Positions 1 to 64,000 of a stretch of 64,000 nt of DNA are shown here, piece after piece. The notes below the pieces were generated by a model that did no database searches, was not told where the DNA came from, and worked only from the letters and a program-made list of their open reading frames with translations. Each line of letters opens with the position of its first letter. The first letter of the stretch is position 1. A program made the translations under genes and the position numbers. Source of the stretch: Daejeonella oryzae DSM 19973 (GTDB lineage: Bacteria; Bacteroidota; Bacteroidia; Sphingobacteriales; Sphingobacteriaceae); the NCBI RefSeq assembly GCF_000422945.1, contig NZ_AUHA01000002.1:558001-622000 (forward strand). Direction: 5' to 3'.

Positions 1-270
1 ATATTATCCTTGTAGTAAATAAACTATCTCTTAATTTAATGATAAAATTTGACATCTGGAATTTAACATCTGTTACTATGCGCCGCTTTACTTAAAAATT
101 CACTGAACTTAAATTCCAAATTTCCGTATGTATAAAATAAATAATGGCAATTATTATTACATATAGATTTACTACACCCTTTATTTTTATATTTGAATTG
201 ACTTCTAAAGGGATAATGAAAATCCTGAGAGAGCAATCTGAAAATTACTGAGAATTAATAAGTATACTGC
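1..270. other. A/T-rich left edge without a gene
   Basis: No open frame of convincing length was found on either strand. A TATATTTG at 188-195 matches the Bacteroidota -7 consensus TAnnTTTG and would put a start of transcription about 70 bases before the receiver gene at 271. No good TTTG -33 box is visible at the usual distance, so this promoter is tentative. Confidence 0.4.
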
Positions 271-654
271 ATGAGAAGAGTTTTAGTTTGTGATGATGAT
301 ATTTCAATTTCAGAGGTTGTAGCAATTGTATTAACAGATTCAAAACTTGGGGAGGTTTATACCTTGCCTGATTGTGATAATATTATTGAACAAATTGACA
401 CTATCAAACCCTCTGTTATATTTATGGATGATAAAATTCCAACCGACGGAGGTGTTAAAGCAACCCGGCTTATTAAAAACCATCCCGAACATAAAAATAT
501 ACCGGTAATTTACTTCACCGCTAATAATGACATTCATATTCTTGCAGAAAAAGCAGGAGCTAATTACACATTGGCAAAGCCTTTTAACATAAGTCAACTA
601 GAAGATGTAGTTCAGCAAGCATTCCGCGGATTCCAGGATCCAGAAACTGTATAA
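271..654 (+). CDS. Single-domain response regulator (CheY-like receiver)
   Basis: A 127-residue stand-alone receiver domain of two-component phosphorelay type. The acidic pocket is at D8-D10, the likely phospho-acceptor is D53 (with P57 at +4, as in DxxxP), the switch Thr is T83, and the conserved Lys is K103 followed by Pro. There is no DNA-binding or other output domain, so it probably acts through protein-protein contact or as a phosphate shuttle. No kinase gene is adjacent, so its partner cannot be named. It converges on the oxidoreductase gene to its right with a 43-base gap. Confidence 0.85.
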   Translation: MRRVLVCDDDISISEVVAIVLTDSKLGEVYTLPDCDNIIEQIDTIKPSVIFMDDKIPTDGGVKATRLIKNHPEHKNIPVIYFTANNDIHILAEKAGANYTLAKPFNISQLEDVVQQAFRGFQDPETV

Positions 655-697
655 TTAAAAGACGCGGAGAATTCAATAAGATATCTTAATGATCGCT

Positions 698-1666
698 TTA
701 AGTAAGCACCACTATCTTCCCTGCCGCCATATTACTTTCCATAAAACGATGTGCTTCAGCAATTCCATCCAGCCAGTACGAAGCGCTGATATTTAAATGA
801 ATTTCCCCATTCTCCACATCCCGGATAAATTGCTGAAAGTTTTGATGATCCACTTTGATCTGCCCGCTATCGTAAACCTTTAGATTAACAGTTGCCGGAA
901 TGAAATCCATGGGTGAAAAATCAGCAATAGACCATTGCTCGGCCAGCATCCCGGTCATACAAACGGAGCCGCCGGGGGCAGTACATTGCAATGAATCTTT
1001 CAGGCTGGAAGTCCCGATCAGCTCAAGCACCTTATCCACTCCCATCGGATAAATACCTTTAACTTTTGTTGCTAAATAACCATCATCAATCAGTACATGG
1101 TCTGCACCATTGCTAAAGAGCAGTTCTCTTTTTTCCGGTTTCCTGCTGGTTGTGATGACGGTAAGGCCCCTTCTTTTTGCCAGCTGCGTGGCCAGCATGC
1201 CTATTGAAGAAGTTCCACCCCTTATTAGCAGGGTTTCTCCTTTTATAATTTTTAAACCAAGATATAATGAGCCATATACGGTTTGGAACATTTCGGGCAT
1301 AGATCCAAGCTGCTTCCAATCCAAATGACTTTCAAATGGATACAGCAAAGATATGGGAACAGCAATATATTCTGAGTAGCTACCGTCAAAATCCCGGCCC
1401 ATCCCGCCCATAAACGCAGCTACTTTTTGCCCGGGTTTAAATGCTCCTGATGGATCGCATTCCACTTCTCCCACACATTCTATACCGAGCACTCTGGGAA
1501 ACTTGACATCCGGGGATAAACCTTTTCTGGTCATAAGTTCTGACCTGTTTATGCCGAAGGCTTTTACTTTGACTAATACTTCTCCGCTACCTGGTTTGGG
1601 CAGTGGCCTCTCCTCCAAGACAATGTTTTCCGGTCCTCCGGGATGATATACTACAGCCGCTTTCAT
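698..1666 (-). CDS. Zinc-independent MDR alcohol dehydrogenase / quinone oxidoreductase-like protein
   Basis: A 322-residue medium-chain dehydrogenase/reductase. It has the GroES-like N-terminal half ([19 protein letters not shown] near residues 25-45) and a Rossmann half with a [10 protein letters not shown] nucleotide-binding turn near 150-160. The cysteine/histidine zinc ligands of classical alcohol dehydrogenases are not evident, which places it with NADPH:quinone reductases and enoyl reductase-like members. Substrate is unknown. It is transcribed alone and shares no operon with a neighbour. Confidence 0.85.
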
Positions 1667-1877
1667 GAAGGCAAAGTTAGACAGGGCAAAAGCGCCCTGA
1701 GGTAGAGAGTAAATATCTGAATTTTAATTGTAGCAAATCTATCCTATCATGTCCTATGCATAAGTTAGGATTAATTGTTGCAGAATTTGAGCGAATAGAT
1801 AGTGGACTTCTTACTGTATTAATTGAGGTAAGGTATGCAGATCAATGCATTAATTTAAACTGGGGGTTTATAAAACA

Positions 1878-1909
1878 AAAAAGCCTCTCAGATTTCTCTG
1901 AGAGGCTTT
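1878..1909 (-). terminator. Rho-independent terminator after the tRNA genes
   Basis: A perfect 10-bp stem (1882-1891 with 1898-1907) with a 6-base loop. It is followed on the minus strand by a T run (A run 1874-1881 on the plus strand). It sits just downstream of the tRNA-Asp gene and would end a tRNA-Lys/tRNA-Asp transcript. Confidence 0.85.
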
Positions 1910-1914
1910 ACCAG

Positions 1915-1988
1915 CGGTCCGGACGGGACTCGAACCCGCGACCCCATGCGTGACAGGCATGTATTCTAACCAGCTGAACTACCGGACC
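1915..1988 (-). tRNA. tRNA-Asp (anticodon GTC)
   Basis: Read on the minus strand, this is a 74-base cloverleaf with acceptor stem GGTCCGG/CCGGACC, a D arm GTTCAGCTGGTTAGAA, anticodon stem CATGC/GCATG and loop CTGTCAC. The T arm contains GGTTCGAGTCC. The anticodon GTC lies at 1952-1954. The discriminator base is G and CCA is not encoded. It is 61 bases downstream of the tRNA-Lys gene and probably cotranscribed with it. Confidence 0.97.
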
Positions 1989-2049
1989 GTTTTACCATTT
2001 GTATCTGCTGGAAGACCAACATCGTTGGCCAAGATACGTTTTATTTTTG

Positions 2050-2122
2050 TGATCCCGCTGGGATTCGAACCCAGGACCCCAACATTAAAAGTGTTATGCT
2101 CTACCAGCTGAGCTACGGAATC
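2050..2122 (-). tRNA. tRNA-Lys (anticodon TTT)
   Basis: Read on the minus strand, this is a 73-base cloverleaf. The acceptor stem is GATTCCG/CGGGATC with one T-G wobble. The D arm contains AGCTCAGCTGGTAGAGC, the anticodon stem is TAACA/TGTTG with loop CTTTTAA, and the T arm contains GGTTCGAATCC. The anticodon TTT is at 2087-2089. CCA is not encoded. Confidence 0.96.
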
Positions 2123-2332
2123 ATCTTTGTTTTAGAACTTACTCTTTTGGTTTTCCTTAAAAGTGAGGCAAATATAGGGTTATAAACCATACAGTGCAAC
2201 AATAATATTTATTTAATTCAACTTTACTCTTAAACACTTCATTCTCAATTCAAAATATTTTAAAGTCTCGTTTCTAAAAACATCAAAAAGACAATATTTC
2301 CAAATTTTGACATGGAAAAATTATCATTTTGA

Positions 2333-3406
2333 TTAGGCAACGGTGCCCTCTTTCATTTTTTCGGCGTTCTCAGCTAACTGCAATTGGTCAATAATCTCCT
2401 GAATATCGCCATTCATTACGTTGGGAAGATTATAAATTGTTAAGCCGATACGGTGTTCTGTAACTCTTCCCTGTGGATAGTTATACGTTCGTACTTTAGC
2501 AGAACGATCACCCGTTGCCACCATTGTTTTACGCTTTTTAGATTCTTCTTCCAGCTTCTTTGCCAGCTCCAACTCATAAACGCGACTTCTTAAAACACCA
2601 AAAGCTTTGTCAAAATTCTTAAGCTGTGATTTCTGATCCTGGCACTGCGCAACTATCCCGGTAGGTAAATGCGTTAATCGAACTGCCGAATAAGTTGTAT
2701 TTACTGACTGTCCCCCAGGACCAGAAGAGCAAAACAGATCTTTCCGCACATCATTCATGCTGATCTGCACATCAAACTCATCGGCCTCGGGAAGTACTAC
2801 CACAGACGCCGCTGAAGTATGAACGCGTCCCTGTGTTTCAGTATCCGGCACACGCTGAACACGATGTACGCCAGACTCATATTTCAACTGTCCGTATGAA
2901 TCATCTGCAAGCACATTGAAAACTACTTCTTTATACCCCCCTGCCGAACCTTCGGTAACATCTACAACTTCCATTTTCCAGCCACGGCGCTCACAATAGC
3001 GGGTGTACATCCGGTAAAGGTCACCAGCAAACAAGGCTGCTTCATCCCCGCCGGTTCCACCGCGAATTTCTACAATTGCATGTTTTGAATCTTCAGGATC
3101 CTGCGGAATAAGCATCAAACGAATCTTATTCTCAATAATTTCCTGTTGCTCCAGCAATTCATCGAGATCAATTTTGATCATTTCCCGCATTTCATCATCC
3201 TTTTCGGTAGAAAGCAATGACTTATTTGTTTCGATATTGCTTACAATATTGCTGTAAATGTGATATTCCTCCACAATCCTGGAAAGATCCTTATACTCTT
3301 TATTAAGCTGGGCATAACGCTTCATATCTCCCATAACATCAGGAGAACTTAACTCTCGTTCTACTTCCTGCCAGCGTTCCTTTATAAATTCTAATTTCTG
3401 TAACAT
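2333..3406 (-). CDS. prfA: Peptide chain release factor 1 (RF1)
   Basis: Terminates translation at UAA and UAG stop codons in the ribosomal A site. The protein is 357 residues, usual for the family. The N-terminal helical domain is followed by the class-I release factor core. The codon-recognition tripeptide fits the RF1 PxT pattern (P187-D-T189) rather than the RF2 SPF motif. The catalytic GGQ is at 231-233 within [11 protein letters not shown]. The gene is isolated, with a 162-base gap to the upstream phosphatase gene. Confidence 0.97.
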
Positions 3407-3536
3407 ATTTATTTAATCCTGAAAACAATTGAGAGGCTTCACTTTTTCACGTATCTGAAAACATTGGCGACTCTGAAATTAAACCCATACCTAATCCGGA
3501 TAAGTTAAACGGAAATGTCATATAAGTTTTTATGCT

Positions 3537-3566
3537 TAAAAAAGCCTACAAAAATAGTGCTTTTTC
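3537..3566 (-). terminator. Putative terminator after the LpxH-like gene
   Basis: On the minus strand, AAAAAGC(A)CTA pairs with TAGGCTTTTT with one bulged A and a short T-rich loop, and the 3' arm is itself a T run. It begins just past the stop codon at 3569. Confidence 0.6.
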
Positions 3567-3568
3567 AG

Positions 3569-4351
3569 TTAATTTAAGGTCATCTTATCAGGAACAGATG
3601 CTGATTCAAAAAAGTTTAAATCAAGATTAATTCCATCAAAAACTGCATAGGAATTGTAATTAATCCATTCTCCCAAATTCACGTATCTGCTGCTATTACT
3701 TAGTGTAATATCCAACGGCACATGTCTGTGCCCGAAAATAAGATAATCAAAATGCTCTTTCTTAATGAGTTCTTCTGAATAATTGAGCAACCACTCCTGT
3801 TCATTATCATTCACCTGCTCCTTAACATTGTTTGCAATGCGGCTTTTTCCGGACCAGTATTGAGCCAGTCCCAAACCAAAATTGGGGTGCAGCCGGGCGA
3901 ACATCCACTGACAAAATTTGCTCCTGAAAAAAGATTTTAGAAATTTATAACCCGGATCGCCGGGGCCTAAACCATCCCCGTGGTGAAGATAGAATTTTTT
4001 AGAATTCCGTTCAATAACCAGCTCATCGGAGATGATTTCGATTCCCAATTCTTTTTTAAAGTAATCAAACATCCACATATCATGGTTGCCTTTGAACATG
4101 TAAACACGAATACCTGAATCTGTCAGTTCTGCCAGTTTACCCTGCAGGCGAATAAATCCTTTGGGAATTACTGTAGAATATTCAAACCAAAAATCAAAAA
4201 TATCGCCTAATAGAAAGACCTCTGAAGCATCCTTTTTAATTTCGTCTAACCACCTTACAATCCGATCTTCACGGTTTCGGCTTGAGGAGTGATCCGGAAC
4301 ACCCAAGTGAAAATCAGAAGCAAAATAAATTTTCTTATTACCTGCTGGCAT
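3569..4351 (-). CDS. lpxH: UDP-2,3-diacylglucosamine diphosphatase (LpxH-type metallophosphoesterase)
   Basis: A 260-residue calcineurin-like phosphoesterase. Lipid A synthesis needs such an enzyme to cleave UDP-2,3-diacylglucosamine to lipid X and UMP at the cytoplasmic membrane face. Metal-binding motifs are visible in order: D13-x-H15, GD50, GNH90D, HHGDG (123-127) and FGHRH (207-210). Long hydrophobic/aromatic stretches between the last motifs fit the lipid-binding cap of LpxH. The reading frame extends slightly upstream, but the ATG at 4351 precedes the conserved core directly. Other metallophosphoesterases share these motifs, so the exact substrate is inferred. Confidence 0.82.
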   Translation of the reverse strand: MPAGNKKIYFASDFHLGVPDHSSSRNREDRIVRWLDEIKKDASEVFLLGDIFDFWFEYSTVIPKGFIRLQGKLAELTDSGIRVYMFKGNHDMWMFDYFKKELGIEIISDELVIERNSKKFYLHHGDGLGPGDPGYKFLKSFFRSKFCQWMFARLHPNFGLGLAQYWSGKSRIANNVKEQVNDNEQEWLLNYSEELIKKEHFDYLIFGHRHVPLDITLSNSSRYVNLGEWINYNSYAVFDGINLDLNFFESASVPDKMTLN

Positions 4352-4383
4352 AGCTGCAAAAATACATAAAATTTCACATCAGC

Positions 4384-4391
4384 TAATTTTG
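4384..4391 (+). promoter_or_regulatory. Candidate -7 promoter element of the prolyl oligopeptidase gene
   Basis: TAATTTTG matches the Bacteroidota -7 consensus TAnnTTTG exactly and lies 75 bases before the chosen ATG at 4467. No clear TTTG -33 box is present at the expected distance. Confidence 0.35.
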
Positions 4392-4466
4392 CTGAATCAT
4401 TCCATTTTAAGATTTCGGCTTTTGCAGAAAGTTTTATTATTTTTAAAATCAACCAAAAAACTGAAC

Positions 4467-6602
4467 ATGAAACAACATGCCTATATTTGCCTCGCCACTG
4501 CGGTATTTTTCATATCCGGCAACGCAATCGCTCAACATTCAAGTAGTATTCCTGATAAAATGACCTATCCCAAAACAAAAAAAACCGATGTTAGCGACAC
4601 CTATTTTGGCACCACAGTAAAAGATCCCTACAGATGGCTCGAAGATGACCGTGCTGAAGATACCAAGGCCTGGGTAAAGGAAGAAAATGCGGTTACTCAA
4701 AATTATCTTTCAAAAATTCCTTTCCGGAATAATATTCAAAAAAGGCTTGAGAATCTGTGGAATTATGAAAAATTCTCAGCACCATTTAAAGAAGGCGATT
4801 ACACCTATTTTTATAAAAATGATGGATTGCAGAATCAATATGTTCTTTACCGTCAGAAAGAAGATTCTGAACCCGAAATATTCCTCGACCCGAATAAGTT
4901 TTCAAAAGACGGAACCGCTTCACTGGCCGGAATAGAATTTACAAAAGACGGAAGTATGGCTGCTTACCAGATATCAGAAGGTGGTTCAGATTGGAGAAAA
5001 GTCATCATCCTCAATACATCCGATAAGAAAATAATCGGGGATACGCTGACTGATATCAAATTTTCCGGATTGGCCTGGAAAGGTAAAGAAGGATTTTATT
5101 ACAGCAGTTATGATAAACCTTCCGAAGGAAGTCAGTTATCGGGTTTAACCCAATTCCATAAATTGTATTATCATAAACTGGGAACTTCTCAAAAAGATGA
5201 CCAGATTATATTTGGAGGCGAAAAAATGCCCAGAAGATACATTGGCGCCGGAGTTACAGAAGATAGTCGCTATCTGATTATATCTGCTGCTGAATCAACT
5301 ACAGGTAATGAACTTTATATTCAGGATTTAAGTGAGCCCAATAGCAAAATAGTAAATATTGTTACTGGTTTTAAAGGAGATCACAGCATTATTGATAATC
5401 AGGGAAGCAAATTATATATACACACCAATTTAAATGCTCCCAATTATAAAATTGTAACGGTTGATGCATCAGCAGCCGGACCTGCAAACTGGAAAGACCT
5501 CATTTCTGAAACAGAGAATGTTTTAAGCGTGAGCACCGGAGGAGGCAAAATTTTTGCCAGCTATCTTAAAGACGCTACTTCTATGGTGATGCAATTCTCT
5601 ATGGATGGAAAAGCTGAACGAACCATTCAGCTTCCGGGTGTAGGATCTGAAGGTGGATTTAATGCTAAAAAGCAGGAAAAAGAACTCTATTACACCTTTA
5701 CTTCCTATATCTATCCTCCAACTATCTTCAAATACAACATTGCGGATGGAAAGTCTGAAGTATTTAAAAAATCGGCTGTTGATTTTGATCCTAGTAAATA
5801 TGAATCGAAACAGGTTTTCTACAATTCAAAAGACGGAACCCGCATCCCGATGATTATTACCTATAAAAAGGGATTGGAAATGAATGGCAAAAATCCCACT
5901 CTTTTATATGGTTATGGTGGTTTTAATGTAAGTCTTACTCCTTCATTCAGTACTTCCAACATTGTTTTACTGGAGCAGGGGGGAATTTTTGCTGTCCCTA
6001 ACTTACGAGGTGGCGGAGAGTATGGAGATAAATGGCATAATGCGGGGACAAAATTGTTAAAGCAAAATGTATTTGATGATTTTATAGCAGCAGCTGAATA
6101 TCTCATCAGCAATAAATATACTTCTACAAACTACCTGGCCATTTCCGGCGGATCAAACGGCGGTTTACTGGTTGGTGCGGTAATGAGCCAGCGACCTGAA
6201 TTATTTAAAGTTGCTTTTCCGGCAGTAGGAGTTTTGGATATGCTTCGTTACAATAAATTTACTGCCGGCGCAGGATGGGCCTATGATTACGGAACTGCCG
6301 AAGAATCTAAGGAAATGTTTGAATATCTGCTTAAGTACTCTCCATACCATGCATTAAAGCCCGGAGTTACTTATCCGGCAACATTGATCACAACAGCTGA
6401 TCACGATGACCGGGTTGTGCCGGCACATTCATTTAAATATGCCGCCAGACTGCAGGAATTTCATAAAGGCACCAGTCCTGCACTTATACGTATTGAAACT
6501 AACGCGGGTCACGGAGCAGGCAAACCAACAGGAAAAATAATTGAAGAGCAAGCCGATAAATGGGCATTTATGCTTTATAATATGGGATTAACTTTCAAAT
6601 AA
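4467..6602 (+). CDS. Prolyl oligopeptidase family serine peptidase (S9A), exported
   Basis: Hydrolyses short peptides after proline. The frame is open from 4389, but the ATG at 4467 begins a typical signal peptide (MKQHAYICLATAVFFISGNAIAQ), so that start was chosen (711 residues). The N-terminal half is the seven-bladed propeller region. The C-terminal alpha/beta-hydrolase domain shows the nucleophile in GGS563NGG, the acid within ADHDDRVVP, and the histidine in NAGHGAGKP. Length and motifs match bacterial prolyl endopeptidases acting in the periplasm. It is a single gene followed by a strong hairpin. Confidence 0.93.
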   Translation: MKQHAYICLATAVFFISGNAIAQHSSSIPDKMTYPKTKKTDVSDTYFGTTVKDPYRWLEDDRAEDTKAWVKEENAVTQNYLSKIPFRNNIQKRLENLWNYEKFSAPFKEGDYTYFYKNDGLQNQYVLYRQKEDSEPEIFLDPNKFSKDGTASLAGIEFTKDGSMAAYQISEGGSDWRKVIILNTSDKKIIGDTLTDIKFSGLAWKGKEGFYYSSYDKPSEGSQLSGLTQFHKLYYHKLGTSQKDDQIIFGGEKMPRRYIGAGVTEDSRYLIISAAESTTGNELYIQDLSEPNSKIVNIVTGFKGDHSIIDNQGSKLYIHTNLNAPNYKIVTVDASAAGPANWKDLISETENVLSVSTGGGKIFASYLKDATSMVMQFSMDGKAERTIQLPGVGSEGGFNAKKQEKELYYTFTSYIYPPTIFKYNIADGKSEVFKKSAVDFDPSKYESKQVFYNSKDGTRIPMIITYKKGLEMNGKNPTLLYGYGGFNVSLTPSFSTSNIVLLEQGGIFAVPNLRGGGEYGDKWHNAGTKLLKQNVFDDFIAAAEYLISNKYTSTNYLAISGGSNGGLLVGAVMSQRPELFKVAFPAVGVLDMLRYNKFTAGAGWAYDYGTAEESKEMFEYLLKYSPYHALKPGVTYPATLITTADHDDRVVPAHSFKYAARLQEFHKGTSPALIRIETNAGHGAGKPTGKIIEEQADKWAFMLYNMGLTFK

Positions 6603-6614
6603 CTAAATAACCAG

Positions 6615-6655
6615 GACTTACGAAGATTACTATGCCTTCGTAAGTCTTTAATTTT
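6615..6655 (+). terminator. Terminator after the prolyl oligopeptidase gene
   Basis: An 11-bp perfect stem (6615-6625 with 6636-6646) and a 10-base loop, followed by TTTAATTTTATTT. It lies between convergent genes and could serve both. Confidence 0.75.
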
Positions 6656-6657
6656 AT

Positions 6658-7638
6658 TTACAAGGCCATAATTTTAGCGAGATCCTCCGCACTTACATTT
6701 AGCAAGCCTGCAACCGGCAGTCTTCTCGTTAACTCCTTCCAGTTCTTATCGGCCTTAAATATCTTTTTAAACATGGGCAAAGCTTTATCCAATTGTTTGC
6801 TATTGGCTAATGTAACGGCTGTCCAGTATTGCATTTCCAGATTTTCAGGCTGCATTTCCATGGCGGTTCCGTATTCTTGCATGGCTTTTTGCATGTCATT
6901 AACCTCAACGGCCAGATCCCCGTTATTCATGTGTTCATAAGCCTGCTGAACTCTCAGCAATCTCCCCAATTCTTTTAGTGGTTCATCATTATCGTCTACG
7001 CGGAGGTCTATACTCCGCTCATTCCAGGGCTCTCCGTTAGATTTAGCCGGAACCAGTAAAAGAGCAGCAGATTGTTTTCCGCGGATATCACCTCCTACCG
7101 ACTGAGCGGCGTTTAATGCAGCCAGAACCCGCTCGGCCAAAGGCTGGTCGGAATTTGCAGTATATGCTTTACTCATAGCTGCACATACCTGATCTATTAA
7201 CATCATATTGCTCTGAACTGAAAACTGATCTCCTGTAATATGATCAGCAAACTGAATACATTTCTTGCCTGTGTGAGCGGCTACATTTCCGTTATTATCA
7301 ACAATAGCTACCTGCCGAACATCTCTTCCCTCATCAGCGGCCAGCAACTCATCCAGAGTTTGCTGAGCAGTTTTCCCCTCTTTCAATAATTTAAGCCCCC
7401 TGATCCCAAAAGATTTATTTGTAAAAGACTGGGTGGCTATTGCTCCTACACCGGCTTCAGCCCAGGAAACAGACGTGCCAACCGAAAACCAATGACTCTG
7501 AACTGCAACCGCCATCTCGCCGGTTTTGGCATCACGGGCCACAATAGAAAATGTATGAGCAAGGTCTGATGGCTTTAAAGATTGTGCAGTCGCACTAACC
7601 GCTGTTAATAAGCAAATCATCACAAATATTTGTTTCAT
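6658..7638 (-). CDS. Exported DUF1028 protein with C-terminal TPR region
   Basis: A 326-residue protein with a signal peptide (cleavage after about residue 19, ATAQ). Residues about 25-220 fit DUF1028, an Ntn-hydrolase-like family of uncertain activity: AHTFSIVARDAKTGEMAVAVQSHWFSVG, then GVGAIATQSF. The C-terminal 90 residues are TPR-like (AMQEYGTAMEMQPENLEMQYW). It lies 53 bases downstream of the S41 protease gene with a hairpin between, so it is probably transcribed separately or at reduced level. Function is not known; a peptidase or amidase role is only a fold-based guess. Confidence 0.8.
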   Translation of the reverse strand: MKQIFVMICLLTAVSATAQSLKPSDLAHTFSIVARDAKTGEMAVAVQSHWFSVGTSVSWAEAGVGAIATQSFTNKSFGIRGLKLLKEGKTAQQTLDELLAADEGRDVRQVAIVDNNGNVAAHTGKKCIQFADHITGDQFSVQSNMMLIDQVCAAMSKAYTANSDQPLAERVLAALNAAQSVGGDIRGKQSAALLLVPAKSNGEPWNERSIDLRVDDNDEPLKELGRLLRVQQAYEHMNNGDLAVEVNDMQKAMQEYGTAMEMQPENLEMQYWTAVTLANSKQLDKALPMFKKIFKADKNWKELTRRLPVAGLLNVSAEDLAKIMAL

Positions 7639-7655
7639 ACTATGAAATTTAGGAT

Positions 7656-7682
7656 GTAAAAAAACCCGCCGGGGCGGGTTAA
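7656..7682 (-). terminator. G/C-rich terminator between the S41 protease and DUF1028 genes
   Basis: An 8-bp perfect stem (7663-7670 with 7673-7680) with a 2-base loop in the drawn pairing. It is flanked by an A run (7658-7664), giving a T run on the minus strand. It ends the upstream protease transcript. Confidence 0.7.
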
Positions 7683-7691
7683 AAATTTATA

Positions 7692-9416
7692 TTAATTACC
7701 TGTACTGGCCGAAAAATCTTCACCGGGTTTTCCAATTGTTTTATAGCTTCCTTCACCTTTAAGAATAGACGCCAACATGGATTTATTAGAAATAACTTTT
7801 AGGGCTTCATTTACATCTTCATCATATTTAAAGCCTTGTTCAACTCTTCCTTTTTGAAAATAATACCGTGAAACAATTTCATTTTCAAGCACCCGCTTAA
7901 TTTCCTCTTTAAACTGGGTGAGATCATTTTTCTTACTGAAATTTACCTTAGACTTTAATGCATCCAGCTCATTTTTAATTTCAGATATTTTATTTTCTTT
8001 TTCTGCTTCCTCTCCCAGATCGCTTAAGATACGTTCAGTTTTGGTTTTGTAATTGTAATCCTTATCAGACAGGTAGCTTATAAATCTGGCATATTCTGCA
8101 TCTGACAATTTAAAGTTTTCTGCCTCCGGAACTACCGGATTTTGAATACGGTAATTGGTAGCATAATCAAAAATAAAATATTTCCCCGCCAGGGTTTGGG
8201 TAATCATGTTGTACTTAACAGGCTTTACAAACAAATCAGGATAAATGCCACTGCCGTCATATACAAGGCGGCCTGTTTTAGTCCGGTATTGAGTAATTAA
8301 TGAATCAGCAACTTTAACAACACTGCCTTCCGAATCGCGATGCGTATAATCCAGAGCCTGAATACACCGGCCCGAAGGAGTATAATACTTGGCCACGGTA
8401 ACTTTTACCAGACTGTTATAAGGCAGATTAAATGTTTGCTGAACCAATCCCTTTCCAAAACTCCTCTGGCCCACAATCACGGCTCTGTCCAGATCCTGTA
8501 ATGAACCGGCTACAATTTCTGAGGCCGATGCAGATCGATTATTTACCAATACAACTAATGGCAAATTAGGCTCTGCAGGCTGAGTAAAGGTTTTATAGGT
8601 AATTGTCTTTTCGCGATTTCTGCCCTTTTGAACCACCACATTTACGTCTTTATTTACAAAGAGATTTACAATTTTAACAGCTTCCTGCAAAATACCGCCG
8701 CCATTGTACCTCAGGTCTATCACCAAACCGGTGAGGTTATTTTTTTTAAGTTCAGTAAGCGCATCTTTAACTTCCTGAGCAGAATTTTCAAGAAATTTAT
8801 CCAGCTTGATATACCCTACATTATTTGGAAGTATGCCATAATAGGTAACATTATCCTGTTTAATGTCTTCCCGCAAAAGCTTTTTTTCAATATTTTTTTC
8901 TGTACCGGGACGCTTTAAAAGCAAACTCACGGGACTGCTTTTCGGGCCTTTTAACATTTGGCTTACTTGTTCATTGGATTTTCCTTTTACCGTTACTCCG
9001 TTAATTTCAAGTATTTCATCTCCAGAGCGGACATCTGCTTTCTGAGCTGGAAAACCTTCGTAAGGTTCTGATATGATTACTTTCCCGTCGCGGTTTAAAA
9101 TTGTAGCGCCAACGCCACCATATTGAGTACTAATGTATTTTAGTTTATAATCCTCGATATCAGATTCGGGTATATATTCGGTATAGGGGTCCAGCTCATC
9201 AAGCATGGCATCAATGCCAGTCTTCATCATTTTAGATGAATTAACATCATCTACATAATTTATATTGAGTTCTTTATAGACAGATGCAAAAATATCCAGG
9301 TTCTTTGAAACCTGAAAAAGATCATCAATAAAAGCAAAAGAGAACACGCTTACCAGAAGGACACCGGTAAAAACAGATCTTTTAATTTTACTATGTGAAG
9401 GTTTAGAATGATTCAT
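7692..9416 (-). CDS. C-terminal processing peptidase, S41 family
   Basis: A Tsp/CtpA-like serine protease of 574 residues that trims or degrades envelope proteins. A hydrophobic segment at about 14-30 anchors or exports it. A PDZ domain (about 90-165) includes the peptide-binding YGGVGA turn. In the S41 catalytic core, S297 in SASASE and K322 in FGKGL are spaced 25 residues apart, as for the family's Ser/Lys dyad. A charged helical C-terminal extension (about 450-574) is common in Bacteroidota members. Confidence 0.92.
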   Translation of the reverse strand: MNHSKPSHSKIKRSVFTGVLLVSVFSFAFIDDLFQVSKNLDIFASVYKELNINYVDDVNSSKMMKTGIDAMLDELDPYTEYIPESDIEDYKLKYISTQYGGVGATILNRDGKVIISEPYEGFPAQKADVRSGDEILEINGVTVKGKSNEQVSQMLKGPKSSPVSLLLKRPGTEKNIEKKLLREDIKQDNVTYYGILPNNVGYIKLDKFLENSAQEVKDALTELKKNNLTGLVIDLRYNGGGILQEAVKIVNLFVNKDVNVVVQKGRNREKTITYKTFTQPAEPNLPLVVLVNNRSASASEIVAGSLQDLDRAVIVGQRSFGKGLVQQTFNLPYNSLVKVTVAKYYTPSGRCIQALDYTHRDSEGSVVKVADSLITQYRTKTGRLVYDGSGIYPDLFVKPVKYNMITQTLAGKYFIFDYATNYRIQNPVVPEAENFKLSDAEYARFISYLSDKDYNYKTKTERILSDLGEEAEKENKISEIKNELDALKSKVNFSKKNDLTQFKEEIKRVLENEIVSRYYFQKGRVEQGFKYDEDVNEALKVISNKSMLASILKGEGSYKTIGKPGEDFSASTGN

Positions 9417-9519
9417 ATCCTAGGGATTTTGTCTTTCTAAAATTACAAAAAAGCCATTGGATACTGCAAGTAATATAAATGTTCCTAAAAAGGAACAGGA
9501 TCGCTGATTTGCAAAATGC

Positions 9520-9735
9520 TTACAGGCGGTTGGTGTCTAAATGCTCCATTCCTTTTTTCAGGGTAAATACAACGTATTCCCGGTTGCGTTTTAGCCTGTT
9601 CATTAACCGCTGAATGAGTTCCTCTTCCTGGCCCGACTCGTAAGAAAGGTCTTCGTCAGTTAAATGGTTGTACTTGCGTTTAACTTTTAATTTTAAACGA
9701 ACCCATTCCGTATTGCTAATGCTGATTTCTGCCAT
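9520..9735 (-). CDS. CsbD-like small stress protein
   Basis: A 71-residue basic, highly charged protein. Its core WVRLKLKVKRKYNHLTDEDL followed by a GQEEELIQRL stretch resembles the CsbD/YjbJ pattern (W..LKGKVKEKWGKLTDDDL). CsbD proteins are abundant general-stress proteins of unknown mechanism. A GTG at 9750 would add five residues, but the ATG at 9735 with GGAAA upstream is preferred. A short GTTCCT/AGGAAC hairpin at 9481-9496 lies just downstream. The family assignment rests on a short motif. Confidence 0.65.
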   Translation of the reverse strand: MAEISISNTEWVRLKLKVKRKYNHLTDEDLSYESGQEEELIQRLMNRLKRNREYVVFTLKKGMEHLDTNRL

Positions 9736-9868
9736 GATTGTAATTTCCACAAAAATATATTTAATCAGGGAATTTTTGAGCGCAATTACTATAATTTAAA
9801 CTGAAACAATATTCTTGCACACTTTTTGTTTAATAGCATCATCTTTAAAAAATTAATACATATCCATT

Positions 9869-10474
9869 ATGAAGAAATATTTTTTAATCGCAGGACTACT
9901 TTTGACTACATCTGTAGCTGCACTAGCACAGTTACCTTCTTTTACCGGCGGACTTAAAGCCGGAGTAAATTATTCTGAATTGAAATCTAAAGAAAGCCTG
10001 ACAGATGCAAATAGCATTTTAGGTTATCAGTTTGGAGCATGGACCCGAGTAGGCGGAGCAGGTTTGTATCTGCAACCTGAAATTTATCTGGGAAGCAAGG
10101 GCGGAGAAAATCCAATTGTTATTGATAATAGCGGAAATGAAACTCAGGTAAACGGAAAAGTAAAATTTACAACCCTGGATGTTCCTGTATTATTGGGAAC
10201 TAAATTTGGACCCAGTAAATTAAACTTTCGTTTGATGGCCGGTCCGGTAATTTCATTTATTGTAGATAAATCAACTACCACCGAAGATGCTTATGCAAGC
10301 ATAAAAGATTATAAAGATCAGGCTATCGGAGCTCAGGCAGGTGCCGGAGTGGATGTAGGGAATATATCTGTAGATCTTCGTTATGAAGCCGGTTTAAGCA
10401 ATATCAGTAAAAGCGAAAAATATGATCAGAAACAAAACCTGTTTCATTTAAGTTTAGGATTTAAATTATTCTAA
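9869..10474 (+). CDS. Outer-membrane beta-barrel protein (PorT-like fold)
   Basis: A 201-residue exported protein with a clear signal peptide (MKKYFLIAGLLLTTSVAALAQ). The mature part has alternating strands typical of small Bacteroidota barrels (GGLKAGVNYSELKS, GLYLQPEIYLGSKGG, LDVPVLLGTKFG, VDLRYEAGLSNIS) and ends in an aromatic residue (HLSLGFKLF), as outer-membrane proteins often do. Function is unknown; it could be structural or a small receptor. It is monocistronic, followed by a strong terminator. Confidence 0.82.
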   Translation: MKKYFLIAGLLLTTSVAALAQLPSFTGGLKAGVNYSELKSKESLTDANSILGYQFGAWTRVGGAGLYLQPEIYLGSKGGENPIVIDNSGNETQVNGKVKFTTLDVPVLLGTKFGPSKLNFRLMAGPVISFIVDKSTTTEDAYASIKDYKDQAIGAQAGAGVDVGNISVDLRYEAGLSNISKSEKYDQKQNLFHLSLGFKLF

Positions 10475-10490
10475 ACAGAATAATTTAAAA

Positions 10491-10526
10491 AAAACCCTGA
10501 GACTAAATTAGTCTCAGGGTTTTTTT
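10491..10526 (+). terminator. Strong terminator after the beta-barrel gene
   Basis: A 12-bp perfect stem (10493-10504 with 10510-10521), a 5-base loop and a run of seven T. It starts 17 bases after the stop codon. Confidence 0.9.
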
Positions 10527-10637
10527 ATGGAAGAAATTTTATGAACTTATCTGCCTAAGGCAACATTCTACTATACTAGAATCAAACACTTAGCTAAATA
10601 CTTGATGTCTCAAGAATAGAACATCAACACTATTTAC

Positions 10638-10669
10638 AAAAAAGCCGGAAAACTTTCGTAATCCGGCCA
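10638..10669 (-). terminator. Terminator of the susC-susD-DUF4397 operon
   Basis: On the minus strand, GCCGGA (10662-10667 complement) pairs with TCCGGC (10644-10649 complement) across a 12-base loop, followed by TTTTTT. It lies about 65 bases past the stop of the DUF4397 gene. Confidence 0.65.
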
Positions 10670-10732
10670 TCACCTATTATTAGTCTACCTATTAACTAAT
10701 ATCATTATGACTATTTAACAATTTTGATAAAC

Positions 10733-11503
10733 TTATCTGTTTAATGTATTATCCAGAAAAGGTCTGTTTACAAGCGTAGTAGATACAATTGTAATGTCAC
10801 CTCTGCTGCCAATTGTATATACTCTTCCCTTAGAAAATGATACCGATAATCTGCTTATTACATTGGTAGCAGAACCGGCGTAACGGGTGCTCAGGTTATA
10901 AACTCCGTTTGGCAATGCAGTAAAAGCACCACCAGCTTTGTAGGCAACATCAGAACCAACTGCTATTTCTTCTGATGTTAAGGTATTTTTAGCATACAGA
11001 GTCATTGGATTTGAGTTTGAAATCGCATTTACAAATCGTACATAGGCTTTACCGGTATCTAAAGCAGGCAACTGATCTTCAATGATAAAACCATCTACAG
11101 TTTTATCAGTAGCATTGAAAAAACCACTCTGATATACAGAATAACTCTTACCCGTCTCAATTGTACCTGCAATATTAGAAATGGCAAGATCCTTATCTAT
11201 TTCTGCAGCTATCTTTCCTTTTAAAGTATATTGTCCTGGTATAATAGCAGAGTAATACCCACCGGAACCAACACTACCATAACCCACTCCCAGCAAAGAT
11301 TCTACTCCTGTAACGGAGCTTACCGCTGTCATTTTGGTATCATTGGCGTAAAAGTTTACCGGCGGTGCATTCACACCAAAGTTGAAGAATTTTATCATCG
11401 ACTGAGGAGGATCTCCTGTTATATCCTGAACCGCATTCTTTTCGCAAGAGATTAATACTGTTGCACATAACAGTATCATCATATATATATTGAATTTTTT
11501 CAT
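10733..11503 (-). CDS. DUF4397 lipoprotein of the first SusCD operon
   Basis: A 256-residue predicted lipoprotein: a signal sequence with lipobox LISC (Cys20), then a mature part that fits DUF4397 repeats. The repeats read MIKFFNFGVNAPPVNFYANDT and later KAYVRFVNAISNSNPMTLY, two copies of an Ig-like unit. Such proteins often close SusCD operons and may be surface-exposed accessory binders. The gene starts 9 bases after the susD stop, so it is in the same operon. Ligand unknown. Confidence 0.82.
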   Translation of the reverse strand: MKKFNIYMMILLCATVLISCEKNAVQDITGDPPQSMIKFFNFGVNAPPVNFYANDTKMTAVSSVTGVESLLGVGYGSVGSGGYYSAIIPGQYTLKGKIAAEIDKDLAISNIAGTIETGKSYSVYQSGFFNATDKTVDGFIIEDQLPALDTGKAYVRFVNAISNSNPMTLYAKNTLTSEEIAVGSDVAYKAGGAFTALPNGVYNLSTRYAGSATNVISRLSVSFSKGRVYTIGSRGDITIVSTTLVNRPFLDNTLNR

Positions 11504-11512
11504 ATTATCTAA

Positions 11513-13081
11513 TTAAGGTTGAGTGATCCATAATGGTTTTGTATGGTAATCAAGGGCAAGACCTCCAATAGCATCTAAACCTGGTCTGTTCCAAACATAT
11601 TCTGAATTATATCTTGGTCTGATACGTTCAACTACTTTTCCACCATTATCAGGGTACAAATCTACTGGAGGAGTAAATCCAAGAAACACTTTATTTCCCG
11701 TTACAGGATCGGTATCAGTATAATGATATCTTCTTAAATCCATCCAAGTTTCATTATGTCCCCAACCCCACTGAGCGATGTACTTCTGAGACATGATTTG
11801 CGACAGAGTTAATTCTTCTGCAGTAGCCGGAACAATTGCAGGAGATGCAAGGAACGCTGCTTTATCCGCCGCACTTATCTGTGTTGGAGATTGACTATTA
11901 TCTAAATTTCTGGCATTCACAAAATCAATGTGTGATGAAATTGCATTACGGTAAGCAATTAGTGCAGTCGCTTTATCGCCCATTTTATAAGCTGCTTCTG
12001 CCTTAATAAATTGCAACTGAGAATAAGTCATCAAAGGCATTTTTGCCTTATCATCGAATAGATAACGTCCCGGAGACTGCAATCCGCCCGTACCAGGGTA
12101 ACCATGAAAATTGTTTGGAATTTGTGCTGCTGCCAATGCGCCATTACCAGCTACGTTAATATCCAAACCGCGGTATAATCCATCAGGTGATGGAGCTAAT
12201 GTACGGCTCATCCGTGGATCAACCACGCCACCAAACTGAGTACCGTTCATTAAGTTAACGATAAACTGCGTTTGTCTGTAGTTGTGAATATTACCTCTGG
12301 TTCTTCCCCAAAAGTTAATATCATCATTCTGGCTGTTAGGGTAAGTTAACAAAGGATCATCTGCATTGCTTGCAAACGACTTATCTACAGCAGCAATAAT
12401 TTCAGCCGGATTGTAACTTGCCTTATTTGAATAGTGATTTAAGTTTAATGCCAGCATTCCGTAAGCAAGCTTTGTCCACTTGGCACGATCGCCATTATAA
12501 ATTTTATCTGTTCTTGCCAGGTAAGCCTGATCCACGCTGCCATCTGTTCTTTGTAAGTTAGCTATAGCTGCGGTCAGTAATTTCTGAACTTCAAGATAAG
12601 CATACTCCTGACTGTCATAATTGAAAGTCAGTTTGGTCTGGTCAATGGCTTCTTTCACAATAATCTCACCATGCGTATCGGTAAGTACCTGCCAGCCCCA
12701 AGCTTTTAGAATCTGACCAACACCTAATAAATCCCAACGCTGTTCTGCTTCGGCAAGAGTGTTCATGTCAACCAGGTTCTGACCTAATGTCCAATAAACA
12801 TCTCTCCATTGTTGTGCACCATTATCTGTTGACGGATCGTAACCCATTCTATCCCAGGTGCTGATTGAAGTGCCAGGTAGATACCAATTTTGTGTATATC
12901 GCCCTATCTGGCGTCCCTCATACTGAGGAGATGTTACCATCCAGTGCAGCATTGGCGACAAATAAAGGTTTGCCGACACTGTTTGCGGAGCATTTGGATT
13001 AGTGTTTACATCTAAAAACTTTTCGCAACTGGTTGCTGATAATAATAAAGCGCCAAGTACTAAACTATATATTTTTCTCAT
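11513..13081 (-). CDS. SusD/RagB-family surface lipoprotein (SusD-like 2 type)
   Basis: The substrate-binding lid of a SusCD complex, 522 residues. It has a lipoprotein signal with lipobox ATSC, then the CEKFLDVNTNPNAP start typical of the SusD-like 2 family. Internal TPR-like helices (LQFIKAEAAYKMGDKATALIAYRNAI near 360-385) and the conserved C-terminal QKYIAQWGWGHNETWMDLRRYHY segment support this. It follows its susC by 14 bases. The nutrient is not readable from the sequence; the neighbourhood suggests amino-sugar glycans. Confidence 0.92.
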   Translation of the reverse strand: MRKIYSLVLGALLLSATSCEKFLDVNTNPNAPQTVSANLYLSPMLHWMVTSPQYEGRQIGRYTQNWYLPGTSISTWDRMGYDPSTDNGAQQWRDVYWTLGQNLVDMNTLAEAEQRWDLLGVGQILKAWGWQVLTDTHGEIIVKEAIDQTKLTFNYDSQEYAYLEVQKLLTAAIANLQRTDGSVDQAYLARTDKIYNGDRAKWTKLAYGMLALNLNHYSNKASYNPAEIIAAVDKSFASNADDPLLTYPNSQNDDINFWGRTRGNIHNYRQTQFIVNLMNGTQFGGVVDPRMSRTLAPSPDGLYRGLDINVAGNGALAAAQIPNNFHGYPGTGGLQSPGRYLFDDKAKMPLMTYSQLQFIKAEAAYKMGDKATALIAYRNAISSHIDFVNARNLDNSQSPTQISAADKAAFLASPAIVPATAEELTLSQIMSQKYIAQWGWGHNETWMDLRRYHYTDTDPVTGNKVFLGFTPPVDLYPDNGGKVVERIRPRYNSEYVWNRPGLDAIGGLALDYHTKPLWITQP

Positions 13082-13095
13082 ATTAAATCCTCCTG

Positions 13096-16000
13096 TTATA
13101 ATCCTATTTTGACACCAAAGTTGATTCCTTGTGGTATCGGGAAGTTACCGTAATCAATACCTGCCGCTCCTGATCCTCCAACAGCTGCACTGTTACCATT
13201 CACTATCGGATCAAGTCCTGAATAATTGGTGAATAATAAAAGATCAGTACCGGTTACAAATACAGATGCTTTCTTAACGAAGTTCTGCTTTTTAAGCAGA
13301 GACGCCGGTAAAACATAACTTAATGTTACATCTCTTAATCTCAACCAATTGATATCTTTCTCAATAAATAATTCTTCGCTTATTGCAGTATAATAAGAAT
13401 TCTGCACGCTTGGAACTACAACAATATTGTTTTGAGTAGGTGTACTTGTATTCTCTTTACCATCTCTAAGTACGCCTTCGATAACTCTTGGCTCATTTCT
13501 GTCCAGAGTACGCATACTTAAACCTCTTGCAGTAAGAAACTGCTCGGTCGCATTCAATACATCACCACCTTTTCTGATATCAACCAGGAAATTTAATGAT
13601 AGATTTTTATACTTAAACGTGTTTGTTACACCAATTGAGAAGTCAGGCTGACGATCATAACCGCCATCAACAAATATTGAAGAACGCAATGGCAAACCAG
13701 AAGTCGGATCGATCAGCATTTGTCCGGCAGTATTTCTAAGATAATATAATCCGGTTAATGAACGGGTTGATAAACCTGGTGCAGTACCGTTACGCACGTT
13801 ACCAAAAAGCCATGTATCAGAAACATATGACTCCGGCAAAGCATTCGGCAATGCCAAAACCTTACCTCTTGCACTTTCAAAATTGGTTAATATATCCCAG
13901 GAGAAATTAGCATTCATTACCGGAGTTCCTCTCAAGGTAATTTCCAAACCTTGATTTCTTGTCTCGGCTCCGTTTAAATTGAACAGGATAAATCCGGTTG
14001 CATAACTTCCTCTGATATCATTTACAATCTGATCCTGAGTTTGCTTGCGGTAAAGGGTTAAATCAATACCAAGTCTGTCTTTTAAGAAACTTAATTCGGT
14101 ACCAACCTCGTAAGATTTTGCAAACTCTGGTCTCAGATCCAGGTTCGGACCAGTAAATCCATAACCGTATCCACCATTAGAAGTAGTTTTATATTCTAAA
14201 GAAGGACGGTAAGCATATGGTCTCGCATCTTTACCAACCTCTGCGTAAGCAGCTCTCAGCTTACCGGTCATAAACTCGCCCAATGAGGGGAAGGCATCTG
14301 TAAAGATGAAACTGGTTGAAATTGACGGATAGAAGAATGAATTCTTATCCTTAGGTATAGTTGAAGTCCAGTCATTTCTTCCTGTAACGGTAAGGTAAAG
14401 GAAATCTTTGTAGGCAACAGTAGCACTACCAAAAGCACTTACCAATCTACGCTGCGCAATTCTCGTCTGATTTGTGCGCAGAGATGTATTATTTACAGAA
14501 ACAAAGTTTGGATCAAGAAAATCCTGACCTTTTATCGCATCTGTATTGGATTTAAAATCCTGAATTGAATTACCTAATAAACCGTTTATAGTAATATCTT
14601 TTGCAATTTTCTGACTGTTGAAATTAAACAAAGTCTGAGAACTGATATTACGGGTTACATCATTTGCCACATCAATTACTCCGTTAAAAGTATTGCCATA
14701 AGCACTTTCAGGATGACGTAAAAGCATATTCTGGTTGATGTAAGCATCAACACCTAAATTTGTTTTAAGATTACCAAATTTAAACGGAGTGATAACCAAA
14801 CCAAGATTAGATAAAATGCGATTAGTCTTGGATGTAATGATATTCTTTTCTACGTTAAAATATGGATTATCCACTTCAGAGCTGGCTGATAAATTCGTCA
14901 ACCGACGTCTTGTACCAGCAGCAGTAAGATAATCTTTTGCATCATCTGTTTGAGGCCAAACCAACAAACCGATTAGCGGACCACCCACACCTTTAAAAGA
15001 CTGATCGTTCTTTGCATAGGTATAACCCATTGAAAGATCTGCTTTTAACCATGAATTAACCTGTGCCCCGGAAGCTCCGGTTACATTTATTTTATCGTAT
15101 AATGAGTTTGGAACTACACCTTCCTGGTTAGTAAAGGAAGTTGCAACCCGGTAATTGATTTTATTATCAGGAGCGGCACCGCTAAATGATAAATTGTGTT
15201 TTTGAGTTAATGCAGTTTGGAAAAAACCATCCACGTTATCAAAGAATTGTGTTCCCTGAGCATATGGAGCACCGTAATATAAGAATGTGGTACTTCCTAC
15301 GGCACTTGGACCATAAACTTGCTGAATTTCTGGTTTTGCACGGGTATTTTCTATTCTTAAGCTGTTGCTGTATTCAATGCCACCCACGCCTGCTTTGCCA
15401 CGTTTAGTGGTAATTACTATTGCACCATTTGCCGCATCAATACCGTATAAAGCCGCAGCTTCAGGTCCTTTCAATACAACTAAGCTTTCAATATCATCGG
15501 GATTTATATCGGCCGATCTGTTTGTAAAATCTACTCCCCTGTTACCAAAAGCGGTAAGAGAATTCGCATCAGAAGCCAAAACGCCGGTATTCAGTGTTTT
15601 GTTATCCATTGGCAAACCATCAATAATCATTAATGGCTGATTGCTTCCGCTTATAGAACTTACCCCTCTGATAGTAATTGATGAGGAAGCTCCGGGAACA
15701 CCGGAAGAGCTTGTTACATCAACACCTGCAACACGTCCCTGTAAAGCATTGATAAAGTTCTCTCTCTGTGTCTGAGCAATATCCGCTCCTTTTACACTCT
15801 GCTGAGCAGTAGTTATAGATCTCTTATTAGCAGTTTGCCCTAATGCAGTAACTACTACCTCATTAAGAGATGTTGCATCAGTTCTTAGGGTTACATTTAT
15901 AACTTTGTCCGCTCCTACGGTTCTCTCCTGGGTTACAGTTCCTAAAAAACTGAAAACCAAAACCTGTCCCTGACTAGCTGAGATTGAGAAATTTCCATTC

Positions 16001-16167
16001 ACACCGGTTTGAGTTCCGGTATTCGTTCCCTTGATCTTAACAGATACTCCGGGTAAAGGCAGTCCATCTTCATCAGATACCTTACCGCTAACGCCGGTTA
16101 ATTGGGCCATAGCTTGTACGGTTACGAAGAAGATACCCAGGAACAACATGAGTAGTCTTTTTTTCAT
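13096..16167 (-). CDS. SusC/RagA-family TonB-linked outer-membrane transporter
   Basis: A 1023-residue TonB-dependent transporter that imports oligomers bound by its SusD partner. In order: a signal peptide ending AMAQ; a carboxypeptidase-like regulatory domain (about 22-105: VSGKVSDEDGLPLPGVSVKI); a plug domain with the SusC hallmark ANGAIVITTKRG near 245-258; and a long beta-barrel ending in an aromatic-rich strand (GINFGVKIGL). First gene of the susC-susD-DUF4397 operon, divergent from deoR across an A/T-rich 442-base region that contains candidate operators. Confidence 0.95.
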   Translation of the reverse strand: MKKRLLMLFLGIFFVTVQAMAQLTGVSGKVSDEDGLPLPGVSVKIKGTNTGTQTGVNGNFSISASQGQVLVFSFLGTVTQERTVGADKVINVTLRTDATSLNEVVVTALGQTANKRSITTAQQSVKGADIAQTQRENFINALQGRVAGVDVTSSSGVPGASSSITIRGVSSISGSNQPLMIIDGLPMDNKTLNTGVLASDANSLTAFGNRGVDFTNRSADINPDDIESLVVLKGPEAAALYGIDAANGAIVITTKRGKAGVGGIEYSNSLRIENTRAKPEIQQVYGPSAVGSTTFLYYGAPYAQGTQFFDNVDGFFQTALTQKHNLSFSGAAPDNKINYRVATSFTNQEGVVPNSLYDKINVTGASGAQVNSWLKADLSMGYTYAKNDQSFKGVGGPLIGLLVWPQTDDAKDYLTAAGTRRRLTNLSASSEVDNPYFNVEKNIITSKTNRILSNLGLVITPFKFGNLKTNLGVDAYINQNMLLRHPESAYGNTFNGVIDVANDVTRNISSQTLFNFNSQKIAKDITINGLLGNSIQDFKSNTDAIKGQDFLDPNFVSVNNTSLRTNQTRIAQRRLVSAFGSATVAYKDFLYLTVTGRNDWTSTIPKDKNSFFYPSISTSFIFTDAFPSLGEFMTGKLRAAYAEVGKDARPYAYRPSLEYKTTSNGGYGYGFTGPNLDLRPEFAKSYEVGTELSFLKDRLGIDLTLYRKQTQDQIVNDIRGSYATGFILFNLNGAETRNQGLEITLRGTPVMNANFSWDILTNFESARGKVLALPNALPESYVSDTWLFGNVRNGTAPGLSTRSLTGLYYLRNTAGQMLIDPTSGLPLRSSIFVDGGYDRQPDFSIGVTNTFKYKNLSLNFLVDIRKGGDVLNATEQFLTARGLSMRTLDRNEPRVIEGVLRDGKENTSTPTQNNIVVVPSVQNSYYTAISEELFIEKDINWLRLRDVTLSYVLPASLLKKQNFVKKASVFVTGTDLLLFTNYSGLDPIVNGNSAAVGGSGAAGIDYGNFPIPQGINFGVKIGL

Positions 16168-16482
16168 ACTTTAATTTTTAATTACGTTGGTTAATTGAAT
16201 TAATAGGCATTAAAATTTTATTCAAATTCCTTAAAAGAATCTCAATATTCAATCTCCTAAATTTGGATTAATTGCAGATATACGCAAGGATTTTTTGTAA
16301 AAAACTTATAAAAACGCAATAAAATTTTGTTCTAATACAGATTTTTCAAAGTGTATTTTTAACACAATGATTTGTTTTTTAGATCATAAAAACAAAGCCA
16401 TAACATATTTAAACACATATTATTAACTTTTATGAATAATTGAAAAAATCACAAGGCCCAGCTTTTCTCAAAAAAAATATCC

Positions 16483-16496
16483 TGCAAAGAATTGCA
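16483..16496. promoter_or_regulatory. Candidate DeoR operator 1
   Basis: TGCA-AAGAAT-TGCA, an inverted repeat with a 6-base spacer, preceded by ATCC as in operator 2. It lies 114 bases before the deoR start and in the shared control region of susC. Assignment to the adjacent DeoR regulator is inference. Confidence 0.5.
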
Positions 16497-16577
16497 TAAT
16501 TTTTATAATTAATAATGTAATTTTCATGTTAATTAGAGAGTTTCAGGATAACATTTTAAAATTGAAAATTACAATCC

Positions 16578-16591
16578 TGCATAAAACAGCA
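16578..16591. promoter_or_regulatory. Candidate DeoR operator 2 (autoregulatory position)
   Basis: TGCATAAAACAGCA within the string CCTGCATAAAACAGCAAA. It differs from the site between anmK and nagB at a single base across these 18 bases. It ends 18 bases before the deoR ATG, a position suited to repression of deoR itself. Confidence 0.55.
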
Positions 16592-16609
16592 AACTAATAA
16601 CAAAAAATA

Positions 16610-17377
16610 ATGGAAGAGCAAGGCAATTTGACTATGCTGAAAAAAGAAAGGCACGCTTTTATTATTAAGCAAATCAATTTGCATAATAAGGTTCTGTCCT
16701 CAGATCTGAGTGTTCAACTGCAGGTTTCAGAAGATACCATCAGGCGGGATTTAAATAATCTGGCTGAAGAGGGCAAAATTCTGAAAGTTCATGGCGGCGC
16801 CCTGTCTAAATCCTTTCATTCTCCTTACCAGCTTAATGAGATTTATGCCAAGGATTCTAAAAAAGAAGTAGCGCAAAAAGCAATAGAGCTTATATCCGAG
16901 GGAATGGTTGTATTAACAGGTGGCGGAACAACCATGGTTGAAATGGCCCGTCTAATTCCCGATGAACTCGAAGCAACATTTTTTACCGTTAGCCCGCTGG
17001 TAGCACTTGAACTTTCTGAACATCCCAAACTAACCGTAATACTGATGGGCGGTCAATTAAGTAAAAACGCACATATTAATATAGGTTCCAAAACCGTAAC
17101 TGATTTAATGGACATCAAAGTAGACCTTTGTTTTTTAGGCGCTAATGGAATTGATTTAAAGGAAGGGATTACTGATTCTGACTATGAAGTAGTTCAGGTA
17201 AAAAAGGCAATGATTCGTTCTGCGGCAAAGGTGGCTATTATGAGTATTTCTGAAAAATTGGAGTCGGTGCAGAAAATGAAAGTTTGCAGTTTAAGTAATC
17301 TGGAATATCTGATTTCTGATCTTAATCCGGATGATCCTAAATATACCGCCTACAGTGAGTTTGTAAAAGTGATTTAA
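16610..17377 (+). CDS. DeoR-family transcriptional regulator
   Basis: A 255-residue sugar-responsive regulator. The N-terminal winged helix-turn-helix (about 8-62) has the family signature VSEDTIRRDLNNLAEEGKILKVHGGAL. The C-terminal sugar-phosphate sensor domain shows VVLTGGGTTMVEMARLIP and VDLCFLGANGID. An alternative start at ATG 16634 (MLKKERH) matches the usual beginning of the family and has AAGG upstream, so the true protein may be eight residues shorter. It lies between two SusCD operons and near anmK and nagB, so an amino-sugar phosphate is the likely effector (inference). Confidence 0.92.
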   Translation: MEEQGNLTMLKKERHAFIIKQINLHNKVLSSDLSVQLQVSEDTIRRDLNNLAEEGKILKVHGGALSKSFHSPYQLNEIYAKDSKKEVAQKAIELISEGMVVLTGGGTTMVEMARLIPDELEATFFTVSPLVALELSEHPKLTVILMGGQLSKNAHINIGSKTVTDLMDIKVDLCFLGANGIDLKEGITDSDYEVVQVKKAMIRSAAKVAIMSISEKLESVQKMKVCSLSNLEYLISDLNPDDPKYTAYSEFVKVI

Positions 17378-17400
17378 ACTTATTTATTCAGTTATTTTAA

Positions 17401-17436
17401 ATAAGAAAAGCCGTTCTCGAACGGCTTTTCTTATTT
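17401..17436. terminator. Perfect bidirectional terminator between deoR and susD
   Basis: A 15-bp perfect stem (17401-17415 with 17420-17434) closed by a CTCG tetraloop, with A-rich and T-rich arms on both sides. It separates convergent genes ending at 17377 and 17443 and can end both transcripts. Confidence 0.92.
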
Positions 17437-17442
17437 AAGGTT

Positions 17443-18741
17443 TTAAAAAGTCGGATCTTTTGGTGTATTCGTATTGTTATCTCTTTCGGTAAAAGGATAA
17501 GGAAAGAAACTTCTCTTACGTTCTGTTACCGGTCTTTGCAGTCTTCGCATATCTTCAAGTCTTAAGCCAGACATAAAAAGCTCTATTGAACGCTGCTTAT
17601 AAATCTGCTCCAACAGTTCTGTTTGAGTGAAAGTACCGGTTAAAGCAGGTAAATCTGCACCAATTCCAAATGGATCGCTTGCAGGAGTTTTGGTAATTAC
17701 TTTATTTAATTCAATTAAAGATGCGGAAAGGTCCGGCTGACGAGCCAATACTTCAGCTTTAATTAAAGTCATTTCTGAAGGCAAATAAAGTGGAATCGGT
17801 GTAATTGCAGTTGCTCCAAAACCATTAATCCTTACAAGAGGAGCTATTGTTGGGCTCAAAGAAGTGTAAAATGGAATCCGCTTATCTGCCGCATCAGGCT
17901 GAAGTGTACCGGATAAGCCCAGATTGGCATTAATTGGCTGGAAAACGTTATTTGTTGAAGTCGCAATCTGAAAAATTGGATTTAATGAAACTGCATCAAA
18001 AATAAATACAGAACGTTTGCTTAGATCCACACTATTTGCAGAAGACAAAGCCAGAGCATAATTTCCGGCAAATAAAGCATAGCGTGCTTTAAGAGCATAC
18101 AGCGTATTAGGAATATCAATTCCTGCAGGCATATTGGTAATAAAACTCGGACTAATTGCATTTGCGCTAATAACCGCCAATGCTTTATCTATAGCAGCTA
18201 TAGCTTGATTATATCCTTCTATGCGTGTAATAAAGGCAACATTCGGCTTTCCCACTTCGGCAGGAACATTATCCCAATAAGTTGATAAATTGCCAATTGC
18301 CAATGCTTTAAAAATACTTGCATAAGCAATTAATCCACTGGCATAACTTTTATCAGTCAGTAGTTCTGCGTTATTAATAACCTGGTCTGAATCGTAAATA
18401 ATTTTATTTGCGTTGGTCCAGAGTTGATTCAAAATAGAATTTGTTCCGTCAATTGTTGTTCCTCCGGTGCTTAATTGAAGCTCGGGAATATTACCGGCAT
18501 TTCGCAGTTCAAGCTCATTGGACACAAATCCGTTGGCCGTTACCGAATTAAATATTATTCCGGTACGTCCCAAAGTGTACAATCGCTGTATACCAACTGT
18601 TACTGCCGTTAACCCGCGTGGTGAGCTTAGTGCAATCGATTCATTCGCTTTCTGCGGATCTATATAATCTTTTGTGCAGGATGCGCTAACAAGCAGTAAA
18701 ACTGCTAATGCATATGATGTGATCTTATTTATATTTTTCAT
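17443..18741 (-). CDS. SusD/RagB-family surface lipoprotein
   Basis: A 432-residue nutrient-binding lipoprotein paired with the SusC upstream. It has a signal sequence with lipobox SASC (Cys22), then the family's TPR-rich helical fold (LYALKARYALFAGNYALALSSA near 205-226) and the C-terminal signature EQIYKQRSIELFMSGLRLEDMRRLQ. It is shorter than the SusD of the first operon and only distantly similar to it, so the two systems probably take different substrates. Gap to susC: 47 bases. Confidence 0.9.
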   Translation of the reverse strand: MKNINKITSYALAVLLLVSASCTKDYIDPQKANESIALSSPRGLTAVTVGIQRLYTLGRTGIIFNSVTANGFVSNELELRNAGNIPELQLSTGGTTIDGTNSILNQLWTNANKIIYDSDQVINNAELLTDKSYASGLIAYASIFKALAIGNLSTYWDNVPAEVGKPNVAFITRIEGYNQAIAAIDKALAVISANAISPSFITNMPAGIDIPNTLYALKARYALFAGNYALALSSANSVDLSKRSVFIFDAVSLNPIFQIATSTNNVFQPINANLGLSGTLQPDAADKRIPFYTSLSPTIAPLVRINGFGATAITPIPLYLPSEMTLIKAEVLARQPDLSASLIELNKVITKTPASDPFGIGADLPALTGTFTQTELLEQIYKQRSIELFMSGLRLEDMRRLQRPVTERKRSFFPYPFTERDNNTNTPKDPTF

Positions 18742-18788
18742 CTTAAAATTTTTAAATACTGTATTGTAGGATTGGGTATTTACTTTAA

Positions 18789-21700
18789 TTAAAGTTTAAC
18801 CTGTAAACCTAAACTGAAGGTTCTTGGAATTGGAACTGATCCAAAATCGATACCCCTCAAAATGGTGCTTTGGCCTCCTGAGTTCAGTTCAGGATCATAT
18901 CCTTTGTAATTATCCCATGAAACCAGATTTCGTCCACTTACATTTATGGTCAGATCTTTAAAGAATTTTACACTTCCAATATTGTATCTCAATGATACTT
19001 CTCTAAGTTTTACGAAAGAGCCATCATCAATCCGCCACTCTTCAATAGCATATACTCCGGCAACATAACCTCTTGGCAATTCCCCGTTATGCTCCTGTTC
19101 TGCTACCTTTCCGTTACCTACTCCCTGACGAGTTCTCCAGTCGGCGTTCCACACATCTACTCCCTGAACTCCATCTAGCTGCAAATGCAATGAAAGTTTT
19201 TTGTAGCTGAAGTCATTTATTACAGAAAATGAATAATCAGGATTAGGATCACCGATCACTTTACGTAATGGAGTACCAGTCGGAAGCGGCAAACCATCTG
19301 CACCTCTTTGAATAGTGTAATTGGTACCGTTTTGAATACCTCTTTCAATCAAAGGAATACCTGCTGCATTTTTCAATAACTCACCGTTAGCATCTCTTGC
19401 GAAAAATGTTCCGTAAAATACACCAATTGGTTCGCCATCAATAATTGCTACCGGAGCTCCTGGATTTGTACTAAATAATCTTAAACCTCCTACGCTTAAA
19501 GCTTCATTCTTATTACGATTGTATATTACTGAAGCATTCCAGCTGAATTGTTCACTGCGTACCGGAGTACCGCTTAAAACGATTTCAATTCCTTTGTTTC
19601 TTAATGAGCCAACATTATCGAGTAAACTTGAATAACCGGTTGTTGGTGCAACTACTCTCGAAATTAATAAATCAGAAACCTTTTTGTTATACCAGTTAAA
19701 TTGAAGGCCAAGTCTGTTTTTCAGGAAAGAAAGATCTGTACCAATTTCTAATTCTTCCTGACGTTCGGGCTTTACATTTTCGTTAGCAAGCGTGGCACTT
19801 GAAAATAAAGAACTCCGCCCTAAGTATGCCTGTGTAAAATATGCGTTAAAACGATCGTATGGACCGATTCCTGTTAAATTACCTGATTGGCCATACGCCA
19901 TTCTTAATTTCAAAACATCCCACCACGATGAAAGTCCTGTATTGTTCCAAAAATCTGTTGATGAGATCACATAACTTCCGCTTCCTTTAAGATACGTTTG
20001 AGTACGCTGATCTTCCCCAAAAACTGATGACTGATCTACCCGAACCGCTCCCGTTAAAAAGAAATGATCTTTATATTTAAAGTTTTGCTGAAAGTAAGCT
20101 CCATTAATCGAATATTCGCTCCGTCCGTCAACACTTGGTAATGCCGTGCTGGCACCGTTTACCGTTTCTACTAATGGGCCCAAACCCTGACCGTTCAGCA
20201 ATCCATAACGGCCTTTTTCATATTGAAATGAATAACCTAACTGACTTGTTGAAGATATCTGGTCATTAATATTGGCCTGATATGTAGCATTTAACTCATT
20301 ATTAATTAAAAAAGAAGTATTGCTGGCAGCACTTGCATATCCATTCAAAGCAGGATCTAATGATGGACCACCTCCAAAAAAGCCTGTACTTACATTATAT
20401 GCAAAAGGCGGAATGTAAGTAGTTCCGTTCTGAGTCGAATTATCAACACCCACTGTATAATCTACAATCAGATTTTTAACAGGGAATAGCTTGAGTGTTG
20501 TATTTGCCAGAATACGGTTGGTTTCCTGGCGCTGCTTAATATCTTCGATTACGGAAACCGGATTAACCCGACCTCTTTCTCCTACCGCCCTGATATTACC
20601 TAAGGCATCTCTGGTAAATAAGTCATGGAAATTACCAAGTATAGTTACAGAGTTCATTGGTGAAAAGAACGAGTTACCATCGGGTTTTTCATTTGCTGCA
20701 CTATTTATGTAATTTAAACCAGCACTGAACGAAGCCCACTTAGACACCTGCTGATCTAAATTAGCCCGGAAACTAAATCTTCGGAAATCAGTATTCTTGA
20801 TAATACCCTCGTTTGAGAAGTATGAAAGAGAGGTGAAATACTTCGTATTATCCTTACCGCCTGAAACCGATATATTATTGTCTGTACCTGTAGCCGACTG
20901 GAAAATATAATCCTGATAATCATACCTTGTAACAGGAGTAGTGGTAGTTAAAGATGGCGTTAGAATATCCTGAGTTACTGCATCAACAGAACCTCCAAAT
21001 TTTACAGGAGATTGGTTCACTTCAACTTTCTTACGTAATTCCCCTAAGGTTAGGTTAGTTGAAAAATTAACAACCGGTGCTCCTGAACTTCCTCTTTTTG
21101 TAAAGATTTGTACCACCCCTGAATTGGCTCTTGAACCGTAAATGGCTGCAGCTGCTGCACCGTTCAATACTTCAACCCGGTCAATATCAGCTGGATTTAT
21201 ATCCACCAGTCTATTTTGACCAATGCTTCCTACAAAATTTCCTCCATCATAGTTAGAGGAGGTGTTGGTTACCCTTGTAGTAGAGTTATTAACAATAACT
21301 CCATCAATAATATAAAGAGGTTCAGATGATGAGTTTACAGAACTAATACCACGTAACCTGACAGACATTCCCCCTGCCGGATCTCCGTTGTTCTGCGTAA
21401 TCTGGGCACCTGCGGCTTTTCCCTGTAATGAAGAAAGCACATTTCCGCTGCCACTTCGATTTAAGTCTTCACCTTTTACTGTGCTTACATAATTACCCAA
21501 TTGCTTTCGGGTAGTTCCCTGAGATGTACCGGTTACAATAACCTCATCCAGGCCAACCATACTTTCAGACAACTCGGCATTTACTACAACCTGCGAGCCT
21601 GAGCCAAGTTCTACAGTTTTGGTTTGTGAACTATAACCTAAAAATGAAAAAACAACCTGAATCCTACCGGGATTGAGAGAGGCATTCAAATTAAAATTCC

Positions 21701-21911
21701 CCTCACTGTTTGATGAGGTTGCGAAAGAAGCATTTTGAATTTTAATTACCACACCAGGCAATGCTTCCTTTGTACGGGCATCTGTTACCCTTCCGGTAAT
21801 AACATAATTGGTTGTTTGTGAAATGGCCTCTCCGGATAATACAAAAAGGAAGAGAGCAGAAAGTAAAGCTAAATTGAGCTTATACCGTCCAATAGAGTAA
21901 ATTTTCTTCAT
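18789..21911 (-). CDS. SusC/RagA-family TonB-linked outer-membrane transporter
   Basis: A 1040-residue TonB-dependent transporter. A signal peptide is followed by a carboxypeptidase-regulatory-like domain (VITGRVTDARTKEALPGVVI, about 37-125). The plug carries SRANSGVVQIFTKRG, a variant of the SusC plug hallmark, and a long beta-barrel ends with FSLGLQVKL. It is the middle gene of an anmK-susC-susD operon (38 bases after anmK), which links its cargo to cell-wall or amino-sugar metabolism. Confidence 0.94.
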   Translation of the reverse strand: MKKIYSIGRYKLNLALLSALFLFVLSGEAISQTTNYVITGRVTDARTKEALPGVVIKIQNASFATSSNSEGNFNLNASLNPGRIQVVFSFLGYSSQTKTVELGSGSQVVVNAELSESMVGLDEVIVTGTSQGTTRKQLGNYVSTVKGEDLNRSGSGNVLSSLQGKAAGAQITQNNGDPAGGMSVRLRGISSVNSSSEPLYIIDGVIVNNSTTRVTNTSSNYDGGNFVGSIGQNRLVDINPADIDRVEVLNGAAAAAIYGSRANSGVVQIFTKRGSSGAPVVNFSTNLTLGELRKKVEVNQSPVKFGGSVDAVTQDILTPSLTTTTPVTRYDYQDYIFQSATGTDNNISVSGGKDNTKYFTSLSYFSNEGIIKNTDFRRFSFRANLDQQVSKWASFSAGLNYINSAANEKPDGNSFFSPMNSVTILGNFHDLFTRDALGNIRAVGERGRVNPVSVIEDIKQRQETNRILANTTLKLFPVKNLIVDYTVGVDNSTQNGTTYIPPFAYNVSTGFFGGGPSLDPALNGYASAASNTSFLINNELNATYQANINDQISSTSQLGYSFQYEKGRYGLLNGQGLGPLVETVNGASTALPSVDGRSEYSINGAYFQQNFKYKDHFFLTGAVRVDQSSVFGEDQRTQTYLKGSGSYVISSTDFWNNTGLSSWWDVLKLRMAYGQSGNLTGIGPYDRFNAYFTQAYLGRSSLFSSATLANENVKPERQEELEIGTDLSFLKNRLGLQFNWYNKKVSDLLISRVVAPTTGYSSLLDNVGSLRNKGIEIVLSGTPVRSEQFSWNASVIYNRNKNEALSVGGLRLFSTNPGAPVAIIDGEPIGVFYGTFFARDANGELLKNAAGIPLIERGIQNGTNYTIQRGADGLPLPTGTPLRKVIGDPNPDYSFSVINDFSYKKLSLHLQLDGVQGVDVWNADWRTRQGVGNGKVAEQEHNGELPRGYVAGVYAIEEWRIDDGSFVKLREVSLRYNIGSVKFFKDLTINVSGRNLVSWDNYKGYDPELNSGGQSTILRGIDFGSVPIPRTFSLGLQVKL

Positions 21912-21949
21912 AGACTATTTTTGATTTTTATTAAAATTAATGAAACTTA

Positions 21950-23149
21950 CTAATTCGGCAAACATATTTTGCCCATGCAAACTGAGGGAACCTGTAATCT
22001 TCCTCCAAAATCAATCGGTCCACCCGCAACAGTTTCATTTGCTAAAATGGCAAACAGGGCCGCTTCCTTGGCATCAGGATTTATATTTAACTCTTCGGTA
22101 TTGGCGAAACGTGCAAACGGCACCCCATTTTTAAGGTGTTCCACCATTAACGGGTTATGCATTCCTCCACCACTCATATAAATTACAGGCGAATCTTTTT
22201 CTGAAAAACTTTCCAGAATAGATTTAACTATACAATCTGCAGAAAATTTACAAAGTGTGGCTAAAATATCTTCATTAGGAAGATGCGGCTGAACTGATTT
22301 TTCCATTGCATTTTCAAGGTATTGCAAATTGAATAATTCAGGACCTGTAGATTTTGGAAACCCTGCCCTAAGAAACTCGTGATCTAGCAGTGAAGCTAGT
22401 AACCCGAAATTTACTTTTCCGGTACGGGCCAGTTTTGAATCTTCATCATAATACATACCTGGATAATGTTTTTGAATAAACTGATCCATCATGGTATTTC
22501 CCGGGCCAATGTCGGTAGAAAAAATATTGGAGGCATCCAAATCAGCCGGAAGGTAAGTAAAATTAGAAATCCCTCCTATATTGAGCATAATTCTGTTTTC
22601 TCCTTCTTTAGAGAAAATAAGATAATCGCCATAAACAGCAAGAGGTGCGCCTTCACCACCCGCAGCCAAATGCTTCTGGCGAAAATCGCAAATGGTAATG
22701 ATTCCAGTCTTTACCGCGATGTGATCTCCGTCCGCAATCTGCAGCGTGGCATTTGGGTAATTTTCAAGGCCGTGAAGTTGCTTTGGGGCATGAAAAATGG
22801 TTTGCCCGTGGCTGGCAATCAGATCGAAATCAGAGGGAGAAACGTTCCATTCTTTTAATGTATCAAGAATCATTTCTGCATGCGTAATAGCTATTTGTTC
22901 ATTTAACAAACAAACTTTCTGCAGATCTGCATCCCTTCTTGAAAAAACACTTTTAATTTCTTCCTTAAATTCTGAGGAAAAAGGAACAGTAGTAAAATTT
23001 TGAATTTTTATGCGGCTTGAAGTTCCTGAGCCGGAACAGCTGCACCAGGCAATATCAAGTCCGTCCATTGAAGTGCCAGACATCAGACCAATTATTTGGC
23101 GTTCTGATTTTGAGGCAATGGAGAACAATTTTTTAATATTAACATTCAT
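21950..23149 (-). CDS. anmK: Anhydro-N-acetylmuramic acid kinase
   Basis: Phosphorylates 1,6-anhydro-MurNAc, with ring opening, to MurNAc-6-P in peptidoglycan recycling. From the ATG at 23149 the protein has 399 residues, beginning just before the ATP/sugar kinase motif IIGLMSGTSMDGLDIAW. Further AnmK motifs are NIGGISNFTYLP, TDIGPGNTMMDQF and YMSGGGMHNPLM. The frame remains open to 23215, but the extra residues do not fit the family. It leads the operon with susC and susD, suggesting that imported rather than only recycled muropeptide sugars are processed. MurQ is not in the window. Confidence 0.93.
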   Translation of the reverse strand: MNVNIKKLFSIASKSERQIIGLMSGTSMDGLDIAWCSCSGSGTSSRIKIQNFTTVPFSSEFKEEIKSVFSRRDADLQKVCLLNEQIAITHAEMILDTLKEWNVSPSDFDLIASHGQTIFHAPKQLHGLENYPNATLQIADGDHIAVKTGIITICDFRQKHLAAGGEGAPLAVYGDYLIFSKEGENRIMLNIGGISNFTYLPADLDASNIFSTDIGPGNTMMDQFIQKHYPGMYYDEDSKLARTGKVNFGLLASLLDHEFLRAGFPKSTGPELFNLQYLENAMEKSVQPHLPNEDILATLCKFSADCIVKSILESFSEKDSPVIYMSGGGMHNPLMVEHLKNGVPFARFANTEELNINPDAKEAALFAILANETVAGGPIDFGGRLQVPSVCMGKICLPN

Positions 23150-23200
23150 ATATGTTATAAATATAACCCGTAATAAATATAGGGGCATTTTATTCAAACC

Positions 23201-23214
23201 TGCATAAAACTGCA
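23201..23214. promoter_or_regulatory. Candidate DeoR operator 3 between anmK and nagB
   Basis: TGCATAAAACTGCA, a TGCA-N6-TGCA inverted repeat in context CCTGCATAAAACTGCAAA, nearly identical to the site before deoR. It lies 52 bases before the anmK start and 84 before the nagB start, so one site could control both divergent operons. Confidence 0.6.
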
Positions 23215-23262
23215 AATTTATTTTTTATCGTGATGATTAACGCATGCTTTCTTTTTTGTAAT

Positions 23263-23270
23263 TATATTTG
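23263..23270 (+). promoter_or_regulatory. Candidate -7 promoter element of the nagB fusion gene
   Basis: TATATTTG matches TAnnTTTG exactly, 28 bases before the ATG at 23298. The candidate operator ends 48 bases upstream of it. A good -33 TTTG at the expected spacing was not found. Confidence 0.4.
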
Positions 23271-23297
23271 CCTTTCACCCTAACGATTGACTATCAG

Positions 23298-25217
23298 ATG
23301 GCCAGATTAAATTTATTGGAAGAAACACGCTTCGAAAAATTACCTGTAACGGTCTACCCAAATCAGCAAATAGCCGCAAAAAATGTGGCCCGCCGAATTG
23401 CAGACCTGATTATCAGAAAACAGAAATCTAATGAAATTGCAGTTCTGGGACTGGCTACCGGGGTAACTCCCATCGGCGTATATGAAGAACTGGTGCGCCT
23501 TCACAAAGAAGAAGGTTTGAGTTTTAAAAATGTTATTACATTCAATCTGGATGAATATTTCCCGATGAGGCCAACATCTTCTCAAAGCTATGTAGCTTTT
23601 ATGAAGGAAAATTTATTCGATCATATCGATATCAATATGGACAATGTGCATGTTCCTGATGGTACGTTGTCAATTGAACAAATCCCTGCCTATTGCCTGG
23701 AATACGAAAAAAAGATTAGTAGTTATGGTGGTTTGGATCTGCAGATTCTTGGAATTGGCCGTACCGGACACATTGGTTTTAACGAGCCTGGTTCTGCACC
23801 AAATTCGGGTACACGTCTGGTGACTCTGGATGATCTGACCCGTCGGGATGCTTCACGCGATTTTGGAGGAAAAGAAAATGTACCAACCAAGGCTATCACC
23901 ATGGGAATAGGCACTATCTTCAAAGCCCGTGAAATTATATTAATGGCCTGGAACCGTAAAAAAGCTCAGATCATTAAAAAAGCGGTGGAGGGTGAAATGT
24001 CATCAGATGTTCCGGCCACTTACCTTCAGTTATCCGAGAATGTTGAATTCGTTCTGGATCAGGATGCGGCAGCTGAACTTACCCGTTTTGATACTCCGTG
24101 GCTGGTTAAAGACTGTGTTTGGGATGATAAACTAATTAAAAAAGCAGTGATCTGGTTATCCAATATCCTTGGAAAACCTATTCTTAAACTTACAGAAGAA
24201 GATTATAACAATCACGGAATGGCAGAACTGGCTACTGAAAAGGGCCCGGTTTACAACATAAACATTCATATTTTTAATAAGATACAGCATACCATTACCG
24301 GCTGGCCCGGTGGAAAAGCCAATGCGGATGACAGTCAGCGGCCAGAACGTGCGGTACCTGATAAAAAGCGGATCGTCATTTTTTCTCCGCACCCGGATGA
24401 TGATGTTATTTCGATGGGCGGAACATTTATCCGCCTGGTAGATCAGGGACATGATGTGCATGTGGCCTATCAAACCTCAGGTAATACAGCGGTATGGGAT
24501 GATGATGCGTTGCGTTTTGTTGAATTTATCCGAGATTTTGGAAAATCCGTTGATATGGATATCACTAAAATTGAAGAGATTTATTCGGATATGCGCTCTT
24601 TTATAGAAAGCAAACAACCAAACCAGGTAGACACTAAAGAAATTCAAACTGTTAAAGGACTCATCCGTAAGGGTGAGGCAATTTCAGGAGCCCGTTTTGC
24701 CGGACTTACGGATGATCATATTCATTTTATGGCCCTTCCTTTTTATGAAAAAGGAAAAACTCAAAAAAATCCGGTTTCGGAAGATGACATTTTGCAAACG
24801 ATGGACTTGCTTCGCTCAATCAAACCTCATCAGATTTTTGCAGCAGGTGATTTTGCCGATCCGCATGGAACACATAAAGTATGTTTTGATATCATCATTG
24901 CGGCGCTTGATCGTTTAAAAAATGAAGAGTGGATTAAAGACTGCTGGCTTTGGATGTACCGCGGAGCCTGGCATGAATTTGAAACGCATGAAATTGAGAT
25001 GGCTGTGCCTCTTTCTCCGCAGGAAGTGGAACGCAAACGATATGCAATATTTAAGCACCAGTCACAAAAAGATCACCCTGTTTTTCCCGGAGACGACTCC
25101 AGAGAATTTTGGCTTCGGGCTGAAGATCGCACCCGCGAAACTGCTATTGCCTACGATAAATTAGGCATGGCTGAATATGAAGCCATGGAAGCATTTGTGA
25201 GATATCGATTTATTTAG
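23298..25217 (+). CDS. nagB: Glucosamine-6-phosphate deaminase fused to a PIG-L/LmbE deacetylase domain
   Basis: A two-domain protein of 639 residues. The N-terminal NagB domain (about 15-270) converts glucosamine-6-P to fructose-6-P and ammonia. It shows FNLDEYFPM and the active-site stretch GIGRTGHIGFNEPG. The C-terminal PIG-L/LmbE domain (about 360-630) carries the zinc motif HPDDD and a DPHGTHKVC histidine segment, typical of GlcNAc-type N-deacetylases. The pairing suggests deacetylation and deamination in one polypeptide. The frame opens at a TTG (23268), but the ATG at 23298 fits the family. Divergent from anmK. Confidence 0.92.
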   Translation: MARLNLLEETRFEKLPVTVYPNQQIAAKNVARRIADLIIRKQKSNEIAVLGLATGVTPIGVYEELVRLHKEEGLSFKNVITFNLDEYFPMRPTSSQSYVAFMKENLFDHIDINMDNVHVPDGTLSIEQIPAYCLEYEKKISSYGGLDLQILGIGRTGHIGFNEPGSAPNSGTRLVTLDDLTRRDASRDFGGKENVPTKAITMGIGTIFKAREIILMAWNRKKAQIIKKAVEGEMSSDVPATYLQLSENVEFVLDQDAAAELTRFDTPWLVKDCVWDDKLIKKAVIWLSNILGKPILKLTEEDYNNHGMAELATEKGPVYNINIHIFNKIQHTITGWPGGKANADDSQRPERAVPDKKRIVIFSPHPDDDVISMGGTFIRLVDQGHDVHVAYQTSGNTAVWDDDALRFVEFIRDFGKSVDMDITKIEEIYSDMRSFIESKQPNQVDTKEIQTVKGLIRKGEAISGARFAGLTDDHIHFMALPFYEKGKTQKNPVSEDDILQTMDLLRSIKPHQIFAAGDFADPHGTHKVCFDIIIAALDRLKNEEWIKDCWLWMYRGAWHEFETHEIEMAVPLSPQEVERKRYAIFKHQSQKDHPVFPGDDSREFWLRAEDRTRETAIAYDKLGMAEYEAMEAFVRYRFI

Positions 25218-25252
25218 AATTTAATCTTTTCTGAATAAATTTAATAAATGAG

Positions 25253-25292
25253 AAGGCTTTGATTTCCCTCGCGGAAGTTCAAAGCCTTTTTT
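25253..25292 (+). terminator. Terminator after nagB
   Basis: A 10-bp perfect stem (25253-25262 with 25279-25288) around a 16-base loop, followed by TTTTTTA. It separates nagB from the NagX-like gene. Confidence 0.8.
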
Positions 25293-25336
25293 ATTAAAAT
25301 AAAAAAGCGCAGTTTTATAATTCTTATAGCCATCAA

Positions 25337-26497
25337 ATGTCCGAAGCTTCTATTTTACAAAAGTCCTCTCCCCGTTTATTATCACTGGATGTTTTTCGAG
25401 GTTTTACCGTTGCCGCCATGATCCTGGTTAATAATCCAGGCGACTGGGGCCACATTTATGCCCCGTTGAAACATGCAGAATGGCATGGCGCTACACCTAC
25501 CGATCTGATTTTCCCATTTTTTCTATTCATTGTAGGCGTTTCCATCAGTTATGCATTAGGCACAAAAAAAGAAAACAGCGCAAATCATTCTGATCTGATC
25601 TTAACAGCTTTTAAAAGAGCCCTGATATTATTTGGATTGGGTTTATTTCTGTCGCTGTTCCCAAAAATATTTACAGATCCCATAGATGCTTTAAAAAATG
25701 TTCGAATTCCGGGAGTGCTGCAACGCATCGCAATTGTCTTTTTTGTTTCAGCAGTCATATTTATAAAGACAAGCGGCAGAACCCAGTTGCGGATTCTGAT
25801 AGGCCTGTTAGCCGGATATTGGATCTTAATGACATTAATTCCTGTTCCCGGGGTTGGCTACCCCAATCTGGAAAAAGAAACTAACCTTGCCGCATGGTTA
25901 GACCGAACCATTTTAACTGAAGCACATGTTTGGAAATCCGCTAAAACATGGGATCCGGAAGGAATATTAAGCACTTTACCTGCAATTGGCAGCGGGCTTT
26001 TTGGTGTTTTGATAGGCTCATGGCTTCGAAGAAAAGATCGGGAAGATAGTGTAAAGGTATCCTGGATGTTTTCCGTCGGGGTAATTACAGTACTACTCGG
26101 ATTACTTTGGGACTTGTGTTTTCCAATAAATAAATCACTGTGGACCAGTTCCTACGTTTTATACTGCGGAGGACTTGCAACTATCGGACTAGCAATATGC
26201 TATTGGCTGATCGATGTGCAGGGTTATAAAAAATTAACCACACCATTTGTTGTATATGGCGTGAACGCGATTACTGTCTTTTTCCTATCGGGTTTAATTC
26301 CGAGAATATTAAATTTGATTCAGGTAAAAATGTCCGACGGCCGCGAAGTTGGTGCAAAGGTTTGGATGTACGAGACTTTTTATACCCCCTATTTCACTCC
26401 GGTAAATGCTTCTTTGGCGGGCGCTGTAACATTTATACTGATTTGGCTTCTAATTTTATGGATCATGTACTCTAAAAAAATTATCATCAAAGTTTAA
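25337..26497 (+). CDS. NagX / heparan-glucosaminide acetyltransferase-like membrane protein (DUF5009)
   Basis: A 386-residue polytopic membrane protein with about ten hydrophobic segments. The opening RLLSLDVFRGFTVAAMILVNNPG and the LKHAEWHGATPTDLIFPFF block match the HGSNAT/NagX family. H46 in that block aligns with the histidine proposed to carry the acetyl group in human HGSNAT. Bacterial NagX genes occur in GlcNAc utilisation loci, where they may acetylate or move glucosamine across the inner membrane. Its place next to nagB supports an amino-sugar role. Activity is inferred. Confidence 0.85.
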   Translation: MSEASILQKSSPRLLSLDVFRGFTVAAMILVNNPGDWGHIYAPLKHAEWHGATPTDLIFPFFLFIVGVSISYALGTKKENSANHSDLILTAFKRALILFGLGLFLSLFPKIFTDPIDALKNVRIPGVLQRIAIVFFVSAVIFIKTSGRTQLRILIGLLAGYWILMTLIPVPGVGYPNLEKETNLAAWLDRTILTEAHVWKSAKTWDPEGILSTLPAIGSGLFGVLIGSWLRRKDREDSVKVSWMFSVGVITVLLGLLWDLCFPINKSLWTSSYVLYCGGLATIGLAICYWLIDVQGYKKLTTPFVVYGVNAITVFFLSGLIPRILNLIQVKMSDGREVGAKVWMYETFYTPYFTPVNASLAGAVTFILIWLLILWIMYSKKIIIKV

Positions 26498-26548
26498 GCC
26501 TATTAAGCAGCAATACTTTATAACTAAAATTAACATCTTAAAAACTAT

Positions 26549-29389
26549 ATGAAATCAAATTCAAAATCATTTATTTGGGCCGGCGTTATTGCGCTGGCTG
26601 TTTCTGGTTGTGCATCTGTTCAAAAAAACACAACAAATGAAACTACCCAGGTAAGTTCTTCGGTTACAGCATTGCCCCTGGATACCAATATCCGGATTGG
26701 AAAACTGTCAAACGGCTTTACTTATTACATCCGCAGGAACACAGAACCCAAAGAACGGGCTCAATTATACCTGGCTAATAAAGTTGGTTCTATTCTGGAA
26801 ACTGATGAACAGCAAGGATTGGCTCACTTTTTAGAGCACATGAGTTTTAACGGAACCAAAAATTTTCCGAAAAATGACTTGGTTAATTATCTTCAAAAAG
26901 CCGGTGTTCGCTTTGGCGCAGATTTGAATGCATATACCAGTTTTGATGAAACAGTTTACCAGTTGCCTATCCCGACGGATGATCCGGAAGTATTTAAGAA
27001 TGGGCTTCAAATAATGCGTGACTGGGCACAGGACGTTACTTTAGAAGAATCTGAAATTGATAAAGAACGCGGAGTTGTTATAGAAGAAAAACGCTTAGGA
27101 AAAGGCGCTCAGCAACGAATGCAGGATAAATATCTACCCATGTTATTTAATAATTCACGCTATTCGAGCCGTTTACCAATTGGTACCGAGGATGTATTAA
27201 AGAACTTCAAGTATGAGACGCTTCGCAAGTTTTATACAGATTGGTATCGTCCGGATTTGCAGTCTCTGATTGTAGTTGGAGATGTAAATATTGCAGAGGT
27301 TGAGCAGATGATAAAAAATAAGTTCTCGGATTTAAAAAATCCGGATAAGCCAACACCACGCACCCAATACAGCATTCCGTTGACAGGTAAAAATCAATTT
27401 GTTGCAGTTACTGATAAGGAATTTCCGGTTACTGTTGCACAGATTATTATTAAACACCCGGAAACTGTTGTTAAAACCACTGCTGATCTTCGCAACAACA
27501 TGATTCGCTCCCTTTATAACCAAATGACGGCGGCTCGTTTCAGCGAATTAACCAAACAAGCCAATCCGCCTTACTTACAGGGAGGTAGCAGCATTGGCGG
27601 CTTTCTCGCAGGCTTAGATGCGGCAACTTCATACGTTGTGGCCAAACCGGGCGAGCTGGAAAAAGGCTTTAAAACAGTATTGACCGAAACAGAACGTATC
27701 AAGCGTTTTGGTTTCACCCAAAGCGAACTTGAGCGTGCTAAAACTGCGTTTATGACTGCTCAGGAATCTGCTTATAAAGAAAAAGACAAAACTTCTTCAG
27801 AAAGATTTGTGAATGAATATCTTCAGCACTTTTTAAAGGGAGAAGCCAGTCCGGGTATTCAGTACGAATTTGATTTCTATAAAAATAATATTGAAGGCAT
27901 TGCCGTTGCGGAGATTAACAACATCGCAAAAAAATATATTAGTGATGTTAACCGCGATGTCATCATCATGGGTCCTGAAAAGGATAAAGATAATATGCCC
28001 GATGAAGCCACTGTTAACAGCTGGATTACAAGCGTAACAACAGAAAATATTACTGCGTATGTTGATCAGGTATCTGATAAGCCGCTATTATCTTCAAAAT
28101 TAGTTGCCGGAAAGGTTACAGGTGAAACTAAGACAGAAAGCTTGGGAATTACCGAATTAAAGCTAAGCAATGGAGTTAAAGTAATTTTAAAACCAACCGA
28201 TTTTAAAAATGATGAAATCAGCTTCAGTGCAATTAGTCCGGGTGGAACTTCTCTTTACAGTAACGCTGATTTTCAATCAGCATCTAATGCAGCAACAATT
28301 GTTAGCAGAAGTGGATTAGGAGATTTCAACTCAATTCAGTTAAGCAAATTATTGACCGGTAAGCAGGTTCAGGTTCAGCCAAGCATTAATGAGCGTAACG
28401 AAAGTTTGGTTGGTTTCACAAATCCAAAAGATTTAGAAACTGCTTTACAAATGGTACATCTTTATTTTACTCAGCCTCGTAAAGATGCGGAGATATTTGA
28501 GGGATACATTACCCAGTTAAAAGGTAGTTTAGCCAACAGAAGCAATGATCCAAACAATGTTTTTGCTGATACTGCTGCTGCCGTTTTAGGTAATTACAAT
28601 GTTCGCAGAACCGGACCAACTTTGGAGAAAGTTGAGCAGATTAATTTAGATCGTGCATATGCAATTTTCAAAGAGCGTTTTGCAGATGCAAGTGATTTCA
28701 CTTTTACTTTTGTAGGAAACTTTGATCCTCAGCAAATTAAGCCATTATTAGAGCAATATATTGCAAGCTTGCCTGCATTAAACAGAAATGAGCAGCCAAA
28801 GGATTTAGACATTAAAACTCCGGCAGGTAAAATTCAGAAATCTGTATTTAAAGGTCAGGAGCCAAAGGCAAATGTAAGATTGGTATTTAGTGGTGATTAT
28901 ACTTACAATGAAAGCAATAACAATCAATTAGACGCTTTGGCGGAAGTATTAACTATTAAACTTATTGAACGCTTACGCGAAGATGAAGGCGGAGTATATG
29001 GAGCCGGCGCTCGTGCCAGTTACAGCAAATACCCGCAGGGCCGTTACAGCATGAATATTTCGTTTGCATGCGCACCCGAAAATGTTGAAAAACTAATTGC
29101 CTCTACACTGGATGAAATAAGTAAGGTTAAGAAAAGCGGAGCTCAGTCTGTTGATATTGAAAAGTTTCTTGCAGAGGAACGTCGCAGTACAGAAACTCAG
29201 TTGAAAGATAATGGATTCTGGCTTGGATATTTAACCAATGCAGTTCAAAACAATGAAGATCCGAAACAAATATTAAGCTATATGGAATCCCTGCAAAAAA
29301 TAAAGCCGGAAACTTTAAAAGCTTCTGCCAATCAGTATTTAAGCGGAACAAATTTAGTACGGCTGGTATTATTGCCAGAGAGCAAATAA
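26549..29389 (+). CDS. M16 family zinc metallopeptidase, predicted lipoprotein
   Basis: A 946-residue pitrilysin-type protease with four repeated M16 modules. It has a lipoprotein signal with lipobox VSGC (Cys21). The inverted zinc site H93-F-L-E96-H97 is followed by a third ligand candidate at E173 in DKERGVVIEE. The second half (from about 530) repeats the fold without the metal site, as is usual. It probably degrades peptides in the periplasm. It follows the NagX-like gene by 51 bases and may be cotranscribed, but no functional link to amino sugars is evident. Confidence 0.92.
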   Translation: MKSNSKSFIWAGVIALAVSGCASVQKNTTNETTQVSSSVTALPLDTNIRIGKLSNGFTYYIRRNTEPKERAQLYLANKVGSILETDEQQGLAHFLEHMSFNGTKNFPKNDLVNYLQKAGVRFGADLNAYTSFDETVYQLPIPTDDPEVFKNGLQIMRDWAQDVTLEESEIDKERGVVIEEKRLGKGAQQRMQDKYLPMLFNNSRYSSRLPIGTEDVLKNFKYETLRKFYTDWYRPDLQSLIVVGDVNIAEVEQMIKNKFSDLKNPDKPTPRTQYSIPLTGKNQFVAVTDKEFPVTVAQIIIKHPETVVKTTADLRNNMIRSLYNQMTAARFSELTKQANPPYLQGGSSIGGFLAGLDAATSYVVAKPGELEKGFKTVLTETERIKRFGFTQSELERAKTAFMTAQESAYKEKDKTSSERFVNEYLQHFLKGEASPGIQYEFDFYKNNIEGIAVAEINNIAKKYISDVNRDVIIMGPEKDKDNMPDEATVNSWITSVTTENITAYVDQVSDKPLLSSKLVAGKVTGETKTESLGITELKLSNGVKVILKPTDFKNDEISFSAISPGGTSLYSNADFQSASNAATIVSRSGLGDFNSIQLSKLLTGKQVQVQPSINERNESLVGFTNPKDLETALQMVHLYFTQPRKDAEIFEGYITQLKGSLANRSNDPNNVFADTAAAVLGNYNVRRTGPTLEKVEQINLDRAYAIFKERFADASDFTFTFVGNFDPQQIKPLLEQYIASLPALNRNEQPKDLDIKTPAGKIQKSVFKGQEPKANVRLVFSGDYTYNESNNNQLDALAEVLTIKLIERLREDEGGVYGAGARASYSKYPQGRYSMNISFACAPENVEKLIASTLDEISKVKKSGAQSVDIEKFLAEERRSTETQLKDNGFWLGYLTNAVQNNEDPKQILSYMESLQKIKPETLKASANQYLSGTNLVRLVLLPESK

Positions 29390-29406
29390 ATTAAAAAATG
29401 AATTTA

Positions 29407-29440
29407 ATGCCGTTAAGAGAAATCTTAGCGGCATTTTTAT
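29407..29440 (+). terminator. Terminator after the M16 peptidase gene
   Basis: A 12-bp stem with one G-T pair (29407-29418 with 29423-29434) and a GAAA tetraloop, followed by TTTTATTT. Confidence 0.85.
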
Positions 29441-29490
29441 TTGTTCAGATTACCAAAATACATTTCCGGACATCGCAACTTTAACCTAAA

Positions 29491-29504
29491 TGCAAATAAC
29501 TGCA
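29491..29504. promoter_or_regulatory. Candidate DeoR operator 4
   Basis: TGCA-AATAAC-TGCA followed by AAATCA, the same architecture and 3' flank as the sites near deoR and nagB. It lies in the 272-base gap before the small gene at 29662 and is the only candidate operator not next to an obvious sugar gene. Confidence 0.4.
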
Positions 29505-29661
29505 AATCAATAATTTGTCGCTTTGATAAATATCTTTTTAGAAATCTCACAAAATCAAAAAACTGTTGTTTACTATTAAAATTGATCAAATTGATTTGAA
29601 TAAAATTGAAACCTAATTAAAAGGTCATCCGTAAAATGTCAATATCTAATTGAAAAACTTT

Positions 29662-29934
29662 ATGTTAGAAAATAACCAGGTTAAAACGAATAAAAATATT
29701 CAAAATTCAATTCTGTCATTTTCGAATTTGGCTACTACGGCCTATAGAATGTTTTCGCAAGAGGATTTTTTGAACATGATGTCGGAGATGAGTACAGAGG
29801 AAATACAACTCGATATTGAGCGGTTTAAAAATTTAAAGGAAGATGCAATTTGTAAAAAATTAGAATTCGTACTTAAGGAAAAGAAAAATACAGAATTGGT
29901 AGACCTCAGTTCATTACTTAAAGTAAATATATAA
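29662..29934 (+). CDS. Small protein of unknown function
   Basis: I do not recognise this 90-residue protein. It begins MLENNQVKTNKNI. The centre is acidic and helical (SQEDFLNMMSEMSTEEIQLDIERFKNLKED) and the end is lysine-rich, with no signal peptide or membrane segment. A TTG four codons upstream is less likely than the ATG at 29662. A good terminator follows, so it is probably a real, monocistronic gene. A TGCA-N6-TGCA site lies about 160 bases upstream. Confidence 0.6.
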   Translation: MLENNQVKTNKNIQNSILSFSNLATTAYRMFSQEDFLNMMSEMSTEEIQLDIERFKNLKEDAICKKLEFVLKEKKNTELVDLSSLLKVNI

Positions 29935-29956
29935 TTAAACTAATATTCGATATTTG

Positions 29957-29987
29957 AAGCCGGTGATATTTATTACCGGCTTTTTTG
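29957..29987 (+). terminator. Terminator after the small gene
   Basis: AAGCCGGT pairs with ACCGGCTT (29957-29964 with 29975-29982) around a 10-base loop, followed by six T. Its position argues against the upstream start of the next frame, which would run through it. Confidence 0.85.
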
Positions 29988-30043
29988 TGTTTATAATTTT
30001 CAAATCATGGAAAACTATTTCCCCATTTAACCCCAATCTTAAA

Positions 30044-30790
30044 ATGAAAACATACATAATTAGCGGAGCAGGCAGCGGAATTGGCAGAGCAATTGCCACA
30101 AATTTAGCATCTCAGGGTAATATATGCATACTGCTTGGTCGTGATCAGAAAAAACTGGAGTTAGCGGCTTCAGCCATCAGCGGAGAGCCTATTATTCTAC
30201 CAGCAGATATTCGTTCTGCCGAAAGCCTTAGCGTAGCTTCGAAATTTATTTCAGATATTAAAATTGACGGCATTATTGCCAATGCGGGTATAGGCGGCGA
30301 AAATCAATGGGGTTTATCAGACAGATGGGAGGATATTATTTCTACCAACTTAACAGGAACTTACAATTTTGTGAACACCTTTTTGCCTCATCTACGCCAT
30401 TCTGAATCAGCATTTAAACATATCATTCTGACTTCCTCTGTACTTGCCCGCTTAGGAGTTGCCAATTATTCAGCCTATTGTGCGAGCAAGGCAGGCTTAT
30501 TAGGACTTATGCGCTCATGGGCCGTTCAGTTCGCAGCAGAAAATATACTTGTAAATGCTATTTGCCCGGGTTGGGTAGATACAGAAATGTCGCAGGATGG
30601 ATTACAGGGAATAGCTGATGGTTTGGGAATCAGCAAAAATGAATTTCATGCAATTGCAATGGAGAGTGTTCCGCTTAGAAAAATGAGCCAGCCAGAAGAA
30701 ATAGCCAATCTTGTTTCTTACCTGCTTGGACAAAGCTCTATGACCGGCCAAACATTGGATATTAACAATGGAGCTGTAATGAACAGCTAA
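30044..30790 (+). CDS. Short-chain dehydrogenase/reductase (SDR)
   Basis: A 248-residue NAD(P)-dependent classical SDR. The cofactor turn is SGAGSGIG (7-14), followed by NAG (80-82), the catalytic serine in LTSS (131/132), and Y145-x-x-x-K149 in YCASK. The frame is open from 29954, but that extension crosses the preceding terminator and encodes residues foreign to the family, so the ATG at 30044 was chosen. Substrate is unknown. A terminator follows at once. Confidence 0.9.
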   Translation: MKTYIISGAGSGIGRAIATNLASQGNICILLGRDQKKLELAASAISGEPIILPADIRSAESLSVASKFISDIKIDGIIANAGIGGENQWGLSDRWEDIISTNLTGTYNFVNTFLPHLRHSESAFKHIILTSSVLARLGVANYSAYCASKAGLLGLMRSWAVQFAAENILVNAICPGWVDTEMSQDGLQGIADGLGISKNEFHAIAMESVPLRKMSQPEEIANLVSYLLGQSSMTGQTLDINNGAVMNS

Positions 30791-30824
30791 AAAAAAACCG
30801 GCTAACAGAATTAGCCGGTTTTTT
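30791..30824. terminator. Bidirectional terminator between the SDR and glycoside hydrolase genes
   Basis: A 12-bp perfect stem (30794-30805 with 30811-30822) with a CAGAA loop, flanked by an A run and a T run, between convergent genes. Confidence 0.9.
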
Positions 30825-30829
30825 AATAT

Positions 30830-32389
30830 TTATTTACCGCCGGTTGTAGAAGTAGAAACTTCAGTAGTTTGAATTCCAACTTTAGCAGAATGATCACTTT
30901 CATTTTTTAAGCGATCAATAGCCGTTACAATATAGGTATACCTTTTATTTGGTAAAACCGAATTGTCTTTGAAAGAAGTCTGTTTTGAATCAAATGAAAG
31001 TTGCAGAATATTCTTCGGGTCGCTTGTATTAATATCATCGCCTTCATTAAAACGATAAACCACGTAACCGTAAGCTGTTTCACCATCCGATGCTTTAAGT
31101 GGTGCCTGCCAGTTCAGATCAACACAATTATCAAATGCTTTTACCTGAACTTCGCGGGGAACATTTGGTGCAATTGGATCCAGCCAAAGCATAGCGGGCT
31201 GCAATGCAGGATAGCGGTAAAACTCTGTTCTTAATGAATCATTAACACCTGCCAGATTATCAGTAAGGGATTTAGAACTAAAAAATACACTTCCCTGCAC
31301 ACGGGCATTATTGCGTAAATAACGAATCTGATCAGGAATTTGCTGACGATTTCTCCAGCCTTCCCTATTTTCTGCCGCCCGGTAAGCAGCCTGTCCGATA
31401 TATAAATGCTTCCCGTATGTATTATTGCTCCACCAATCTACCAGTTTTTCATAAGGCGCAGCAGCATAAAAAAACGGAAAATAGATTTGCGGATTGATAT
31501 AATCTATCCAGCCTTCTTTGGTCCATTTTCTTGCATCGGCATACAATTTTCCATATCCGTCAAAACCATTACTTTGAGATCCTTCGGGATCCTGAGAAAG
31601 ATTTCTCCAAATTCCAAATGGACTGATTCCAAATTTCACATAGCTTTTAGAAGCATGAATACTGTCTGATAAAGTTTGAATCAGCGTATCTACATTATTC
31701 CGGCGCCAATCAGAGATATCCTGAAATTCAGAACCATATTTCTGATAAGTATCTGTATCGCGGATAACCTGATTTTTTTCAGGATAAGGGTAAAAATAAT
31801 CATCGAAATGAACACCATCGATATCGTAATTTTTTACCACATCCATAATTACCTGAACGATATATTCTCTAACTTCAGGGATTCCGGGATTAAAAAGCTT
31901 CTTACCCGAGAAGGTAAAAAACCATTCGGGTTTTTGTTTAGTAATGTGATTAGGGTTGGTGTGCGAATCTAATAAATCAAAAGTAGCACGGTAAGGATTA
32001 AACCATGCATGCAATTCCATACCTCTTTTATGCGCTTCGTCGATGGCAAAATCAAGAGGATCATAATACGGATTTGGAGGTAAACCTTGCTTTCCGGTTA
32101 AAAACCTGCTCCACATCTCACGACCTTTTCCATAAAAAGCATCTGTTGATGGTCTGACCTGCAGCATAATGGCATTTATACCACTTCGCTGATGATCATC
32201 TAAAATACGCAGTAACTCTTTTTTTTGAATCTCGGAAGATAATCCTGGTTTTGAAGGCCAGTCAATATTTACAACCGTAGCCAGCCAGGCTCCCCTAAAT
32301 TCCCGCTTAGGCGATGATGGCAGCTGCGAAAACAGATTGTAGGAACTGAAAAGGAATATCAGGGAAAGAAAAAATGCTTTTTTATTCAT
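30830..32389 (-). CDS. GHL10/DUF187 family glycoside hydrolase-like exported protein
   Basis: A 519-residue exported protein with a signal peptide ending near SYNLFSQ. The main domain (about 28-400) is a TIM-barrel of the glycosyl-hydrolase-like 10 (YngK/DUF187) family: REFRGAWLATVVNIDWPS, AIMLQVRPSTDAFY, DGVHFDDYFYP and DYINPQIYFP. A C-terminal fibronectin type III-like domain (about 410-505) follows. Members are thought to act on cell-wall or surface glycans, but the activity is poorly established. It is not next to the SusCD genes. Confidence 0.88.
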   Translation of the reverse strand: MNKKAFFLSLIFLFSSYNLFSQLPSSPKREFRGAWLATVVNIDWPSKPGLSSEIQKKELLRILDDHQRSGINAIMLQVRPSTDAFYGKGREMWSRFLTGKQGLPPNPYYDPLDFAIDEAHKRGMELHAWFNPYRATFDLLDSHTNPNHITKQKPEWFFTFSGKKLFNPGIPEVREYIVQVIMDVVKNYDIDGVHFDDYFYPYPEKNQVIRDTDTYQKYGSEFQDISDWRRNNVDTLIQTLSDSIHASKSYVKFGISPFGIWRNLSQDPEGSQSNGFDGYGKLYADARKWTKEGWIDYINPQIYFPFFYAAAPYEKLVDWWSNNTYGKHLYIGQAAYRAAENREGWRNRQQIPDQIRYLRNNARVQGSVFFSSKSLTDNLAGVNDSLRTEFYRYPALQPAMLWLDPIAPNVPREVQVKAFDNCVDLNWQAPLKASDGETAYGYVVYRFNEGDDINTSDPKNILQLSFDSKQTSFKDNSVLPNKRYTYIVTAIDRLKNESDHSAKVGIQTTEVSTSTTGGK

Positions 32390-32873
32390 GAATAAGTATT
32401 TGGAAAACTAATATGCAAATATAACTAATCCTGTTAAGTACAAGGACAAGTCTTTGCCCAGTCTTCAGAATCAACATAATAACCGATCGCGATGCTTAAA
32501 TTGAGAACGCCTGAGTATACGTTTTCTTACCTGACAAGTTCATAGAATGAATGAAAAATATTATTTAACAGTTTGAATCAGATTATCGTAAAAGAAAAAA
32601 TATTATCAAAAAAATATTACACTTGTGATAAATGCAACAAAAAAATCACAATAAAATCTATTAAAAAAAGTTATAGCTGTATCAAAAAATGCTCTGTTTG
32701 GTATATAAACAGGTTTTTTATAAATTTAAATCTAATAAAACTAAATCATCAGCAAAATAGTCTTGTATTCTATAAAATAGTAAAACAGAATATAAACATC
32801 TTAGAATTCTATTTTACACGCATCAAAATTTTTGTCGAACTAATAAATTGAATAATTAACAGTAATTTAAAGT
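32390..32873. other. Long, very A/T-rich intergenic region
   Basis: This 484-base gap separates divergent genes. From about 32550 to 32860 it is extremely A/T-rich and contains an apparent open frame whose product is almost only K, I, N and F, which I reject as coding. A 7-bp inverted repeat, TTGTGAT-N15-ATCACAA, lies at 32623-32651. No tRNA or recognisable RNA was seen. Confidence 0.5.
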
Positions 32874-33788
32874 ATGGAAAACGAAAACTCAGAACAGCAA
32901 CCACGGAAAAACTCTAATAAAATCTATTTTTTGGTAGCCGTTATACTTGCTCTATTAGGAACAAATGCGTACCTCTTTTTTAAAGAACAAAAATCGAGCG
33001 AACGAATTGTAACGATTAGCGATGAAAAATCGAGAATGCAAACTGAAATCGACAAGATTGAGGCCGAACTTGATAATTCTAACAGCAGCAACATCAAATT
33101 ATCTGAGCAAATGCAGAAAGAGCAAGACCTTGCCCGCCAGAAAATTGCTGATTTGCGTACAGCGCTTAAAAAAGGACAATTAACTCAGGGCCAACTTGCC
33201 AAAGCACAGGAAGATATCAAGCAGCTAAGATATTTTGTAACCAAGTATACCGCTGATATTGAAGAACTAAAACAGCAGAATGCCGCATTAACAACTGAGC
33301 GTAATACCTTGAGAACTACAGTTGATTCGGTAAGTACAAAAGCGAGTAATCTGGAAAAAGTGAATGAAGAGCTTAGCGTGAAAGTAAAAGCTGCCGCAGC
33401 TTTAAAAACCGGAAATGTTTCTATCATCCCATTAAGAGTAAGAAACAGTGGCAAAGAATCGGATGTAACACGTGCAAATACTGCCAAAAAATTGCGTGTT
33501 AACTTTACTGTTGTAAATAACGCTGTTGCTGAAAAGGGAATGCATGATGTATATATGCGCATTATTGATCCAAGCGGAAATCTGATCGTTTCTGACAATG
33601 GCGGAATGTTTACTGCTGACGATGAAGAATTACAGTATACTTATAAAACCGCAGTTGAGTTTGCAAATGACGGTAAAGCGTATGCTATTGACTGGACCAA
33701 TCCAGGAAGTTTCCAGAAAGGAACTTATACCATTGTTTTATATGCTGATGGCTACACAATGGGCAAAGGAGAAATTTCTCTGAAATAA
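32874..33788 (+). CDS. Membrane-anchored coiled-coil protein of unknown function
   Basis: A 304-residue protein. A short charged N-terminus is followed by one transmembrane helix (about 17-35, IYFLVAVILALLGTNAYLFF). A long periplasmic coiled coil follows (about 45-175; heptad-like, rich in E, K, L, Q). A compact C-terminal beta-rich domain of about 120 residues (NVSIIPLRVRNSG to KGEISLK) completes it. The layout resembles envelope tethers or chromosome/cell-division organisers, but I recognise no family. It has its own terminator and a long leader region. Confidence 0.75.
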   Translation: MENENSEQQPRKNSNKIYFLVAVILALLGTNAYLFFKEQKSSERIVTISDEKSRMQTEIDKIEAELDNSNSSNIKLSEQMQKEQDLARQKIADLRTALKKGQLTQGQLAKAQEDIKQLRYFVTKYTADIEELKQQNAALTTERNTLRTTVDSVSTKASNLEKVNEELSVKVKAAAALKTGNVSIIPLRVRNSGKESDVTRANTAKKLRVNFTVVNNAVAEKGMHDVYMRIIDPSGNLIVSDNGGMFTADDEELQYTYKTAVEFANDGKAYAIDWTNPGSFQKGTYTIVLYADGYTMGKGEISLK

Positions 33789-33810
33789 ACGATTTAAAAA
33801 CTTAAATAAA

Positions 33811-33845
33811 AAAGCATTCTGAATAATTTCAGGATGCTTTTTTAT
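33811..33845 (+). terminator. Terminator after the coiled-coil gene
   Basis: A 13-bp stem with one G-T pair (33811-33823 with 33828-33840), a TAAT loop and six T. Confidence 0.88.
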
Positions 33846-33887
33846 TTGGATGCTGTTTACAACAGCTACAAGAATTCACCTTTTAGA

Positions 33888-36800
33888 TTAATCAAAAGCT
33901 AATGGAATATTTATATAAAACGTAGTACCAATATCCTGTTCTGTTTTGTAGCTGATATTCCCTCCCATATTTACTAATGCCTGTTTAACAAATGCCAATC
34001 CAAGGCCCGTTCCGGAACTTTTCGTAGTAAAATTTGGAGTAAATATGCGGGATCGTAAATTATCTGGTATACCTGAACCGTTGTCGTGAATTTCCAGAAA
34101 TGCATTTTTAGCAGTATTGTAAAGTTTAATTTTAATTACTCCCCGTCGAATTTCCGGCCTCGCTTCAATTGAATTCTTAATTAGGTTATTAAAGCAGCGA
34201 AGCAGCTGATCCTTATCTCCTTTAACAAAAGTTCCCGGAGTAATTGAGTCATTAATAATAATAGTGGTGTGCTCAGAATGACGGTACAATTCTACAGATT
34301 GCTGAATAATTTCAGACAGATAAACATCTTCCAAAACAGTATCAGGCATTTTGGCAAAATTGGAAAACTCTGAAGCTATATGTGCCAGACTTTCAATTTG
34401 CTCGACAAATGATTTGCTGAAACGCTCAAACTTCTTATCAAAATTAGGATCTTTTTCTTTCCATGATTTCTCCAATAACTGAACGCCAAGCTTTAAGGGA
34501 GTGAGTGGATTTTTGATTTCGTGAGCCACTTGTTTTGCCATTTCCCGCCAGGCTGTTTCACGTTCTGAGCGGGCTAGTTTTTGCGTGCTGTCGTCAAGCG
34601 CCGAAATCATATTATTATATTCACGGATTAAATTTCCTATTTCATCATTTCTCTTCCAGATAATTGGTTCATTTCTGCGACCTATTTGAGTTTCGCTTAA
34701 ACTCTTTTGAATCAGGGTTAAGGGATTTGTTATACGGTTTGCTACAAATACCGCAAAAAAACCAATGGCCATAAATACCAGCGCATAGATATTTAGCAGT
34801 GCATTAATAAAAATGCCTATGCGTTCTTCATAGTCGCTTTCATTAGAAAAATAAGGCAAACCGAGGTAAGCAATGGCTTCGTTTTTAGTATTGCGAAGGG
34901 GAACATAGGCAGTGATAAAATTAAGCCTCCCGATTTCTTCTTCATTAATAAATTCAGCCTTCTGAAGTTTATTTAAATACACATAGGCCAGCGGATTCAG
35001 TTTTCGGGCAATCAGATTATTTTCGTAGATCTTAGGCTGAGTGGTCATCATCAAATTGCCGCTGGTATCAAATAAATTAAGATCTGATCCATTCAGGTCA
35101 GCAAAAGTATTTAATGCCATTTCTGCCTGCTCATTAGCCATTAAAACGCCGTTTCTGAATAAAGCCATGTCAAAGCCTCTCGCCATTTTATTCACTTTAT
35201 CCAGGATACTTTGCTCCTGCTGTTCGCGATACTGATTACTTATATTGTAAAATGTAATGATTCCTGTAATTAGGAGCGTAAGAACAACTGCAGAAACCAT
35301 GGATACCTGAATTCGTGTTTTATACAGCATTCTGCCGGGGTAGAAAAGCGTGTTCCACCGCAAATTGCTGAATCGGATGTCATAATTAATAAAGCTGAAC
35401 CATATCCATTTAAACAGAAACACCAGGAAAGCAAATAACAGAAGTATTAAAAATATGAAAGACACCGATGCCAGCTGAGGCAATAAGCCCTTTATTTCTT
35501 TACTGATAATTACGAGTTTGCTTTGGGTGGGCCGATAGACCAAATGACTGTACTTTACACCGTTCAGGTTAACTTTATTGACAAATACAAAGTCTCTGAT
35601 TTTACCCGAAAAATCATAATTAGCCAGGTTGTAAATGTATTTACCATGCTGATTAAGCAATCTGCCGTCATTATAAAAGGCGTATGAATAATTTTTTGAC
35701 TGTAAATTCTCTTTAATCTTTCCATCTATAAGTAGTTCAGGAAATTCTCCCATTTCATTTAATGGTTTGGATTTTAACTCAATTACCAGAGTACCCAGAT
35801 TTTTATTATTCTGATTAATGGGCAATAGCGCAAAATATTTCTGAAAACCGAATGTATTGTTAACACGATAAAAATAATCTGATATTTTTACCGATCCGGC
35901 GAGTACCAGGCTTTTGAAATTAGATAAGTAAACATTCGAATCTCCCCGAAAAAGGTTCTCTCCCCTGTTAAATTCATAACATTTAAATTCATAGCGAGAT
36001 AAATACCCTGAAAAATAGATTTTCTGCAATCTGTTTAATAAAGGAGCGTGATTTGCAATCGGATTATTGTAATAATCTACTACGGCGCTATCTTTTGAAA
36101 TCTTCTTTTCTAAATCTAAAAAGAGGAGAACGGCATTCGGATCATCAGAAGAAATGATTTTTGAAACTAATAATTTTCGCGATTCATGCTCCTTTAAATA
36201 GTCATATTCAGATAGTTTTAAGGAGGCTATTATCGAAAAAATCAGAATAGCGCCAATAAACATTCCCGCATTAAACAACTTTTTATTATGATAATAAGCC
36301 CATCCTGAAATAAACAGAATTGCTCCAAATAACAGAAAATAAATGCTGAATTTACCGGGAAGGGTATTGTATAATGCCGCAATCAATAAAGCGGATAAAA
36401 ACAAAATTAATCGTTCCGTATGATTAATGTTCAACGTATCGGCAAGTACAAAAACTGAATTTATAAGTAAATAAAGACTAAGTGATGCGAAGCAAAAAAT
36501 GAGAATCCCCAGCCAGCTTACCCAGTTAAGATTGAGAACATTACTTACATCAAAATTTATTTTCGAATTGCTGACGAGGCCGTAAAATAAATTATCGACT
36601 AGAACAGCATAGCCGCAGAGAAGAATGGCGACGATAATAATTATTACAAAGCTTAAAATTCTCCCGGCAGGTTCACGGCTGAAAATTATCCGGAAACGGT
36701 AGCTATAGATATAGGCGATCAACCAGGTAAATGACAATACATTTAAAAGCAAGCCACCTATAGACGGAGAGAGATAACTGGCTGCATAATACTTCGGGTT

Positions 36801-37622
36801 AAATATTTCAATATCAAAATGATTTTGAAACCAGGGACTGGAAAGATCCAGCAACCGAAATCCCAGTAAAAAAAATGCAAGAAATGCGATTGAGGTTTTT
36901 ACATGTCCGCGACCTGCAATCCAGTTACTCAGATGATTGATAAATATTAACCCAAATACAACTGTCAAAATCCACATCCACAATTCGAACGATGAATAAT
37001 ATACATTTAAGGCTGAAGGCTTCAGCTTAACGGAAAACAAGTATTTGCCTTCCAAATTGCGAATATTATATACTCCTCGATCATTGATAGAAGCTATATC
37101 AAGATTGTTTTCTTTGATCAGATCATCTGAAAAAGTATTTTGCAGATATTGATTTTGATACGGATAATCTGATTTGATAGGTATGCAGGCAAGTACAGAA
37201 AATTCACCTTCCGTTTTCTTTATAATTTCATACTCACCGTTTTCCCAGGATAAAAATGTGCTGCCCTCCCGTATTGAACTGTCAGAATCAAACAGAATAC
37301 GGTTTCCGCCCCAGAATAGTAACTTTCCGTTTTTGTAAGTGTGAATGTAAATTTTATGCCGGCCGGCAAATTCAGGTATTAGTTTTTGAGCCCATTCTTC
37401 ATTTCTATGAATGTTCTTTAGTGAATCAAAAACTGCAGGATCATTCAGAAAATTCTTTATGAATTTTTCTTTTTGCTGAAGACGTTGTTGAATTTGCTGA
37501 CCATCCAGGCTTAATATCTCTTCTTTTTTAAAAGTATAGTTGAGGGTTAGAGCCGTGAAAGCAAAACCAAGGGTAAGCACGAAAAGAAAAATCCGAATTT
37601 TTAAAGCTTCGCTCAACCGCAT
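33888..37622 (-). CDS. Very large NtrY-like sensor histidine kinase
   Basis: A 1244-residue membrane kinase. The N-terminal ~480 residues contain one early membrane helix (about 10-28), a periplasmic section, and a block of roughly ten hydrophobic segments (about 215-470). A second extracytoplasmic section follows, bounded by helices near 710-740 and 780-800, then another near 945-965 and a HAMP-like linker. The kinase core has the H-box VAHEIKNPLTPLKL (phospho-acceptor H1034), N-box NNLIKNSIEA, G1 DNGSGIP and G2 GTGLGLAFV. The H-box is of NtrY type. No response regulator is adjacent, so the partner is unknown. Confidence 0.9.
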   Translation of the reverse strand: MRLSEALKIRIFLFVLTLGFAFTALTLNYTFKKEEILSLDGQQIQQRLQQKEKFIKNFLNDPAVFDSLKNIHRNEEWAQKLIPEFAGRHKIYIHTYKNGKLLFWGGNRILFDSDSSIREGSTFLSWENGEYEIIKKTEGEFSVLACIPIKSDYPYQNQYLQNTFSDDLIKENNLDIASINDRGVYNIRNLEGKYLFSVKLKPSALNVYYSSFELWMWILTVVFGLIFINHLSNWIAGRGHVKTSIAFLAFFLLGFRLLDLSSPWFQNHFDIEIFNPKYYAASYLSPSIGGLLLNVLSFTWLIAYIYSYRFRIIFSREPAGRILSFVIIIIVAILLCGYAVLVDNLFYGLVSNSKINFDVSNVLNLNWVSWLGILIFCFASLSLYLLINSVFVLADTLNINHTERLILFLSALLIAALYNTLPGKFSIYFLLFGAILFISGWAYYHNKKLFNAGMFIGAILIFSIIASLKLSEYDYLKEHESRKLLVSKIISSDDPNAVLLFLDLEKKISKDSAVVDYYNNPIANHAPLLNRLQKIYFSGYLSRYEFKCYEFNRGENLFRGDSNVYLSNFKSLVLAGSVKISDYFYRVNNTFGFQKYFALLPINQNNKNLGTLVIELKSKPLNEMGEFPELLIDGKIKENLQSKNYSYAFYNDGRLLNQHGKYIYNLANYDFSGKIRDFVFVNKVNLNGVKYSHLVYRPTQSKLVIISKEIKGLLPQLASVSFIFLILLLFAFLVFLFKWIWFSFINYDIRFSNLRWNTLFYPGRMLYKTRIQVSMVSAVVLTLLITGIITFYNISNQYREQQEQSILDKVNKMARGFDMALFRNGVLMANEQAEMALNTFADLNGSDLNLFDTSGNLMMTTQPKIYENNLIARKLNPLAYVYLNKLQKAEFINEEEIGRLNFITAYVPLRNTKNEAIAYLGLPYFSNESDYEERIGIFINALLNIYALVFMAIGFFAVFVANRITNPLTLIQKSLSETQIGRRNEPIIWKRNDEIGNLIREYNNMISALDDSTQKLARSERETAWREMAKQVAHEIKNPLTPLKLGVQLLEKSWKEKDPNFDKKFERFSKSFVEQIESLAHIASEFSNFAKMPDTVLEDVYLSEIIQQSVELYRHSEHTTIIINDSITPGTFVKGDKDQLLRCFNNLIKNSIEARPEIRRGVIKIKLYNTAKNAFLEIHDNGSGIPDNLRSRIFTPNFTTKSSGTGLGLAFVKQALVNMGGNISYKTEQDIGTTFYINIPLAFD

Positions 37623-37647
37623 ATTATTTTGGTAAAAATACTAAAAA

Positions 37648-37677
37648 CAACAGGGGCTCAAAAATTGAGCCCCTGCG
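37648..37677 (-). terminator. Terminator of the PTPS-folE-fabD operon
   Basis: An 11-bp perfect, G/C-rich stem (37651-37661 with 37665-37675) with a 3-base loop. On the minus strand it is followed by TTGTTTTTAG. It ends the transcript 25 bases after the fabD stop. Confidence 0.85.
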
Positions 37678-37699
37678 AAACTAATATTAAAAATAGATT

Positions 37700-38584
37700 T
37701 TAATTTAAAACTGCACTATTTGTTTCCACAGATCTGCTAACCTTTTTTACAAGTCCCTGCAACACAGAACCCGGACCAACTTCTGTGAATGAAATTGCAC
37801 CATCCTCAAGCATATGGAGGATAGTTTGCGTCCATCTAACCGGACCGGTAAGCTGCGCTATTAAATTATGTTTTATAGATACCACATCGGTATACGCTTT
37901 GGCATCAATATTCTGATATATCGGACAGATGGGTTCATTAATTGTTGTAGCTTCTATGGCGGCCTGTAATTCTACCCGTGCAGCTTCCATTAAAGGCGAA
38001 TGAAATGCTCCGCCTACATTTAATTTAAGAACTCTTTTTGCACCTGCTTCGGTAAGAAGTTCACAAGCTTTATCAATTCCTGCAATAGAACCAGAAATTA
38101 CAAGCTGTCCGGGGCAATTATAATTTGCCGGAACCACTACATCACTTACCCGCTGGCAAATATCTTCTACTGTAAAATCATCAAGACCTAAAACTGCCGC
38201 CATAGTGGATGGTTGTATCTCACAAGCTTTTTGCATTGCATTGGCACGGGCAGCAACCAAACGCAAACCATCTTCAAAAGATAAGGCACCTGCTGCTACC
38301 AATGCAGAAAATTCTCCAAGAGAATGACCGGCAACCATATCAGGCTTAAAATCACTACCTAGTTCTTTGGCCAAAATTACCGAATGTAGAAAAATAGCGG
38401 GCTGGGTAACGTTTGTTTTTTTAAGATCTTCATCTGTTCCATTGAACATTACATCCGTAATACGGAAACCCAGAATTTCATTCGCCTTTTCAAATAATTC
38501 TTTGGCTTTCGCCGAATGTTCGTAGAGATCTTTGCCCATTCCTACAAACTGTGCCCCCTGTCCTGGAAAAATATATGCTTTCAT
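37700..38584 (-). CDS. fabD: Malonyl-CoA:acyl carrier protein transacylase
   Basis: Transfers malonyl groups from CoA to ACP for fatty acid elongation. It has 294 residues. It shows GQGAQ (9-12), nucleophile S88 in GHSLGE, and H195 in GAFHSPLM. It sits 41 bases downstream of folE in what looks like one minus-strand operon. FabD also supplies malonyl units in general, though type III PKS enzymes use malonyl-CoA directly. Confidence 0.96.
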   Translation of the reverse strand: MKAYIFPGQGAQFVGMGKDLYEHSAKAKELFEKANEILGFRITDVMFNGTDEDLKKTNVTQPAIFLHSVILAKELGSDFKPDMVAGHSLGEFSALVAAGALSFEDGLRLVAARANAMQKACEIQPSTMAAVLGLDDFTVEDICQRVSDVVVPANYNCPGQLVISGSIAGIDKACELLTEAGAKRVLKLNVGGAFHSPLMEAARVELQAAIEATTINEPICPIYQNIDAKAYTDVVSIKHNLIAQLTGPVRWTQTILHMLEDGAISFTEVGPGSVLQGLVKKVSRSVETNSAVLN

Positions 38585-38625
38585 ATCTTTAATCTCTGAA
38601 AAGAGATCTTAAATGTTTTAATTTA

Positions 38626-39267
38626 TTAACTAAGATTTGCTGTAATTAATCGGAGAAATTCTGCACGTGTTTTTTCATTTACAAATTCGCCTGTAAATGC
38701 TGAAGTTGTGGTTACAGAATTTTGCTTTTGAGCACCCCGCATTGACATGCACAAATGGCGGCATTCAATGACCACTGCCACGCCGGCCGGATCTAAAGTA
38801 TTGTGAATGCAATCCCGTATTTCATTTGTTAAACGCTCCTGAACCTGCAAGCGGCGGGAAAATGCATCAACAACTCTTGGAATTTTACTTAAACCAACAA
38901 TATGACCATTTGGAATATATGCTATGTGAGCTTTGCCAAAAAATGGCAACATATGATGCTCGCACATAGAATAAACTTCTATGTCTTTTACCACAACCAT
39001 TTGGCTGTAATCTTCCTTAAACATAGCGCTCCGCAAAATCTCGTCAGGTTTCATATCGTAGCCATGAGTTAAAAACTGCAGGGCTTTGGCAACCCTTTCC
39101 GGAGTTTTGAGTAATCCTTCGCGGGAAGGATCTTCGCCCATCTCGGAAAGTATATCTGAATAATGACTGGCTATACGTTGGATCTTACCCGAATTGTATC
39201 TGTCAATTTTTTGATAGCCGTCGATTTCGTCCTCGTCCATCAGTTGATTTGTTGCATCAATTTTCAT
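38626..39267 (-). CDS. folE: GTP cyclohydrolase I
   Basis: Converts GTP to 7,8-dihydroneopterin triphosphate, the entry to folate, tetrahydropterin and queuosine pathways. It has 213 residues with a normal FolE core. Zinc ligands are C102 and H105 ([13 protein letters not shown]) and C173 ([11 protein letters not shown]), with the conserved PERVAKA near 56-62. The PTPS gene is 20 bases upstream in the same direction, so the products probably act in sequence. Confidence 0.96.
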
Positions 39268-39287
39268 CTGGCTTTATTAGCCCGGGA

Positions 39288-39701
39288 TCAATCGCCCAGG
39301 TATTCTACAAAATTATTTTCGGTTTCATAAAGTTTAACCGAGTGCAATTTAGCACCCTGTGCCTCAATATGTGTCTTTAATTGGTCAAATATTTCTACCG
39401 CCAGAACCTCTGTAGAAGCCATTTTTCCTTTCATGAAATTTACATCCAGGTTAATATTTTTATGATCCAGTGCGTCTGTAATATGTGTTTGAATGATAGC
39501 TTTCAACTCTTTCAAATCAATTACAAAACCGGTGGTAGGGTTTATTTCCCCCTTTACCGTTACAAACAAATCATAATTATGACCATGCCAGTTTGGATTT
39601 GAACATTTACCAAAAACTTCACGGTTTTGCTCGTCTGTCCATTCTTCACGAAACAGCTTATGTGCTGCATTAAACCTTTCTCTTCGTGTAATATAAATCA
39701 T
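39288..39701 (-). CDS. 6-pyruvoyl-tetrahydropterin / 6-carboxytetrahydropterin synthase
   Basis: Acts on dihydroneopterin triphosphate made by FolE. It has 137 residues. Zinc-binding H14 (NAAH) and H39/H41 (HGH), catalytic C33 in FGKCSNPNWHGHNY, and D79-H80 plus E126 in KLYETENN are all present. The segment resembles animal PTPS (FGKCNNPNGHGHNY and ETDNN) more than typical short QueD. It may therefore belong to a tetrahydrobiopterin-like route, though a QueD role in queuosine cannot be excluded. First gene of the operon with folE and fabD. Confidence 0.88.
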   Translation of the reverse strand: MIYITRRERFNAAHKLFREEWTDEQNREVFGKCSNPNWHGHNYDLFVTVKGEINPTTGFVIDLKELKAIIQTHITDALDHKNINLDVNFMKGKMASTEVLAVEIFDQLKTHIEAQGAKLHSVKLYETENNFVEYLGD

Positions 39702-39899
39702 TGAATATTAAAATTAACGGACAAATATACTTAAAGTCCACGCAAGCACTTAATACAAATGACCCGTTTTAATTATCTTCGCCTAATAAGTAATACCTAA
39801 AGCTAATTTATTCGCGATGTAAAGCTCTGTTTGATGATGACCACTAATATAAAATTCGCTTTCCTTTAATCAGAATCCTCACATAATAAATTATTTCTA

Positions 39900-40556
39900 A
39901 TGAAAATACTGGTGGTTGCCGCAACACATTCTGAAATTGAGCCCCTACATTCCTATTTAGAAAAGTCGGGCTCAAAAACTTCATTTGAAATAAACGGCCA
40001 TCAGATTGACATCCTGATGAGCGGAGTGGGCATGGTTGCTACAGCATTTTGTATGGGCAGGCATTTAGCTAAAAATTCGTATGATCTGGCAATTAATCTG
40101 GGTATTTGCGGCAGCTTTGATTTTGACCTTAATCTGGGTGAGGTGGTTCTCATTACAGAAGATGTTTTTGCTGAACAAGGTGCTGAAGATGGCGATGAAT
40201 TTATTTCTATTGACAAATTAGGATTTGGTAAAGCGAGCCAGATTTCTCAAACCGAAATTAAGCTGATTTTGCCTACGCTCGAGAAATTGAAAAAAGTTAA
40301 GGCAATCACCGTAAACAAAGTTCATGGAAATGAGCTGAGTATTTCAAAAACGCTTTCACACATTAATGCTTCTGTAGAAAGCATGGAGGGCGCAGCATTT
40401 TTTTACGCCTGCAATCAAAACCAACTTCCTTCTTTGCAAATCAGGGCAATTTCTAATTTTGTAGAAAGACGCAACCGCGAAAAATGGAATATTGGAAAGG
40501 CTATTAAAAATCTTAATAGCTTTGCCTTCGAATTATTTGAATCGATACCCAAATAG
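39900..40556 (+). CDS. mqnB: Futalosine hydrolase
   Basis: Cleaves futalosine, releasing hypoxanthine and dehypoxanthine futalosine, in the alternative (futalosine) route to menaquinone. A 218-residue nucleoside-phosphorylase/hydrolase fold with LVVAATHSEIEPL at the start, the LAINLGICGSF glycine-rich turn near 65-75, and SMEGAAFFYAC near 160-170 for nucleoside binding. It precedes mqnD by 4 bases, which strongly supports the assignment. Confidence 0.93.
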   Translation: MKILVVAATHSEIEPLHSYLEKSGSKTSFEINGHQIDILMSGVGMVATAFCMGRHLAKNSYDLAINLGICGSFDFDLNLGEVVLITEDVFAEQGAEDGDEFISIDKLGFGKASQISQTEIKLILPTLEKLKKVKAITVNKVHGNELSISKTLSHINASVESMEGAAFFYACNQNQLPSLQIRAISNFVERRNREKWNIGKAIKNLNSFAFELFESIPK

Positions 40557-40560
40557 AAAT

Positions 40561-41394
40561 ATGAAATTATCCCTTGGCTTTTCTCCCTGCCCTAACGATA
40601 CCTTCATTTTTGATGCGATGATCCATCATAAAATTGATACTGAAGGTCTGGAATTCGATTTTTTTTTTGATGATGTAGAAACTCTGAATCAGAAAGCCTT
40701 ACGCCGGGAACTTGATATCACCAAATTAAGTTTTCATGCTTATTCTTATGTAACAGATCACTACGTGCTGCTGAATTCGGGCAGTGCATTGGGATTTGGC
40801 GTTGGGCCGCTGCTAATATCCAAAAAAGAGATCCTCAATCCATCGGCAGAAATGGAAAAGTTTCATATCGGCATCCCCGGAAAATACACAACTGCTAATT
40901 TCCTTTTGTCTCTGGCGTATCCGGAAGCGATAAATAAAACTGAAATGGTATTTTCGGAAATTGAAAATGCTTTAAATCAGGACAAAATAGACGTTGGATT
41001 GATCATTCACGAAAACCGATTTACTTATCTTGAAAAGGGATATAAAAAGGTGAAGGATCTGGGTGAATTTTGGGAGGATCTAACAAGCTGCCCGATTCCT
41101 TTGGGCGGAATCATGATCAGAAGAGATTTACCTGAAGAAATTAAACAAAAAGTTAACCGGATTATTCGCCGGAGTGTTGAATTTGCTTTTGAAAACCCCA
41201 AATCGGGTCTGGATTTTATCCGCTCTCATGCCCAGGAAATGAGCGAAGAAGTAATGTACAAACACATTGAATTATATGTGAATAAATATTCTATAGACCT
41301 GGGAGATGAAGGACGCAAAGCCGTAACTGTACTTTTTGAAGCAGCAACAACCCTGGATATTATTCCTAAATCAACAAAAAATTTATTCTTATAA
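40561..41394 (+). CDS. mqnD: 1,4-dihydroxy-6-naphthoate synthase
   Basis: Converts cyclic dehypoxanthine futalosine to 1,4-dihydroxy-6-naphthoate in the futalosine menaquinone pathway. It has 277 residues from the ATG at 40561, with the family opening LSLGFSPCPNDTFIFDAM and a periplasmic-binding-protein-like fold. The frame is open further upstream inside mqnB, but that start is foreign to the family. mqnA, mqnC and mqnE are not in the window. Confidence 0.94.
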   Translation: MKLSLGFSPCPNDTFIFDAMIHHKIDTEGLEFDFFFDDVETLNQKALRRELDITKLSFHAYSYVTDHYVLLNSGSALGFGVGPLLISKKEILNPSAEMEKFHIGIPGKYTTANFLLSLAYPEAINKTEMVFSEIENALNQDKIDVGLIIHENRFTYLEKGYKKVKDLGEFWEDLTSCPIPLGGIMIRRDLPEEIKQKVNRIIRRSVEFAFENPKSGLDFIRSHAQEMSEEVMYKHIELYVNKYSIDLGDEGRKAVTVLFEAATTLDIIPKSTKNLFL

Positions 41395-41404
41395 GTCAAC
41401 CGAT

Positions 41405-42370
41405 ATGATCATAATTACAGGCGCCGCAGGCTTTATTGGAAGTTGTCTGGTTCAAAAGCTAAACGATGAGGGATTTACAGATCTGGTATTGGTAGATGAC
41501 TTTTCAAATCCTGAAAAGAACAAAAACTTTGAAGGAAAGAAATTCTCAAAACTGGTTAACCGCGATGAGTTTGCAGAGTGGTTAAAAGCTGAGCACCTGC
41601 ATGTTCAGTTTGTATTTCATATTGGCGCCAGAACAGATACTACAGAATTTGACCGCGAATTATTTAACAGATTGAACCTGAATTATACACAGCAGATATG
41701 GAATATTTGCATTGAGTATGGTTTGCCGTTTGTGTATGCATCATCTGCGGCCACCTATGGCTTGGGAGAAAATGGGTATGATGATGACGAATCAATAATT
41801 CCGCATTTAAAACCTCTTAATCCTTACGGCGATTCTAAAAACGACTTTGATAAATGGGCTCTTCTTCAGGAGAGGAAACCGTATTTCTGGGCGGGCCTTA
41901 AATTTTTTAATGTTTACGGACCTAATGAATATCATAAAGGCCGGATGGCTTCTGTTATATATCACACTTTTAACCAGATTAAGGAAACCGGATCGATGAA
42001 ATTATTTCAATCTCACCATCCCGATTTTGAAGATGGCGGGCAAATGCGTGATTTTGTTTATGTAAAAGATTTACTGAATGTGCTCTATTTCTTTCTGCAT
42101 CACCGCAAAGATTCGGGTATTTATAATCTGGGCTCTGCCCGTGCAAGAACTTTCAAAGATCTGGCAGAAAATACGTTTAAAGCCTTGGATCTGGATCCCC
42201 AAATTTCTTTCATTCCAACACCTGCTGACATACGCGGTACGTATCAATATTTCACAGAAGCAAAAATGGAAAAATTACGGTCAATAGGATACACATTACC
42301 ATTTCATAGTCTGGAAGAAGGAATCAAAGATTATGTTCAGAATTATTTAAAAGACCATAAATATCTATAA
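41405..42370 (+). CDS. hldD: ADP-L-glycero-D-manno-heptose 6-epimerase
   Basis: Epimerises ADP-heptose at C6 for the LPS inner core. It has 321 residues. The NAD(P)-binding TGAAGFIGS is at the start, followed by the ASSAATYG catalytic segment, NPYGDSK with the Tyr/Lys pair, and FFNVYGPNEYHKGRMASV, which is characteristic of HldD. Start ATG 41405 is 10 bases after mqnD; an upstream frame overlapping mqnD is rejected. Its last 6 bases overlap the end of the convergent permease gene. Confidence 0.94.
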   Translation: MIIITGAAGFIGSCLVQKLNDEGFTDLVLVDDFSNPEKNKNFEGKKFSKLVNRDEFAEWLKAEHLHVQFVFHIGARTDTTEFDRELFNRLNLNYTQQIWNICIEYGLPFVYASSAATYGLGENGYDDDESIIPHLKPLNPYGDSKNDFDKWALLQERKPYFWAGLKFFNVYGPNEYHKGRMASVIYHTFNQIKETGSMKLFQSHHPDFEDGGQMRDFVYVKDLLNVLYFFLHHRKDSGIYNLGSARARTFKDLAENTFKALDLDPQISFIPTPADIRGTYQYFTEAKMEKLRSIGYTLPFHSLEEGIKDYVQNYLKDHKYL

Positions 42371-43591
42371 ATCGTCTCGCAGGTTTTCAATATGCTTTAC
42401 GCTTAAACGCGATGAGATTGAGGATGCCATCAGAGATACCAGAATGACCGTACCAAAAACCAATATAAAATCCATCCATTTTAATGTAATCGGATAGGAC
42501 GTGGTGATGAGATTTGTAGAACCCATTTCAATAAAACCATAGTGCTGCTGCAGCAAACAGAAAGTATATCCAACCAGTAAACCAATAAGGCATCCAATCA
42601 TGGAAATCATCATTCCTTCGGTGAAAAATATGCCTCTGATTAGTTGTTTGTCGGCGCCCAGACTACTTAAGACTGCTATGTCTTTCTGCTTATCAATAAC
42701 CAGCATGGTTAGTGAACCTATAATATTAAAAATGGCGATGATGAGCACAAATGTCAGAATCAGAAAAATAGCCCATTTTTCTGACTGAAGAATTTTATAT
42801 AAGAGCTGATTTTGCTGGCTGCGGTTTTTAACGATAAAGTTACTGCCCAGTTTTTTACTTATTTCTTTCTGATATTCGTCAACAGCATCCGGTGATTTTA
42901 AATTTAATTCGATAAAAGAAACCATCTTTTCTTCATTCAGCAGCTCACGGGCAAAACCAATCGGTACAATTACAATGTCATTCATATCCTGCTGCGACTG
43001 AATAACGCCTGCCGGATGAATTGCCTTGATATTGAACTCTTCGGCGGGGTTAATTGAATTCTGTGCTCCTTTTTTGGGGGAATAGATTTCGATGTCCCTG
43101 AAATCGTCCTTTATATTTACCGATAAATAACTTTGAACAGCAGCTCCAATCACCGCATAATTTTCCTTTTTATCCTGAAGCACAAAATTGCCGTCAAGCA
43201 TCATACTATCTAAGCTTTTCCCTTTTATGTAGTCGGCCGAAACGCCTTTCACCAAGCCTATAAACTGTCCGGAATCATACCTTAACAATGCTTTCTCCTG
43301 TAATATCTCCGTATAATTAGCTACCCGGGAATCTTTTTTAATGCTATTAAAATAGGCTGGCGAAGGATCAAAGGTTTTTCCTTTTGCAGGCTCAATTCTC
43401 AGTTCAGGAGTAAACGTATTGTACATTGACAATACCAGAGTTTCAAATCCATTAAAAACAGAAAGAATAATAATCAGCGCCGCACTGCCAACAAAAACAC
43501 CAAGCATGGAAATTCCTGATATAAAATTAATAGCATTCACCGACTTTTTGGAGAACAGATACCGGCTGGCTATGTAATAGGAAACTTTCAT
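42365..43591 (-). CDS. LolC/LolE-type ABC transporter permease (FtsX family)
   Basis: A 408-residue membrane protein resembling lipoprotein-releasing permeases that hand lipoproteins from the inner membrane to the periplasmic carrier. One N-terminal membrane helix (about 20-45) is followed by a large periplasmic MacB/PCD-like domain (about 46-270) and three C-terminal helices (about 275-400, including IAVLSSLGADKQLIRGIFFTEG). The N-terminal YFAISRYLFS-like start (YYIASRYLFSKKSVNAINFISGIS) is typical of LolC/E. No ATPase gene is adjacent. Confidence 0.88.
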   Translation of the reverse strand: MKVSYYIASRYLFSKKSVNAINFISGISMLGVFVGSAALIIILSVFNGFETLVLSMYNTFTPELRIEPAKGKTFDPSPAYFNSIKKDSRVANYTEILQEKALLRYDSGQFIGLVKGVSADYIKGKSLDSMMLDGNFVLQDKKENYAVIGAAVQSYLSVNIKDDFRDIEIYSPKKGAQNSINPAEEFNIKAIHPAGVIQSQQDMNDIVIVPIGFARELLNEEKMVSFIELNLKSPDAVDEYQKEISKKLGSNFIVKNRSQQNQLLYKILQSEKWAIFLILTFVLIIAIFNIIGSLTMLVIDKQKDIAVLSSLGADKQLIRGIFFTEGMMISMIGCLIGLLVGYTFCLLQQHYGFIEMGSTNLITTSYPITLKWMDFILVFGTVILVSLMASSISSRLSVKHIENLRDDL

Positions 43592-43613
43592 TAATTGGAT
43601 TTAGATGGAAGTA

Positions 43614-44252
43614 CTAATTTAAAAATGGATTGTTTTCTTTCTCAAACCCAATTGTTGTGGACGGACCGTGGCCGGGATATACTTTACAATCATCCGGAAG
43701 GATAAAAAGATTTTCGCGAATGCTTTTTAAAAGCTGCGCATGATTTCCTCCGGGAAGATCTGTACGCCCGATGCTTTGATAAAACAGCACATCGCCGCCA
43801 ATTACAAACTGATCTGGCGCACTGTAAAAACATAAATGAGCCGGTGAATGGCCCGGAGCAAAAATCAGTTCAAGCTCGCTGTTTCCAAATTTCAGCGTAC
43901 CGCTTTCTCCTAAATAAATTTCGGGTAGCGGTGAAACTTCATAGCGAATACCCATTTGCGGGGCATATGAAACAACTGCAGACAGCACCATTTTTTCTCC
44001 TTCATGAAACTGAGGCAATAAACCGTAGGTTTCATAAATAAACTTATTTCCTAATACATGATCAATATGACAATGTGTATTAAGAAGCAGAACAGGTTTC
44101 AATTTATTTTCAGCAATAAATTTAAGTACTGCGTTTTGTTCATCTCCTGAGTACATTCCCGGATCAATAATTACGCATTCATGCGTCTCATCATAAAGAA
44201 GATAGGTATTCTCCTGATACGGATTGCAGGTAAAGGATTTCACTTGGATCAT
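43614..44252 (-). CDS. Glyoxalase II-like MBL-fold metallo-hydrolase
   Basis: A 212-residue metallo-beta-lactamase-fold hydrolase with LLNTHCHIDHVLG (HxHxDH), GHSPAHLCFY, GGDVLFYQSIGRTDL and VYPGHGPSTTIG. These are the metal ligands of small GloB-like proteins that hydrolyse thioesters such as S-lactoylglutathione analogues. Start ATG 44252 matches the family (MIQVKSFTCNPYQENTY); an extension to 44282 is less likely. It lies 22 bases upstream of the permease gene and may be cotranscribed. Confidence 0.9.
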   Translation of the reverse strand: MIQVKSFTCNPYQENTYLLYDETHECVIIDPGMYSGDEQNAVLKFIAENKLKPVLLLNTHCHIDHVLGNKFIYETYGLLPQFHEGEKMVLSAVVSYAPQMGIRYEVSPLPEIYLGESGTLKFGNSELELIFAPGHSPAHLCFYSAPDQFVIGGDVLFYQSIGRTDLPGGNHAQLLKSIRENLFILPDDCKVYPGHGPSTTIGFEKENNPFLN

Positions 44253-44340
44253 AATTGCCGTAAATTTAACAGTATTAAGCAATGAACAATAATGTAAATG
44301 TTGTTCAAATGGTTTTAATGCGATGCTTTATATTTGACTG

Positions 44341-44691
44341 ATGATAAAAACCATTGTTTTTTATGACGGAAGCTGCTCCATGTGCATTGGCGTAACTGGT
44401 TGGTTAAGCAGAATTGACCATAAAAAACAATTCAGGCTGGAACCTTATCAAAACTCAGAACTCATTTCACAATACCCTCAAATAAATCCGGAGGATTGCA
44501 GGAACGAGCTTCACATCATCTCAGAAAGTGGTGAAATATTAAAAGGAGCCGATGCCATTTTAGAAATTTGGAATAAAGCAGAACATTGGAGCAGTTTCAT
44601 GGCTTTCATCTTTCGTCTTCGGCCTTTTATCTGGATAGCAAGACCGCTATATCGATTAGTTGCCCGCAACCGGAGATGGATTTATAATTGA
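44341..44691 (+). CDS. DCC-family (DUF393) thiol-disulfide oxidoreductase-like protein
   Basis: A 116-residue protein beginning IVFYDGSCSMCIG, the DxxCxxC motif that defines the DCC/DUF393 family, related to thioredoxin-like folds. The C-terminal part (FIFRLRPFIWIARPLYRLVARNRRWIY) is typical. Its substrate is unknown; a redox role is inferred from the CxxC pair. It is divergent from the metallo-hydrolase gene and convergent with gldD. Confidence 0.88.
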   Translation: MIKTIVFYDGSCSMCIGVTGWLSRIDHKKQFRLEPYQNSELISQYPQINPEDCRNELHIISESGEILKGADAILEIWNKAEHWSSFMAFIFRLRPFIWIARPLYRLVARNRRWIYN

Positions 44692-44702
44692 TTTAGAAAA
44701 AA

Positions 44703-45284
44703 TCAATTTTCCCATTTAAAGGATTTGATCATTACATCAATATCTTTCTTAACAAAATCAAGAACCGGCTGTATAGAATCCAGGCGTGGCTGCTCGTTAA
44801 AATAAAGCGCCCCACGCAAATAATGATTTGTACTGTCTGTTAGAAAAAACTGCACTGAAGAAGCTGTATTACCATCTATTGAATAATAAACTCCATAAAC
44901 TTTCTTTTCAGGATACGAAATCAGCGCTTCATCTATGGCGGTAGCTTTTACAGTATGTTTAAAAGCAAAGCTACGGGCATCTTCTACAAGCTCATCGAAT
45001 ATTTTCTTTGAACCTATGGTTTGATAACTTAAATGAATGCGACCATTAAATTGGGGATAAGCAATATCAACCCAGCAGGGCTTTGCATCCGCAGCTTTAT
45101 CTGGCAAAATCTGTGCATACACCGGATAATCAAAACTATAGGCGCAGTCTGACTGATAGGTTTTATAAGCTTTAGCAGGAAGATCTATTTTAAAAAAACC
45201 ACGGGGTTTTGGGGCATAGTCATTAGAGCAGGATGCTAACAAATTCAGACAAAAAAATATCAGTAAGCATTTTATAAATTTCAT
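44703..45284 (-). CDS. gldD: Gliding motility lipoprotein GldD
   Basis: A 193-residue lipoprotein with lipobox LASC (Cys19). The mature protein opens NDYAPKPRGFFKIDLP, the GldD signature, and continues YAYSFDYP-like and PCWVDIAYPQFNGRIHLSYQ. GldD is needed for gliding and T9SS function in Flavobacterium. The aroE stop and gldD start overlap by one base (TAATG), implying translational coupling. Confidence 0.92.
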   Translation of the reverse strand: MKFIKCLLIFFCLNLLASCSNDYAPKPRGFFKIDLPAKAYKTYQSDCAYSFDYPVYAQILPDKAADAKPCWVDIAYPQFNGRIHLSYQTIGSKKIFDELVEDARSFAFKHTVKATAIDEALISYPEKKVYGVYYSIDGNTASSVQFFLTDSTNHYLRGALYFNEQPRLDSIQPVLDFVKKDIDVMIKSFKWEN

Positions 45285-46066
45285 TAACTATTCCATATCT
45301 CCCAGGCTTTTTCGGCCTGAATGTGTAACATTTCTAAACCGTTTTTGGTAATTGCGCCATGCTCACGGCCACGTTTTAAAAATTCTGTTTCCTCCGGATT
45401 ATACACCAGATCATACAGAATATGCTTCGATGTCAACGCATCATAAGGGATTTCCGGCGCCTGAGTAATATTGGGATACGTACCAACCGGAGTGGTATTT
45501 ATGATCAGCAAACGCTCCTTTATCATATCGGGAGTTATCTGTTCATAACTCAACTGCTTTTTTATTGATCTTCTGGAAACACTTTTAAAGCTGATTCCTA
45601 ATTTGTTAAGTACATATGCTACAGCACGGGCAGCACCGCCTGCACCCAATATAAGTGCTTTGGGATGGTGATTTTTTAACAATGGCTTCAATGACATTTC
45701 AAAACCGTAAGCATCAGTGTTATATCCTTCAAGTCTAACCTGCAGGGAAGAAAGCTCGCCCGAAAAAAATGCTTCGACAGGATGTGAGTTTACGATTTTA
45801 ATGCAGTTAACCGCATCAATTTCTTTGGCCGCCGGATCAATCTTATCCAGGTAATACATCACGCCAATTTTGTGTGGCACCGTAACATTTAAACCGCACA
45901 GATCAGGATTTCTTTTTATTAGCTCCGGTAATTCACTTAGATTAGGCATAGGAAAAGCCTCATAGCTAAACTCTTCTTCCAGGCCTTCCTTTTTAAACTT
46001 CTCGGTAAAATATTTTTCAGAAAAGGAATGCGTTAAGGGATATCCTATAAGTCCGAATTTTTTCAT
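45284..46066 (-). CDS. aroE: Shikimate dehydrogenase
   Basis: Reduces 3-dehydroshikimate to shikimate with NADPH in aromatic amino acid synthesis. It has 260 residues. The substrate-binding start is FGLIGYPLTHSFSEKYF, the catalytic Lys is in LNVTVPHKIG, and the nucleotide-binding GAGGAARAVAYVL is near 143-155. C-terminal NGLEMLHIQAEKAWEIW is the conserved closing segment. It overlaps gldD by one base. Confidence 0.95.
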   Translation of the reverse strand: MKKFGLIGYPLTHSFSEKYFTEKFKKEGLEEEFSYEAFPMPNLSELPELIKRNPDLCGLNVTVPHKIGVMYYLDKIDPAAKEIDAVNCIKIVNSHPVEAFFSGELSSLQVRLEGYNTDAYGFEMSLKPLLKNHHPKALILGAGGAARAVAYVLNKLGISFKSVSRRSIKKQLSYEQITPDMIKERLLIINTTPVGTYPNITQAPEIPYDALTSKHILYDLVYNPEETEFLKRGREHGAITKNGLEMLHIQAEKAWEIWNS

Positions 46067-46181
46067 AAATAATTTATAAAAAGCAATAAATCTGTATGCT
46101 TAACCTGTTCAGAATGGTTTTCAAACTGATAAATTAAAGCAAACAGATTTAATGTAATGTAAGACAGCAACAGCTTCGGGG

Positions 46182-46952
46182 CTATACTTGTTTTAAATCC
46201 AGAAAATGAGAGAAAGTATCTCCCCTTAAGCCAATACGCAACGTTTCAACCGGAATTACTTCTGCCGGAGCAATATTTCCAAGGTTTACATTTGTACCCA
46301 AAAGTTTGATGAACCAAACCTGCTGAGCTTTCTGTGGAGCTTCAAAAATTATTCTTTCCTGCGGAATTTGAGTCAAAATTTCATCAATTAATCCTTCTCT
46401 AACTTCACCAGAATCCCGGTAAATACCGACGTTTCCACCTTCGCGGGCTTCGGCAATTACTTTCCATGATCCTGCTTCAATTTCTGCCTGCATTAATGCG
46501 ATCCATTTATATGGAGCAAATATTTTAGCCGCATCTTTTGATCCCACCTCAGAGATCACAGTCACCTGCTCGCTTAATTTCCTAATATATTCGCACTTTT
46601 CATCATGCGGAATTTCAATAGATCCATCTGAAACCTCGGCGAATTTCATATCGTACTTATCCAGAATTTTACGGTAATCATCAAATTGATCACGAATTAC
46701 AAATGCTTCAAATAATGTTCCGCCAAAATAAACCGGAATATTGGCATCGCGGTAAATCTTTAGTTTTTCCTCCAGATTTGGTGTTACAAAAGATGTAGAC
46801 CAGCCCAGCTTAACTATATCAGTATGAGCGCCGGCAACTTCAAGGAAATCATCAACCTGACGCATGCTCAGGCCTTTATCCATAACCATAGTTAAACCAT
46901 TCTGACGTGGTTTTTCGGTACGTTCAGGAATATTCTTAAGGGTATAATTCAT
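46182..46952 (-). CDS. Phosphosulfolactate synthase (ComA family)
   Basis: ComA joins sulfite to phosphoenolpyruvate to make (R)-phosphosulfolactate, the first step of coenzyme M synthesis in methanogens. The 256-residue product matches the family: RQNGLTMVMDKGLSMRQVDDF, DIVKLGWSTSF, IPVYFGGTLFEAF, EVSDGSIEIP and IFEAPQKAQQVWFI. Bacteroidota do not make coenzyme M, and no comB, comC or sulfonate genes lie nearby, so its product probably feeds another sulfonated compound such as sulfolactate or a sulfonolipid precursor (inference). It is 45 bases downstream of the TPR gene. Confidence 0.85.
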   Translation of the reverse strand: MNYTLKNIPERTEKPRQNGLTMVMDKGLSMRQVDDFLEVAGAHTDIVKLGWSTSFVTPNLEEKLKIYRDANIPVYFGGTLFEAFVIRDQFDDYRKILDKYDMKFAEVSDGSIEIPHDEKCEYIRKLSEQVTVISEVGSKDAAKIFAPYKWIALMQAEIEAGSWKVIAEAREGGNVGIYRDSGEVREGLIDEILTQIPQERIIFEAPQKAQQVWFIKLLGTNVNLGNIAPAEVIPVETLRIGLRGDTFSHFLDLKQV

Positions 46953-46966
46953 AATAGTGCAAATCT

Positions 46967-46999
46967 CAAAAAAAAATCCAAAACAGAAAGCTTTGGATT
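46967..46999 (-). terminator. Terminator at the end of the TPR gene
   Basis: AATCCAAA pairs with TTTGGATT (46975-46982 with 46992-46999), followed on the minus strand by a run of about nine T. The stem overlaps the stop codon of the TPR gene, so the ComA gene may be read at reduced level or from its own promoter. Confidence 0.7.
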
Positions 47000-48410
47000 A
47001 AGAGTTTTTAGTGGTATAACGGTTTATAATATCAACGATGATCTTATTATCATGCAATTGGGGAAGGTATTCAAATAAGATATAATGTTTTTCGGCGTCT
47101 GCATTCAGAGCAGTTTCCAGATATGTTAAAGCTTCATTGTATTGCCCGTCGGCAAAAAGATAAGCCACCATACGATAATACAGTTCGGCAGCATCCGGGT
47201 TATTTTTAATCGCATCAGAAATGGTTTCGATAGCCTGGGCAAGTTTATCCTGCTCAAATAATATCGAAGAATAATCCAACCACGCTTCTACATCAATGGG
47301 GTTTAATTCAACCACCATCTCGTAAGCCTTTTCAGATTCGTCAAGCTGTTTAAGCTTATATTGAGCATCGGCAATAGCAAACCAGTAATCTGCATTTTTA
47401 TCATCAATGTCCAGTGCTTTCCTGTAAAAATGCAAAGATTCGAAATAACGCTCTTCAAAATCAAGGGTAACCCCTATTCCGTACCACGCATCAGATTGTT
47501 TTGGATCAATTTTAACCGCTTTTTTGTAGAAAGAGCGGGCTTCATCCATATGCTCCAGTTTTTCGTAACATTCGCCGATGGCACAATAGGTTTCGCCATT
47601 TGGCGGTTCGTATTCAAAGGTTTGTTTATAAACCTGAATAGCATCTTCGAACCGGTCTAAATGAACCAGTGCATTCCCTTTGTTGAAATAAGCTGAAGCA
47701 AAATTATCTTTTATCAGGATGGCATAGTCGTAAGCATCAATGGCCTTTTCAAACATTTCCATCTTATTGAATGCATTGCCTAAATTATACCATGCTGCAT
47801 ATGAATAAGGTTCGTTATCAATATATTGCTCGTAAAAACTGATGCTTTCCTCCTGCTTATCCATTACATCATAACAGAAAGCAAGTTCATATAAAGCATC
47901 CTGATTTTCCATATTCTGCTGTAAGCAAAGTTTGAGATACGTTACAGAACTTTCATAATCGCCCAGACTTTGATAAACATAAGAAATATGAAGTAAGATC
48001 TCATCAGTAGCTTCAGCGTTTGCAAGAGCCTTTTCATAATTTTCCAAGGCCTCCTGATGGCGCTCCATTCCCTCAAATATATTTCCGCGAATAGTATAAA
48101 TATCCGCATTTGAAGGTTCCAGAGTTTCTGCTTTGCTTAAAGATTCAAATGCAGTATCCAGCTGATTTGTGGCAACGTATAACTGGGCTTGTTTTATAGG
48201 AAATACTGCGGCAAAGGGATGTTGATTAAGGGCATATTCTGCCACCTGTAGTGCCTTGATCGGATCATTTTTCTCTACGTAATAATCTATTATATTTTCA
48301 AATGCCGAAGCATCAAAAAAATACTGATCCTGATTACGGATCATCTCCTCATATCGCTCTACCGAAAATCTGGGATCTTCGGAGAAGTCAAATTCAAAAT
48401 CTTCTTCCAT
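46998..48410 (-). CDS. Tetratricopeptide repeat protein
   Basis: A cytoplasmic TPR protein of 470 residues from the ATG at 48410, made of about a dozen 34-residue repeats (for example AAWYNLGNAFNKMEMFEKAI and SAYFNKGNALVHLDRFEDAI-like units). The acidic N-terminus MEEDFEFDFSEDPRFSVERYEEMI looks like the native start. The frame continues to 48485, but those residues lack the family character. It has no signal peptide. TPR arrays are protein-binding scaffolds; the partner is unknown. Confidence 0.87.
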   Translation of the reverse strand: MEEDFEFDFSEDPRFSVERYEEMIRNQDQYFFDASAFENIIDYYVEKNDPIKALQVAEYALNQHPFAAVFPIKQAQLYVATNQLDTAFESLSKAETLEPSNADIYTIRGNIFEGMERHQEALENYEKALANAEATDEILLHISYVYQSLGDYESSVTYLKLCLQQNMENQDALYELAFCYDVMDKQEESISFYEQYIDNEPYSYAAWYNLGNAFNKMEMFEKAIDAYDYAILIKDNFASAYFNKGNALVHLDRFEDAIQVYKQTFEYEPPNGETYCAIGECYEKLEHMDEARSFYKKAVKIDPKQSDAWYGIGVTLDFEERYFESLHFYRKALDIDDKNADYWFAIADAQYKLKQLDESEKAYEMVVELNPIDVEAWLDYSSILFEQDKLAQAIETISDAIKNNPDAAELYYRMVAYLFADGQYNEALTYLETALNADAEKHYILFEYLPQLHDNKIIVDIINRYTTKNS

Positions 48411-48614
48411 CCTAAAATTACGATCAAGAACGTTCGCCTGGCGCTGTATTAAGCAATCAAATTGCCTGCCAAACTGCAGTTTCAATCAATTTAACCCAAA
48501 AAGTCAATTTATCAACTTTTATTTTTCCACATACCAACCTCAGTATAGGTAATTGCCTGAGAATAAATTAAATAAAGTTTTAAAAATTTTAAAGCTCCTT
48601 TTCGAGTTTACGTG

Positions 48615-48646
48615 TTGACCCGCCTTTGTGGAAATGATTAACTTTG
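48615..48646 (+). promoter_or_regulatory. Candidate promoter of the ALDH gene
   Basis: TAACTTTG at 48639-48646 matches the Bacteroidota -7 consensus TAnnTTTG. A TTGA at 48615-48618 lies about 20 bases upstream as a partial -33 box. The implied start of transcription is within a dozen or so bases of the ATG at 48665. Confidence 0.45.
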
Positions 48647-48664
48647 GCAAAAATACTAAATATT

Positions 48665-50206
48665 ATGCAAATAGATATTGATCCGATATTACAGCGTTTA
48701 GGAATAAAAGCTATAAATGAAGCTAGCAGTACAGGTAAAAACTGGAACAGTGCGGGTACCAATGCCATACATAAAGTTTTTTCGCCGGTAGACGGCAAAC
48801 AGATTGCTGAAGTAAAATTCGCTTCCGAGGATGATTATGACACTACAATTAAAAAAGCTCAGGAAGCTTTTAAGGTTTGGCGAACATGGCCTTCACCCAA
48901 AAGGGGCGAAATTGTTCGTCAGCTGGGAGAAGCTTTACGCGATAATAAAGAAGATTTAGGCAAGCTGGTTTCTTACGAAATGGGTAAGAGTTTGCAGGAA
49001 GGTTACGGCGAGGTACAGGAAATGATTGATATCTGTGATTTTGCTGTAGGCTTGTCACGCCAGTTATATGGCTTAACCATGCACTCAGAAAGACCTTTGC
49101 ACAGAATGTATGAGCAATGGCACCCACTCGGAATTGTAGGAATTATTTCGGCATTTAATTTCCCGGTTGCAGTATGGAGCTGGAACGCGGCATTAGCCAT
49201 GGTTTGCGGCGATGTTTGTGTATGGAAACCTTCAGAAAAAACACCTTTAACTGCGGTTGCCTGCCAGAATATCATTCAGAAAGTTTTTGAGGCAAATGAC
49301 GTTCCGGAAGGAGTTTCATGCCTGCTTATTGGAGACCGGACTATCGGAGAGCTGATGAGTAACGATCCCCGGATGGCTCTCATTTCTGCTACCGGTTCAA
49401 CCCGCATGGGTAAAGCAGTAAGTGCTGCCGTTGGAGCTCGTTTAGGGAAAAGCCTTTTAGAACTTGGCGGAAATAATGCGATTATCATTTCCAAAGATGC
49501 CGATCTGGAAACTTCTCTTATCGGAGCCGTTTTTGGAGCTGTAGGCACCGCCGGGCAGCGTTGTACATCTACCAGAAGATTAATTATCCACGAAAGTGTG
49601 TACGAAGAATTTAAAAATAAACTGGTAAAGGCTTACGGACAATTAAAAATCGGAAATCCGCTGGATGAGAAAATCCATGTGGGACCGCTGATTGATCAGG
49701 ATGCGGTTAAATCCTACCTGGAATCTATTGAAAAATGTAAAGCCGAAGGCGGGAACTTTGTTGTTGAAGGCGGCGTACTAGAAGGTGAAGGATATGAATC
49801 AGGCTGTTATGTTAAACCATGTATTGCTGAAGCAAAAAATGAATATCAGATTGTGCAGCATGAAACTTTTGCACCGATTTTATATCTGATGAAATACTCC
49901 GCACTGGAGGAGGCTATTGCGATGCAGAACGGAGTTCCACAGGGTTTATCATCCGCAATTATGACTTTAAACCTGAGAGAAGCAGAACAGTTTCTTTCTG
50001 CAACAGGATCTGATTGCGGAATTGCAAACGTGAACATCGGTACTTCCGGTGCCGAAATTGGCGGCGCATTTGGTGGCGAAAAAGAAACCGGCGGTGGTCG
50101 TGAATCTGGCTCTGATGCATGGAAAGTGTACATGCGCCGTCAAACAAATACCATTAATTATTCTGATAAACTACCATTAGCGCAGGGAATTAAGTTTGAT
50201 TTATAA
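48665..50206 (+). CDS. ALDH7-type aldehyde dehydrogenase (alpha-aminoadipic semialdehyde dehydrogenase-like)
   Basis: An NAD-dependent aldehyde dehydrogenase of 513 residues resembling antiquitin/ALDH7, which oxidises alpha-aminoadipic semialdehyde (piperideine-6-carboxylate) in lysine breakdown. Catalytic C300 is in GTAGQRCTSTRR, the catalytic Glu is in LLELGGNNAIII, and the cofactor loop is SATGSTRMGK. GGAFGGEKETGGGRESGSD near the C-terminus is an ALDH7 hallmark. Start ATG 48665 was preferred to a TTG at 48644, which overlaps the -7 element. Its substrate is inferred from family resemblance. Confidence 0.9.
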   Translation: MQIDIDPILQRLGIKAINEASSTGKNWNSAGTNAIHKVFSPVDGKQIAEVKFASEDDYDTTIKKAQEAFKVWRTWPSPKRGEIVRQLGEALRDNKEDLGKLVSYEMGKSLQEGYGEVQEMIDICDFAVGLSRQLYGLTMHSERPLHRMYEQWHPLGIVGIISAFNFPVAVWSWNAALAMVCGDVCVWKPSEKTPLTAVACQNIIQKVFEANDVPEGVSCLLIGDRTIGELMSNDPRMALISATGSTRMGKAVSAAVGARLGKSLLELGGNNAIIISKDADLETSLIGAVFGAVGTAGQRCTSTRRLIIHESVYEEFKNKLVKAYGQLKIGNPLDEKIHVGPLIDQDAVKSYLESIEKCKAEGGNFVVEGGVLEGEGYESGCYVKPCIAEAKNEYQIVQHETFAPILYLMKYSALEEAIAMQNGVPQGLSSAIMTLNLREAEQFLSATGSDCGIANVNIGTSGAEIGGAFGGEKETGGGRESGSDAWKVYMRRQTNTINYSDKLPLAQGIKFDL

Positions 50207-50224
50207 ATAAAATATTCATACATG

Positions 50225-50258
50225 AAAACCGCCATTCTGAGAAGATGGCGGTTTTTTT
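50225..50258 (+). terminator. Terminator between the ALDH gene and the response regulator gene
   Basis: An 11-bp perfect stem (50225-50235 with 50245-50255) with a 9-base loop and seven T. It lies between convergent genes. Confidence 0.88.
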
Positions 50259-50291
50259 ATTCTATGAAATTTAAGAGTAGCTATAACTCAA

Positions 50292-50987
50292 TTAATTCTC
50301 CAGCAATTTATACCCTTTTCCATGTACATTGATAATCTCTACCCGCGGATCATCTTTTAAATACTTGCGCAGTTTACTTAAAAAAACATCCATGCTTCGG
50401 CCGTTAAAATAATTGTCATCATGCCAGATGCTGATGAGGGCTTCTTCCCGGGTTAAAACTTCATTCTTTTTTAAGCATAGCAAACGTAAAAGTTCCGCTT
50501 CTTTGGTAGAAACTTTTTGTTGTTTCCCATCATTGGTGATCATTTGTGCGGTATAATCGAAATGATATTTTCCAACATCAAAATTGCTTGGCAGCATTTT
50601 ACTTTCACCTTTATCCGGATCTGAAACCCGTTTTAAAACGGCATTGATCCGAAGTAATAATTCTTCAATCCTAAATGGTTTGGTAATATAATCATCGCCA
50701 CCCAGATTAAATGCTTCCGATTTATCTTCGATCATGGTTTTGGCAGTAGCGAAAATAATGGGTACAGTTGGATTAATTTTGCGGATTTCGCGTCCAAGAG
50801 TAAAACCATCTTTCTTAGGCATCATCACATCGAGAATGCAAACATCAAATTGGTTTCTAGTAAAGGTTGTTAAACCTTCCTCGCCGTCTTTGCAAAGCAC
50901 CACAGCAAACTTCCCTTTCAGCTGAAGGTAATCCTGTAACAGCATCCCTAAATTCGGATCATCTTCAACCAATAATATTTTCTTCAT
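50292..50987 (-). CDS. rprY: OmpR-family response regulator (RprY-like)
   Basis: A 231-residue regulator. The receiver domain has D9-D10, phospho-acceptor D53 (ILDVMMP) and K103. The C-terminal winged-helix DNA-binding domain (about 130-230) includes STKEAELLRLLCLKKNEVLTREE and YNFGRSMDVF-like NYFNGRSMDVFLSKLRKYL, the signature of RprY-type regulators in Bacteroidota. It lies 6 bases downstream of its kinase gene, forming a classic pair. The gene symbol is by resemblance to Bacteroides rprY. Confidence 0.9.
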   Translation of the reverse strand: MKKILLVEDDPNLGMLLQDYLQLKGKFAVVLCKDGEEGLTTFTRNQFDVCILDVMMPKKDGFTLGREIRKINPTVPIIFATAKTMIEDKSEAFNLGGDDYITKPFRIEELLLRINAVLKRVSDPDKGESKMLPSNFDVGKYHFDYTAQMITNDGKQQKVSTKEAELLRLLCLKKNEVLTREEALISIWHDDNYFNGRSMDVFLSKLRKYLKDDPRVEIINVHGKGYKLLEN

Positions 50988-50993
50988 ATGCTG

Positions 50994-52829
50994 TTATAAA
51001 CAAGGTAACACAATCTCAAATTCAGAGCCTTTATCCTTTTCACTTTTTACCCGGATTGTTCCTTTTAATCTCCTGATGATATCATTAACATAACTTAATC
51101 CCAGACCAAAGCCTTTTACATCGTGTAAATTACCTGTTGGGATACGATAAAACTGGTCAAATATTTTTGACTGCTGATCGCGGTTCATTCCAATTCCTTT
51201 ATCGGCTACCCGTATAACCAGATTTTTGCCGGCATTGGAAGTGGTAATTTTTATTTCCGGATCACCTTTGCTGTATTTATTGGCATTATCCAGCAGGTTA
51301 AAAATCACATTTGAAAGATGCAATTCATCTCCCAAAACCGTTGCTTTTACAGCATCGAGCTGCAAAACAATGCTTGCATTTCTCTTTTCAAGCTGCAAAG
51401 ACATGCTGTCTACTATGGCCGAAAGAAGATCGTTCATTTCTACTTCTTTGTATTCAAGCTTTAAATCACCCTTATCTATTTTGGCGATATTTAAAACCCG
51501 CTCTATATGGTTGCCCAGACGTACATTTTCATCATAAATAATATTGGCAAGTTTGTCTAAACGGCTTCTGTCTTCCGTTAATTCCGGATCTTTTAAAGCT
51601 TCGCTGGCAATCATTATAGTGGCAACCGGAGTTTTAAATTCATGAGTCATGTTATTAATGAAATCGGTTTTCATTTCAGACAACTTCTTTTGCTTTAAGA
51701 TGGAATGCAGTGTATATCCGAAACAGAAAAGCAGAATCAATAATAACCCACCTGATAAACCCATCATAGCCGTAAGGTTTGATAGAATAATATTGGTTTT
51801 TTCAGGAAAAGTAACCGTTAGTAAGCCGGCATCACGAATCATGTCTTTGGGGAACAAAGGCGTTTCGTATGTATTAAAAGGAAGAAACTTAGTTTGGTTA
51901 GACGCACTGGTTAATATCAGCGAATCTCTTTTTGCAGATGTTACTTTATATTCAAAATTGCTGCTGATAGCCTGGTTAAGAAATTCGTGACGAAGCATCG
52001 AATCTAAAATTAGGGGGTGTATCCGCTGACTTAACGGAACATAAACCTGCTGATATTCTGTGTATAGATCTTTGAATACATCTTTGTTCTGCTCTTTTCC
52101 ATCGAAATAAGCTTTCACTTTTTTTACATCTTCCACATTTTCTTCCGGTTGCCGCGGAGGTACAGGTCGGGAAATGTTAACCAGCTTTGGTTTTGGAATG
52201 GTAATCAGCCGCGGGCCATATTGAGGATCGAAAACCACATATTGCCTTACACTATCGGGCTTAAAGGGACTCATTGCATTCGCTGCAGAATTTCTTCTTT
52301 CTCCAAATGCCTTTGTCAATGTTTGCTGCGTTTTCTGATGAATCTGGCCCAGATCATCCTCAAACTGAATAACATCTACCTGAAGTTTATATTCCAGATT
52401 TTTAAGGTCAGCGGCAGTAATAGCATCATTAAAAGAGACTGCATTGGGATATCGGATTCGCAGGAGACTATCCCTTAAAGAAAAAATACTGTCCGCCTGT
52501 TGCTGCTCCGCTTTTAAAATGGAAGCAAACGTTTCAACCGGTCTTCTTTTTTTCCTTGGCAGGCGATTTCTGTTCTGGACTATCTTAGGGTTTTCATTGA
52601 CTTTGCTTTCAACTTTTTGAGGAACTTCCACCTTGGTTCTTAAAAACCTGTTGGCATCCAGTTTTTCGAGCTTACTTACAACATTACCTAACGCTTCATT
52701 TACATTCTGATCAAACAGTTGCGATTTTAGCTGGTAGGATTGCTTTAAAAAATACAATTGCATCCCCATAACGCCCAGCAATGCCAGGGTCATCAAGCTA
52801 ATGATCAAAATGATGCTTTTTCTATTCAT
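50994..52829 (-). CDS. rprX: Sensor histidine kinase (RprX-like)
   Basis: A 611-residue inner-membrane kinase paired with the regulator downstream. A first membrane helix (about 5-28) and a second near 355-375 bracket a periplasmic sensor of about 320 residues that is unusually proline- and charge-rich near 80-100. The kinase core has the H-box NMTHEFKTPVATI with H396, an N-box IFNLLDNANKYS, the G1 box ADKGIGM and the G2 box GFGLGLSYV. The signal sensed is unknown. Confidence 0.9.
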   Translation of the reverse strand: MNRKSIILIISLMTLALLGVMGMQLYFLKQSYQLKSQLFDQNVNEALGNVVSKLEKLDANRFLRTKVEVPQKVESKVNENPKIVQNRNRLPRKKRRPVETFASILKAEQQQADSIFSLRDSLLRIRYPNAVSFNDAITAADLKNLEYKLQVDVIQFEDDLGQIHQKTQQTLTKAFGERRNSAANAMSPFKPDSVRQYVVFDPQYGPRLITIPKPKLVNISRPVPPRQPEENVEDVKKVKAYFDGKEQNKDVFKDLYTEYQQVYVPLSQRIHPLILDSMLRHEFLNQAISSNFEYKVTSAKRDSLILTSASNQTKFLPFNTYETPLFPKDMIRDAGLLTVTFPEKTNIILSNLTAMMGLSGGLLLILLFCFGYTLHSILKQKKLSEMKTDFINNMTHEFKTPVATIMIASEALKDPELTEDRSRLDKLANIIYDENVRLGNHIERVLNIAKIDKGDLKLEYKEVEMNDLLSAIVDSMSLQLEKRNASIVLQLDAVKATVLGDELHLSNVIFNLLDNANKYSKGDPEIKITTSNAGKNLVIRVADKGIGMNRDQQSKIFDQFYRIPTGNLHDVKGFGLGLSYVNDIIRRLKGTIRVKSEKDKGSEFEIVLPCL

Positions 52830-52941
52830 CCCTCACAAAAATAACGCAACGCCTTGTTAATCAATTTGCATTTAACATATTTTAACAAAGAATTAATTCT
52901 ACCAAATAGATGAAGAATAATCTAACCCCTTAAAGTACATG

Positions 52942-53814
52942 TTAAAGAATCTCTCCCACATGCTTGTTAATATTTTCAGCCATTTTCTGCATTGGTAAAT
53001 CATTGGCATCATTACCAAACGGATCCTCAATTTCTTCGGCTACAAGTTCCATACTGGCCAAAACATAAAATACAAACATGACCATTGGAGCAACATAATA
53101 ACCAAGTGAAAAAACATATCCAAAAGGAAGTGTCATTACATAAACAAAAATAAATTTTTTAATAAATGCACTGTAAGAGTATGGAATAGGAGTATTTTTT
53201 ATCCGTTCGCAGGCTCCGCAAATATCTGTAAATGCACTGAGTTCAGCGTTTAAAAAAAGAAGCTGTTCTCCCGTAATCTTTTTTTGCCTGTACAGGTTGT
53301 GTATACGCTGCATCATCAGTTTAGCTATCTGATTGGGTACATGTTTCTGCAGGTCTATATCAGCAAGTTCTGGATGAGCCTTTTCATCAAGCATAAATCG
53401 TGTACCCTCCGATTGGAGATGCTCTTGCAGGGCGTTAGCATAAAGTGGAATCGTTTTACGAAAAAACAAACGGCTATTTTCATCTTCCAGTATCACATTC
53501 AGTTTCATTGCCAGGTTGCGGCTGTTGTTTACCAGGCTTCCCCAGAGTTTGCGGCCTTCCCACCAGCGGTCATAAGCGGTATTGGTACGAAATACCAGTA
53601 AGATGGAAATGGCAAAACCAAGAAGACTATGCATTACAGGAATATTTTTCACCCAACTTTTATCGCTTAAATGCAAATATTCGATTTCCCAGTAAGCTAC
53701 TCCCAGAGAATAGGCGACTACAAAAATCAATAATGGAAATAACTTGCGCAGAGTATCTGATTTGTGAATTCTAAACAGAAAGTGCAGCCAGTCTTTGGAA
53801 TTATAAATGAGCAT
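52942..53814 (-). CDS. Bestrophin-family ion channel (UPF0187)
   Basis: A 290-residue membrane protein with about four hydrophobic segments. The stretch GFAISILLVFRTNTAYDRWWEGRKLWGSLVNNSRNLAMKL is the defining bestrophin motif. Other signatures are YCACERIKNTPIPYSYSAF-like CGACERIKNTPIPYSYS and the C-terminal EEIEDPFGNDANDLP. Bacterial homologues form pentameric channels in the inner membrane. The physiological ion and regulation here are unknown. It is probably monocistronic. Confidence 0.93.
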   Translation of the reverse strand: MLIYNSKDWLHFLFRIHKSDTLRKLFPLLIFVVAYSLGVAYWEIEYLHLSDKSWVKNIPVMHSLLGFAISILLVFRTNTAYDRWWEGRKLWGSLVNNSRNLAMKLNVILEDENSRLFFRKTIPLYANALQEHLQSEGTRFMLDEKAHPELADIDLQKHVPNQIAKLMMQRIHNLYRQKKITGEQLLFLNAELSAFTDICGACERIKNTPIPYSYSAFIKKFIFVYVMTLPFGYVFSLGYYVAPMVMFVFYVLASMELVAEEIEDPFGNDANDLPMQKMAENINKHVGEIL

Positions 53815-53891
53815 GAGAAATAACGATGAGTAGCAAATTTAAGATTTTTGTTCAGGTTACAGTCAGGCTGTAAATGGCTGACAAACCTTTT

Positions 53892-55799
53892 CTACAATCC
53901 TATTTTTTTTAACAGCACATCAAACCTTGGATCGTTTCTTAGGGCATCGAATTTAGGATCTACTTTCAGGCTGCAGAGAGATTCTTCATGCATCTCCCAG
54001 CTTTTTTCAAGCCATTCAAAAGCTTTTTCGCTTTCAGCCAATGCCGCATAAACTACCGCCATGCCACGATAGTCATTTCCACTAAGATCAACATCTGTTA
54101 AATTTTGAATTATTTTTCTTGCTTCTTCTTTCTTTCCTGCGGCAGCATAAATAGAGGCTAAAGCAACATCAGTTTTGACTTTGTTCCCGGTGAGTTCTCC
54201 CCAGCACTCATTTTCTGAAATTGCTTTCTCAAACAAACCTTTGGCCTGATAACTTAAAGAAAGGAGCCGGTGAACCGGTGCAAAATCGGGATCAAGATCA
54301 ATGGTTTGCATTGCAATATCAATAGCCTCATCATACTGCCTGTTATAATAATAACATATTCCTTTGTCTTTCAGGATGCCCTGAGAAACCGGATCAAGCT
54401 CCACCGCTATAGATATTTCCCTGATTGCTTCATTGAAATTTCCTGTAAAAAGCAACCACTCGGCATACCAGTGGTGTCCGGTAGCATAATTGGGGCTCAT
54501 TTTAATTCCAATCTTAAATTCCTTTTCCGAATTCTCCCAATCCCAATCATTGAGCATTAAGGAAGTAGCCATCGAAATATGCGCTTCCCCCAAATTGGGG
54601 TCAATCTTCAATGCCCGGTTTACAGCATCCATTTGCTTTGGAAAAAGTTCTCTTCGCGAAATATTGGTATACTCACCCATCAGGCTGTATGTATCAGCAA
54701 GACCCGCCCAGGCCAATGCGTAATCGGGATCTTTTTGAAGGGCTTTTTCAAAAAACCGGCTTGCTGCTTTCAATCCCTCCTCGTTCCTCCGGTTCCAGAA
54801 ATAACGACCCTGTAAATAGAGATGGTACGCTTCCGTATTTTGCGTATGGGTTTTTGTGATCAGTTCCCTGTCATTCTCCAATAATGTTACTTTTAATTTT
54901 TCTGTAATGGCAAAGGCTATTTCATCCTGAATGGCAAATATATCCTCCATTTCCCGGTCATATCTTTCACTCCAGATATGAAATCCGTCTTCTACATTTA
55001 TTAACTGCGTGATAATTCGGAGACGGTTGCCTTGTCTTCGTATACTTCCTTCCAGAACCGTGCTTACCCCTAATTTCTCTCCCACCTCACGCAAATCCAT
55101 ATTTTTGCCTTTAAACTGAAATGAAGATGTTCGCCCTGCTACTTTTAAATCTTTTAAATGGGATAGTGAATTGAGAATTTCTTCTGCCATTCCATCACTG
55201 AAGTATTCCTGCCCCGGATCATTACTCATATTTACAAAGGGCAGAACAGCAATACTCTTTCCGGGTCCACTTTTAAGTTGCTCTTTTGAATTAGAAATTT
55301 CCGAATCGGTTATAACTTTATAAATTCTTACCGGTTCTTTTACATTCTTTAAAATCTCCTGCTCCACAAACTGAGTAGCAATATTTTGTTTGTTAAAAAC
55401 ATTATTGCGAACAGATTCAGAAATATAGATTCCACCGGGCATGGCAATAGCTTGTATTCGTGAAGCGATATTTACAGCATCGCCAAATACATCTTCATTT
55501 TCAAATACTACTTCTCCCTGGTGGATACCGATTCTCAATAAAAAATCATTTGTTTGCTTGCAGATCTCCTGAATTTTAATCGCGGCATGTACTGCATCGG
55601 TCACCGTATTAAAACTGGCCAGTATCCCATCTCCCAATTCTTTTATCCAGCGACCATTAAATTGCTCGATTATGGGTTTTTGAATATCCCTGTTCTTTTT
55701 GAGAAGTTCAAACGCCTTTTGTTCGTCATTGCCCATTAATGCCGTATAACCGACAATGTCAGTGAACATAATAGCGGCAAGTTGACGGGACTGTTGCAT
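53892..55799 (-). CDS. Class III adenylate cyclase with TolB-like and TPR domains
   Basis: A 635-residue cytoplasmic protein. The cyclase domain (1-165) has a full catalytic set: metal-binding D14 and D57, adenine-selecting K53 and D103, and transition-state N110 and R114. A TolB/FlgO-like domain follows (about 185-310: KSIAVLPFVNMSNDPGQEYFSDGMAEEI to HIWSERYDREMEDIFAIQDEIA), then TPR repeats to the end (about 320-600). The arrangement is known from rhizobial and Bacteroidota cyclases. ATP is the likely substrate; what activates it is unknown. Divergent from the T9SS cargo candidate. Confidence 0.9.
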   Translation of the reverse strand: MQQSRQLAAIMFTDIVGYTALMGNDEQKAFELLKKNRDIQKPIIEQFNGRWIKELGDGILASFNTVTDAVHAAIKIQEICKQTNDFLLRIGIHQGEVVFENEDVFGDAVNIASRIQAIAMPGGIYISESVRNNVFNKQNIATQFVEQEILKNVKEPVRIYKVITDSEISNSKEQLKSGPGKSIAVLPFVNMSNDPGQEYFSDGMAEEILNSLSHLKDLKVAGRTSSFQFKGKNMDLREVGEKLGVSTVLEGSIRRQGNRLRIITQLINVEDGFHIWSERYDREMEDIFAIQDEIAFAITEKLKVTLLENDRELITKTHTQNTEAYHLYLQGRYFWNRRNEEGLKAASRFFEKALQKDPDYALAWAGLADTYSLMGEYTNISRRELFPKQMDAVNRALKIDPNLGEAHISMATSLMLNDWDWENSEKEFKIGIKMSPNYATGHHWYAEWLLFTGNFNEAIREISIAVELDPVSQGILKDKGICYYYNRQYDEAIDIAMQTIDLDPDFAPVHRLLSLSYQAKGLFEKAISENECWGELTGNKVKTDVALASIYAAAGKKEEARKIIQNLTDVDLSGNDYRGMAVVYAALAESEKAFEWLEKSWEMHEESLCSLKVDPKFDALRNDPRFDVLLKKIGL

Positions 55800-55935
55800 A
55801 AAATTTTATTCATATTAAATTTATCGATTAATAATGTAATCAGGGAGGTTGTGTATATAAATTTCCAGGATCCTAATTGAAATACCTTTAACATATTTTA
55901 ACAAAGCCTTAACAATAATTGCCTTTCGGCGGATT

Positions 55936-55943
55936 TAACTTTG
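55936..55943 (+). promoter_or_regulatory. Candidate -7 element of the T9SS-cargo gene
   Basis: TAACTTTG matches TAnnTTTG exactly and is the same eight bases as the -7 element of the ALDH gene. It lies 22 bases before the ATG at 55965. A clear -33 box is not visible. Confidence 0.4.
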
Positions 55944-55964
55944 ATAGAACAAAATTTCAGAGAT

Positions 55965-56930
55965 ATGAAAAAGACTATACTTTATGCGTCCACAATTGCC
56001 TTTGCGTTGGTGATAATTTTAGGGCCCGGCCGGGTAAGATCTCAGGAGAGAAAAGAAATTCGCAAAACCATTATAATTAATGATGGAGACACAATTATTA
56101 ACGGAAAAAAAATAAGCGAAGCTTCAAAATCAGAACGTAAAGAACTGATGAAAGAATTTGAAGAGATGAACCAGGATGTTAAAGATCGTGTCATTATTCG
56201 CAAGGGCGGAGAAGGAAATAATAAAGAAGTTGTGATCCGCAAAAAGGGAGATAAGAAACCTCACACCTTACGCTGGGAATCATGGGATAGCGGAGACGTT
56301 GAATTGAAGAGAGAAGGTCCCGGAAGAATATTTAGATTTAACACCGATAGCCTGGTTATTGCTTTTGAAGGAGATTCATCCATGAAAAGATTTCACTTCA
56401 AAATGGATGGTCTGGATAGTAATATGCGCAGCAAGGTCATTACTCTAGACAGGAATATTTCCGGCTTGCCCCGAATGATGGAAAGAATGCAGCCCCGGAT
56501 TTTTATGGACGGAACAGATCTCTCAGAAAGCCGGATGAGCAACCGGAAAAACTCTCAGAATTTCAGTTATTCAAACACTGATAAAAATGGAATTACAACC
56601 CGCATGGATATTCGATTGAGTGAATTAAACAAAGAAGAATCTAAAAAAATATCAGGATCAGAAATAGTTAAAAATGAATTACAGGTAACGGATCTAACTC
56701 TATTTCCAAATTTTTCTTCCGGAAAGCTGAGCTTATCATTCAATCTGCCATTCAAAGGAACCGTAGAAGTTAAAATCATGAACAGCGATATGGAACCTGT
56801 ATTTACCGATAAAGCCATTAATTCAAATGGAAATTATTATAAGCAGATCAGTCTTCCAATGAACGGACTTTATTATATATCCATTCATCAGGGAGGAAAG
56901 TCATATAGCAAAAAGCTGATTAAGGAATAG
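55965..56930 (+). CDS. Exported protein with T9SS type A C-terminal sorting domain
   Basis: A 321-residue protein. The signal peptide is about residues 1-25 (MKKTILYASTIAFALVIILG). A charged central region of about 200 residues has no recognised domain and is rich in K, R, E, D, N and M. The last 85 residues match the T9SS sorting domain: LTLFPNFSSGKLSLSFNLP, then TVEVKIMNSDMEPVF, then LPMNGLYYISIHQGG and KKLIKE. It is therefore probably carried across the outer membrane and attached to the surface or released. A TTG start at 55941 falls in the -7 element and is rejected. Confidence 0.85.
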   Translation: MKKTILYASTIAFALVIILGPGRVRSQERKEIRKTIIINDGDTIINGKKISEASKSERKELMKEFEEMNQDVKDRVIIRKGGEGNNKEVVIRKKGDKKPHTLRWESWDSGDVELKREGPGRIFRFNTDSLVIAFEGDSSMKRFHFKMDGLDSNMRSKVITLDRNISGLPRMMERMQPRIFMDGTDLSESRMSNRKNSQNFSYSNTDKNGITTRMDIRLSELNKEESKKISGSEIVKNELQVTDLTLFPNFSSGKLSLSFNLPFKGTVEVKIMNSDMEPVFTDKAINSNGNYYKQISLPMNGLYYISIHQGGKSYSKKLIKE

Positions 56931-56940
56931 CTCTCAAATA

Positions 56941-56984
56941 AAAAAGCCGGCAAAACTTTAAAAAGTTTACCGGCTTTTTTTTGA
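56941..56984. terminator. Bidirectional terminator
   Basis: AAAAAGCCGG pairs with CCGGCTTTTT (56941-56950 with 56970-56979). An inner A-C mismatch and a bulge separate this from a shorter inner stem. A and T runs flank it, and it lies between the convergent T9SS-cargo and DUF3127 genes. Confidence 0.85.
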
Positions 56985-56994
56985 TTTTTAAATT

Positions 56995-57360
56995 TTAGAA
57001 AGGCAAATCATCATCATCTGCAGATGAAGTAATATCAACCGGTTTTGCGTATTCAGGCGTTGCAGCCGCAGCAGCCTCGGCACCCAATACATTTACTCTC
57101 CAAACAATCATATTATTGAAGTAGGATGTAACTCCATCCTTATTAGTCCATGGACGACCGCGAAGATTGAAAAACACTTCCACGTTGTCACCAACTTTCA
57201 GATTATCAAGCATAGAAACTTTATCCTGCTGAGCTTCAAACTTCAGAAACTCCGGATATGTTGGGTTTTCAGCATATTCTACGATCAGTTCACGTTTCTT
57301 AAACTTTTCATTCACCTCAATCACCGGTGAAATCTCATGTACTTTTCCTTTTATTTCCAT
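56995..57360 (-). CDS. DUF3127 protein with an SSB-like acidic C-terminal tip
   Basis: A 121-residue protein that fits DUF3127, a small beta-rich, probably OB-like family (MEIKGKVHEISPVIEVNEKFKKRELIVEY, VGDNVEVFFNLRGRPW). After the domain (about 1-90) comes an alanine/proline linker and the tip DDDDLPF (115-121). This copies the C-terminal peptide by which bacterial single-stranded-DNA-binding proteins recruit repair and replication enzymes (DDDIPF in E. coli). A role in DNA metabolism is inferred from this tail only. Monocistronic. Confidence 0.85.
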   Translation of the reverse strand: MEIKGKVHEISPVIEVNEKFKKRELIVEYAENPTYPEFLKFEAQQDKVSMLDNLKVGDNVEVFFNLRGRPWTNKDGVTSYFNNMIVWRVNVLGAEAAAAATPEYAKPVDITSSADDDDLPF

Positions 57361-57511
57361 GGCTTTTATATTTTTTTAAATGATCAAACTCAAATCAGCA
57401 GGGCCTGAATGCAAATTATTCGGTCCGGGCAGAAAGAAAAATTCCTGCTGCATACAATTTGTAAAAGTATAAAATTAAGGCAGGTTTTAATTGTTAACTT
57501 CGCAAATTATT

Positions 57512-58687
57512 ATGCAAGTTTTCCACACAAAGAGCAAAATCGTTATTACCTGCAACAAACGATTATCGCCATACTTACAGCAGGAAGTTGAAGCCCTTGG
57601 CTACAAAATTACCAGAAGTTTTAGCACCGGACTTGAGCTTGAGGGTACACTTAATGATTGCATTCCGCTAAATTTAAATTTGCGCTGCGCCAGTCAGGTT
57701 CTGTACCTAATCAAAAGTTTCGAAGCGGAAAATCCCGCCAGGCTATATAAAGAAGTTTTAGAAATTGAATGGGAAAAGCTTCTTGACTTTACAGGATATT
57801 TTTCTGTTAGCAGCAACGTCGATAACGAAACCATAACCACACCTCTGTTTGCAAATCTTAAAGTTAAAGATGCCATCGTAGACCGTATTAAAGAAATCAA
57901 AGGAATTCGTCCGGACACCGGATCTGACGGAAATAAGGCGGTTGTTCATCTCTACTGGAAAGAAGAAAAAGCAGATATTTTTATAGATACCTCCGGAGAA
58001 ACGCTTGCCAAACACGGTTATCGCAAAATTCCGGGCAAGGCACCAATGCTTGAAGCACTGGCCTGCGGTACCATCATGGCTACCGGCTGGGATAAAAAAA
58101 GTCCCTTTGTAGTGCCCATGTGTGGATCCGGAACCCTGGCTATTGAAGCCGCATTAATGGCCACAGATAAATTCCCGGGCCTGTTTCGAATGAACTATAG
58201 TTTTATGCACATTTTGGGTTATCAGGAAGAAGTCTTTTTCGAAGAGCGCAGAAAACTTAAGGAAAAAGCCAAAAAGGACATAGATTTTAAAATCGTTGCC
58301 ACGGATATTTCTGAAGATGCAATAGATATTTCGAAAAGAAACGCCAAAACTGCCGGAGTAGATCACCTGATTGATTTTGATGTTTGCGATTTTGCCGATA
58401 CCGAAGTTCCTGAAGGTCCCGGCGTTGTTATATTTAATCCCGAGTATGGAGAGCGTTTAGGAGTTCATACCAAGCTGGAAGCTACATACAAACGCATGGG
58501 TGATTTTATGAAATCGAAATGCAAAGGGTATCGCGGATATATTTTCACAGGAAATCCTGATCTGGCTAAAAAAATCGGATTAAAAGCTTCCAGAAGAATA
58601 GAATTCTATAATGGAAAACTGGATTGCCGAATGCTTGAATATGAATTGTATGAAGGCAGCAAAAGAGAACCAAAAATCAGTGAATAG
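57512..58687 (+). CDS. THUMP-domain class I RNA methyltransferase (RlmL N-domain type)
   Basis: A 391-residue protein resembling the N-terminal half of RlmKL, which makes m2G2445 in 23S rRNA. A THUMP domain (about 30-155) binds RNA. The UPF0020 methyltransferase domain has VVPMCGSGTLAIEAALMA (SAM loop), VATDISEDAIDISKRNAKTAGV, and the motif IV region FNPEYGERLG, where the usual NPPY reads NPEY. Start ATG 57512 was chosen over a TTG at 57491. The 3' end overlaps the start of the HD gene by 38 bases. Confidence 0.9.
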   Translation: MQVFHTKSKIVITCNKRLSPYLQQEVEALGYKITRSFSTGLELEGTLNDCIPLNLNLRCASQVLYLIKSFEAENPARLYKEVLEIEWEKLLDFTGYFSVSSNVDNETITTPLFANLKVKDAIVDRIKEIKGIRPDTGSDGNKAVVHLYWKEEKADIFIDTSGETLAKHGYRKIPGKAPMLEALACGTIMATGWDKKSPFVVPMCGSGTLAIEAALMATDKFPGLFRMNYSFMHILGYQEEVFFEERRKLKEKAKKDIDFKIVATDISEDAIDISKRNAKTAGVDHLIDFDVCDFADTEVPEGPGVVIFNPEYGERLGVHTKLEATYKRMGDFMKSKCKGYRGYIFTGNPDLAKKIGLKASRRIEFYNGKLDCRMLEYELYEGSKREPKISE

Positions 58688-59333
58688 CAGCAACATCATT
58701 TCTGAAACCGCTCAATTTGTTAAAACCGAATTATCAGGAGCAGAAGCAGGGCATGACTGGTGGCACATAAACCGGGTTTGGAACAATGCCAGATTCATCG
58801 GTAAAACCGAAACCGCAGATATGTTTGTTGTAGAACTGGCTGCGCTGTTGCATGATATCGCCGATAGCAAATTTAACGACGGAGATGAAGAGATAGGACC
58901 GCAGAAAGCCGGAGATTTTCTTAAATCTGTTCATGTTGACGAATCAGTAATTATTCATGTTCAACAGATTATCCGCAATATGTCTTTTAAAGCTAGTTTG
59001 GGCTTGATTACTTTCAACTCAAAAGAGCTTGAAATTGTGCAGGATGCTGATCGTCTGGATGCAATTGGCGCAATAGGCATTGCCAGAGCATTTACTTACG
59101 GTGGTTTTAAAAATCGCGAATTATATAATCCTGAAGTTCCGCCCGTATTCAATATGAGCAAGGAAGAGTATAAAAATTCCAGGACTCCCACTATCAATCA
59201 TTTTTATGAAAAGCTGCTCTTGTTAAAAGAAAAAATGAATACGGATACAGGACGGAGAATTGCCGAAGAACGTCACCTCTTTATGTTAACTTACCTGGAA
59301 CAATTTAAATCTGAATGGAATGGAGAACGATAA
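58650..59333 (+). CDS. HD-domain phosphohydrolase
   Basis: A 227-residue HD-superfamily hydrolase. Metal ligands are visible as HDWWHINRVW, the LLHDIADSKF HD pair, and the later EIVQDADRLDAIGAIGIARAF. The layout (HD, then QDADRLDAIGAIG) is that of the YedJ-like group acting on nucleotides or related phosphoesters; the substrate is unknown. The chosen ATG at 58650 lies inside the end of the methyltransferase gene. It overlaps the next gene by 14 bases, indicating an operon. Confidence 0.88.
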   Translation: MKAAKENQKSVNSSNIISETAQFVKTELSGAEAGHDWWHINRVWNNARFIGKTETADMFVVELAALLHDIADSKFNDGDEEIGPQKAGDFLKSVHVDESVIIHVQQIIRNMSFKASLGLITFNSKELEIVQDADRLDAIGAIGIARAFTYGGFKNRELYNPEVPPVFNMSKEEYKNSRTPTINHFYEKLLLLKEKMNTDTGRRIAEERHLFMLTYLEQFKSEWNGER

Positions 59334-59763
59334 TTACTTTTATTATTTCGGATATGCCAGCAACCTGAAAACGTCCATTTTAGAGCAACGAACAGGCAGC
59401 AAAATTGAAAATTACATCCAGGGCAGGCTTTTAGATTATGGCTTTCGGTTTAACAAAAAGAACCCGGACGGAAGTGCAAGAGCAAACATTATTTCTTCCG
59501 AATCTGAAGATGTATTTGGCGTTGTTTACGAAATCGACCTGAAATATAAAGATCTGCTATTAAAAACTGAGCCCGGATATCGGCTTATTGAAGTTACAGT
59601 AGAAACCGGACAGGGAAACGTAATGGCTTTTACTTTTGTCTCTGATGCTGATGACGAGGATATTTATCCGGATAAAGAATATTTAAACAGCATTTTATCC
59701 GGAGCAAAAGACCATAAACTTCCACAGGAATACACCGATTTTATCCGCTCATTGGCTATATAA
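59320..59763 (+). CDS. Gamma-glutamylcyclotransferase-like protein (GGCT/AIG2 fold)
   Basis: A 147-residue protein beginning YYFGYASNLKTSIL, the GGCT substrate-binding (YGSNL-like) motif. The candidate catalytic Glu is in LLLKTEPGYRLIEV, preceded by VFGVVYEID. GGCT enzymes release 5-oxoproline from gamma-glutamyl compounds, but other members act on different amides. It is the last gene of the methyltransferase-HD-GGCT operon. Its 3' end overlaps the convergent UbiA gene by 8 bases. Confidence 0.88.
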   Translation: MENDNYFYYFGYASNLKTSILEQRTGSKIENYIQGRLLDYGFRFNKKNPDGSARANIISSESEDVFGVVYEIDLKYKDLLLKTEPGYRLIEVTVETGQGNVMAFTFVSDADDEDIYPDKEYLNSILSGAKDHKLPQEYTDFIRSLAI

Positions 59764-60640
59764 AATTCAGTATTGCAAAATAAATCAGCATCATAAAACC
59801 ACTTAAAAGAGTCATTCTTGACATATTCTTAAAATTTGCTTCTTTCGGATCGCGGTAAACTTTTACAAACCAGTTTAAAAAAAGTATAAAAACGGGTGCT
59901 GCAAAGGTCAGAAAAAGCCAAAAATTATTCATCATTTCCAGGCGATACCAGTAAATGAAAAGTAACAGGGAAGAAAGCAAAAAAAGAATAGCTGCAAACC
60001 AGAATGATCCGCGGATACCCAACACAATACTCAACGTTATATCTCCCCTTTTGCGATCTTCTTCGTGCTGATATACCTGGGTAAGCGGGTAAGTGGCCCC
60101 AATCAGACATGAACAAACCAATCCTGCAATTGTAAAATTCAAATTCCATCCGGTTAAACTGCCGAGACCTGAAACAGCGGCATAAGAACTCCAATAAACC
60201 GCTGCGCCCTGAAAAATAAAGACAATCAGGAAACTGATAACAGGATATTTTTTCCATCTGACGGAGGGATGGCTATATAATTTTGAAAACAAGCCGTACA
60301 CAAGAACGGCTGCAAACAGTATCCAGCTTACCCAAAGCGAAAGAATTATAGCCAGCAAATCCAATATTAGAGAAAAATTATAAAGACTTTTATCAACAGG
60401 GGGCGGATTTTCAATCAAAGCAATGCTGCCTTCATCTTTATCAAAATAGCTGTTATACCCGTTACTTGCTGGATAAACAAGCAAATGCCAGATGATAAAT
60501 GTTAAAACTGCATTCACCCAAATCAGTTGCGGTGCCTGACTGAGAGCAAACAAAAATACCGGCAACAGGAAAAAAGAAAAGGCAAAACGAAGGTGTAACA
60601 TCGCCGACCGTGTTGGCCAGAAATTCCTGATAAAATTCAT
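59756..60640 (-). CDS. UbiA-family prenyltransferase next to the type III PKS operon
   Basis: A 294-residue integral membrane protein with about eight or nine helices. The two Asp-rich motifs of UbiA enzymes are recognisable. The first, NSYFDKDEG near 82-90, differs from NDxxDxxxD: the second residue is Ser and the +8 position is Gly. The second, YQHEEDRKRGD near 195-205, is conserved. These enzymes attach isoprenoid chains to aromatic acceptors. It is divergent from the PKS gene across 142 bases, suggesting shared regulation and prenylation of the polyketide. A role in menaquinone synthesis is the main alternative. Confidence 0.82.
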   Translation of the reverse strand: MNFIRNFWPTRSAMLHLRFAFSFFLLPVFLFALSQAPQLIWVNAVLTFIIWHLLVYPASNGYNSYFDKDEGSIALIENPPPVDKSLYNFSLILDLLAIILSLWVSWILFAAVLVYGLFSKLYSHPSVRWKKYPVISFLIVFIFQGAAVYWSSYAAVSGLGSLTGWNLNFTIAGLVCSCLIGATYPLTQVYQHEEDRKRGDITLSIVLGIRGSFWFAAILFLLSSLLLFIYWYRLEMMNNFWLFLTFAAPVFILFLNWFVKVYRDPKEANFKNMSRMTLLSGFMMLIYFAILNFI

Positions 60641-60782
60641 TTTACTAAAGTATGATTAATGCAAATTCTTTATAGAATAGTGTTGTATTTTAAAAGCATC
60701 AAAACAGGATGAATTAACAGATGTTCATCATTTTATATTTACCAAGAACCATAAACCTAAATAATTAGTACTTTAACCTTAC

Positions 60783-61895
60783 ATGAACAGCTGTATAAGT
60801 GCGATTGGTACCGCAAACCCTAAATACCGAATTCCGCAGAATGACATTTACGGTTTCATGGTCAAAGCTTTTGATTTAGATGAAAATAATGCTTCGCGAC
60901 TAAAAAAAATATATGATCATTCGGGCATCGAGCATCGTTATTCGGTAATCCCGGATTTCGGCGAAGCAAATGGTCGCGATTACAGATTTTTCAATAACAG
61001 TCCGAATTTCGAACCTTTTCCAAGCACTCAAAATCGCTTGCAGCTTTATCAGCATGAAGCGGCAGAAATTGCTGCAGCTGCCGCAAAAAACTGTATCGAC
61101 TCGCTGACTGAAGATCTTACACCAAAAATTACACATCTGATAACCGTTAGCTGCACTGGCATGCACGCCCCGGGAATTGATATTGAACTGGTTGAAATAC
61201 TCGGCTTAAAAAGGAATATTGAAAGAACCTGCATAAATTTTATGGGCTGTTACGGCGCCCTCAATGCTCTAAAAGTTGCTGATTATATTTGCCGGGCGGA
61301 TACAAACGCCAAAGTTCTGATAGTTTGTATTGAACTTTGCACACTTCATTTCCAGAAAGAAAACACATTGGATAACTGGGTGGCCAATTCACTTTTTTCG
61401 GATGGCGCAGCAGCAGTGATTGTAGAAAATAACGATCATCGTACAGGTAATTCCAATAGCCTGACCCTAGATACTTTTTATTCTGAATTTGTACACGAAG
61501 CCCGAAGCGAAATGGGATGGTATGTTGGTAATGCAGGTTTTGAGATGAAGCTTACCTCCAAAGTTTCTAAACTTATTAAAAAACATATTTATTCAATTTC
61601 TGATCGCTTGCTTGAAAAGGCCGGGCTTGCATTCTCAGATATCGGGCGATTTGCTGTTCATCCCGGTGGCAGAAAAATTCTGGAAGCAGCAGAAAGTGCT
61701 CTCGGCTTTTCATCTGCAGCCAATCAGTTCGGATATGAAACTTTAAGAGATTTCGGTAATATGTCATCTGCAACTGTATTATTCGTCCTTAAAAAACTTT
61801 TGGATGAACCCAATAGTCCATCCGGAGAAAATATTCTCGGGTTCGCATTTGGCCCGGGCTTAACCGTAGAATCTATGATCCTGAAAAGAAATTAA
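60783..61895 (+). CDS. Type III polyketide synthase (chalcone/alkylresorcinol synthase family)
   Basis: A 370-residue homodimeric-type condensing enzyme that extends a CoA starter with malonyl-CoA and cyclises the chain. The catalytic triad is complete: C156 in NFMGCYGAL, H293 in FAVHPGG and N326 in GNMSSAT. A C-terminal FGPGLTVES glycine-rich loop closes the site. Bacterial relatives make alkylresorcinols, alkylpyrones or tetrahydroxynaphthalene; the starter cannot be told from the sequence by eye. First of three tightly packed genes (1-base gap to the methyltransferase). Confidence 0.94.
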   Translation: MNSCISAIGTANPKYRIPQNDIYGFMVKAFDLDENNASRLKKIYDHSGIEHRYSVIPDFGEANGRDYRFFNNSPNFEPFPSTQNRLQLYQHEAAEIAAAAAKNCIDSLTEDLTPKITHLITVSCTGMHAPGIDIELVEILGLKRNIERTCINFMGCYGALNALKVADYICRADTNAKVLIVCIELCTLHFQKENTLDNWVANSLFSDGAAAVIVENNDHRTGNSNSLTLDTFYSEFVHEARSEMGWYVGNAGFEMKLTSKVSKLIKKHIYSISDRLLEKAGLAFSDIGRFAVHPGGRKILEAAESALGFSSAANQFGYETLRDFGNMSSATVLFVLKKLLDEPNSPSGENILGFAFGPGLTVESMILKRN

Positions 61896-61896
61896 T

Positions 61897-62661
61897 ATGC
61901 CTGATTTTAGTCGCCGGAGCACTGAAGAAGAAATGATGGACGATTTTTCGCTTGGCCACGAAATTATCGACCCGATAATGGACGAGCTGGAAGTTGTAAA
62001 TAAACTCCTTGGCGGATATAATGTGTTTTTCAACGCTTTTAGAAAACTAAAAATCAGCAATGGTATGATCATCAGCGATTGGGGTTGCGGTGGTGGCGAT
62101 TCATTAAGAGTTATTGCGAAATGGGCCCGATCTAAAAACCTGAAGCTGAAATTAGTGGGAGTTGACGCTACAGAATCGGCCATAGAATATGCACGGGCCA
62201 AATCAAAAGATTATCCCGAAATTTCTTATATCCTGGCGGATGTAATGAGTGCAAAATTATATACAAACCAATTCGACATAGTTATATCAAGCCTGTTTAC
62301 ACATCATTTTGAGGATAAAAGTTGGGTAAAACTCATTCAAAAAATGGCCGATTGCGCAAGTGCCTGCGTGGTTATAAACGATCTGCACAGGCACTGGTTT
62401 GCGTATCATTCAATCGGTTTATTAACTTCCGCTTTTTCCCGATCAGAAATGGTGAAGCACGATTCTAAGCTATCTGTTCTAAGAAGTTTTAAACGCACAG
62501 AAATTGAAGAAATGTTGCGAAAAGGAAATTTTGACAGCTATTCTATAAAATGGAAATGGGCTTTCAGGTGGCAGGTTTGTATCGATTCAAGTTCTTTTAA
62601 AAACAGATTAGCGGAATTTAAGCCCAGAGAACAATTAATGCCTTTAATGATGGCTGAATAA
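61897..62661 (+). CDS. SAM-dependent methyltransferase of the PKS operon
   Basis: A 254-residue class I methyltransferase. Motif I is ISDWGCGGGDSLR (about 58-70), motif II is LVGVDATESAIEYA, and motif IV is FDIVISSLFTHHF. It lies between the type III PKS and the flavoprotein, and its stop overlaps the next start by one base (TAATG). It most likely methylates the polyketide product on carbon or oxygen, as SrsB does for alkylresorcinols in Streptomyces griseus (analogy of gene order and class only). Confidence 0.9.
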   Translation: MPDFSRRSTEEEMMDDFSLGHEIIDPIMDELEVVNKLLGGYNVFFNAFRKLKISNGMIISDWGCGGGDSLRVIAKWARSKNLKLKLVGVDATESAIEYARAKSKDYPEISYILADVMSAKLYTNQFDIVISSLFTHHFEDKSWVKLIQKMADCASACVVINDLHRHWFAYHSIGLLTSAFSRSEMVKHDSKLSVLRSFKRTEIEEMLRKGNFDSYSIKWKWAFRWQVCIDSSSFKNRLAEFKPREQLMPLMMAE

Positions 62662-63779
62662 TGAAAAATGCAATCATTATTGGCGGAGGTTTAGCCGGTT
62701 TAACCTGTTCCATCCTTTTACAAAGCAAGGGCTATCAGGTTACCCTGATCGAAAAGAAGAAATATCCTTTTCATCGCGTTTGCGGCGAATATATTTCTAA
62801 TGAGGTTCTTCCATTTTTAGAATCCTTAAATATCCGGGTTTCTGAGCTTAACCCCGCCCGACTCATCCATCTTTCCGTTACTTCGGTTTCAGGAAAAATC
62901 ATGGAAACTCCGCTCCCGCTGGGTGGTTTTGGTTTAAGCCGGTACAAATTTGATTTTTTATTATTTGAGCATGCTCAGAAACTGGGAGTGCAATTCATAT
63001 TTGAAAAAGTTATTGATATCAACTTTACCGAAAACACCTTTAAAATATCTTTATCAAACAATCAAATTTTAGAATCCGCTATCGCGATAGCTGCTTATGG
63101 TAAGCGGTCAAATCTGGACCAAAAACTTAAGCGCCAATTTTTTTACCGCCGAAGTCCATATTTGGGAGTAAAATATCATATTAAAACAGACCTGGCCAAC
63201 AACCTGATCAGGCTGGATAATTTTACAGGCGGATATTGTGGAGTTTGCAAAATTGAAGACGACAAATACAGTCTTTGCTACCTTTCTGAAACGGCCAATC
63301 TAAAAAAGTATTCAGGAATTAGTGAAATGGAAGAGCAGATACTTTTTAAAAATCCGCACCTGAAATATCTTTTTAACAATTCTGAATTTATTTTTGAAAA
63401 GCCCGAAGTAATAAATGAAATTTCTTTTGAACGCAAAACTTTGGTTGAAGATCATTTACTTTTTTGTGGAGATGCAGCCGGAATGATAACTCCGCTTTGC
63501 GGAAACGGAATGGCTATCGCCATTCACTCCGGAAAAATTTTGGCAGAAAGTATTCTTTCCTATACCCACAAAAACTCCGGTTTAAACCGCTTGCTTCTGG
63601 AAAAAGAATATATATACCGATGGGAGAAAGAGTTTTCGATACGATTAAAAAGCGGCAGATTAATCCAGAAATTGTTCGGTAATAAACATGTATCTAATCT
63701 TTCGGTTAGCGCTTTAAAATCATTCCCCTCAGTGACCCGATTTTTGGTTAAAAAAACCCATGGCAAAGCGTTTATATAG
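62661..63779 (+). CDS. FAD-dependent oxidoreductase of the PKS operon
   Basis: A 372-residue flavoprotein of the geranylgeranyl reductase/aromatic hydroxylase superfamily. The N-terminal FAD-binding sequence is IIGGGLAGLTCSILL with KYPFHRVCGEYIS following. The second FAD motif is LLFCGDAAGMITPLCGNGMAIAIHSG near 265-290. In a PKS-MT-flavoprotein operon it may hydroxylate the aromatic ring on the way to a quinone (SrsC-like). Alternatively it may reduce isoprenoid double bonds, which would fit the nearby UbiA enzyme. Confidence 0.9.
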   Translation: MKNAIIIGGGLAGLTCSILLQSKGYQVTLIEKKKYPFHRVCGEYISNEVLPFLESLNIRVSELNPARLIHLSVTSVSGKIMETPLPLGGFGLSRYKFDFLLFEHAQKLGVQFIFEKVIDINFTENTFKISLSNNQILESAIAIAAYGKRSNLDQKLKRQFFYRRSPYLGVKYHIKTDLANNLIRLDNFTGGYCGVCKIEDDKYSLCYLSETANLKKYSGISEMEEQILFKNPHLKYLFNNSEFIFEKPEVINEISFERKTLVEDHLLFCGDAAGMITPLCGNGMAIAIHSGKILAESILSYTHKNSGLNRLLLEKEYIYRWEKEFSIRLKSGRLIQKLFGNKHVSNLSVSALKSFPSVTRFLVKKTHGKAFI

Positions 63780-63791
63780 TAAATTGCATTC

Positions 63792-64000
63792 ATGAAATTA
63801 CGCGTTTTAGTCTTCTTAAATTCCCTTGCGGTCGCTTTAAGCCTTTCTATAATAAATTATTATTTCCAGCAAAATCTGTTGGATATGCTTATAACATTCG
63901 GCATTTCATTGGTTACCAGCTTTGTAGTATTTTATTATCTGATTGAAAAATTCGTATACAGCAAAATTAAACTGATCTACAAACTGATTCATAGCTTAAA
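63792..64000 (+). CDS. Sensor histidine kinase, N-terminal fragment (cut by window edge)
   Basis: The frame starts ATG at 63792, 12 bases after the flavoprotein stop, and runs off the window. The 69 visible codons encode two membrane helices (MKLRVLVFLNSLAVALSLSI, then a second containing FGISLVTSFVVFYYLIEKF) and a basic linker VYSKIKLIYKLIHSL. This is the usual beginning of PhoR-like kinases in Bacteroidota; the kinase core is outside. Identification rests on that resemblance. Confidence 0.6.
   Translation, partial: MKLRVLVFLNSLAVALSLSIINYYFQQNLLDMLITFGISLVTSFVVFYYLIEKFVYSKIKLIYKLIHSL

Follow-up and report, generated by a model that had tools for sequence, protein, structure and literature searches.

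Four genes of Daejeonella oryzae DSM 19973, found in the window (the whole stretch of 64,000 nucleotides analysed), behave as one pathway and very probably direct the formation of a phenolic lipid or quinone of the membrane, in which a fatty tail is combined with an isoprenoid chain. They encode a type III polyketide synthase (PKS), a methyltransferase (MT), a FAD-dependent oxidoreductase and a divergently transcribed UbiA-superfamily membrane protein (Table 1). The analysis shows the enzyme families, the predicted folds of the PKS and UbiA proteins, the intact PKS catalytic triad, the coupling of the genes across genomes and the presence of separate menaquinone genes. A single route to a prenylated phenolic lipid is the reading favoured here, with moderate confidence.

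Table 1. Features of the four-gene locus, in positions of the window
Feature	Position	Strand	Length and basis
UbiA-superfamily membrane prenyltransferase, divergent subfamily	59756..60640	-	294 aa; ORF + Pfam
Spacer separating the divergent UbiA gene from the PKS operon	60641..60782	.	142 bases
Type III PKS, Cys156/His293/Asn326, Trp246	60783..61895	+	370 aa; ORF + Pfam
Class I SAM-dependent methyltransferase (MT), Methyltransf_25	61897..62661	+	254 aa; ORF + Pfam
FAD-dependent oxidoreductase, geranylgeranyl reductase/aromatic hydroxylase-like	62661..63779	+	372 aa; ORF + Pfam

All four proteins have Pfam matches above cut-off, and the ORF coordinates bear out the positions, strands and gaps of 1 base (PKS/MT) and -1 base (MT/FAD) given in the preliminary description. 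The divergent spacer is probably the site of both putative promoters. Since the same set recurs in several families, its composition is more than chance.

The PKS belongs to the chalcone/stilbene synthase superfamily, as both domains score above their Pfam cut-offs (Chal_sti_synt_N, 8.8e-31; Chal_sti_synt_C, 2.6e-21) and the Cys-His-Asn triad is in place. The earlier statement that all catalytic residues are present is borne out. An alignment of 20 sequences, drawn from the window and from 19 of 25 related loci (L007-L031) and made without the distant L033-L035, shows no variation in the triad, and it is found in 153/153 distinct type III PKSs collected. The predicted model (pLDDT 91.6) matches mycobacterial type III PKSs, including PKS18. 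Identity with DpgA, the 3,5-dihydroxyphenylacetyl-CoA synthase, is not indicated, the score against NF042429 being 178.6 bits compared with an equivalog cut-off of 425.

The likeness to PKS18, strong in both fold and sequence, raises the rather improbable alternative that the enzyme releases alkylpyrones, so that a pyrone would be the substrate for tailoring, as PKS18 is described as a pyrone synthase. Against this stands Trp246, present in 149/153 PKSs and aligned, by a hand count on the PKS alignment, with Leu266 of PKS18. It lies nine residues from Met255, the same spacing as that between Gly284 and Met293 of ArsC, and was thus equated with position 281 of ArsB indirectly, through the PKS18 column and the Trp-Met spacing, ArsB and ArsC being outside the alignment. 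Resorcinol formation is reported to be driven by Trp281 of ArsB (PMC6274091), and the residue has already served to predict resorcinol formation in Streptomyces (PMC9927152). Steely1, the top profile match of the PKS, has a Trp in the same column. Aromatic hydroxylation and prenylation would also be better suited to a phenol than to a pyrone. A PKS18-like long-chain acyl tunnel was considered separately and dropped: when the eight tunnel residues listed for PKS18 in the available text of PMC6274091 (A52, S143, C205, N208, A209, H221, L266, L348) were mapped by hand on the alignment, only Cys205 was identical (C186), and the other seven positions differ, some being bulkier (I22, H189, F190, W246).

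The UbiA protein is assigned to its superfamily by PF01040 (3.7e-22, above cut-off) and by the fold of its predicted model (pLDDT 91.6), for which Foldseek returned archaeal UbiA-type lipid synthases and AfUbiA, with TM-scores of 0.60-0.71 against archaeal UbiA entries. A membrane PRTase (8j8k) is a weaker fold match (E 4.5e-3). At the sequence level, no match was found in the PDB at E<=1 or among plasmids at E<=0.01. The Asp-rich motifs of the superfamily are NDxxDxxxD and DxxxDxxxD. The corresponding segments here are N63-S-x-x-D67-x-D69 and Q191-x-x-x-D195; Gln191 replaces the first Asp of the second motif in 70/70 sequences, while N63, D67 and D195 are retained. Because of this Gln in place of a motif Asp, it is uncertain whether the protein turns over a prenyl diphosphate.

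As the superfamily is generally known to include MenA and MqnP, the protein could in principle be the housekeeping menaquinone prenyltransferase, placed beside the PKS by accident, and the preliminary description had named this identity as the finding that would undo its reading. It was checked and fails. The same genome encodes two MqnA/MqnD-type proteins, a heme o synthase and a second UbiA protein (L001), which scores above the TIGR01475 cut-off; its best matches include MqnP models, though with scores short of the cut-offs set for these. The window protein has no match to MenA or MqnP models at E<=1e-3 and is absent at the strong level from 369/395 Bacteroidota genomes. On these in silico grounds a menaquinone role is rejected as extremely improbable.

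The coupling of UbiA to the PKS is genetic rather than strictly positional. Strong UbiA matches occur in 26/395 Bacteroidota genomes, which are exactly the 26 with the top-scoring PKSs, at a PKS cut (E 3.5e-130; next match 3.7e-124) chosen after the ranking had been seen and with genomes of one family not independent of each other; the gap in the UbiA scores is wide (3.8e-86 to 1.7e-43). The two genes are unlinked in six of these genomes. FAD is found in 26/26 and MT in 24/26, being absent from G242 and G423 at the cut used. Among 60 relatives, UbiA (E<1e-90) and the PKS clade occur in the same 27, and within the host genus 16 genomes hold both genes and four hold neither. UbiA is likewise present in 77/79 named genomes with the PKS, in the retrieved PKS flank in 30 and elsewhere or past the flank end in 47. 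Its placement varies: in L029, L030 and L031 (G023, G051 and G056, from three families) it immediately precedes the PKS in the same orientation, and in G026 it lies about 1.9 kb past the PKS, apparently after FAD. Hymenobacter, Pontibacter and Rufibacter have no UbiA in the retrieved PKS flanks, yet the gene is present in their genomes. The link first proposed from adjacency thus stands as co-inheritance but not as universal linkage. Some genomes run counter to the pattern: in Mucilaginibacter, L052 and the MAG L050 carry PKS, FAD and MT without UbiA, and one genome (G046) holds a weaker UbiA relative with no PKS match.

The MT is a class I enzyme (Methyltransf_25, 1.3e-14); PRK06202, its best NCBIfam model, falls below its own cut-off. 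The FAD enzyme (FAD_binding_3, 4.8e-9) is a probable ring hydroxylase. At E<=1e-60 it occurs in 80/395 genomes of the phylum, all of which encode a type III PKS at E<=1e-40; in 54 of the 80 there is no UbiA match at E<=1e-10, so the enzyme most simply acts on the polyketide. A role as an isoprenoid reductase, hinted at by a resemblance to the geranylgeranyl reductase family TIGR02032 that stays below the cut-off (97.6 vs 158.8 bits), is disfavoured by the same 54 genomes, though reduction of a prenyl chain could still take place in those with UbiA.

These 54 genomes also speak for an unlikely but sizeable alternative, namely that PKS, MT and FAD make a plain alkylquinone of the srs/PkQ type, while UbiA is coregulated with them but works separately on a different substrate (for instance, as a terpene cyclase of the UbiA type or as a transferase for a non-prenyl donor). 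The divergence of the UbiA protein, with its constant motif Gln and lack of PDB sequence matches, its position outside the retrieved flank in 47 named genomes and the weaker fold match to 8j8k are consistent with such a separation. The near-perfect co-occurrence of UbiA with one PKS clade, even when unlinked, and its same-strand position before the PKS in three families argue instead for a shared pathway.

Among known systems, the agq cluster of Actinoplanes missouriensis comes closest; it reportedly includes a UbiA-like transferase, a methyltransferase and a FAD monooxygenase. Compared by description rather than by sequence, the co-inherited Bacteroidota set matches it in enzyme classes; agq is from an actinomycete, whereas the set described here belongs to a different phylum, the Bacteroidota. 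AgqA is reported to make alkylresorcinols which are then prenylated and hydroxylated (PMC10896814), and a reference title gives the products as alkyl-O-dihydrogeranyl-methoxyhydroquinones (Awakawa 2011, cited in PMC10896814 and PMC7587189). The gene set is thus not without precedent: a type III PKS cluster yielding prenylated alkylresorcinols is known, and the Bacteroidota product alone is missing. The loseolamycin locus of Micromonospora endolithica aligns in a row a UbiA-family prenyltransferase, a putative methyltransferase, an acyl-CoA dehydrogenase and the type III PKS losA, its oxidoreductase annotation differing from the FAD oxidoreductase of the window; heterologous expression gave alkylresorcinols with a branched, hydroxylated chain, and prenylation is unmentioned in the available text (PMC7587189).

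The preliminary description had likened the operon to srsABC. Both srsABC (Streptomyces griseus) and pkqABC (Mycobacterium, Streptomyces) combine a type III PKS, a methyltransferase and a hydroxylase/oxidoreductase leading to alkyl-benzoquinones (PMC9927152); no word starting with prenyl- appears in that paper. The likeness in enzyme classes fits a phenolic lipid or quinone pathway; it does not extend to the methyltransferase, as SrsB is described as belonging to the isoprenylcysteine carboxyl methyltransferases (PMC6669644) and the MT of the window is of class I. A three-gene set like the window trio is also seen in the hidABC hierridin clusters and in planctomycete MT-FDO-T3PKS operons, whose PKSs gave alkylresorcinol upon heterologous expression (PMC10896814). 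One hierridin-like cyanobacterial cluster includes a prenyltransferase, termed unique to that cluster (PMC8086630), whereas in the Bacteroidota set it is a near-constant partner.

The most likely product is a prenylated, methylated and hydroxylated alkylresorcinol in hydroquinone or quinone form. A fatty acyl thioester would prime the PKS, malonyl-CoA would extend it, and aldol condensation would close the ring to a 5-alkylresorcinol. Hydroxylation by the FAD enzyme and methylation by MT would yield an alkyl-(methoxy)hydroquinone, oxidisable to the quinone, to which the membrane UbiA would add an isoprenoid chain, possibly on oxygen, as the name of the agq product implies. The result would be a membrane lipid of hydroquinone/quinone type with two tails. 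In this scheme we infer the starter length, resorcinol rather than pyrone closure, the sites of methylation and prenylation and whether each falls on C or O, the order of steps and the physiological role.

Type III PKSs are predicted in all Mucilaginibacter species (PMC9843747) and account for 9% of predicted clusters in Flavobacteriaceae (PMC7440613). Such loci are tallied in Bacteroidota genome papers, but the parts of the open-licence literature searched gave no product, either for them or for the four-gene set. The present analysis defines a pathway rather than a lone PKS, indicating which UbiA, MT and FAD belong to it, even when unlinked, together with a testable product class. A bolder and less likely reading is that several Bacteroidota families produce a new quinone with one polyketide and one isoprenoid tail, that their UbiA enzyme functions with Gln for a metal-binding Asp, and that the compound serves beside menaquinone as a redox-active membrane lipid. 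Should the lipid prove to be a quinone, these organisms, which have menaquinone genes of their own, would possess a second redox carrier in the membrane, derived from a polyketide, as has been reported in Streptomyces and mycobacteria (PMC9927152).

The UbiA prenyltransferase gene of the window stands divergent from the genes of a type III polyketide synthase (PKS), a class I methyltransferase (MT) and an FAD oxidoreductase (FAD), in a genome of 3.45 Mb (table). ORF positions agree with the preliminary description, which gave gaps of +1 (PKS/MT) and -1 (MT/FAD). Each of the four proteins exceeds the cut-off of its Pfam family, and none of the listed NCBIfam models reaches its own cut-off for any of them: the top models were DpgA for PKS (178.6 bits vs 425), a prenyltransferase model for UbiA (47.7 vs 269), PRK06202 for MT (150.7 vs 243) and a GG-reductase family for FAD (97.6 vs 158.8, best 25 of 76 families).

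Coordinates of the locus, of other window genes and of related loci
Feature	Coordinates	Strand or basis
Four-gene locus	window 59756-63779	UbiA minus; PKS, MT, FAD plus, in that order; ORF calls
Sensor histidine kinase-like gene	window, from 63792 (L005:11792-12820)	same strand as FAD; by eye
MqnA/MqnD-family gene	window 40567-41346 (G000:C1:598567-599346)	
Gene beside unlinked UbiA	L135:7126-8034; L136:6527-7318; L137:5370-6152	
Family f44 loci	L146:4491-8863; L148:3184-7556	
Distant PKS clade locus	L151:5220-10534	
Deinococcus radiodurans plasmid 3 locus	L210:4986-7945	

Co-occurrence of UbiA with the PKS, part of a comparison proposed in the preliminary description, was surveyed in 60 relatives (host genome included): the PKS of the window clade occurs in 27 of them, with 42-100% identity over the best stretch, and UbiA at E<1e-90 in the same 27. 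Within the host genus, 16 genomes hold both genes and four (G003, G004, G014, G017) hold neither. The two lie near each other on one contig in 26/27 relatives, UbiA being ~1.9 kb beyond the PKS in G026; in G011 they are on separate contigs, with the PKS close to a contig end, and in G008 the PKS is split into two fragments on two contigs. Across 395 genomes sampled from Bacteroidota, UbiA at E<1e-80 was found in 26, which are the 26 best-scoring PKS genomes; the UbiA boundary is wide (3.8e-86 vs 1.7e-43), and that of the PKS, chosen post hoc, is narrow (3.5e-130 vs 3.7e-124). The genes are adjacent in 20 of these and apart in six (G198, G242, G127, G439, G218, G210). Strong matches were distributed over families f1, f15, f25, f27, f29, f30 and f33, to which a further UbiA search added f16 and f21; same-family genomes are non-independent in these co-occurrence counts. 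Two exceptions were registered: G046 in the relatives set, with a UbiA relative (7.6e-51) and no PKS match, and G063, with a UbiA match (2.6e-11), absent from the PKS matches of the phylum set.

Among named public genomes, the best PKS relatives belong to Daejeonella and other Sphingobacteriaceae. Of the 563 relatives confirmed in the scan, the 80 best loci were taken further; they come from 79 genomes, L101 and L102 being the same strain. Within flanks of up to 7 kb, shortened in some loci by contig ends, MT was present in 75/80 of these best loci, FAD in 74/80 and UbiA in 30/80; the gene orders were FAD+ PKS+ MT+ (45/80), UbiA- PKS+ MT+ FAD+ (15/80), UbiA- PKS+ FAD+ MT+ (11/80) and others (9/80). 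Where the flank had no UbiA, it was sought across the whole genome and found in 15/15 of a first batch (the sixteenth, L106, had a flank UbiA already) and 32/34 of a second, giving 77/79 PKS-bearing genomes in total; none was found by this search in two Mucilaginibacter, L050 (a MAG) and L052. Pontibacter diazotrophicus (L101, L102) carries the FAD-PKS-MT set twice, on different contigs.

FAD (query A3, E<=1e-60) was detected in 80/395 phylum genomes, including 26/26 UbiA genomes; all 80 have a type III PKS at E<=1e-40, and 54 have no UbiA match at E<=1e-10. MT (query A4, E<=1e-35) was detected in 81/395, including 24/26 UbiA genomes (not G242 and G423) and G173, which is not among the PKS matches. 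Because of these counts, the PKS-MT-FAD core is considered wider than the UbiA partnership; as judged from the sequence searches, UbiA goes with one PKS clade. A second, weaker UbiA group comprises 34 genomes of family f44 (E 3.7e-32 to 1.7e-43), plus a partial match in G146; all 35 have a PKS, which ten further f44 genomes (45 in the phylum set) carry without the weaker UbiA. In two f44 genomes (L145-L148), MT is 25-27% identical to that of the window, the FAD protein is 22% identical or unmatched, and the UbiA relative is unlinked to the PKS. L146 and L148 have the PKS, a divergent methyltransferase and the FAD protein, preceded by a gene that by eye resembles a MATE transporter.

A housekeeping role of the window UbiA in menaquinone synthesis was also considered and is very unlikely. 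The host menaquinone prenyltransferase is most likely a contig 4 gene, which scores above the TIGR01475 cut-off with MqnP models among its top matches; with two MqnA/MqnD-type proteins, one encoded in the window, the host probably uses the futalosine route.

The AlphaFold model of the window UbiA (pLDDT 91.6) was matched by Foldseek to 6m31 (archaeal lipid synthase, E 1.8e-6), 7bpu (digeranylgeranylglyceryl phosphate synthase, 3.8e-6) and 4tq3 (A. fulgidus UbiA, 2.8e-5), with TM-scores of 0.60-0.70. N63, D67, D69 and D195 are invariant, and Gln191, which occupies an Asp position of the second UbiA motif, is present in 70/70 sequences. Digeranylgeranylglyceryl phosphate synthase transfers its prenyl group to an oxygen, and the product of the Actinoplanes missouriensis agq system is named as an O-prenyl ether; on these grounds it may be guessed that the window UbiA prenylates oxygen. 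Next to their unlinked UbiA, three genomes of one genus (L135-L137) share a similar gene; it may be a methyltransferase, perhaps a second tailoring enzyme, and Pfam gives a weak Methyltransf_25 match in L137 and none in L136.

The catalytic residues of the PKS, described as complete in the preliminary description, are indeed so: Cys156, His293 and Asn326 are invariant in 153/153 distinct sequences, derived from 181 loci whose PKS covers at least 300 model positions. Trp246 is kept in 149/153 and replaced by Phe in four (L034, L035, L152, L187), all in a distant seven-member tree group, and a search of their genomes gave no UbiA match. By hand count on the HMMER alignment, Trp246 lies opposite PKS18 Leu266; Met255 follows it by nine residues, the spacing of ArsC Gly284 to Met293, and Steely1 has Trp in the same column. 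According to excerpts of published work, ArsB Trp281 to Gly loses resorcinol and gains pyrone synthesis, the reverse substitution in ArsC gives more resorcinol (PMC6274091), and a resorcinol product was predicted from the same Trp in a Streptomyces PKS (PMC9927152). The window PKS does not keep the residues of the PKS18 acyl tunnel, which counts against a PKS18-like tunnel.

Excerpts of published work describe agq as a prenylated alkylresorcinol pathway (PMC10896814), a UbiA likewise in the losA locus (PMC7587189), and three-gene PKS-MT-oxidoreductase operons in actinomycetes, cyanobacteria and planctomycetes; the kind of pathway is therefore already known. In the Bacteroidota locus the UbiA is divergent and strictly co-inherited with the PKS across many families. 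A search of open-licence papers found no Bacteroidota product of the gene set.

Deinococcus radiodurans plasmid 3 also carries, side by side, genes for a type III PKS, a class I methyltransferase and an FAD oxidoreductase; its PKS and MT are 39% and 30% identical to those of the window, and its FAD is unmatched at E<=1. A distant type III PKS clade (L151, L152; 29-31% identity) has in L151 the order FAD-MT-PKS, then a FabA-like dehydratase, ketosynthase, carrier protein and phosphopantetheinyl transferase, an arrangement that L152 resembles by eye. These neighbours suggest a dedicated ACP-bound starter; the L151 genome gave no UbiA match in the phylum-set search. In the window, the sensor histidine kinase-like gene begins 12 bases past FAD and runs beyond the window end, with phoU/pst-like genes farther on (by eye); read-through transcription into it from FAD is possible, and a relative occurs in 26/110 loci, many of them short.
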